This document shows, in pieces, positions 1 through 23,756 of a stretch of 23,756 bases of DNA. A program made the position numbers and the translations under genes. Source of the stretch: a virus; the IMG/VR virus record IMGVR_UViG_3300021962_000656, positions 1 through 23,756 of that record; one strand, given 5' to 3'. The notes beneath the pieces are model-generated. The model was not told the origin of the DNA and did not search any database. It saw only the letters and a list, made by a program, of their open reading frames with translations. Position 1 is the first letter of the stretch. Each line of letters starts with the position of its first letter.

Positions 1-179
1 TAAAATATGGTTTTATAGCGCAAGAAGTAAAAGAAGTGATGCCTGAATTAGCTAGAAAATTAGATGAAAATTCAGACTACTTAGGACTTGAAACTGAGGG
101 TATTTATGTTACACTAGTTAACGCAATTAAAGAGCAGCAGGCCCAAATCAACGAATTAAAATCACAATTAAATAAATAA
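1..179 (+). CDS. Tail fibre/spike C-terminus with S74 intramolecular chaperone (5' truncated)
   Basis: Only the last ~58 codons are in the window, read in the frame beginning at base 3 and ending with TAA at 177-179. The translation has the hallmark end of a peptidase S74 / endosialidase-type intramolecular chaperone: GFIAQEVKEVMPEL, then a YLGLETEGIYVTLVNAIKEQQ segment and a short terminal coiled coil ending in ELKSQLNK. In this family the chaperone domain trimerises a fibre or spike protein and usually cleaves itself off. The catalytic Ser-Lys region would lie upstream, outside the window, so self-cleavage cannot be judged. The next gene begins 3 bases after the stop, so they are probably co-transcribed. 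This is the main evidence that the left edge is phage tail structure. Confidence 0.85.
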   Translation, partial: KYGFIAQEVKEVMPELARKLDENSDYLGLETEGIYVTLVNAIKEQQAQINELKSQLNK

Positions 180-182
180 AAA

Positions 183-572
183 ATGGCAACAACAGTATTT
201 GAATGGGTTATCAGCCAATTGAATTGTGCTGTAGAATCTGAAGGTTTACCGGATGTAATCAATATGATACATTGGAGGTATAACGCAACCCAAGAGCATG
301 ATGGAAAGGTTTATTTTGCTGACACTTATGGTGCATCAGGCGTAGCACAACCAAATCCACAAAACTTCATTCCTTACGCAGATGTGACAGAAGCAGAAGT
401 TATCGGTTGGTTAGAGCAGATATTGCCGGTTGGTGCTATGCAATTATCCTTAGAGAACAATATCGCTCTTCAAATCAACCCTGTGGAGGTGACATTGCCG
501 CTCCCATGGCTCCCAACCACAACTACGACTACAAAAGCTCCTGATACAACCACGACAACCGAGGCTCCATAA
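183..572 (+). CDS. Probable tail-associated protein with Thr-rich C-terminal tail
   Basis: A 129-residue protein that starts 3 bases after the tail-fibre stop, so probably part of the same virion-protein operon. Residues 1-105 look globular and soluble, with no signal peptide or membrane segment; I do not recognise the fold. Residues 110-129 are low complexity: six Thr (112-117), K-A-P-D, five Thr (122-126), E-A-P. The 11 Thr codons use all four ACN forms in mixed order, so the run is not a slipped DNA microsatellite and looks selected as protein. Thr/Pro/Ala-rich tails are seen on structural proteins of other phages and could be flexible spacers or O-glycan acceptors. The glycosyltransferase genes next door make the second idea attractive, but that is inference. 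Confidence 0.75.
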   Translation: MATTVFEWVISQLNCAVESEGLPDVINMIHWRYNATQEHDGKVYFADTYGASGVAQPNPQNFIPYADVTEAEVIGWLEQILPVGAMQLSLENNIALQINPVEVTLPLPWLPTTTTTTKAPDTTTTTEAP

Positions 573-580
573 ATATTTTT

Positions 581-607
581 TTTAATTAAATTAATTCATT
601 AATTTTG
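581..607 (+). promoter_or_regulatory. Bacteroidota-type promoter (TAnnTTTG) upstream of 622
   Basis: TAATTTTG at 600-607 fits the Bacteroidota -7 box TAnnTTTG. It is preceded by the AT block TTTAATTAAATTAATT at 581-596, which recurs in near-identical form at the promoters near 5354-5374 and 10609-10625. A start site about 7 bases past the box would leave a leader of only about 8 nt before the ATG at 622. No -33 TTG is evident; the AT block may replace it. Confidence 0.6.
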
Positions 608-621
608 TTAAAAATATATAT

Positions 622-963
622 ATGAAATCAATTGAACTAGTAGTAGCTAAAGAAAACATTGGTGGTAGAGATACCTTTTTAACCACTTATGATTTATTAA
701 AATCAGCCATCAATAATCCAACACAAGGAGGATTTAATGTTGATGAAATGATCAAAAGACTTCGTTTATTAGGTGAAGTTGAAAAGCACAAAGACTTATT
801 TGACATCAAGCCAGAAGATTTTAAAGATGAGCTTCTTGAAAGAAAAGCCACATTAGAATTAGAAGATGCTGATTTTACCAAGTTAAAAGAACTCTTCAAA
901 GAAATGAAATGGGGAGTAGTATCAAAAACGATTGTTGATTTAAGCAATCAATTAGATAAGTAG
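622..963 (+). CDS. Hypothetical phage protein, 113 aa
   Basis: Soluble, charged, mostly helical protein with no signal peptide, membrane segment or motif I can name. It has its own promoter box (600-607) with a very short leader, and its stop lies 27 bases before the hairpin terminator at 990-1016. The helical pattern (DEMIKRLRLLGEVEKHKDLF; DADFTKLKELFKEMKWGVVS) suggests a small helical bundle. Its place after tail genes would suit an assembly or regulatory role, but nothing in the sequence fixes a function. Confidence 0.75.
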   Translation: MKSIELVVAKENIGGRDTFLTTYDLLKSAINNPTQGGFNVDEMIKRLRLLGEVEKHKDLFDIKPEDFKDELLERKATLELEDADFTKLKELFKEMKWGVVSKTIVDLSNQLDK

Positions 964-987
964 TTTTTAAAGGTTAGTAATAATAAA

Positions 988-3054
988 TTAAGCAGGCTGC
1001 GAACCTGCTTTTTTTATTTCATCTATTACCATATCAGGAGTAATACTATTCTGACATTCAAATTGCCTATCTGTTCCCTTATGTTTAGGGCAAAATGCCC
1101 AATCTCCAGCATCAAATCTTATATCTGGCTTATTCCAACAACCATGACAGACATTTGTATTGTATGGTCTAATACATTCAAATTCATGGTTAATGTCAGT
1201 AAATCCTGCAATCATGATAACTTTCTTGCCTAATCCAAAAGCAAGCCATGAAATTCCTGATGATAATCCTATGAATTTTTCAGAATGATGTATTACAGAC
1301 ATTGTATTTTCTATGCTCGTATCTTCTAATTGGTAGCAGTTGTTAAATGGATTGCGTTCTTTTGATGTATTTATGACATTGTAGCCACTTTCTACCAAAA
1401 AGTCTATAACCTCCTGCCAATGACTTCTGAGCCAAAATTTAAGCCCCGAAGTGCTATTTGTAGCTATTGTAACATATTTGCCGTATTTATTGTTACCTAT
1501 GTCATATTTTAATCTTGGTCTAACTTCCTCAAAATCCAATCCCAATATATTACTAGCTGCTTTTTGTAGCGGAATAGTATTGCATAATACAGGCTCTCTG
1601 TTTGAATCATAAAACCATCCAATCTTGTACATAGCATAACAACTTACAGAGCTGCCCGGTTCTACTAATTCCAATTCCGGATAGTCTAGTATTTTATTCC
1701 AAAAAGTAGAAACAATAACTTTGCACTGATGCTTTTTTCTAAATTCTTCACAATATCCAATCCAAGCCAATGTGTCCCCTAAACTCTTGCTTTCAAAAGC
1801 TATAAAGACTATTTTGCCATGTAAATCCAGTACATTTTCATAGATAAGCTGGTTGTCCTGATATACATAAGTTTTCCATTTGGTATAGTATTGTCTATTG
1901 AGCCTTACCCAGCTATTGCTTTTGATTACGCTTTGGTATTGGCATACATCATTCTCATCATAGAATCTAACATCAAAGTCGCTATCACTTTCTACTTTTA
2001 TTTCAAGGAAAGGGTTGTTGATGAAATTTTGTAATATGCGGACGGATTGTTTTCTAATAGGAAACTTCATTATTGCTTCGTACATCTTAACATGATCTAA
2101 TGCAAAATTTATTGAATTATTGTTATTTGGTATATTGTAATCTCTTGTAATAGTATATAAATCGCTATCTAATGGCTTTATGTATTTGTCTAAGGTGTCT
2201 TTGTAAGCTGGTAGGTTATTGGCTATAATCGGTAATCCAACCTCAATGGCATGTCGTATAGACAATGGGGAACATTCATTGGTAGAAGGGAATACGAATA
2301 TGTCAGATGCCTGCAAAAGAATATCAATATCGCTTCGCTCTCCAAGTGCTTTAAAATTTGTTGGCAAATCTTTAATCAAATCCTCCCAATAAAACTGAAA
2401 ATTTCCGGCCATGTTACCAGCTACTACAAAATCAATATCCGGAAACTTCCGCGCAATAGCAATTGTTTCTTTTTGATTCTTTTGTGGTGTCCAAAGTCCA
2501 ATATGTAATGCAGTTTTCCTATCTAAGGAAAATCCAACCTTCTTCTTTGCTTCCAACTTCATGTCAGAAGTCACCTCTTTTTCTTCTATTGGGTACTGAA
2601 TTGTGAAATATTTAGAGTCCATGTTTGCGTACACATCTTCATGAAAAGGAGTACAAAAAGCGTACAAATCTGGGTGGAATACCTTATCTGCATCAGGATT
2701 GAAAATGTTATCATGTGGGGTTTCTACAATTCTGTAAGTCCTATTATTTGAATATAAAGCTTTTGCAAGCTCTCTTGGTAGTCTTTCAGCCACATCTTCA
2801 ATATGGACTATATCTGGCTTTATCTGGTTAATAATATCCATTACGCGCATCTTATTCTCACCAGCTTCATAAAACCTATCACCAAGTAAATCTACTATCT
2901 GATTCCTTTGAACCACATACGCAGATCCATGAAAATTAAGCTCAATGCAATACACTTCTGTTTCTGAGTAAGCAAGTAAACTTTGTATTCTTTTAAGCGC
3001 AAACATTGGTGCGCCCCCCGTACTCAAATGGTACTCAATCAGTAATACTTTCAT
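988..3054 (-). CDS. GT4 - BAHT fusion: glycosyltransferase fused to TibC-like O-heptosyltransferase
   Basis: 688 residues with two enzyme domains. Residues 1 to about 330 are a GT-B/GT4 glycosyltransferase: GG loop at 13-14, HIGLWTPQKNQ at 184-194, VVAGN at 210-214, and a degenerate EX7E motif where Glu260 is kept but the second Glu position is His268. Residues about 345-688 match the bacterial autotransporter strand-loop-strand O-heptosyltransferase family (GT9-like; TibC, Aah): SLGDTLAWIGYCEEFRKKH (424-442), STFWN (449-453), GLSSGISWLAFGLGKKV (596-612), then Cys636, Cys639, Cys655, Cys667. The C-x2-C-x15-C-x11-C spacing equals the iron-binding cysteine spacing I recall for TibC (358/361/377/389). 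Known members are cytoplasmic and add heptose to Ser of autotransporter adhesins. It is the last gene of its operon and overlaps the upstream endonuclease by 20 bases. Substrate and sugar here are unknown. Confidence 0.88.
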   Translation of the reverse strand: MKVLLIEYHLSTGGAPMFALKRIQSLLAYSETEVYCIELNFHGSAYVVQRNQIVDLLGDRFYEAGENKMRVMDIINQIKPDIVHIEDVAERLPRELAKALYSNNRTYRIVETPHDNIFNPDADKVFHPDLYAFCTPFHEDVYANMDSKYFTIQYPIEEKEVTSDMKLEAKKKVGFSLDRKTALHIGLWTPQKNQKETIAIARKFPDIDFVVAGNMAGNFQFYWEDLIKDLPTNFKALGERSDIDILLQASDIFVFPSTNECSPLSIRHAIEVGLPIIANNLPAYKDTLDKYIKPLDSDLYTITRDYNIPNNNNSINFALDHVKMYEAIMKFPIRKQSVRILQNFINNPFLEIKVESDSDFDVRFYDENDVCQYQSVIKSNSWVRLNRQYYTKWKTYVYQDNQLIYENVLDLHGKIVFIAFESKSLGDTLAWIGYCEEFRKKHQCKVIVSTFWNKILDYPELELVEPGSSVSCYAMYKIGWFYDSNREPVLCNTIPLQKAASNILGLDFEEVRPRLKYDIGNNKYGKYVTIATNSTSGLKFWLRSHWQEVIDFLVESGYNVINTSKERNPFNNCYQLEDTSIENTMSVIHHSEKFIGLSSGISWLAFGLGKKVIMIAGFTDINHEFECIRPYNTNVCHGCWNKPDIRFDAGDWAFCPKHKGTDRQFECQNSITPDMVIDEIKKAGSQPA
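990..1016 (+). terminator. Intrinsic terminator between convergent operons
   Basis: AAGCAGG (990-996), loop CTGCGAA, CCTGCTT (1004-1010), then a T run to 1016. It is a clean 7-bp hairpin with U tract for rightward transcription from the tail operon. The hairpin lies inside the last codons of the leftward 688-residue transferase (its KKAGSQPA end and stop), so the element is shared with coding sequence. On the other strand the hairpin is followed by TTAATTT, a weaker U tract, so it may act in both directions. Confidence 0.8.
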
Positions 3055-3859
3055 GTTTTTTTGAATTCAAGTTTTTAATTAATTGTTCTCTCATTCTCTC
3101 TATAAATTCAGGGCTTCTTTTTTTGCCTTTCTTTGCTAAAGAAATTTTATTTTTTGCTTCTTCACTAAGATTTTTTCCAAGCATTGGTGGATTTATTTTC
3201 ATTCTTTCTCTTTGTTTTTCATTCATTTCCTCAGTTCTTTTTTTGCCTTTATTTCCTAATGATATTTTTTTCTTTGCCTCTTCTGAATGGTTTCTACCCC
3301 AATTTGGACTTAATTCCCCCCTTTTGCCCCACATTACATTTTTCTCTTTTTCAAATAATCCAATTACTCCTTTATTCCAAGATGGTTTACCAAAACAAGG
3401 ATGATTTTCTCCTTTTTTTGCAGATGATTTCATTTTTTGTTTAGTTTCTTCTGAATGTTTTTTACCCCAATTTGGACTCAATTCTTTAGATTTACCAAAC
3501 ATAGCATTTTTAACACCCTTGCTTCTTTCGGAAAACTTCTTTTTTGTTTCTTCGGTATGTATAACTCCAAATGCTCCATCGCCACCATCAGTTAAATTAC
3601 ATAAATTACCCAAATTATTATTTCTTCTGCCGTAGAAAGAAATTAAGTATTTTTCAATAGCGCATGCCTCTTCCCATAATATATCCTTATGTGTTATTTC
3701 AACTATTATGCCGTATTTATCTTTTATTTTGTTCCAGAATTGGTTTCTTCTACTATTTATTTGGTATGCTCTTTTATCAGATTTACCAATTCCAACATAA
3801 AATACGTTTAAAAATGGATCTTCAATATCCTTTCTTCTGTGTATATAAACTATTGCCAT
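3035..3859 (-). CDS. GIY-YIG homing endonuclease with NUMOD3 repeats
   Basis: 274 residues from the ATG at 3859; an in-frame upstream ATG at 3904 would lie inside the structured leader and before the domain, so it is rejected. The N-terminus is the nuclease: VYIHRRKD as the GIY strand, FYVGIGK as YIG, Arg-rich RRNQFW helix, and the Glu in WEEACAIEKYLISFYGR. The rest is a string of NUMOD3-type DNA-binding repeats (HTEETKKKFSERSKG, HSEETKQKMKSSAKKG, HSEEAKKKISLGNKGKK, LSEEAKNKISLAKKGKK), separated by FGK/WGK motifs. This layout is typical of free-standing phage homing endonucleases. It sits between two glycan genes without breaking either, and its last 20 bases overlap the start of the GT4-BAHT gene. 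Confidence 0.9.
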   Translation of the reverse strand: MAIVYIHRRKDIEDPFLNVFYVGIGKSDKRAYQINSRRNQFWNKIKDKYGIIVEITHKDILWEEACAIEKYLISFYGRRNNNLGNLCNLTDGGDGAFGVIHTEETKKKFSERSKGVKNAMFGKSKELSPNWGKKHSEETKQKMKSSAKKGENHPCFGKPSWNKGVIGLFEKEKNVMWGKRGELSPNWGRNHSEEAKKKISLGNKGKKRTEEMNEKQRERMKINPPMLGKNLSEEAKNKISLAKKGKKRSPEFIERMREQLIKNLNSKKHESITD

Positions 3860-3870
3860 AAAACAAAAAA

Positions 3871-3973
3871 TGCCCAAAATAGAAGGCTTATTCCCTTTAT
3901 ACAATAATGTATAGGGACATCTAAATTGGGCAAAAAGTTTGTAATATTTTTAATCATATAAAGGGAAATAAGC
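3871..3973 (-). promoter_or_regulatory. Structured, possibly switching leader before the homing endonuclease
   Basis: Between the methyltransferase-glycosyltransferase stop and the endonuclease ATG. Arms 3957-3973 (GCTTATTTCCCTTTATA on the minus strand) and 3886-3901 (TATAAAGGGAATAAGC) pair over 16 bp with one bulge. A second helix joins TGCCCAA and TTGGGCA (3926-3932 with 3871-3877). A third hairpin, TATACA-ATAA-TGTATA plus CCC/GGG, occupies 3893-3916. The first and third helices share bases, so they exclude each other. The second helix ends 11 bases before the ATG and is followed by ATTTTTTGTTTT on the transcript, like an intrinsic terminator. Structured leaders repressing homing-endonuclease expression are known from T4; the role here is inferred. 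Confidence 0.55.
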
Positions 3974-3974
3974 A

Positions 3975-5327
3975 CTATAAAGATAGTAAATATTCAATAA
4001 ATTCTTTTATTTTTTCAATATTTTTTTCTCCATGCCAAAAGAAATGGTTGCTTTTTAATGGAACCTTTTTCCATTGTCCAATAAAATATGGCTTATCTTT
4101 GTACACTAAATCTTTATATAAACCATTTATATAACAATACGGCAATCCCATCGTTGCTTTATAGTCATAAATTAATGTTTGAAGCACGCTCTCTTCATTG
4201 TAGCTCGCATACCATGAATTATTTTTTAGGATTGACGGGTGGTTGCATCTGTAATACCAAAGATCTAAAAATTCTATGCAGTTTTGTCCTGCAACAAAAT
4301 ACCCTGTTTGTCTATATCCGGTAAATTGTCTTTGCTTTTGGTCAGATTTAAACAATTCACATACAGGTGCCTCTAAAGTAGTATGTAAGTTATCATAATC
4401 AGTTGCCCCTCCACGATCATTAACTATTAAAAAATCATAAATTCCTTCTACAAAATAAGGATAATTAGAATTTTCAGGGAAATAATCAAATATTTGATTG
4501 ACTGATGGATTGGCTATGCTATCTGTGTCAACATAAGCAACATTTTCTGCAAATTTTTCTAATGCATGCTTGACTATCTTAGGCCTTTCAATTAAAAGTT
4601 TGTAAATATGTTTATTTCCTCTATCAATGTAGTCGGCCCTTTGTTTCAGGTGCTTTACATCACAATCCCATCTTATTGTTTCCGTATCTTCAATCTTTTT
4701 ATCAGAGTTAAGCATGTAAACTAGGATTGGTATCTCACTGAACTTACGGATTGATTCAATGCATACCTGTACCAAGTCGGCATAAGACTCATCAGCGTAC
4801 AATAAATAGGCTCTTTTATGCTTTTGTTTCTTATTTACATAGTAGCCATAGTATTGGTTGGCATAGAGTAGTTGAAGTTCTGGGTATCTGGTTTCCATGA
4901 CTGCCGGACTTAAATCAGGCTGCAAATGGGTTTCATGGACATTGCCTTCATGCTCTCCCTGTTCCATAAGATATGGCACTGCCACCAAGCACTGCTTACC
5001 ACTGGTTACTATCTTTTTGATTATGCTTTGGGCATCTTCCACAGATAAATGTTCCAGCACATCACCCATGATAATGAACTCGTAATAGTCAAAATGGAAG
5101 CCAACTACACTTTGTATAAAGACGTTGTTGTACTTCTTATCTAATTGGTAATTAACTACATAGGGTTCGTATATCTCTACGCAATCCATGTAGTAACCAT
5201 AGTTTTTAAGCAAATCAGAATAGGTGCCAATACCAGCTCCTACATCTAATATCTTTTTATTTACGGCTACATTATCTACAATGTAGTCCCTGACTTCTTG
5301 CTTGAAGAATTGAAAGCTAGTTGGCAT
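3975..5327 (-). CDS. SAM methyltransferase - glycosyltransferase fusion
   Basis: 450 residues. Residues 1 to about 165 are a class I SAM-dependent methyltransferase: ILDVGAGIG (26-34) is motif I, an acidic VEIYEP follows at 50-55, and IIMGDVLEHLSVEDA (85-99) is the post-I region. Residues about 168-450 resemble a GT-A glycosyltransferase: RAYLLYADESYADLV, then VAYVDTDS with Asp267-Thr-Asp269 as the metal-binding DxD, and a late HFFWHGEKN. Fusions of this kind occur in phage and capsular polysaccharide clusters; it may methylate and elongate the same glycan. First gene of the leftward glycan operon, with a TAnnTTTG box at 5346-5353 and a leader of about 12 nt. Substrates cannot be read from sequence. 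Confidence 0.82.
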   Translation of the reverse strand: MPTSFQFFKQEVRDYIVDNVAVNKKILDVGAGIGTYSDLLKNYGYYMDCVEIYEPYVVNYQLDKKYNNVFIQSVVGFHFDYYEFIIMGDVLEHLSVEDAQSIIKKIVTSGKQCLVAVPYLMEQGEHEGNVHETHLQPDLSPAVMETRYPELQLLYANQYYGYYVNKKQKHKRAYLLYADESYADLVQVCIESIRKFSEIPILVYMLNSDKKIEDTETIRWDCDVKHLKQRADYIDRGNKHIYKLLIERPKIVKHALEKFAENVAYVDTDSIANPSVNQIFDYFPENSNYPYFVEGIYDFLIVNDRGGATDYDNLHTTLEAPVCELFKSDQKQRQFTGYRQTGYFVAGQNCIEFLDLWYYRCNHPSILKNNSWYASYNEESVLQTLIYDYKATMGLPYCYINGLYKDLVYKDKPYFIGQWKKVPLKSNHFFWHGEKNIEKIKEFIEYLLSL

Positions 5328-5345
5328 AAAATTAATTTAATTAAG

Positions 5346-5374
5346 CAAAAGTAATTAATTTAATTAAATAAATA
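5346..5374 (-). promoter_or_regulatory. Leftward TAnnTTTG promoter of the glycan operon
   Basis: On the minus strand TACTTTTG (5353 to 5346) fits the -7 box TAnnTTTG, preceded by the TTTAATTAAATTAATT block within 5354-5374. A start about 7 bases on gives a leader of about 12 nt before the ATG at 5327. The AT block is shared with the divergent promoter for 5398. Confidence 0.62.
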
Positions 5375-5382
5375 TATCTTTG
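5354..5382 (+). promoter_or_regulatory. Rightward TAnnTTTG promoter, divergent
   Basis: TATCTTTG at 5375-5382 fits the -7 box. Its upstream block ATTAATTTAATTAAAT (within 5354-5370) is the same DNA used by the leftward promoter, and only 21 bp separate the two -7 boxes. The predicted leader to the ATG at 5398 is about 9 nt. The shared block would let one factor control both glycan operons. Confidence 0.6.
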
Positions 5383-5397
5383 CCTAAAATAATTATT

Positions 5398-5775
5398 ATG
5401 AAAATAGAAGTAAGCATTGGCGAAATAGCCGACAAGTACACCATCTTAACCATCAAATCATTTGAAATTTTAGACGAACAAAAGCAACTTAACATTAAAA
5501 AAGAATGGAAGTACATCAATAGTGTAATAAAGGAAAGCTTCCCTGAATTAGCCGCAGATCCATTAACGCATAGGCTTCTGGATATAAACAGGCAGTTGTG
5601 GGTGGTGGAAGATTCGCTCCGAGATTGCGAAAATGACAGGGAGTTTGATAAGTTGTTTGTCTTTTTGGCAAGGCAAGTTTACAGGCTAAATGACCAGAGA
5701 GCAGCCATTAAGAAGCAAATTAACATAAAATACAAGTCCGACATTGTAGAGGAGAAGTCGTATAACGCTTATTAA
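5398..5775 (+). CDS. DUF6165-like protein
   Basis: 125 residues from the ATG at 5398. A TTG 18 bases upstream is in frame but lies in the -7 promoter box, so it is rejected. The sequence has the pattern I associate with the DUF6165 family: EVSIGEIADKYTILTIKS at the N-terminus, an LLDINRQLWVVEDSLR helix, LARQVYRLNDQRAAIKKQIN, and EEKSYNAY at the end. The family is helical, of unknown biochemistry, and often found beside glycosyltransferase genes, which fits here: it is divergent from the methyltransferase-glycosyltransferase gene and shares its promoter block. No signal peptide or membrane segment. A role in regulating or scaffolding glycan assembly is only a guess from context. Confidence 0.75.
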   Translation: MKIEVSIGEIADKYTILTIKSFEILDEQKQLNIKKEWKYINSVIKESFPELAADPLTHRLLDINRQLWVVEDSLRDCENDREFDKLFVFLARQVYRLNDQRAAIKKQINIKYKSDIVEEKSYNAY

Positions 5776-5811
5776 TTTATATTTTTTGCGCTGAATTTGA
5801 CAGAAAAAAGT

Positions 5812-5819
5812 TATTTTTG
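5812..5819 (+). promoter_or_regulatory. Possible TAnnTTTG promoter of the lysis cassette
   Basis: TATTTTTG fits the -7 box, but the ATG at 5824 is only 4 bases past it, so a start at the usual distance would be at or just inside the codon. Either the transcript is leaderless, or the ATG is served by read-through from the gene before. A TTTG at 5785-5788 is a possible -33 element but is spaced rather far. Confidence 0.35.
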
Positions 5820-5823
5820 ATAG

Positions 5824-6261
5824 ATGAAAGGACTCGCTGTCATAATAATTTTTTTCTGCTCTTGCGCTTCGGTTAAGAAAACCGAGAGAAGAATGGACAG
5901 CACAGTTGTAAGATCCATTGATAGTGTGAGAGTTACGTTCTATGATAGCGTTACAAAAGTAATAGAAAAGGAGCAATACTTTACCAAAACTATCACATAC
6001 TACGATACCCTATGGGTAACCAAAGATAGTATGATAACTATTCCAAAGTATACAGAAACTTGGACTTCTGGCAACCGCGAGAAGCAATCTGAATCCAAGC
6101 TAACCAAAACCGACTCTGCCAATGTTTCAAAGGCAGAAACAATCACAAAAACCATAGTAGAAAAAGATAAAAAGAAAATGGCCAATAACTTTTACAAGTT
6201 CTTGTTCTTTATTCTTATTGCCCTACTTGTTATTTACATTTATACAAAGCTCAAAAAATGA
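5824..6261 (+). CDS. Putative unimolecular spanin (u-spanin)
   Basis: 145 residues with an unusual topology: a short hydrophobic N-terminus ending FCSCASVKK, so a lipoprotein signal with Cys14 (Ser at -1) as likely lipidated residue, a polar periplasmic domain, and one C-terminal membrane helix (about 123-141) followed by KLKK. Lipid anchor in the outer membrane plus C-terminal anchor in the inner membrane is the layout of u-spanins such as phage T1 gp11, which fuse the two membranes at the last step of lysis; that protein is of similar length. The middle (TITYYDTLWVTKDSMITIP) looks beta-rich, as in u-spanins. It opens the lysis cassette. The lipobox is weak (Phe at -3), which lowers confidence. 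Confidence 0.65.
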   Translation: MKGLAVIIIFFCSCASVKKTERRMDSTVVRSIDSVRVTFYDSVTKVIEKEQYFTKTITYYDTLWVTKDSMITIPKYTETWTSGNREKQSESKLTKTDSANVSKAETITKTIVEKDKKKMANNFYKFLFFILIALLVIYIYTKLKK

Positions 6262-6344
6262 AGCATATAAATCATAATATCAAGGGGTATGTATTAGCTT
6301 TAATATACGTTATTGTTGTACTCTTAATATCATTATTTATATGA
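6258..6344 (+). CDS. 28-aa membrane peptide, ATGA-coupled on both sides
   Basis: A 28-codon gene whose ATG (6258-6260) overlaps the TGA of the u-spanin-like gene, and whose TGA (6342-6344) overlaps the ATG of the holin-like gene, so it fills the gap exactly. The product has a polar N-terminus (MKHINHNIKG) and one membrane helix (YVLALIYVIVVLLISLFI). Such size, topology and double translational coupling in a lysis cassette suggest a holin, pinholin or antiholin-type peptide. The fit of both ends makes chance unlikely, but expression is not shown. Confidence 0.6.
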   Translation: MKHINHNIKGYVLALIYVIVVLLISLFI

Positions 6345-6601
6345 AAAAATTATTCAATTGGGTAGCAGGATTCTTTTCAGCAGATAGTCCAAATTCAAGC
6401 AAAAGACTTGTAGGTATTGTAGGTGCCGGTTTCTTATACTGGACACTTTATTCAAATTCACATAGCGAAAGTCATGTAGTTCCAGCCGAATCATTGGTAT
6501 GGGGTACTGTTGTTTTAGTATGTACCTCTTTGGGATTAGCTTCCGTAAAGGAGATAGGAGATTTAATTGGCAACTTTAAAGGCAATAAAACATCTGAATA
6601 G
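6341..6601 (+). CDS. Putative holin (two membrane helices)
   Basis: 86 residues. The N-terminus MKKLFNWVAGFFSADSPNSSKR is amphipathic/polar, followed by membrane helix 1 (RLVGIVGAGFLYWTLYS, about 22-38), a short polar loop, helix 2 (SLVWGTVVLVCTSLGLASV, about 51-69) and a charged tail. Two-helix proteins of this size with such a start are regularly annotated as holins in Bacteroidota phages. Holins form inner-membrane lesions that release or activate the endolysin. It overlaps the 28-aa peptide by 4 bases and lies 1.3 kb before the lysozyme. Family assignment is by topology and context, not by a specific motif. Confidence 0.65.
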   Translation: MKKLFNWVAGFFSADSPNSSKRLVGIVGAGFLYWTLYSNSHSESHVVPAESLVWGTVVLVCTSLGLASVKEIGDLIGNFKGNKTSE

Positions 6602-6603
6602 AA

Positions 6604-6867
6604 ATGGAAGCAACAGCAATTGAAAAGCAAGTTGAACGTACTTGGCAGTCAAAAACATCTTTAATTGTACTACTCCTTACAATATTAGGAGGTTATTATG
6701 CGTTAACATCTAAATTTGAAGATGATGGCAAAAAATACGAGAACCATGAGGTTCGTATTGGCCAGTTAGAAGCTGATAAGAAAGAGATGAGAGATGATAT
6801 TAAAGACATTAAAAGAAGTAATGAGCAAATCTTGATTTTATTACAAAATAAAGAAGATCGTAAATAA
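6604..6867 (+). CDS. Small membrane protein with coiled coil, lysis cassette
   Basis: 87 residues: about 17 polar residues, one membrane helix (SLIVLLLTILGGYYAL, 19-34), then a charged coiled coil (VRIGQLEADKKEMRDDIKDIKRSNEQILILLQNKEDRK). The layout resembles XhlA-type holin accessories and inner-membrane spanin subunits. It follows the holin by 2 bases and overlaps the next gene as TAATG. Role as holin partner or i-spanin is inferred from topology and place. Confidence 0.65.
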   Translation: MEATAIEKQVERTWQSKTSLIVLLLTILGGYYALTSKFEDDGKKYENHEVRIGQLEADKKEMRDDIKDIKRSNEQILILLQNKEDRK

Positions 6868-7193
6868 TGGCAAAGGCAGTAAGAAAAAAAGCAGAAGAAT
6901 CAGAAGGCTTAAAGATAGGGGCTAATCCTCTACCTATAAGCTTTGCTCAATTCTCAAAGAATCCAGTTGTTGGCACTATGTTCTTGGTTATCATAGGTAT
7001 TTCAGCTTTATATGTAGATATTAGAAGTACATTTAACAAGCAGATAGATGGTCAAGGTAGCAAAATTGAGAAGCTAGAAGTAAAGGTTGATGTATTGCAA
7101 GACGCGGTTCGCAGATGTGATAGCTCTTTATCATCAGCTACAACCAAGCTAAGTACTTTAAATCAATTAGGTAAGATACAAAATATCAAGTAA
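6867..7193 (+). CDS. Putative inner-membrane spanin subunit
   Basis: 108 residues: a basic cytoplasmic N-terminus (AKAVRKKAEES), one membrane helix (PVVGTMFLVIIGISALYV, about 33-50), then a long heptad-rich coiled coil (IDGQGSKIEKLEVKVDVLQDAVRRCDSSLSSATTKLSTL). N-in, C-out with a periplasmic coiled coil is the i-spanin (Rz-like) layout. The next gene, joined by a TAATG overlap, is a lipoprotein with coiled coil, as expected for an o-spanin partner. No diagnostic motif exists for spanins, so this rests on topology and order. The similar architecture of 6604-6867 suggests an old duplication or a hetero-oligomer. Confidence 0.55.
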   Translation: MAKAVRKKAEESEGLKIGANPLPISFAQFSKNPVVGTMFLVIIGISALYVDIRSTFNKQIDGQGSKIEKLEVKVDVLQDAVRRCDSSLSSATTKLSTLNQLGKIQNIK

Positions 7194-7516
7194 TGAAATA
7201 TTTATTCATTTTATTCGTTCTGTATGGGTGTCAATCTGCAAACACGCAAGCGGTAAGTGATGAAAATATGAAGGAATTAGAGTTCCAAAAGCTTATGGAG
7301 GGTGTTAAAAAAACCAACCAACTAAGCGTATTAACACAACAAAAAGCAGCCGAAAAAGAGGTTGAGATAGTGGGAAAAGCTGTAAAAACTATATTAAGTT
7401 TAAAATCAGAAGTAAACCAATTAAAATCTGAGCTAAATGAAATTAAAAGTAAGCTTGATTCTGCTAATACTGTTGACACTAGCAGCGAGAAATTCCAGCT
7501 CCGCCCAATACGTTAA
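7193..7516 (+). CDS. Putative outer-membrane lipoprotein spanin subunit
   Basis: 107 residues with a good lipoprotein signal: MKYLFILFVLYGC, lipobox LYGC, lipidated Cys13. The mature part is polar with a coiled coil (VKTILSLKSEVNQLKSELNEIKSKLDS). It starts in a TAATG overlap with the i-spanin-like gene, the order seen for Rz/Rz1 pairs, although its coiled coil is longer than in a typical Rz1. Its last 80 bases are read out of frame as the start and signal peptide of the next gene. It could also be a structural lipoprotein that links the outer membrane to peptidoglycan. Confidence 0.6.
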   Translation: MKYLFILFVLYGCQSANTQAVSDENMKELEFQKLMEGVKKTNQLSVLTQQKAAEKEVEIVGKAVKTILSLKSEVNQLKSELNEIKSKLDSANTVDTSSEKFQLRPIR

Positions 7517-7886
7517 GAAAATTGGTGGTGAAGAAAAGATAATCATAAGCAGAGCAGAAGGGGAAAAGATTAACGCTGCATTTGATAGCCTGAGTAATGT
7601 GGTTAGTTATCAAAACAATAAAATAGATAGTTTATTGAAGCGCCATGATTCTGTAAAAGATAGTTTGAAGTTAGAGATTTATAGTTTATTTAGAATTAAA
7701 GACACATTAAACTATCAGAATAAAGTTAGTATAGATACTCTTAATGATTACAAATCAAGGTATTATAAAAATATAGCTATATACAATCAGTTTGAAAAAG
7801 ATGTGAAGTTTGAACAAAAGCTACATAAATTTAACAGTGTCTTGTTTACGTTATTAGTAATATTTCTTTACTCTCAAATAAAATAA
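7437..7886 (+). CDS. Exported protein with signal peptide and C-terminal membrane helix
   Basis: 149 residues. The start at 7437 gives a textbook signal peptide (MKLKVSLILLILLTLAARNSSSA, cleavage before Gln). There is no later Met in the reading frame, so this start is strongly favoured although it overlaps the lipoprotein gene by 80 bases in another frame. The mature part is a helical/coiled-coil rod (LSNVVSYQNNKIDSLLKRHDS) ending in a membrane helix (about 131-147, NSVLFTLLVIFLYSQI). A periplasmic protein anchored by its C-terminus suits a spanin or lysis regulator. The lysozyme starts 6 bases after its stop. Confidence 0.6.
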   Translation: MKLKVSLILLILLTLAARNSSSAQYVKKIGGEEKIIISRAEGEKINAAFDSLSNVVSYQNNKIDSLLKRHDSVKDSLKLEIYSLFRIKDTLNYQNKVSIDTLNDYKSRYYKNIAIYNQFEKDVKFEQKLHKFNSVLFTLLVIFLYSQIK

Positions 7887-7892
7887 AATAAA

Positions 7893-8339
7893 ATGAAATT
7901 AAACGAATCAGGAAAAAGCCTTATTAAATTATTTGAAGGCTGCAAATTAACAAGTTATAAATGCAGTGCTAACCATGACACAATTGGCTACGGAAATACT
8001 TTCTATGAAGATGGTACAAAAGTAAAGCCGGGTGATAAAATTACTCAAGAGCGCGCAAACGAATTATTTGAAATCATTGCAAAAGATTTTGCAGATAAAG
8101 TAGCTCCATTAGTAAAAAGTAAAGTTAATGAAAATCAATTTGCAGCATTAACCAGTTTTGCATATAATGTTGGAATTGGTAATCTTATGAAATCTACATT
8201 GTTAAAAAAAGTTAACGCTAATCCTTCTGATGAAACAATTAGAACAGAATTTATGAAATGGGATAAAGCTGGCGGTAAGCAATTAGCCGGATTAACTCGT
8301 AGAAGAAAAGCAGAAGCTGACTTATACTTTAAAGCATAA
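7893..8339 (+). CDS. Endolysin: T4-type lysozyme (GH24), E-C-T triad
   Basis: 148 residues, the usual length of a single-domain GH24 muramidase, which cuts the MurNAc-GlcNAc bond of peptidoglycan. Glu15 in FEGCKLTSYKC, then HDTIGYGNT (28-36), and the C-terminal GLTRRRKAEADLY signature are typical. In the family pattern E-x8-D-x5-T the residues here are Glu15, Cys24, Thr30: the Asp is replaced by Cys. Cys at this place occurs in natural relatives, and the Asp-to-Cys mutant of T4 lysozyme is known to stay active, so the enzyme is probably functional. No signal peptide or SAR helix, so export should depend on the holin. Last gene of the cassette before the HNH insertion. Confidence 0.93.
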   Translation: MKLNESGKSLIKLFEGCKLTSYKCSANHDTIGYGNTFYEDGTKVKPGDKITQERANELFEIIAKDFADKVAPLVKSKVNENQFAALTSFAYNVGIGNLMKSTLLKKVNANPSDETIRTEFMKWDKAGGKQLAGLTRRRKAEADLYFKA

Positions 8340-8340
8340 T

Positions 8341-9030
8341 ATGAATTACCGAAAAGTATATAATAATTTGATGTCTAGTAGAATGGATTTGAAAAAAACA
8401 AGACATTCTGCAAGAAAAAATGGTGAATATTTTGAGGGTCATCATATTATTCCTAAATCAAAGGGAGGAACAGGCTTTAGTACAAGGGGATTAAATAATG
8501 ATAATATAGTATACTTAACTGCACGTGAGCACTTTTTGGCACATTGGTTATTATGGAGGATATATAGAGATAGAGCATCTGCTTTGTCATTTCATAAAAT
8601 GATGTCTATCAATAAAAATCAAAATCGTATTGTTTCTTCTAGAGGATACCAAGAAGCTAGATTAGCCTTTTCCGAAACTAATAAAGGTAATCAATATGGG
8701 AAAGGGCAAAAAAAGATAATATCAGAAGAACAAAAGAAAAGATTATCTGAATTGATGAAAGGTAAAAGAACTGGAATAGAAAATTCTTTTTTTGGTAAAA
8801 AACATTCTGAAGAAACTAGAAAAGTAATTTCTGAAAAAGCAAAAAAAAGAGAAAGACCAGTTTCTCCTATTTTAAAGAGCGTATTTAAAAATGGTATATT
8901 TATTGGACTTTTTGAAAAATCAGCGGAAATAGCAAATTATATTAAAACTAGTCACTCAAATGTAAGGCATGTTTTAGGTGGTAGCCAAAAAACAGCAAAT
9001 GGTTATACTATTAAATATGTTAACTTTTAA
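8341..9030 (+). CDS. HNH homing endonuclease with NUMOD3 and C-terminal HTH module
   Basis: 229 residues. The HNH core is at the N-terminus: GHHIIPKSKGG (His34, His35), NNDNIVYLTAREHFLAHW (Asn55, His64, His68). Then come NUMOD3-type segments (GNQYGKGQKKIISEEQKKRLSELMKGK; FFGKKHSEETRKVISEKAKK) and a NUMOD1/HTH-like end (FEKSAEIANYIKTSHSNVRHVLGG). The start is one base after the lysozyme stop, and the metallophosphoesterase begins 20 bases after its end, so the element is inserted between intact genes. It belongs to a different nuclease class from the GIY-YIG gene at 3035 but has the same repeat type. Confidence 0.9.
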   Translation: MNYRKVYNNLMSSRMDLKKTRHSARKNGEYFEGHHIIPKSKGGTGFSTRGLNNDNIVYLTAREHFLAHWLLWRIYRDRASALSFHKMMSINKNQNRIVSSRGYQEARLAFSETNKGNQYGKGQKKIISEEQKKRLSELMKGKRTGIENSFFGKKHSEETRKVISEKAKKRERPVSPILKSVFKNGIFIGLFEKSAEIANYIKTSHSNVRHVLGGSQKTANGYTIKYVNF

Positions 9031-9050
9031 TCCCATAGTACCCTAGCGTA

Positions 9051-10034
9051 ATGAACAAATCGGGCTTAGCAAGAAAATACAGAGAGGAGCATGGGTGGAA
9101 AATGCCTACTCTAAAACTAGCTAGAATAATGTATGCTGAAAACAATCTTACCTTTAAAAGCGTAGAAGATGCAAGATTGGTTTTAAGATACATAGAGGGG
9201 AAACATGGGCCTGAAAGCAGAAAATTCAAAACTATAATACAAATGCCAGAAAGACCAAGAAATCCGTACAAGTTGCCTGATAGTGATGAAACGGAGTTCA
9301 CCCCCTATGAAATAAAAGGACATAAGCGAGTAGCTATATTGTCTGATATTCATGTACCCTACCATAATATACCTAGTATCACAGCCGCGCTTGACTACTT
9401 AAAGAAAAGTAAGCCAGATGCTTTGTTATTAAACGGAGATACAATAGATTGCCATAGGCTCAGTAGATTTATTAAAGATCCAAAGAAACGTAACTTCAAA
9501 TTAGAGCTTGATACATTCAAGGCTTTGTTTGATGTGTTTGAAAAGGAATTAAAATGCAAGATTTATTTCAAACTTGGCAATCATGAAGAAAGATATGAGC
9601 ATTTTCTTTATGAGAAAGCCGGAGAGTTAGTAGGTATTGAGGAGTTTGAATTTCAGAATATAATTAAGGCAAGAGCCAGAGGTATTGAAGTCATAGCAGA
9701 TAAAAGACCTATGAAGCTAAATAACTTATGGGGTATTCATGGTCACGAATATGTTGGCGGTATATCTGCCCCAGTAAATCCGGCGCGAGGCCTATTTTTG
9801 AAATCAAAGGTTAGTTGTTTTCAGGGGCATAATCACCAAACAAGTGAGCATACTGAACCAACACTTGCAGGTAAAATGGTTACCACTTGGAGTTTAGGTT
9901 GTTTATCGGAACTTCACCCTGCATACATGCCATTAAACAAATGGAATCATGGCTTTGCAGAAGTAGATTTAGATGAAAACGGAGAGGACTTTGAATTTAA
10001 GAATAAGCGTATATTTCAGGGTAAAATATTATAA
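9051..10034 (+). CDS. Calcineurin-like metallophosphoesterase
   Basis: 327 residues. The metallophosphatase motifs are all present in order: Asp99-x-His101 (LSDIHVP), Gly-Asp130 (LLNGDTID), Gly-Asn177-His178-Glu-Glu, His230 (WGIHGHE), and Gly-His260-Asn-His262. This predicts a dimetal hydrolase for phosphomono- or diesters. Residues 1-60 form an extra N-terminal module (KYREEHGWKMPTLKLARIMY...ARLVLRYIEG) that looks helical and may bind DNA or another protein. It overlaps the next gene by one base (TAATG). Relatives are common in phages, where the substrate is usually unknown; nuclease, ligase-end repair and nucleotide hydrolysis are all possible. Confidence 0.87.
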   Translation: MNKSGLARKYREEHGWKMPTLKLARIMYAENNLTFKSVEDARLVLRYIEGKHGPESRKFKTIIQMPERPRNPYKLPDSDETEFTPYEIKGHKRVAILSDIHVPYHNIPSITAALDYLKKSKPDALLLNGDTIDCHRLSRFIKDPKKRNFKLELDTFKALFDVFEKELKCKIYFKLGNHEERYEHFLYEKAGELVGIEEFEFQNIIKARARGIEVIADKRPMKLNNLWGIHGHEYVGGISAPVNPARGLFLKSKVSCFQGHNHQTSEHTEPTLAGKMVTTWSLGCLSELHPAYMPLNKWNHGFAEVDLDENGEDFEFKNKRIFQGKIL

Positions 10035-10243
10035 TGGAAAAAGTAGACCACCCGGCCCATTACAATGCCGGTAATATAGAGTGTATAGATGCTATTGAAG
10101 AAGCAGTTAAAGGATTAGATGGTAAAGAAGCATTTGCTACTGGTAACGCAATTAAGTATCTTTGGAGATGGAAACGTAAAGGTGGTAAAGAGGATTTAAA
10201 AAAGGCAGTTTGGTATATTAATAGACTAATAAATGAGGACTAA
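10034..10243 (+). CDS. DUF3310 family protein
   Basis: 69 residues, almost wholly the DUF3310 domain: VDHPAHYNAGNIECIDAIEEA at the start, then ATGNAIKYLWRWKRKGGKEDLKKAVWYINRLI. The family is widespread in phages, often called nucleotide-kinase-like, but without established biochemistry. Coupled by TAATG overlaps on both sides to the phosphoesterase and the HExxH protein, so the three are likely translated together. Confidence 0.88.
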   Translation: MEKVDHPAHYNAGNIECIDAIEEAVKGLDGKEAFATGNAIKYLWRWKRKGGKEDLKKAVWYINRLINED

Positions 10244-10599
10244 TGAAACTAACATCTACATTGAAAATATCTACCTACGGATGCAAGGTGGTACTTATTA
10301 TTACAGATTCATTAATAAATGAAGCCAATAAAGTATACAAAAAGCATAAAATGGAGCAGATGTTTGAAGGAGATGCAGAAGGTACAGTTATCACCCCAGA
10401 CATAGATGTCTATTACATGATTATAGAACAAAAGTATTTAAGCCATAATACCCTATCACATGAAAATTACCACATGGTTAATATAATAAAAAGTGACAGA
10501 GGTATTGTAGATGATGAAGCAGGAGCATGGTTATCAGGTCACATAGCTGAGTTTATCTACAAATTCATAGACAAGAAGCAGCTAATAGTTAAGCACTAA
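10243..10599 (+). CDS. Small putative zinc metallopeptidase (HExxH)
   Basis: 118 residues. LSHENYHMVNII contains His73-Glu74-x-x-His77, and an acidic DDEAGAWLSGHIAEFIY segment follows (Asp91, Glu92), fitting a minimal zincin with a downstream Glu ligand. Proteins with this pair of motifs are frequent in phages of gut and aquatic Bacteroidota. The N-terminal half (STLKISTYGCKVVLIITDSL) looks like a small beta sheet. No signal peptide, so it would act in the cytoplasm, perhaps on a phage or host protein. Target unknown. It ends just before the promoter-like region at 10609. Confidence 0.65.
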   Translation: MKLTSTLKISTYGCKVVLIITDSLINEANKVYKKHKMEQMFEGDAEGTVITPDIDVYYMIIEQKYLSHNTLSHENYHMVNIIKSDRGIVDDEAGAWLSGHIAEFIYKFIDKKQLIVKH

Positions 10600-10608
10600 A
10601 AAATAATT

Positions 10609-10637
10609 TTTTAATTTAATTAACTCGTTTAACTTTG
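10609..10637 (+). promoter_or_regulatory. TAnnTTTG promoter of the second glycan cluster
   Basis: TAACTTTG at 10630-10637 fits the -7 box, and TTTTAATTTAATTAAC upstream matches the AT block of the promoters at 581 and 5354. The predicted leader to the ATG at 10650 is about 6 nt. Confidence 0.6.
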
Positions 10638-10649
10638 GAAAAAAAATAC

Positions 10650-11579
10650 ATGAAGTTAAGATTCATCTGTGCTCAACCAACTTCCCTTTATTATGCGTGG
10701 CAAGTAGAAGTTATGATAAATAACTTTATTGAAATGGGTATCAACCCTAACATGATAGATATTGTTTGCTGGAAGGTGAATGATGTTATTCCGGACGAGT
10801 GGACTAAACTAGCTGCTAATTATCCAGCGAGGTTCTTTTTTTATTCTGATACCAGAGAAACTAGGCACTACATATCTTCAATACGTCCTAACATATTAAA
10901 GCAGCACTTTGAACAAAATCAATACATAGAGCAAGAAGCAGTACTTTATCATGATTGCGACATAGCTTTTACCAAAAAGATAAACTGGGAGCAGTTCCTT
11001 GAAGATGATAAGTGGTACGGATCTGACTGCCGCTGGTACATAGCCCATAGCTACATATTAGGCAAAGGCCAAGATGTAATGGATAAGATGTGTGAGATAG
11101 TAGACATACCAGAATCACTAGTAAAAGATAATGAGCTTAACTCAATCGGTGCGCAATATTTAATGAAGGGTATCAATGCGCAGTTTTGGGCAGACGTGGA
11201 AAAAGATTGCGAAAGATTGTTCCATGAAGTAACTCAACTCAATAATCAAAAGAAACAAGCAGATCCAACGCATCATGAATTACAGATATGGTGTGCAGAT
11301 ATGTTTGCTTTGCTGTGGAATGGTTGGAAGTTAGGAGCACAAACTATATGCCATCCTGATTTAGAGTTTTCATGGGGCACAAGCACCGAGGCAGACTGGG
11401 ATAGATTAAATATATTTCATAATGCCGGTGTTGTTACATCTGCCGGTGGCTTATTTTACAAAGCAGAATGGATGAACCAGTTGCCCTATAGTGCAACTTT
11501 GAATATAAACGAAGGAACCGCCAGCAAGAAGTACTGGGATATTATACAAGACACAGCTAAAAAATCAGTTTTATTATGA
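10650..11579 (+). CDS. Glycosyltransferase (GT-A-like, DxD)
   Basis: 309 residues from the ATG at 10650. A TTG 15 bases upstream is in frame but lies in the -7 box and is rejected. YHDCDIAF has Asp102-Cys-Asp104 as the metal-binding DxD after a Rossmann-like half (LRFICAQPTSLYYAWQVEVMINNF). A later region (HHELQIWCADMFALLWNGW; FSWGTSTEADW; HNAG) resembles sugar-acceptor sites of phage-encoded transferases. No membrane segment. First gene of a four- or five-gene cluster joined by ATGA overlaps and short gaps, with an FkbM-type methyltransferase next. Donor and acceptor are unknown. Confidence 0.75.
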   Translation: MKLRFICAQPTSLYYAWQVEVMINNFIEMGINPNMIDIVCWKVNDVIPDEWTKLAANYPARFFFYSDTRETRHYISSIRPNILKQHFEQNQYIEQEAVLYHDCDIAFTKKINWEQFLEDDKWYGSDCRWYIAHSYILGKGQDVMDKMCEIVDIPESLVKDNELNSIGAQYLMKGINAQFWADVEKDCERLFHEVTQLNNQKKQADPTHHELQIWCADMFALLWNGWKLGAQTICHPDLEFSWGTSTEADWDRLNIFHNAGVVTSAGGLFYKAEWMNQLPYSATLNINEGTASKKYWDIIQDTAKKSVLL

Positions 11580-12088
11580 CAACAAAAGTAGTAGAGTCGG
11601 AAAATCCATTAGAGCATTGGAACGACATTCAAAACGTAGAAGGTAAAGTAGTGTTAGATTTAGGTTGTGGGTGGTTGTTCCAGCCATTTGAATCAACGCC
11701 TCAATACTTCATAAATAGAGGAGCTAAAAAAATAATAGGTGTAGATGCATCATGCGGAGAAATTGAGAAGCTAAATGCAACTTTCCCTGAGCATACTTTT
11801 GTTTGTAAAACTATTTCTAATTTTGATGATTTACTGGGATTGATTACAGAGTATAAGCCAGAGTTAATCAAGATGGATATAGAAGGCCATGAGCAACACA
11901 TGAAGGATATTACTGCTGAGCAATTTGAATCAGTAGAGGAGATAGCAGTTGAGTACCATAATCCTACCTGCAAAGAAATACTAGAAAAAAAGCTAACTGA
12001 ATTAGGTTTTGAGATATTTGCAACTAATCAATTTGGTTGGTTCTGTACAGATATTGAGCAAATGGGCATAATGCACGCAAAAAGATAA
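11576..12088 (+). CDS. FkbM-type SAM methyltransferase
   Basis: 170 residues, a compact class I methyltransferase. VVLDLGCGW (25-33) is SAM motif I, IIGVDAS (53-59) gives the acidic residue at the end of strand 2, and LIKMDIEGHE (97-106) is the FkbM signature. FkbM enzymes O-methylate sugars in antibiotics and polysaccharides. Its start overlaps the stop of the preceding transferase (ATGA), and the following sugar-transferase gene starts after one base, so methylation of a phage-made glycan is the simplest reading. Confidence 0.85.
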   Translation: MTTKVVESENPLEHWNDIQNVEGKVVLDLGCGWLFQPFESTPQYFINRGAKKIIGVDASCGEIEKLNATFPEHTFVCKTISNFDDLLGLITEYKPELIKMDIEGHEQHMKDITAEQFESVEEIAVEYHNPTCKEILEKKLTELGFEIFATNQFGWFCTDIEQMGIMHAKR

Positions 12089-12089
12089 T

Positions 12090-12950
12090 ATGATCATAAA
12101 TAAAGCAACATACGGAGGTCAAGATTGTACTCAATTAATTAGAGATAAAGTAGTATCAGACAAACTTGTAGTAAGGTCTAGTAATGATATTATAGGAGAT
12201 ACAGCAGTTGGTCATGTAAAGTACTTGGAGTTAGATATAGACGGCAATTTATTTAGTGTTAGGGAAGGCAGTATATTTGTATACCCAAAGTCTAAAAGCA
12301 GGAAATTGGGCATATTCTATTCCAATAACAACAATAAAAAGATATGGCCCTCAATATACAAATCATTAGATACAATTAAGAAAGCCAGTAATGGAGTAGC
12401 AGACATTGTAACTTGTATGTGGGAGCCTATGCCGGAAAATCCTTTCTACCAAGTTAGAAGCTGGTACCAATCCCAATCGCATCTTAACCAGTTGCTACAA
12501 ATTATGCAGTGCCTTTACGCAGCCAAAGAAACCGGAGATTATGATTACGTTTCCTTTTTAGAGCATGATGTAATGTACCCGGAAGGTTACTTTGATTTCC
12601 CTGATTTTAACAGAGGCAGCGTGCTTACCAATATGAATTATGGAGGCGTTTGTATCAATGGCTGGCAGGAAAGAGGTCAAGATGATGAGCCGTTCCACCA
12701 AATGACTATGAGATTTGATGATGCCATTGAGCATTGTTTGGCCATTTTACCCAATGCCTTGCGTACTAATAGCGGTATGATTGAAACGCAAACCATGAAT
12801 AGAACTCAATGGAACTGCCAAAATCAAGCTATCCATATCAATCATGGAGTACATTTTACCAGCCATAACTCAATATATCGCAAAGATAATTTATCTTTAA
12901 CTCATGATTACTGGGGTAACCATTCCGATTATACCAATTTATTTATATGA
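12090..12950 (+). CDS. Glycosyltransferase-like protein with N-terminal DUF3395-like module
   Basis: 286 residues. The first ~65 (INKATYGGQDCTQLIRDKV, VRSSNDIIGDTAVGHVKYLELDI) look like the small beta module of DUF3395-type sequences with A-x-YG and ND-x-x-GD motifs, which is found attached to varied enzymes. The rest fits a GT-A-like transferase: KLGIFYSN, a helix HLNQLLQIMQCLYAAKETG, then FLEHDVMYPEGYF with Glu158-His-Asp160 where DxD is expected. The DxD variant is a caution. It lies 1 base after the FkbM gene and overlaps the next gene as ATGA. The module may bind a glycan or protein partner. Confidence 0.68.
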   Translation: MIINKATYGGQDCTQLIRDKVVSDKLVVRSSNDIIGDTAVGHVKYLELDIDGNLFSVREGSIFVYPKSKSRKLGIFYSNNNNKKIWPSIYKSLDTIKKASNGVADIVTCMWEPMPENPFYQVRSWYQSQSHLNQLLQIMQCLYAAKETGDYDYVSFLEHDVMYPEGYFDFPDFNRGSVLTNMNYGGVCINGWQERGQDDEPFHQMTMRFDDAIEHCLAILPNALRTNSGMIETQTMNRTQWNCQNQAIHINHGVHFTSHNSIYRKDNLSLTHDYWGNHSDYTNLFI

Positions 12951-13171
12951 ACAAGTTAAAAGAAATACTTCTATCTTATGCAGCTTCCTTCAATCCAACA
13001 GAGGAACAAAGTCAGCTTGCACAAGAAAGACTCTTAACTTGTATTGATTGCGAGCACTGGGTTCAGGGTGCAGTACGGGACTATTGTGAAGTATGTGGCT
13101 GCACAACAAGTAAAAAAGTTTTTTCACCAAAGGGGGCAGATGCTTGTCCAAAAGGAAAATGGCAAAACTGA
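12947..13171 (+). CDS. Small Cys-rich zinc-ribbon-like protein
   Basis: 74 residues with cysteines at 32, 35, 47, 50, 52 and 67 in CIDCEHW, CEVCGC and ACPKGKW. Pairs 32/35 and 47/50 could form one zinc knuckle pair, with Cys52/67 as a further possibility. Genes of this pattern often follow glycosyltransferases in phages and bacteria, but a function is not established. Joined by ATGA overlap to the preceding transferase and by TGATG to the next gene. Confidence 0.7.
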   Translation: MNKLKEILLSYAASFNPTEEQSQLAQERLLTCIDCEHWVQGAVRDYCEVCGCTTSKKVFSPKGADACPKGKWQN

Positions 13172-13329
13172 TGAAAACGTACCGCATATTCTTTGAAAAG
13201 GAAGGGACCAAAATGACTAAGCTGGTTTATGCCGTTTCAATGTCTGATGTGCTACAAAAATACAAAGACTTAAAGATACTATCTGTTGTCCAGATTGACC
13301 TTGCGCCTCCCGAAGATGAAGATGATTAA
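13171..13329 (+). CDS. Small hypothetical protein, 52 aa
   Basis: Start chosen at 13171, where ATG overlaps the TGA of the Cys-rich gene (TGATG); the longer forms from 13144 (TTG) or 13159 (ATG) would overlap more. The product is a beta-alpha-beta-like sequence (TYRIFFEKEGTKMTKLVYAVSMSDVLQKY) with an acidic end (APPEDEDD). Last gene of the rightward operon. Function unknown. Its final 51 bases are antisense to a possible leftward mini-gene. Confidence 0.55.
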   Translation: MKTYRIFFEKEGTKMTKLVYAVSMSDVLQKYKDLKILSVVQIDLAPPEDEDD

Positions 13330-13437
13330 CTCCTTTATTGCAAAGGAAATTATTATTGCCCCGTAAATAAAAAGGAAAGTTGGTATGCCAACTAAAAAGA
13401 AAAATAATACCTGAAAAATCATAGTTAATTTTTTCAT
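13279..13437 (-). CDS. Possible small membrane protein, 52 aa
   Basis: Read by hand in the convergent gap: ATG at 13437, TAG at 13279-13281. MKKLTMIFQVLFFFLVGIPTFLFIYGAIIISF is a long hydrophobic stretch (one or two membrane helices) after a basic start, and the end is basic (FGRRKVNLDNR). An A-rich leader (AAACAAAAAAC) precedes it, as for other genes on this strand. Against it: it runs 51 bases antisense into the preceding gene, and the sequence holds a terminator-like hairpin at 13378-13393. Confidence 0.4.
   Translation of the reverse strand: MKKLTMIFQVLFFFLVGIPTFLFIYGAIIISFAIKELIIFIFGRRKVNLDNR
13378..13393 (-). terminator. Possible leftward terminator hairpin
   Basis: AGTTGG-CATA-CCAACT on the minus strand, followed by TTTCCTTTTTATTT. 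It would end the 10-kb leftward array where it meets the rightward operon. The stem is only 6 bp and the U tract is interrupted, and it lies within the possible 52-aa gene, so only one of the two may be real. Confidence 0.35.
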
Positions 13438-13462
13438 GTTTTTTGTTTTTAGATTATTCTGT

Positions 13463-13538
13463 ATAAAGTAAGGGTATATCTTGACTTAAATTGTAATAAA
13501 GTAAAGGTAAAGCTTTACTAAAAAGTAATAGTATTACT
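13463..13538. repeat. Palindromes and direct repeat in the convergent gap
   Basis: The 13438-13554 gap holds a direct repeat ATAAAGTAARGGTA (13463-13476 and 13496-13509), the perfect palindrome GTAAAGCTTTAC (13507-13518), and the inverted repeat AGTAATA-g-TATTACT (13524-13538). On the minus strand the direct repeat reads TACCYTTACTTTAT, close to the TACCTTTA box at 16728-16735, so these may be weak promoters or operator sites for the leftward mini-gene. Confidence 0.4.
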
Positions 13539-13554
13539 ACCTTTATGTTGCTTT

Positions 13555-13758
13555 TTATAGTTTATTAATTTCTTCCTCTACTTCTCTCCAAAAAGGATCT
13601 TCCATAAATCTACCATAAGCCTCTGAACACGAGTAAGCGTATGATGATTTTATTATTTTGTCTACTTCTGCTAATGCTAATTTTTTTGCTTCGCTTAAAC
13701 AATCCGTTTTAAGAATATACTTATCTAGCAAATCTATTGCCTTGTCTTGTGGTTCCAT
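13555..13758 (-). CDS. Hypothetical phage protein, 67 aa
   Basis: Helical acidic protein: a DKAIDLLDKYI helix, then CLSEAKKLALAEVDKIIKS, and a final WREVEEEINKL helix. This pattern (a helix ending EAKKLALAEVDKII) is one I associate with small proteins common in Bacteroidota phages, with no known role. It starts 3 bases after the stop of the 206-aa gene and is the last well-supported gene of the leftward array. Confidence 0.72.
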   Translation of the reverse strand: MEPQDKAIDLLDKYILKTDCLSEAKKLALAEVDKIIKSSYAYSCSEAYGRFMEDPFWREVEEEINKL

Positions 13759-13761
13759 ATG

Positions 13762-14382
13762 TTATTTGTTTTCTATTATGTCGTAATAAAATGAATTTGT
13801 ATCTTCTGCTACCCATCTATCCGATTGGTTTTCTACGGAAGGAAGTTCAGTATCTACCTTAAACTGCTTCAAATCGTCTGGTAGTGGCTTGGTTACAAAG
13901 TTGGAGTCTTTCCAGAATATTCTATTGTTTGGCATACACAATAAATATCCATCATCAGATTGTAATAAATGGCCGCATTTGTAGTCGGAGGGCTCTTTGC
14001 TATATGGATTGTTGTACCAATCAATAGTAAACATATAGGTAGCCCATACCTTACTGCCATCTCTTAATACCACTTGTGCCTTATGAGATCCCAAAAATTC
14101 ATACTCAATGACTGCTACATTCTCACTAAAACAATCCCATAATTGTTTGTAATAAAATGGTATATCACTGGTTGGTACTTTGGTATATATTTCTGATATT
14201 GGCACCCTGCTTCTTAACATGCCGGAGTCAGTTAATACATGGAACGTAAGTATCTTACCAGATACCGATTGTATACCAAAAACATAAACATTGTAGTATT
14301 CATTGGTATCATTAAGATCCTTTGTAAAGTAGGACTTCTTTACTAATGCTTTGAAGCTGGGTATGTTTGAGTTTAATTTCAT
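13762..14382 (-). CDS. Hypothetical protein, 206 aa
   Basis: One of the two largest products of the leftward array. Soluble, rich in aromatic residues, with alternating strands (EYYNVYVFGIQSVSGKILTFHVL; SKVWATYMFTIDWYNN) and a central CGHLLQSDDGYLLCMPNNRIFW segment with two Cys. It looks like a mainly beta fold, but I recognise no family. Its leader is part of a 22-base repeat shared with the gene at 14404 (see 14378-14399). Confidence 0.75.
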   Translation of the reverse strand: MKLNSNIPSFKALVKKSYFTKDLNDTNEYYNVYVFGIQSVSGKILTFHVLTDSGMLRSRVPISEIYTKVPTSDIPFYYKQLWDCFSENVAVIEYEFLGSHKAQVVLRDGSKVWATYMFTIDWYNNPYSKEPSDYKCGHLLQSDDGYLLCMPNNRIFWKDSNFVTKPLPDDLKQFKVDTELPSVENQSDRWVAEDTNSFYYDIIENK

Positions 14383-14399
14383 ATTGTTTCTGGTTTGTA
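14378..14399. repeat. 22-bp junction repeat (second copy at 14675-14696)
   Basis: The bases at 14378-14399 and 14675-14696 agree at 21 of 22. On the minus strand each copy encodes YKPETI-stop in one frame and then the next gene's ATG. In the copy at 14675 that peptide is the real C-terminus of the 14676-14888 gene. In the copy at 14378 it is stranded in the short gap after the 14404 gene. It looks like a remnant of duplication or recombination at gene junctions. Confidence 0.75.
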
Positions 14400-14403
14400 G
14401 GTT

Positions 14404-14679
14404 TTAGATAAATAAAGGTCTAATAAGTAAAACTCCTGCACTAAAACCAAGAGCAAAAGCAAGAGCTATCTTAAATCTTCCTCTAAATGTTTTTACTTCA
14501 ATAGTAAAATGGTTCATAGGTAGAGTTAAAAATGGATTAATAAATACCATTGATACCATACCAATCCATTGTTTGTCCATTAAATACCTAAAACTTGCTA
14601 TGGAGTTAGCTTCTAATGCTATTGCAGATATAAATACAATTAACAATTTCCAATAAGGTATTTTGTCCTTTGGCTTCAT
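14404..14679 (-). CDS. Small membrane protein, 91 aa
   Basis: Three hydrophobic segments: YWKLLIVFISAIALEANSIASF, IGMVSMVFINPFLTLPMNHF, and FKIALAFALGFSAGVLLIRPLFI, so a polytopic inner-membrane protein. The ATG (14679) overlaps the TGA of the upstream gene, so translation is coupled. Function unknown; conserved small membrane proteins in early phage regions sometimes act in superinfection exclusion, but nothing here shows that. Confidence 0.7.
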   Translation of the reverse strand: MKPKDKIPYWKLLIVFISAIALEANSIASFRYLMDKQWIGMVSMVFINPFLTLPMNHFTIEVKTFRGRFKIALAFALGFSAGVLLIRPLFI

Positions 14680-14888
14680 ATTGTTTCGGGTTTGTAATTA
14701 TCAATATCAAAGTACCCAACAGGTGTTTTACGTTCATACCTTCTGCTTCTTTTCTTTCTTGGTTCATAGCCCATTTCTTTGTAATAGGTAAGTATTTCAA
14801 GGTAGGTTAAGCCGGTGTCTGTTACCATTACTGATATTGGTTCTTGGTTATGGTTCTGGTCTATGTATTGCTTTTGTAGTTCTGTCAT
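14676..14888 (-). CDS. Hypothetical protein, 70 aa
   Basis: Has a helical part (TGLTYLEILTYYKEMGYEP) with the look of a helix-turn-helix, then a strongly basic KKRSRRYERK patch, so a nucleic-acid-binding role is possible. It ends in YKPETI, the peptide that is duplicated after the next gene. ATGA overlap with the 14404 membrane-protein gene and with the upstream 14885 gene. Confidence 0.68.
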   Translation of the reverse strand: MTELQKQYIDQNHNQEPISVMVTDTGLTYLEILTYYKEMGYEPRKKRSRRYERKTPVGYFDIDNYKPETI

Positions 14889-15157
14889 TTTGCTTTTTCT
14901 TTTAGTTCTTTAATAAATTCATCACGCTGCCCAATAAGGTACTTTTCCCTATCTATTAGGCGCTGCCTTTCCTCCTCTGTAAGTTTCAGGATCAAGTCCT
15001 CTTTGGCTTTAATCATGGCCTTATATTCGTTCATCTGGCCGGTAAATAAGGTATTCTGGTAATACATTATACCTACCAGCAGCATGATAGTAAAAGATTG
15101 TTCCTTTAACTTACTGAGAAAGGTGTCTGCGTAATTACTGGGTTGATTTTTTGTCAT
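14885..15157 (-). CDS. Membrane-anchored coiled-coil protein, 90 aa
   Basis: Start chosen at 15157 (MTKNQPSNY), which limits overlap with the upstream gene to 23 bases; an ATG at 15184 is also in frame. One weak membrane helix (FTIMLLVGIMYYQNTLF) and then a charged coiled coil (YKAMIKAKEDLILKLTEEERQRLIDREKYLIGQRDEFIKELKEKAK). The topology is like the lysis-cassette proteins at 6604 and 6867, but the gene is in the early-type array, so no lysis role is claimed. Confidence 0.65.
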   Translation of the reverse strand: MTKNQPSNYADTFLSKLKEQSFTIMLLVGIMYYQNTLFTGQMNEYKAMIKAKEDLILKLTEEERQRLIDREKYLIGQRDEFIKELKEKAK

Positions 15158-15371
15158 AGTATTTTTCAAGATAATATTTATCAATTACATCTTTTCGCCA
15201 TGTTTTGCTATGCCCGTCCTCATCAAAAGCATATTCCATGGCTTCTGCAATCATTTGTTTTTCTTCACTGAATAGCCTATCAAAGTTATCTAATAACCAT
15301 GTATCAAAATCATTTTGGTTACGAAAACTTCTGGCTTCCATTACTTGTCTAATTGGTGTCATGTTTTTCAT
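15135..15371 (-). CDS. Hypothetical protein, 78 aa
   Basis: Acidic helical protein with FDTWLLDNFDRLFSEEKQMIAEAMEYAFDEDGHSK and a basic end. The start at 15371 overlaps the TGA of the upstream gene (ATGA); an inner ATG at 15362 is possible. No motif recognised. Confidence 0.68.
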   Translation of the reverse strand: MKNMTPIRQVMEARSFRNQNDFDTWLLDNFDRLFSEEKQMIAEAMEYAFDEDGHSKTWRKDVIDKYYLEKYYDKKSTQ

Positions 15372-15589
15372 AGGTGCATTGGTTTTACTACTAAATAAAT
15401 TTTTCTTGGTTCAAGAGGTTTGCCTAACATTTGCAGCCATTCCTGAATTATTTTACTGCGGTGGCTTTTACCCTTAAATTGTTTCGTTGCATACAAGCTA
15501 TCATTTACCCATACCTCAATTATCCCTGACGATTTGAGTTCCTGACGTTTGCTCTGCATTATATCCCTCTCTGGTGCTGGTTTCCTCAT
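15368..15589 (-). CDS. Hypothetical protein, 73 aa
   Basis: A beta strand pair (GIIEVWVNDSLYATKQFKG) followed by a helix (KIIQEWLQML) and a strand (KIYLVVKPM). The first ATG (15589) overlaps the upstream gene by 74 bases in another frame; an in-frame ATG at 15559 cuts this to 44 bases and may be the real start. Some out-of-frame overlap is needed either way. Confidence 0.6.
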   Translation of the reverse strand: MRKPAPERDIMQSKRQELKSSGIIEVWVNDSLYATKQFKGKSHRSKIIQEWLQMLGKPLEPRKIYLVVKPMHL

Positions 15590-15710
15590 AAGACAATAAC
15601 TTTTCCTTTAAGTATCTAACTTCATTTTTTAATAATTCTATCCTTTCTTTTAGGTAGTCATTCTCCATTTGGATCATGGCAGACTCGGATATTTGGTATT
15701 TGTTACCCAT
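15516..15710 (-). CDS. Small coiled-coil protein, 64 aa
   Basis: MIQMENDYLKERIELLKNEVRYLKEKLLSYEE is a clear heptad coiled coil; the tail is polar and partly read out of frame as the next gene. The start at 15710 overlaps the upstream stop (TAATG). Probably a dimer; role unknown. Confidence 0.65.
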   Translation of the reverse strand: MGNKYQISESAMIQMENDYLKERIELLKNEVRYLKEKLLSYEETSTREGYNAEQTSGTQIVRDN

Positions 15711-15907
15711 TAGATTAATAACATGGCCTCCTTATCCAGATAAGCGGTTAATAACTGGCTTTCTTCGGCGTATATGTCTGCTTCTGTCATGCCGTCTTTG
15801 GCTAATCTAAATTTGTAAAGCCCGATAATTACTTCACATGTCTTTAATTGTTCTAGGTTTGTGCATGAGTTAATGCAGTCAATTACCCAATCTAAATTTG
15901 TTTTCAT
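15710..15907 (-). CDS. Hypothetical phage protein, 65 aa
   Basis: Two to three helices (LDWVIDCINSCTNLEQLKTCEVIIGLYKFRL; ESQLLTAYLDKEAMLLI). The pattern of a short helix, NLEQLKTCEVIIGLY, is one I associate with small phage proteins of unknown function. Three Cys (11, 15, 24) lie in the first helices. Leader AAACCAAAAAACA before the ATG. Confidence 0.7.
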   Translation of the reverse strand: MKTNLDWVIDCINSCTNLEQLKTCEVIIGLYKFRLAKDGMTEADIYAEESQLLTAYLDKEAMLLI

Positions 15908-15928
15908 TGTTTTTTGGTTTAGTTGTTA

Positions 15929-16132
15929 TTAAAAATTTGCATTTACAGTCAATACATGTACCTTACCTACCCTATTATACTTTAATACTTCTGGTAATGG
16001 CATATTGTTCTTAATGCGGTACATGATAGCGTGTCTTGTTAATGGTGCGTCTGGGTACTTTCTATTCTTCCTAAAAAATTCAGGGTTTACTTTATTGGCA
16101 TATTCCAATACGCTAATTTGTTTAGTTTTCAT
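15929..16132 (-). CDS. Putative small DNA-binding protein (excisionase/MerR-like HTH)
   Basis: 67 residues: ISVLEYANKVNPEFFRKN, then DAPLTRHAIMYRIKNNMPLPEVLKYNRVGKVHVLTV. The order of helix, a second helix that reads like a recognition helix, and a final hairpin with the conserved 'G.v..l.v' ending resembles excisionase or helix-turn-helix-17 modules. It could be a regulator of the early region. No similarity test was possible. Confidence 0.5.
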   Translation of the reverse strand: MKTKQISVLEYANKVNPEFFRKNRKYPDAPLTRHAIMYRIKNNMPLPEVLKYNRVGKVHVLTVNANF

Positions 16133-16265
16133 CTTTTAATCTATTATATTCATTTACTAATCTAACTAATTCATTATAGTCGTTGGTTTCTGCAATTTCA
16201 ATCCCTATCTGGCGCAGCTTTTTTCTTTTCTCTTTTTGTTTTTGTGAAAAATAGTTCATTATCAT
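16122..16265 (-). CDS. Small basic-acidic helical protein, ~47 aa
   Basis: Found by reading the gap. The reading frame has ATGs at 16274, 16265 and 16259; 16265 is preferred because it begins one base after the TAA of the upstream gene. The product is MNYFSQKQKEKRKKLRQIG, then an acidic helix (IEIAETNDYNELVRLVNEYNRLKDEN). Its TAA (16122-16124) lies 9 bases inside the start of the HTH-like gene, a coupled overlap. Confidence 0.5.
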   Translation of the reverse strand: MIMNYFSQKQKEKRKKLRQIGIEIAETNDYNELVRLVNEYNRLKDEN

Positions 16266-16266
16266 C

Positions 16267-16464
16267 TTAATCATTTACTTCAATAGTTTTTAATGTTTCA
16301 TAAATAGGTTCACTGGGTTTGCCATTCTCAAAATCATTTAACATTCCTTCGGCTATGCTTAAATTATTAGTAAGCGAGCCATCAATATATCTTCCGTTCC
16401 TATTGATGTGGTAAAAAATACTGCCATTTGGGTTAGTTGATTTTATTAATTCATACTTTGCCAT
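16267..16464 (-). CDS. Hypothetical protein, 65 aa
   Basis: Small alpha/beta protein (YELIKSTNPNGSIFYHINRNGRYIDGSL, then SIAEGMLNDFENGK). The first half repeats short strands with Gly turns. Function unknown. Leader CCAATAAACCAATTAACA. Confidence 0.65.
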   Translation of the reverse strand: MAKYELIKSTNPNGSIFYHINRNGRYIDGSLTNNLSIAEGMLNDFENGKPSEPIYETLKTIEVND

Positions 16465-16482
16465 TGTTAATTGGTTTATTGG

Positions 16483-16707
16483 TTAAAAATGTGTGTCAAA
16501 AATCTCATTAAATACGTTTTGTCTATTGGAGGCCTCACTATTAACTTCCTCGGCAAATTGATCCCATTCTTCATCAGTCCGGTATATTTCCCATTTATCA
16601 GCTAGGGCCTTCCACATGGCTATAAAATCGTCCATGTCTGCAAAGGGTATAGTACCCCCCTTATACATGCGGTACATAGTATCGCGCAGCATTTCTTTTT
16701 TTGTCAT
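16483..16707 (-). CDS. Hypothetical acidic protein, 74 aa
   Basis: Helical, acidic (DMDDFIAMWKALADKWEIYRTDEEWDQFAEEVNSEA) with five Trp/Tyr in the centre. No family recognised. Preceded by a possible promoter (16728-16735) and a gap of about 55 bases without a gene, which is long for this array. Confidence 0.65.
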   Translation of the reverse strand: MTKKEMLRDTMYRMYKGGTIPFADMDDFIAMWKALADKWEIYRTDEEWDQFAEEVNSEASNRQNVFNEIFDTHF

Positions 16708-16727
16708 TGGTTATTTTTTTTGTAAAA

Positions 16728-16757
16728 TAAAGGTAAATATTTAATTTAATTAAAAAA
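16728..16757 (-). promoter_or_regulatory. Possible internal leftward promoter
   Basis: Minus-strand TACCTTTA (16735 to 16728) is one base off TAnnTTTG. It follows TTAATTAAATTAAAT (16740-16755 region), the AT block seen at the stronger promoters. The implied leader to the ATG at 16707 is about 14 nt, like the other promoters here. Confidence 0.42.
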
Positions 16758-16762
16758 ATAAT

Positions 16763-17029
16763 TTAATTGTCAAATATTATCTTATCATAATAAGACATAT
16801 CAACTTCATCTAGTTCATCAAGAATAACTAATTCCTGTTGGCTTGATACTAAATTACTGGGTAAATATCCAGCACTATTCAAAATGTCTTGTAATGTTAT
16901 TGTAAAAGTGCCTTCGTCTTTTAGTTCTTGTATAATGTTATGTGCATGTACAAATTCTTTACAAATAGAATAATCAAAATACCAGTCGCAAAATGCGTTC
17001 CTGTCTATTAATAGTGTCTTGTTTTCCAT
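16763..17029 (-). CDS. Hypothetical acidic protein, 88 aa
   Basis: Reads as a small alpha/beta protein: FCDWYFDYSICKEFVHAHNIIQELKDEG, TFTITLQDILNSAG, then an acidic end (LDELDEVDMSYYDKIIFDN). Very acidic overall, which in a phage early region can mean a DNA-mimic or host-enzyme inhibitor, but no specific match is claimed. Start in a TTAAACCA leader. Confidence 0.62.
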   Translation of the reverse strand: MENKTLLIDRNAFCDWYFDYSICKEFVHAHNIIQELKDEGTFTITLQDILNSAGYLPSNLVSSQQELVILDELDEVDMSYYDKIIFDN

Positions 17030-17033
17030 TGGT

Positions 17034-17159
17034 TTAATTTAATTGATTAATTCGGTTAATAATAGTTTGACATACTGCGTTTACTAATTCTGGATCATGT
17101 TCGTCCAGAAGGCATAAAATATCTTCCTGTAATTGCTCTTTAAGTTCTTGTTTGTTCAT
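17034..17159 (-). CDS. Small helical protein, 41 aa
   Basis: Read by hand in the gap: MNKQELKEQLQEDILCLLDEHDPELVNAVCQTIINRINQLN, one long amphipathic helix pair. ATG at 17159 follows the standard leader AAATTAAACC, and the stop is 5 bases before the next ATG. The leader and packing support it as a real gene. Confidence 0.55.
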   Translation of the reverse strand: MNKQELKEQLQEDILCLLDEHDPELVNAVCQTIINRINQLN

Positions 17160-17171
17160 GGTTTAATTTGT

Positions 17172-17378
17172 TTAATTGGTTAATTCAATATTGGTTACTT
17201 GTATCTGGCCGCCCCAAAATCCTTCGTAAAGTTCTTTGATATCATCAGCGGAGCCAACATCAGAAAATAATTCATTGTTGATTAAATCAATGCTTTCTGT
17301 TCTTGTAATTTTTCCGTCTGTTGCGGTTACATTTGCATTTGTGTACATTCTTGATAAGTTAATTTGTTGTGTTTTCAT
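17172..17378 (-). CDS. Hypothetical protein, 68 aa
   Basis: Begins MKTQQINLSRMYTNANVTATDGKITR and ends in short strands (GGQIQVTNIELTN). Acidic centre (DVGSADDIKELYEGFW). The ATG follows the repeated leader AACCAATTAAACC. No family recognised. Confidence 0.62.
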   Translation of the reverse strand: MKTQQINLSRMYTNANVTATDGKITRTESIDLINNELFSDVGSADDIKELYEGFWGGQIQVTNIELTN

Positions 17379-17399
17379 GGTTTAATTGGTTTGATTAGG

Positions 17400-17663
17400 T
17401 TAAAATTCGTTTAAGAAGCAATTTTCTTTGCACATGGCCAGTAAGTAAATATTGTTTCTGCAATCGGTATCTGCTTTACTCAAAGCTAAATACAAATTGT
17501 TATTTACAACTGCTTGCACAAAGCTGCCGCCAGCGTGCGAGGTTTTATCACGCGTACACATAATAGAAACCATAACGTCTATAATATGATCGCTTACATC
17601 TGTGAAGCCATACTCAATAGCGAATTTAGTAGCTCGCTCTCTACATTGTTGTCTAATGTCCAT
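17400..17663 (-). CDS. Hypothetical phage protein, 87 aa
   Basis: Helical with a central SHAGGSFVQAVVNNNLYLALSKADTDCRNNIYLL motif, a pattern I recall in small phage proteins of Bacteroidota, with no known role. Five Cys are scattered (6, 36, 67, 78, 82), so disulphide or metal ligands are possible but not arranged as a known knuckle. Confidence 0.68.
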   Translation of the reverse strand: MDIRQQCRERATKFAIEYGFTDVSDHIIDVMVSIMCTRDKTSHAGGSFVQAVVNNNLYLALSKADTDCRNNIYLLAMCKENCFLNEF

Positions 17664-17703
17664 TTTAATTGGTTTTAATTGTGGTTAATTGGTTTATATT
17701 TGG

Positions 17704-17937
17704 TTAAAATTCAATAAAGTGTACATTTTCTTTATACATTTCTTTTAGTGCGTTTATATCGGTGTGTTTAACGCCGTATTTATCTAAAAAAGTTGGTTGT
17801 TCTTCTAATTTTTTTAATACCGAACTTAATCTATAAATTTCAGTATCATCATTTGAAAATATAGCATTTACTCTGTTATTAATGTATGTCTTACATTCTG
17901 GACTTATTGCTGGGTTGTATTCTGTTGTGTATCTCAT
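17704..17937 (-). CDS. Hypothetical protein, 77 aa
   Basis: Helical: PECKTYINNRVNAIFSNDDTEIYRLSSVLKKLEEQ, then GVKHTDINALKEMYKENVHFIEF. No family recognised. It starts one base after the stop of the 17939 gene, so translation is likely coupled. Confidence 0.65.
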   Translation of the reverse strand: MRYTTEYNPAISPECKTYINNRVNAIFSNDDTEIYRLSSVLKKLEEQPTFLDKYGVKHTDINALKEMYKENVHFIEF

Positions 17938-17938
17938 T

Positions 17939-18214
17939 TTATTTGGTTTTAGTTTCGTTTGTGTAAATTAGTTCATTTGTATCTTCGGAGTGGATCTCGC
18001 AAGTTGCGTTCCCTTCGTTTTCTTCCGGATCTATACTTTCAAGCGTTTCGTATAAATATTCGGTGTTCATTTCATCTTCATAGCTTTCAGCTGGGTTGCC
18101 TTCTACTTCTTTAATTTTCTCCAATGCTTGTTCATAGCTTTCAGCTTCAATGCTAAATTGATGTCTTACCCAAATAGTGTTCTTTTCATCTTTGTAAAAG
18201 TCAAAAGTTTTCAT
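17939..18214 (-). CDS. Acidic hypothetical protein, 91 aa
   Basis: Strongly acidic: about a third of residues are Asp/Glu, with few basic residues. Pattern: a strand (IWVRHQFSIEAESYEQALEKIKE) then EDEMNTEYLYETLESIDPEENEG. The beta-alpha start with 'a.s.eeA..k..e' looks like a small binding domain. The acidity would suit a nucleic-acid mimic, but this is only suggestive. Leader ACAATTAAACCAACAAAACC. Confidence 0.65.
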   Translation of the reverse strand: MKTFDFYKDEKNTIWVRHQFSIEAESYEQALEKIKEVEGNPAESYEDEMNTEYLYETLESIDPEENEGNATCEIHSEDTNELIYTNETKTK

Positions 18215-18226
18215 GGTTTTGTTGGT

Positions 18227-18439
18227 TTAATTGTTAATTTTATTGTTATGTGTTTGTTGTAAATTTTCAATATCAATATCTTTTATTGCATCTTCAAGCG
18301 TGGTAATTTTTAATAATTCTTCTTGTAACTTGTTTAATAATAATCCAATTTCTTTACCAAAATTGGTTTCATCATAATCAAAAAAATCTTCTAATTGATA
18401 CAATAAATTAAATAATTCTTGTTGTGTTTCAGGTTTCAT
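18227..18439 (-). CDS. Acidic helical protein, 70 aa
   Basis: Long Leu-rich helices (QQELFNLLYQLEDFFDYDE; IGLLLNKLQEELLKITTLEDAIKD) and an Asn-rich end. Likely a helical hairpin or coiled coil. No family recognised. The ATG follows AACCAATTAAACC exactly. Confidence 0.62.
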   Translation of the reverse strand: MKPETQQELFNLLYQLEDFFDYDETNFGKEIGLLLNKLQEELLKITTLEDAIKDIDIENLQQTHNNKINN

Positions 18440-18450
18440 GGTTTAATTGG

Positions 18451-18636
18451 TTAAAAGTTTACAGAATTTTGAGTGCCGCATATTTCAGTTGAGGATATGT
18501 GCATTTTTTCGGTGTAGTATTGAAAATTGTAGTCCATTTCGGATATTAATTCATCTTCAATATCTTCCATGTTAGCATCAATATCATGCTCAATATCAAT
18601 TCTAACTACTAAATAAATTGGTGTTTGTGTTTTCAT
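18451..18636 (-). CDS. Acidic hypothetical protein, 61 aa
   Basis: A beta strand (IYLVVRIDIEHDID), an acidic helix (MEDIEDELISEMDYNFQYY) and a closing strand, which looks like a small beta-alpha-beta fold. No family recognised. Leader AACCAATAAACC. Confidence 0.62.
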   Translation of the reverse strand: MKTQTPIYLVVRIDIEHDIDANMEDIEDELISEMDYNFQYYTEKMHISSTEICGTQNSVNF

Positions 18637-18639
18637 GGT

Positions 18640-18753
18640 TTATTGGTTATTGGTTTCTTCAAAATTGTTGTTAATGTAGCCGGTTTCTTTGTCTGTAAGA
18701 TCCGCGCCTACAAATAAGGTTAATAAAATGCTTAATAAAATTGCTACTTCCAT
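18640..18753 (-). CDS. Small membrane or exported peptide, 37 aa
   Basis: Read by hand in the gap: MEVAILLSILLTLFVGADLTDKETGYINNNFEETNNQ. One hydrophobic helix (4-16) followed by a polar acidic tail, so either a signal anchor or a single-span peptide with its tail outside. Leader CAAACCA before the ATG, and it ends just before the leader of 18636. An 85-base stretch upstream (18754-18838) has no gene and holds the palindrome GCTGGCCAGC at 18797-18806. Confidence 0.5.
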   Translation of the reverse strand: MEVAILLSILLTLFVGADLTDKETGYINNNFEETNNQ

Positions 18754-18838
18754 TGGTTTGTTTTATTGGGTTAATAAAGTTAGTATTGGGGTACTTGCTG
18801 GCCAGCGTTCCCCCATGTTACTAAACACTAAACAAAAA

Positions 18839-19441
18839 TTATAGGTATCTTTTGCCGTCTGCGGTGTATTCATATTCGTTTATTTCTATATCCTCGGCAA
18901 TACATTCATTACTAAACTGCCATTCAATACTTTGCTCAATCCTATTTAATACTTCTTCCATGTGGTTGCTAAACTTCTGGGCTGCGTTTTTCAGGATCAA
19001 AATTTCTTCATCTGTAAAATGGTAGTCGCAATCGTTTTCTTCAAATTTTATTATAGTATCGGGGTTTCTTGCCCAATTGTTTTTAATTTTAAAATATACT
19101 TTTTCGTGCATTTCTTCGGGTACCCCTAACCAAATTAGAAACATTTTTTCGTTTGTTATTTCAATTGCTTGATGCACGTCTAAATGCCTATTTCTGTCCG
19201 TGTCAAAATAAATATTTTTACGGGTGTTGGCTATTACTGGTTTGGTTAGTTTTGTATATTCCTTGCCGAATAGTCCTTCCATTTCTTTGTAATTAGGCTC
19301 AAACAAGGAGCAATCGTCTATTGCCCATTCTACTACGCTATAATCTTCAAGTTTTCTGTTTCTAAATTGATCAATGGCCACTTGCTTAGCTGCTGGGCTT
19401 AATTCGTTAAAATAGTAAATTTGTACTTCAATCTTTTTCAT
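18839..19441 (-). CDS. Conserved phage hypothetical protein, 200 aa
   Basis: Begins KIEVQIYYFNELSPAAKQVAIDQFRNRK and VEWAIDDCSLFEPNYKEM. A start of the type 'y.F.ELS..AK..A...' is shared by phage hypothetical proteins of many hosts, and sometimes near anti-restriction genes, but its activity is unknown. The rest is alpha/beta with NRHLDVHQAIEITNEKMFLIWLG and a C-terminal acidic helix pair (MEEVLNRIEQSIEWQFSNECIAEDIEIN). No signal or membrane segment. Confidence 0.75.
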   Translation of the reverse strand: MKKIEVQIYYFNELSPAAKQVAIDQFRNRKLEDYSVVEWAIDDCSLFEPNYKEMEGLFGKEYTKLTKPVIANTRKNIYFDTDRNRHLDVHQAIEITNEKMFLIWLGVPEEMHEKVYFKIKNNWARNPDTIIKFEENDCDYHFTDEEILILKNAAQKFSNHMEEVLNRIEQSIEWQFSNECIAEDIEINEYEYTADGKRYL

Positions 19442-19467
19442 TTGTTTAGTGTTTTATGGTTTATTAA

Positions 19468-19635
19468 TTAATTAGATAGGTAGTTTTCCCAATTATAGTT
19501 ATCCAATTCAATTTTAAGGTCGTTTTTTAGCTGCTTAATCTTGTTTTGAATAGAATATACGTTTTTAACTTTACCCGTCTTAATTCGGGTATTTAACGCT
19601 AAAATTTGGGCTTTTAGTTTGTTGATCTTTGACAT
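19468..19635 (-). CDS. Small basic protein, 55 aa
   Basis: Read by hand in the gap. MSKINKLKAQILALNTRIKTGKVKNV, then SIQNKIKQLKNDLKIELDNYNWENY. Rich in Lys in the first half, with a coiled-coil pattern; possibly a nucleic-acid-binding dimer. Leader ACATAAAACCAACAAAAAC, and a TAATTTACACAAA element at about 19655-19668 further upstream. Confidence 0.52.
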   Translation of the reverse strand: MSKINKLKAQILALNTRIKTGKVKNVYSIQNKIKQLKNDLKIELDNYNWENYLSN

Positions 19636-19714
19636 GTTTTTGTTGGTTTTATGTTTTGTGTAAATTAGAATGTAAAAATAGGATCAAAAAATATCGGATG
19701 TTGTTAATGGGTTG

Positions 19715-19915
19715 TTAATCTTGTTGAAATTCTTGGGGTAAATATTGCGCTCTATTCATGTGCAGAAAATAAAATTCCCCGTCTTGATCTTCTTGTATTT
19801 CAGCATAAAAAATGCGGTTATCTGCTTTGTAAATAGCTTCGGGGGTGCCGGTGTTTTTAACGGCTATAAATTTAATGTTTTGGGTGGTGGTGCGTGGTTT
19901 TTGTAAATTGATCAT
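19715..19915 (-). CDS. Hypothetical protein, 66 aa
   Basis: Beta-rich: NIKFIAVKNTGTPEAIYKADNRIFYAEIQEDQDGEFYFLHMNRAQYLP. Alternating strands with a basic N-terminus. No family recognised. A gap with no gene at 19916-19982 separates it from the next gene upstream and holds an AATTAAATTAA block. Confidence 0.63.
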   Translation of the reverse strand: MINLQKPRTTTQNIKFIAVKNTGTPEAIYKADNRIFYAEIQEDQDGEFYFLHMNRAQYLPQEFQQD

Positions 19916-19982
19916 AAAATTTGGTTTAATGGGTTGTTATTAATTTAATTTAAAAAAAGTATTTGAATTAAGGGCTTCAATC

Positions 19983-20150
19983 TTAATAAGTGTCTATTAA
20001 AATATCTTTTTGTTTAGCTGGGGTTATTGGGTTGTTATCTATCATGAAATCAATTAATTTTATAGCATATTCTACGGCTTTAAGTTCCTCGCCTTTTAAT
20101 TTAATTGCTAATTGAACTAATTTATTCCGTTTTCTTATTACTTTTTTCAT
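19983..20150 (-). CDS. Small basic helical protein, 55 aa
   Basis: Read by hand in the gap: a basic start MKKVIRKRNKLVQLAIKLKG, then EELKAVEYAIKLIDFMIDNN and a polar end. Two amphipathic helices, possibly DNA-binding. Leader CCTAAAAACCTGATCCA. Confidence 0.52.
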   Translation of the reverse strand: MKKVIRKRNKLVQLAIKLKGEELKAVEYAIKLIDFMIDNNPITPAKQKDILIDTY

Positions 20151-20170
20151 TGGATCAGGTTTTTAGGTGG

Positions 20171-20371
20171 TTAATTAAATAAAATTCCTTTTTTGTCTAT
20201 TTTCTTTGCCAATTCTAGCTTTTCGGGGTTTTCTTTAATGTGTTTTAGCCGGTAAGCCATCATTTTATCGGTTACAAATTGGCTTGTTTCGTATGGTATG
20301 CCGTACATTCTGGCGTGTTCAATTAACGCGGTGCAGTTGTTTGTAAATATTTTTACTTCTTTTGTGTTCAT
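20171..20371 (-). CDS. Hypothetical protein, 66 aa
   Basis: Helical, basic at the end: NNCTALIEHARMYGIPYETSQFVTDKMMAYRLKHIKENPEKLELAKKIDKKG. No family recognised. Leader AAACCAATAAAACCTAATAAA before the ATG, the usual type. Confidence 0.63.
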   Translation of the reverse strand: MNTKEVKIFTNNCTALIEHARMYGIPYETSQFVTDKMMAYRLKHIKENPEKLELAKKIDKKGILFN

Positions 20372-20397
20372 TTTATTAGGTTTTATTGGTTTATTAA

Positions 20398-20556
20398 TTA
20401 CATGCTTTTTAATAGTTGTAAAAAGTTTCTTTTAGCCTCGCAAAGATTGTGGCCAATGTATTTTTGTTTTATGTGGCTGCCGTCCTTTAATACTATTGAG
20501 CAAAGAATAAAATTTTCTTTTACTTCGTGGCTTATGTCTTTTAGTTTTATTTTCAT
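20398..20556 (-). CDS. Small hypothetical protein, 52 aa
   Basis: Read by hand in the gap: MKIKLKDISHEVKENFILCS, IVLKDGSHIKQKYIGHNLCE, then a helix AKRNFLQLLKSM. A beta hairpin plus helix, like small KTSC- or ribbon-type modules, with two Cys. Leader CCAATAAAAACTAATAAA. Confidence 0.53.
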   Translation of the reverse strand: MKIKLKDISHEVKENFILCSIVLKDGSHIKQKYIGHNLCEAKRNFLQLLKSM

Positions 20557-20587
20557 TTTATTAGTTTTTATTGGTTGTTAAATTAGT

Positions 20588-20884
20588 TTACCAAATTATA
20601 TTGGATCCTTTGCCGCCGATATAAACGTCTGTCAATTTATACCAGCAATTTGTTAATCTATTGGGGGTTTTTATTTCCAGCATTAGCGTTTCATTAGTGA
20701 AGGAAGAAAAATAATTTCTAAGCCTTAAAAGGTCGGTTTCGTCTATTTCCGTTACTGCTTCAAAATCATTATAGCCCCTATTTATTACTTTTATGTCTTT
20801 TGTGCTGTTTACTTCTATTATTGACATTCCGTAACCGTTTTTTCTGTCGGTTAGCTTGTTTATTGTTAATACTGCTTTATTCAT
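20588..20884 (-). CDS. Hypothetical protein, 98 aa
   Basis: Beta-rich with helix: YGMSIIEVNSTKDIKVINRGYNDFEAVTEIDETDLLRLRNYFSSF, then TLMLEIKTPNRLTNCWYKLTDVYIGGKGS. Basic and acidic patches balance. No family recognised. The leader ACCAGTAAAACCTAAATACA is a variant of the array type. Confidence 0.65.
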   Translation of the reverse strand: MNKAVLTINKLTDRKNGYGMSIIEVNSTKDIKVINRGYNDFEAVTEIDETDLLRLRNYFSSFTNETLMLEIKTPNRLTNCWYKLTDVYIGGKGSNIIW

Positions 20885-20906
20885 TGTATTTAGGTTTTAC
20901 TGGTTG

Positions 20907-21164
20907 TTAAATTAAATTTACTGCTGCCTCTACTCCTTCGGGGTTTGCTCCTTCGTAAAGCATGGCAAGGGCCAAAATCTTTGCATATTGGGGTTTAACT
21001 AACATTAAGCGCATGTAGTCCCCGTAATAATTTTTAGTCGTTGGCTGCTGGGCGTGTATTTGATCCAGTGCCGGCTTTATTGTTGTTGCTATGTTTAGGA
21101 CGGCCGCGCGTGTTTCGGGGCTTAGGTCGTTAATAAATTGCTGGGCTTTTGTGTGGTTGTTCAT
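20907..21164 (-). CDS. Hypothetical helical protein, 85 aa
   Basis: Helical bundle type: AQQFINDLSPETRAAVLNIATTIKPALDQIHAQQP, then YMRLMLVKPQYAKILALAMLYEGANPEGVEAAVNLI. Neutral and less acidic than its neighbours. No family recognised. Its leader and first bases (21162-21186) are an exact copy of those of the next gene upstream. Confidence 0.65.
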   Translation of the reverse strand: MNNHTKAQQFINDLSPETRAAVLNIATTIKPALDQIHAQQPTTKNYYGDYMRLMLVKPQYAKILALAMLYEGANPEGVEAAVNLI

Positions 21165-21186
21165 TTTTTAAGGTTTTAAGGTTGTT
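21162..21186. repeat. 25-bp leader duplication (second copy at 21381-21405)
   Basis: The 25 bases at 21162-21186 and 21381-21405 are identical and cover the leader and ATG of two adjacent genes. The second copy continues as a tandem TTTTAAGGTTG (21393-21403 and 21404-21414) and TTTTAT; a related GTTTTAAGGTTGTTTTAT is at 22091-22108. On the minus strand the unit reads CAACCTTAAAA. Confidence 0.8.
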
Positions 21187-21383
21187 AAATTAGTGTTTAC
21201 TTCTCTGGCTATGTCATTTATTGACGGGCTGCAATATGTTGAATAGTGGTAGTTATCAATATCAAAATATCTAATAAAATAATATTTATTTTTATATTTA
21301 TGGCTTATTTCTATTTTTGCGGTGTCATTATCAGGTAATAAAAAAATAACATTATTTTTTATTTCATTTGTTGTTACTATCAT
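21168..21383 (-). CDS. Hypothetical protein, 71 aa
   Basis: Beta-rich and aromatic: NNVIFLLPDNDTAKIEISHKYKNKYYFIRYFDIDNYHYSTYC, then a helix INDIAREVN. No family recognised. The stop is 3 bases before the ATG of the next gene. Confidence 0.62.
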   Translation of the reverse strand: MIVTTNEIKNNVIFLLPDNDTAKIEISHKYKNKYYFIRYFDIDNYHYSTYCSPSINDIAREVNTNLTTLKP

Positions 21384-21416
21384 TTTTTAAGGTTTTAAGG
21401 TTGTTTTAAGGTTGTT

Positions 21417-21860
21417 TTATTGTATTTCAGGGCTTAATATATAGTAGCCGCCCCAATCCTTCCCCAATGGGCTATTTTCTGCCTTTATTTTAAGTGCATA
21501 GCCTCGGCTATCATAATTGATAAAAAGGCCCTCTAATTTGTTATCAAATATTTTTTGAACCTGTTTTTCAATTTCATCTAATTTTGCATCACTTTCGGGG
21601 CAGCTGCCGTCCTCGTCCATTTTTAAGTGCATTTTTTCCGCTCTACCTGTTTTCCAATCTAACGGGCTTGGCTCTACATAATAGCCGTTATTTTGTGCGG
21701 TTGTTTCAATGGTTGCCAGTCTTTCCAGCTTTCGCAATTTATTACTAATCTTTTTGGCTTGATCTTGTGTAATTTCTTTACCCGTTGTTTGCTGGTAAAG
21801 TTGCGAAATATTAAAATAATGGCGGTTTAGGTTTTCGGCTCTTTGTTGTTTCTTGTTCAT
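21417..21860 (-). CDS. Conserved phage hypothetical protein, 147 aa
   Basis: Two parts. The first (about 1-60) is a helical hairpin (SQLYQQTTGKEITQDQAKKISNKLRKLERLATIE). The second contains LEGLFINYDSRGYALKIKAENSPLGKDWGGYYILSPE. The 'GLFINYD.RGYALKI' motif is one I recall in phage-encoded proteins from many hosts, without known activity. No membrane segment. It is one of the larger genes of the array. Confidence 0.72.
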   Translation of the reverse strand: MNKKQQRAENLNRHYFNISQLYQQTTGKEITQDQAKKISNKLRKLERLATIETTAQNNGYYVEPSPLDWKTGRAEKMHLKMDEDGSCPESDAKLDEIEKQVQKIFDNKLEGLFINYDSRGYALKIKAENSPLGKDWGGYYILSPEIQ

Positions 21861-21882
21861 TTTATTAGTTTTTAAGGGTGTT

Positions 21883-22083
21883 TTATAGGGTTATTTTATA
21901 GGCTAAATTCTGTTTAATTTCTCCGCTTTTGTGTAGGTAGTCTATATAGTCGCAAAATAATGTCCTGACATCTGCGGTGTATTGGTTTTGTCTTTTACTG
22001 GCTCTATATTCTTTTAGGTGCTGGGGGGCTACTTCTTTAAGGTAAGCCCAAAAATTTGCCCTAACTTCTTTTTGTGTTTTCAT
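21883..22083 (-). CDS. Hypothetical protein, 66 aa
   Basis: Helical and basic: VRANFWAYLKEVAPQHLKEYRASKRQNQYTADVRTLFCDYIDYLHKSGEI. Two aromatic-rich helices. The basic stretch ASKRQNQ may bind nucleic acid. Leader CAACCTTAAAACATTACACC. Confidence 0.63.
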   Translation of the reverse strand: MKTQKEVRANFWAYLKEVAPQHLKEYRASKRQNQYTADVRTLFCDYIDYLHKSGEIKQNLAYKITL

Positions 22084-22105
22084 GGTGTAATGTTTTAAGG
22101 TTGTT

Positions 22106-22345
22106 TTATTGGTTTATTTCTTTGCGTTTTATTGTGCGTGTAGCGTACCCGGTGCGCTTATATTCTCCTAGATCTTGGCTATATAGCGAAATAGGTATTT
22201 TAAGGCCGCTTTTTGTTTCTCTAAATTTGTCGCTTTTCTCAATTGGTAGGCCGTTGCTGGTACATTGGTAAAGCGAATTGTCCTCCCAGCCGAAGCCGTA
22301 ATTTTGTTGTATCACTAGGTAGTAAGTATATTTATTCGTTTTCAT
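22106..22345 (-). CDS. Conserved phage hypothetical protein, 79 aa
   Basis: YYLVIQQNYGFGWEDNSLYQCTS, then LYSQDLGEYKRTGYATRTIKRKEIN. Proteins with 'iQ.nyG.GWeD.s.Y' and 'DL.EY..tgya.R.i.Rk..n' recur in phages and plasmids of Bacteroidota and others with no known function. The strand-rich first half and basic end suggest a small RNA- or DNA-binding fold. Confidence 0.7.
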   Translation of the reverse strand: MKTNKYTYYLVIQQNYGFGWEDNSLYQCTSNGLPIEKSDKFRETKSGLKIPISLYSQDLGEYKRTGYATRTIKRKEINQ

Positions 22346-22366
22346 TTTATAGTTTTTATCAGTTTA

Positions 22367-22687
22367 TTAATATTGCATTAGTTCACGCTTTTTGCAGCCT
22401 CGTTGGATATTAGAGCGCAAAATTATACCAATGGCGCGGAGTGTTGCGGTATTTGTTTCGGTTATGTGGCCTAATCTTTCCAGCATGTCTAATCCTTTAT
22501 AGATATAAAAATCTCCATAACCGTATTGAAACGGCATAAAATACTTTGTTTCATCAGGTTGGCCGTAATTAATTGTAACGTATCCGGCAAAATAGCTGTT
22601 TCCGTTTACCTTATCAAACCATTGTTTTGCGTTTATGTCAATTGTTTGTACCTGTAAAGCTGCTGGGGTTGTTGTTTGTGTGTTCAT
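22367..22687 (-). CDS. Conserved phage hypothetical protein, 106 aa
   Basis: Has AKQWFDKVNGNSYFAGYVTINYGQPDETKYFMPFQYGYGDFYIYKGLDML, a beta core with conserved aromatic residues that I recall from phage proteins of this sort. The end (RSNIQRGCKKRELMQY) is basic. Function unknown. Leader ACTCAACACA. Confidence 0.7.
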   Translation of the reverse strand: MNTQTTTPAALQVQTIDINAKQWFDKVNGNSYFAGYVTINYGQPDETKYFMPFQYGYGDFYIYKGLDMLERLGHITETNTATLRAIGIILRSNIQRGCKKRELMQY

Positions 22688-22732
22688 TGTGTTGAGTTTT
22701 TTTTTAGTTTGTTAAATTTGTTTTTTTGTAAA

Positions 22733-22864
22733 TTAAAATAAATAATTTTTAACCGCTTTTAATGTTTTGAAGGTAATAGCGCCAATAATCAAAAGTAATG
22801 ATCCAGCGCAAAGGGTTAAATTAATGGCGTAAAGGACGGGCAAAAGTGTGTTAATTGTTTGCAT
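22733..22864 (-). CDS. Small membrane protein, 43 aa
   Basis: Read by hand in the gap: MQTINTLLPVLYAINLTLCAGSLLLIIGAITFKTLKAVKNYLF. One or two membrane helices with a basic C-terminus, so C-in. Leader CCCTAAACC. Followed by a 45-base gap without a gene. Confidence 0.5.
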   Translation of the reverse strand: MQTINTLLPVLYAINLTLCAGSLLLIIGAITFKTLKAVKNYLF

Positions 22865-22867
22865 GGT

Positions 22868-23044
22868 TTAGGGTTTAATTATTAATGATTTTGGAAATGC
22901 TTTTAGCTTACCGCTGGGGGTTGCAAAAGTTGGCTTTAATGTGAAATAAGTATTCCAGCCGTACACGTTCAAATAAAAGCGCGTTGGCTTGTTTCCTTGC
23001 TTTGCGTATTGCTGGGCTTGTTGTGTTGTGTATTCTGTTTGCAT
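22868..23044 (-). CDS. Small basic protein, 58 aa
   Basis: Read by hand in the gap: MQTEYTTQQAQQYAKQGNKP, TRFYLNVYGWNTYFTLKPTF, ATPSGKLKAFPKSLIIKP. A beta-rich middle with aromatic residues. Both this gene and the next downstream start MQT. Its TAA lies 1 base before the GGTTT-leader of the next, as CCCTAAACC-ATG. Confidence 0.52.
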   Translation of the reverse strand: MQTEYTTQQAQQYAKQGNKPTRFYLNVYGWNTYFTLKPTFATPSGKLKAFPKSLIIKP

Positions 23045-23055
23045 TTTATAGGGTT

Positions 23056-23130
23056 TTATAGGTTATCGGCTAATGTTATTAATAAAAATAAAAGGGCAAT
23101 TAAAAGGGCGGTTTGTGTTGATTTGTTCAT
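23056..23130 (-). CDS. Possible 24-aa membrane peptide
   Basis: Read by hand: MNKSTQTALLIALLFLLITLADNL, a single membrane helix. It fits the gap between its neighbours and has a stop 11 bases before the next ATG. Too short to be sure; leader CATATATC is unlike the array type. Confidence 0.35.
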   Translation of the reverse strand: MNKSTQTALLIALLFLLITLADNL

Positions 23131-23141
23131 GATATATGTAT

Positions 23142-23426
23142 TTATATGTTTTTAAGATCTTCAATATTTTGAATATAGTTGTTATATATAGCTAAATCAT
23201 TGTAAGTGTGTGTAGCTCCGTGCAACATGCCGTTTTTTCTGTTGTTCAGGGCTTCTATCAGGTCCGCGCGTGTTTCCAGTGCTTCTCTCAATGTTTCATT
23301 AATAAAGCGTGTTTTAGATGCTTTGCCGTTTCTTTTATTAAAGTCCTGTATTAGCTCATCTTTTGTTGGGAGCCATTTAGTAACATTAAAACACTGGTAG
23401 TAATCATTTGTAAAAATTGTTTTCAT
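23142..23426 (-). CDS. Hypothetical protein, 94 aa; first gene of leftward array
   Basis: Helical and basic: YYQCFNVTKWLPTKDELIQDFNKRNGKASKTRFINETLREALETRADLIEALNNRKNGMLHGATHTYNDLAIYNNYIQNIED. The TRADLIEALNNRKNG part could be a recognition helix, but no family is recognised. It is nearest to the promoter at 23481-23488, with a 48-nt leader carrying a hairpin, so it is probably the first expressed. Confidence 0.65.
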   Translation of the reverse strand: MKTIFTNDYYQCFNVTKWLPTKDELIQDFNKRNGKASKTRFINETLREALETRADLIEALNNRKNGMLHGATHTYNDLAIYNNYIQNIEDLKNI

Positions 23427-23455
23427 TTTGCTAATTTTTTTAGTTTTTTAATATT

Positions 23456-23472
23456 GGGCTATATTTCGGCCC
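23456..23472 (-). promoter_or_regulatory. Leader hairpin of the leftward array
   Basis: GGGC-CGAAATATA-GCCC on the minus strand lies between the promoter box at 23481-23488 and the first ATG. It is a 4-bp GC stem in otherwise AT-rich DNA; it may stabilise the leader or regulate the first gene. Short, so weakly supported. Confidence 0.35.
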
Positions 23473-23480
23473 GTCAAATA

Positions 23481-23488
23481 CAAATATA
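23481..23488 (-). promoter_or_regulatory. Main leftward promoter (TAnnTTTG)
   Basis: Minus-strand TATATTTG fits the -7 box. TAATTTACACAAAG (about 23492-23505) lies just upstream. A start near 23474 gives a 48-nt leader to the ATG at 23426, longer than at the other promoters. Confidence 0.5.
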
Positions 23489-23756
23489 TATATACTTTGT
23501 GTAAATTAAAGCATGCTAAAATAACCTTAACAAAACTTTAACATTTAAAGCTGGATCAATTTTAAGGCCATTTTTAGACGTTTTTAGAGGGTTTAGCGCA
23601 TTTTGATATATATACTAAGAAGCAGCTGAAATAGTTTAATTTTGGGTAAATTAGTTATTTTTTATATATGTAAAGCGTTGATTTTAGAAAACAGACCCCC
23701 CGCAGATAATAATACTATAATAATAGCTCAATAGATCCAGCACTAGCCCACACAAC
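23489..23756. other. Gene-free region at the right edge
   Basis: No gene of convincing length on either strand. It holds TAATTTACACAAA (23493-23505), a near-repeat TTTTTAGACG / TTTTTAGAGG at about 23571-23590, several TATATATA runs, a CCCCCC run near 23696-23701, and ATAATAATACTATAATAATAG near 23707. It is probably an upstream control region of the array, possibly with an origin or a divergent promoter for genes outside the window; nothing decides between them. Confidence 0.4.

What the first reader, a model, noticed from the sequence alone, without database searches (positions are those of the whole stretch)
988..3054. Phage-encoded GT4-BAHT fusion with an intact TibC-type iron-finger
Seen: a 688-residue protein with a GT4-like N-half and a full C-half that follows bacterial autotransporter heptosyltransferases, including Cys636/639/655/667 at C-x2-C-x15-C-x11-C. 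Known: TibC-family enzymes form iron-containing cytoplasmic dodecamers that O-heptosylate autotransporter passengers. Inference: a phage uses this machinery, linked to a second transferase, to build and attach a glycan in the cytoplasm. A BAHT in a lytic-module context is, to my knowledge, little described.
Basis: partly seen in the sequence, partly recalled or inferred. Interest (0 to 1): 0.82.

Follow-up and report, generated by a model that had tools for sequence, protein, structure and literature searches.

The report
Phage enzyme for sugar-coating collagen-like fibres
A phage gene that reads as a bacterial adhesin-glycosylating enzyme fused to a second sugar transferase belongs to a widespread set of phage and bacterial genes that sit next to genes for collagen-like Gly-Ser/Thr repeat proteins, which suggests, untested, that the enzyme puts sugars on the phage's own collagen-like fibres.

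Summary
ORF 988-3054 (minus strand, 688 aa) is a GT4 domain fused to a TibC-like domain: NCBIfam TIGR04414 245 bits against a cut-off of 200, and the C-half model matches TibC at Z 35, rmsd 2.3 over 347 residues. The four cysteines have TibC's exact spacing and are present in every phage homologue that covers them. Two TibC features fail: the adenine-contacting Arg286 is Thr here (T in 88 of 108 phage homologues), and the dodecamer-forming beta-hairpin thumb is about 10 residues shorter. A TibC-type dodecamer using ADP-heptose is therefore not supported as stated.

The acceptor was the open question. BAHT-like genes lie beside collagen-like Gly-[Ser/Thr]-[Ser/Thr] arrays: 52 of 60 distinct phage loci with good flanks, 0 of 74 control loci, and 18 of 26 bacterial or archaeal loci. 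In 23 near-complete phages of one lineage, BAHT and collagen co-occur perfectly (20 both, 3 neither). The window shows only the S74-type C-terminus of the neighbouring fibre. In the closest relative that gene carries 8 Pfam Collagen stretches.

Best reading: a phage-encoded multi-domain enzyme (methyltransferase, GT-A, GT4, BAHT) that O-glycosylates its own collagen-like fibre. Acceptor, sugar and iron are inferred, not shown.

The parts
988..3054 (-). GT4-BAHT fusion protein, 688 aa (the finding)
2059..3054 (-). GT4 half, residues 1-332; first Glu of EX7E kept (E260), second replaced by His268 in this protein and three relatives
991..2046 (-). BAHT-like half, residues 337-688; D427, T535, K539, W603 match TibC D110, T226, K230, W305; T584 replaces R286
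1054..1149 (-). four-Cys finger, C636-C639-C655-C667
3035..3904 (-). GIY-YIG/NUMOD3 homing endonuclease gene sitting in the junction between the two halves of what is one polypeptide in other relatives
3975..5327 (-). SAM methyltransferase (residues 1-165) plus GT-A-fold glycosyltransferase (169-440, invariant DxD D267/D269); fused in frame to GT4-BAHT in many relatives (1136-1165 aa proteins)
3..179 (+). C-terminal end of a tail-fibre protein (S74 intramolecular-chaperone type), open at the left edge of the window; in L003 the same gene is a 1267-aa collagen-like fibre
183..572 (+). DUF7936 protein with a TTTTTTKAPDTTTTTEAP tail, between fibre and GT genes; possible alternative acceptor
622..963 (+). 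conserved 113-aa neighbour of unknown function
5380..5775 (+). DUF6165 protein; DUF6165 is fused to the C-terminus of the GT4-GT25-BAHT-FkbM protein of L044
10635..11579 (+). conserved phrog_4417 protein with a DxD-like motif (YHDCDIAF), present near BAHT in 70 viral loci; probable further transferase (inference)
11576..12950 (+). weak methyltransferase match (11576-12088) and a GT-A-like ORF (12090-12950, by inspection only); possible glycan tailoring genes

Best explanation
The protein is the terminal part of a phage-encoded glycosylation machine. Its BAHT-like half starts O-glycans on serines of the collagen-like Gly-[Ser/Thr]-Ser repeats of the phage's own tail fibre, in the host cytoplasm during virion assembly. 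The linked GT4 and the upstream GT-A domain extend the glycan, and the methyltransferase domain caps it. The Cys4 finger (probably Fe or Zn) holds the fold and a dimer. The TibC dodecamer is probably not formed, because the thumb is missing. Shown: homology, conserved catalytic and metal residues, modular fusion, gene linkage to collagen-like fibres. Inferred: the acceptor, the order of steps, the sugar (a hexose or heptose), the metal, and that the fibre of this very phage carries the repeats.
For: BAHT family profile and TibC fold; D110, K230 and the four Cys present in all covered phage homologues, T226 as T/S, W305 in 106 of 107. Linkage: Gly-[ST]-[ST] arrays within 5 kb in 52/60 distinct phage BAHT loci with both flanks at least 4 kb, against 0/74 control loci, p 5e-29. 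Within one phage lineage picked by an unrelated structural gene, 23 near-complete records are 20 BAHT+/collagen+, 3 -/-, none discordant, p 6e-4. Cellular BAHT loci: 18/26 with arrays, in methanotrophs often in the adjacent gene. In 20 whole genomes, 8 of 9 exact array places lie within about 10 kb of a BAHT gene; each of these genomes has one full-length BAHT. Partner identity: L003 fibre (relative 97% identical in the enzyme) has 8 Pfam Collagen stretches and Peptidase_S74. Y position of the repeat is Ser in 72-76%, and TibC glycosylates Ser, not Thr (PMC4358343). MT-GT-A is fused to GT4-BAHT in many relatives.
Against: No array lies in the window: only 58 codons of the fibre are inside it, and the one other contig of this phage (L002) shows 821 C-terminal fibre residues without an array; its N-terminal part is missing. 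Linkage is not enzymology. Some BAHT loci have no array nearby. Thr-rich tails are also enriched near phage BAHTs (67/138 against 0/74), though in 0/26 cellular loci. The array-free TibC/rumen clade shows that the fold serves other acceptors. Control loci were chosen by lysozyme and need not cover the tail module.
Confidence: 0.62

Rival explanations
1. A TibC-like enzyme in the strict sense: an iron-containing dodecamer that moves heptose from ADP-heptose onto SLS/autotransporter-like virion proteins.
For: TIGR04414 hit, finger and catalytic base conserved.
Against: Thumb that builds the ring is lost and R286 is Thr; no autotransporter or SLS protein seen nearby; BAHT-like phage proteins are mostly fused to large GT modules.
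Confidence: 0.1
2. A host-surface modifier: the GT set alters LPS or O-antigen to block superinfection, as proposed in the literature for other phage GTs (e.g. PMC7029224).
For: Phage GTs often do this; BAHT is related to GT9 LPS heptosyltransferases.
Against: C-half is far closer to protein-modifying TibC than to LPS GT9 models; phage lineage lacks BAHT exactly when the collagen fibre is absent; standalone cellular BAHTs pair with secreted collagen-like proteins.
Confidence: 0.12
3. The acceptors are the Thr-rich tails (TTTTTTKAPDTTTTTEAP) of small virion-like proteins such as the DUF7936 protein next door.
For: Tail present in the window at 183-572 and T6 runs in 67/138 viral BAHT loci against 0/74 controls.
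Against: No T6 runs in 26 cellular BAHT loci, while 18 have Gly-Ser/Thr arrays; TibC modifies Ser, not Thr (PMC4358343); many DUF7936 homologues lack the tail.
Confidence: 0.12
4. Collagen fibres and BAHT genes are merely co-inherited in one host-recognition island, without an enzyme-substrate relation.
For: Phage tail-fibre regions are hypervariable and often collect GT genes (PMC7029224).
Against: Same pairing in methanotrophs, other gammaproteobacteria, Schekmanbacteria and archaeal MAGs, and genome-wide specificity in cells.
Confidence: 0.12

Closest known systems
TibC / AAH, bacterial autotransporter heptosyltransferases (NCBIfam TIGR04414; PDB 4rap, 4rb4; PMC4358343)
   Same: Fold of the whole C-half including the N-terminal beta-barrel region, catalytic Asp, Thr/Lys phosphate site, Trp, four-Cys finger with identical spacing.
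   Different: Fused behind a GT4 (and in relatives an MT-GT-A); thumb shortened; adenine-contact Arg replaced by Thr; S598 where TibC has Pro300 (as in AAH, S294); linked to collagen-like fibre genes, not autotransporters; encoded by a phage.
Chlorovirus PBCV-1 A064R and A111/114R (PMC7826918)
   Same: Virus-encoded multi-domain GT proteins that build glycans on virion proteins; A064R ends with a methyltransferase that caps the glycan.
   Different: Unrelated domains, N-linked capsid glycans, eukaryotic algal host.
Mycobacteriophage virion glycosylation (Freeman et al. 2023, as cited in PMC12619734)
   Same: Phage GTs decorating virion proteins.
   Different: C-termini of capsid and tail tube subunits; no BAHT finger domain or collagen-like acceptor known to me.
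GT4 glycosyltransferases (Anabaena HepE 4xsr, BshA 6n1x)
   Same: GT-B fold and GT4 motifs of the N-half.
   Different: 14-16% identity; second Glu of EX7E is His268 here.

Membership tests
BAHT (TibC/AAH) | Scores above curated TIGR04414 cut-off | tested here: met
   245.4 bits against 200
BAHT (TibC/AAH) | TibC fold, barrel plus two-lobe catalytic domain | tested here: met
   Model residues 337-688 to 4rb4 21-393, Z 35.0, rmsd 2.3, 347 aligned
BAHT (TibC/AAH) | Four-Cys finger C-x2-C-x15-C-x11-C | tested here: met
   Cys 636/639/655/667; Cys in all 106 phage homologues covering it
BAHT (TibC/AAH) | Catalytic Asp110, Thr226, Lys230, Trp305 | tested here: met
   D427, T535, K539, W603
BAHT (TibC/AAH) | Arg286 contacting adenine, needed for activity | tested here: not met
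   T584; T in 88/108 phage homologues, R in 10/25 cellular ones
   Region 28 residues against 38 in TibC, tip deleted
BAHT (TibC/AAH) | Gene partner is an autotransporter | tested here: not met
   Neighbours are a phage fibre, DUF7936, MT-GT; collagen-like fibre in relatives
BAHT (TibC/AAH) | Bound iron, dodecamer, heptosylation of Ser | not testable with these tools
   needs purified protein
GT4 (N-half) | Pfam GT4 above cut-off and GT4 fold | tested here: met
   PF00534 54.8 bits against 26.4; Z 28
GT4 (N-half) | EX7E motif | tested here: not met
   E260 kept, second Glu is His268 in P0001 and 3 relatives; Glu in 27/31, so in the family it is met
Collagen-like fibre partner | Pfam Collagen in the adjacent fibre gene | tested here: inconclusive
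   Met in relatives (L003 E 4e-37); window holds only the 58-aa C-terminus and L002 821 aa without an array

The most novel reading that the evidence does not exclude
Collagen-like Gly-[Ser/Thr]-Ser repeat proteins are the main acceptor class of the wider BAHT family, in phages, methanotrophs and other bacteria and some archaea. Autotransporter modification by TibC/AAH would then be one side branch that gained the thumb and dodecamer. This would be a prokaryotic and viral pathway for collagen O-glycosylation.
Probability: 0.42. Interest if true: 0.85.

Novelty: new variant of a known kind. Interest (0 to 1): 0.72.

Why it matters
Phage glycosyltransferases are usually filed as LPS or DNA modifiers. 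If this reading is right, hundreds of environmental phages carry a self-contained machine that sugar-coats their receptor-binding fibres, and the acceptor and enzyme can be read from gene order. It would give bacterial and viral collagen a dedicated O-glycosylation enzyme, widen the acceptor range of a family known only from bacterial autotransporter adhesins, and make the role of fibre glycans in adsorption, stability or host-range masking testable.

Tried and rejected
Group I intron at the MT-GT / GT4-BAHT junction: no Rfam hit in the window; relatives show fused, ATGA-overlapping or HEG-interrupted forms, so a split gene with an inserted homing endonuclease fits better. Near DNA match of the window in the phage collection: none. 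Published link of BAHT to phages or collagen: none found in the open library; absence there is weak evidence. Reciprocal scan: 8 of 120 fragments chosen by the array pattern carry BAHT, but fragments average 9 kb, so this is only a lower bound. The label 'array nearby' is only weakly clustered on the BAHT tree; five of its rows came from the array scan and are biased for it. Identity of the 314-aa conserved neighbour by PDB sequence search: nothing. Genome contigs was scanned once with phage-derived patterns, so the cellular set leans towards phage-like BAHTs.

Full report
Observation. The 688-aa ORF is real, intact and on the minus strand at 988-3054. Its cysteines 636, 639, 655 and 667 have the spacing of TibC Cys339/342/358/370. 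The C-half passes the curated cut-off of TIGR04414 by 45 bits. It matches TibC in the PDB by sequence at E 9e-47 and in the AlphaFold2 model (pLDDT 87.9) at Z 35, rmsd 2.3, over 347 residues. The N-half is a GT4 by Pfam and by fold.

How far it is TibC. Mapping the TibC paper's functional residues onto the alignment, the catalytic base D110, T226, K230 and W305 are kept as D427, T535, K539 and W603, and the four cysteines and F368 are kept. Across 108 distinct phage BAHT domains D and K are invariant, and the Cys are present wherever the region is covered. Arg286, which contacts adenine and is required in TibC, is Thr here and in 88 of 108. The TibC paper calls both features conserved in the BAHT family. 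I therefore call this a BAHT-like domain and do not file it as a canonical BAHT. Iron, dodecamer and ADP-heptose remain untested.

Architecture. Upstream on the same strand lies a methyltransferase plus GT-A protein (3975-5327; GT-A fold Z about 16-17 to GT6 and GT8 enzymes). In many relatives that protein and GT4-BAHT are one polypeptide of 1136-1165 aa. In closer relatives they are split with a 4-base overlap, and in the window a GIY-YIG/NUMOD3 homing endonuclease occupies the junction. Other phages use different module sets, e.g. GT4, GT25, BAHT, FkbM methyltransferase and DUF6165 in one 1603-aa protein of L044.

The partner. While reading neighbours I found that BAHT genes sit beside ORFs with Gly-[Ser/Thr]-[Ser/Thr] arrays. 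The fibre gene next to the enzyme in L003 (enzyme 97% identical) has 8 Pfam Collagen stretches and an S74 chaperone. The window's left edge is the end of the homologous fibre. Using a fixed array definition, 52 of 60 distinct phage BAHT loci with at least 4 kb on both sides have an array within 5 kb, against 0 of 74 lysozyme-selected control loci.

Controls for shared ancestry. I selected a phage lineage by an unrelated structural gene and searched whole records for BAHT and Pfam Collagen. Among the 23 records of 56 kb or more, 20 have both, 3 have neither and none is discordant (p 6e-4). One of the three, G059, has only a weak partial match at E 1e-7, counted as absent. In cells, 18 of 26 BAHT loci have arrays, and in methanotrophs the array protein is often directly adjacent. 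In 20 whole genomes (79 Mb), 8 of 9 exact array places lie within about 10 kb of a BAHT gene; each of these genomes has one full-length BAHT. The isolate Microcystis phage Mel-JY01 and the 735-kb phage LR756501 also carry both near each other.

Tree. TibC groups with three rumen BAHTs that have the long thumb and no arrays (support 100/99). Array-linked BAHTs are spread over most of the rest of the tree, in viruses and several phyla. Sampling is biased towards phage-like sequences, so which acceptor is ancestral cannot be decided.

Mechanism. The repeats carry Ser at Y in 72-76% of triplets, and TibC modifies Ser and not Thr (PMC4358343). I infer that the BAHT half starts the glycan on these serines, GT4 and GT-A extend it, and the methyltransferase caps it, as in the chlorovirus protein A064R (PMC7826918). 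The steps after homology and linkage are inference.

Limits. The array is not in the window. The only other contig of this phage shows 821 C-terminal fibre residues without an array and lacks the rest. In L003 the arrays lie in residues 33-556 of 1267. The closest portal relatives are flavobacterial phages, so the host is probably a Bacteroidota, but this is a weak lead. The published view of phage GTs in fibre regions is LPS modification, and that rival is not excluded.

Noticed in passing
window 3035-3904 (-): A GIY-YIG/NUMOD3 homing endonuclease gene sits exactly in the junction of the split MT-GT / GT4-BAHT gene; other relatives have different small ORFs or endonucleases at the same junction or just behind BAHT (L003, L005, L043, L032).
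   Followed up: partly
window 183-572 (+): DUF7936 protein ends in a Thr-rich tail TTTTTTKAPDTTTTTEAP; T6 runs occur in 67 of 138 viral BAHT loci, in none of 74 controls and in none of 26 cellular BAHT loci.
   Followed up: partly
L003 20763-21257 (-): Ferritin/rubrerythrin-like protein (Pfam Ferritin E 1e-14) encoded in the structural region of the closest relative.
   Followed up: no
window 2251-2277 (-), residues 260-268: Second Glu of the GT4 EX7E motif is His268 in this protein and three close relatives but Glu in 27 of 31, hinting at changed or lost GT4 activity in this subclade.
   Followed up: partly
window 5380-5775 (+): DUF6165 gene beside the glycosyltransferases; DUF6165 is fused to a BAHT-containing protein in L044, suggesting a role in the same pathway.
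   Followed up: partly
window 10635-11579 (+): phrog_4417 protein of unknown function with a DxD-like motif, found near BAHT in 70 viral loci.
   Followed up: partly
L066, L068, L071, L073, L074, L079, L081, L082: Two-gene pairs in methanotrophs and other bacteria: a collagen-like Gly-Thr-Ser repeat protein (a signal-peptide-like start seen by eye in L071) beside a standalone BAHT.
   Followed up: partly
L002 10020-12488 (-): Visible 821 residues of the fibre of this same phage differ in the middle from L003 and contain no Gly-Ser/Thr array.
   Followed up: partly
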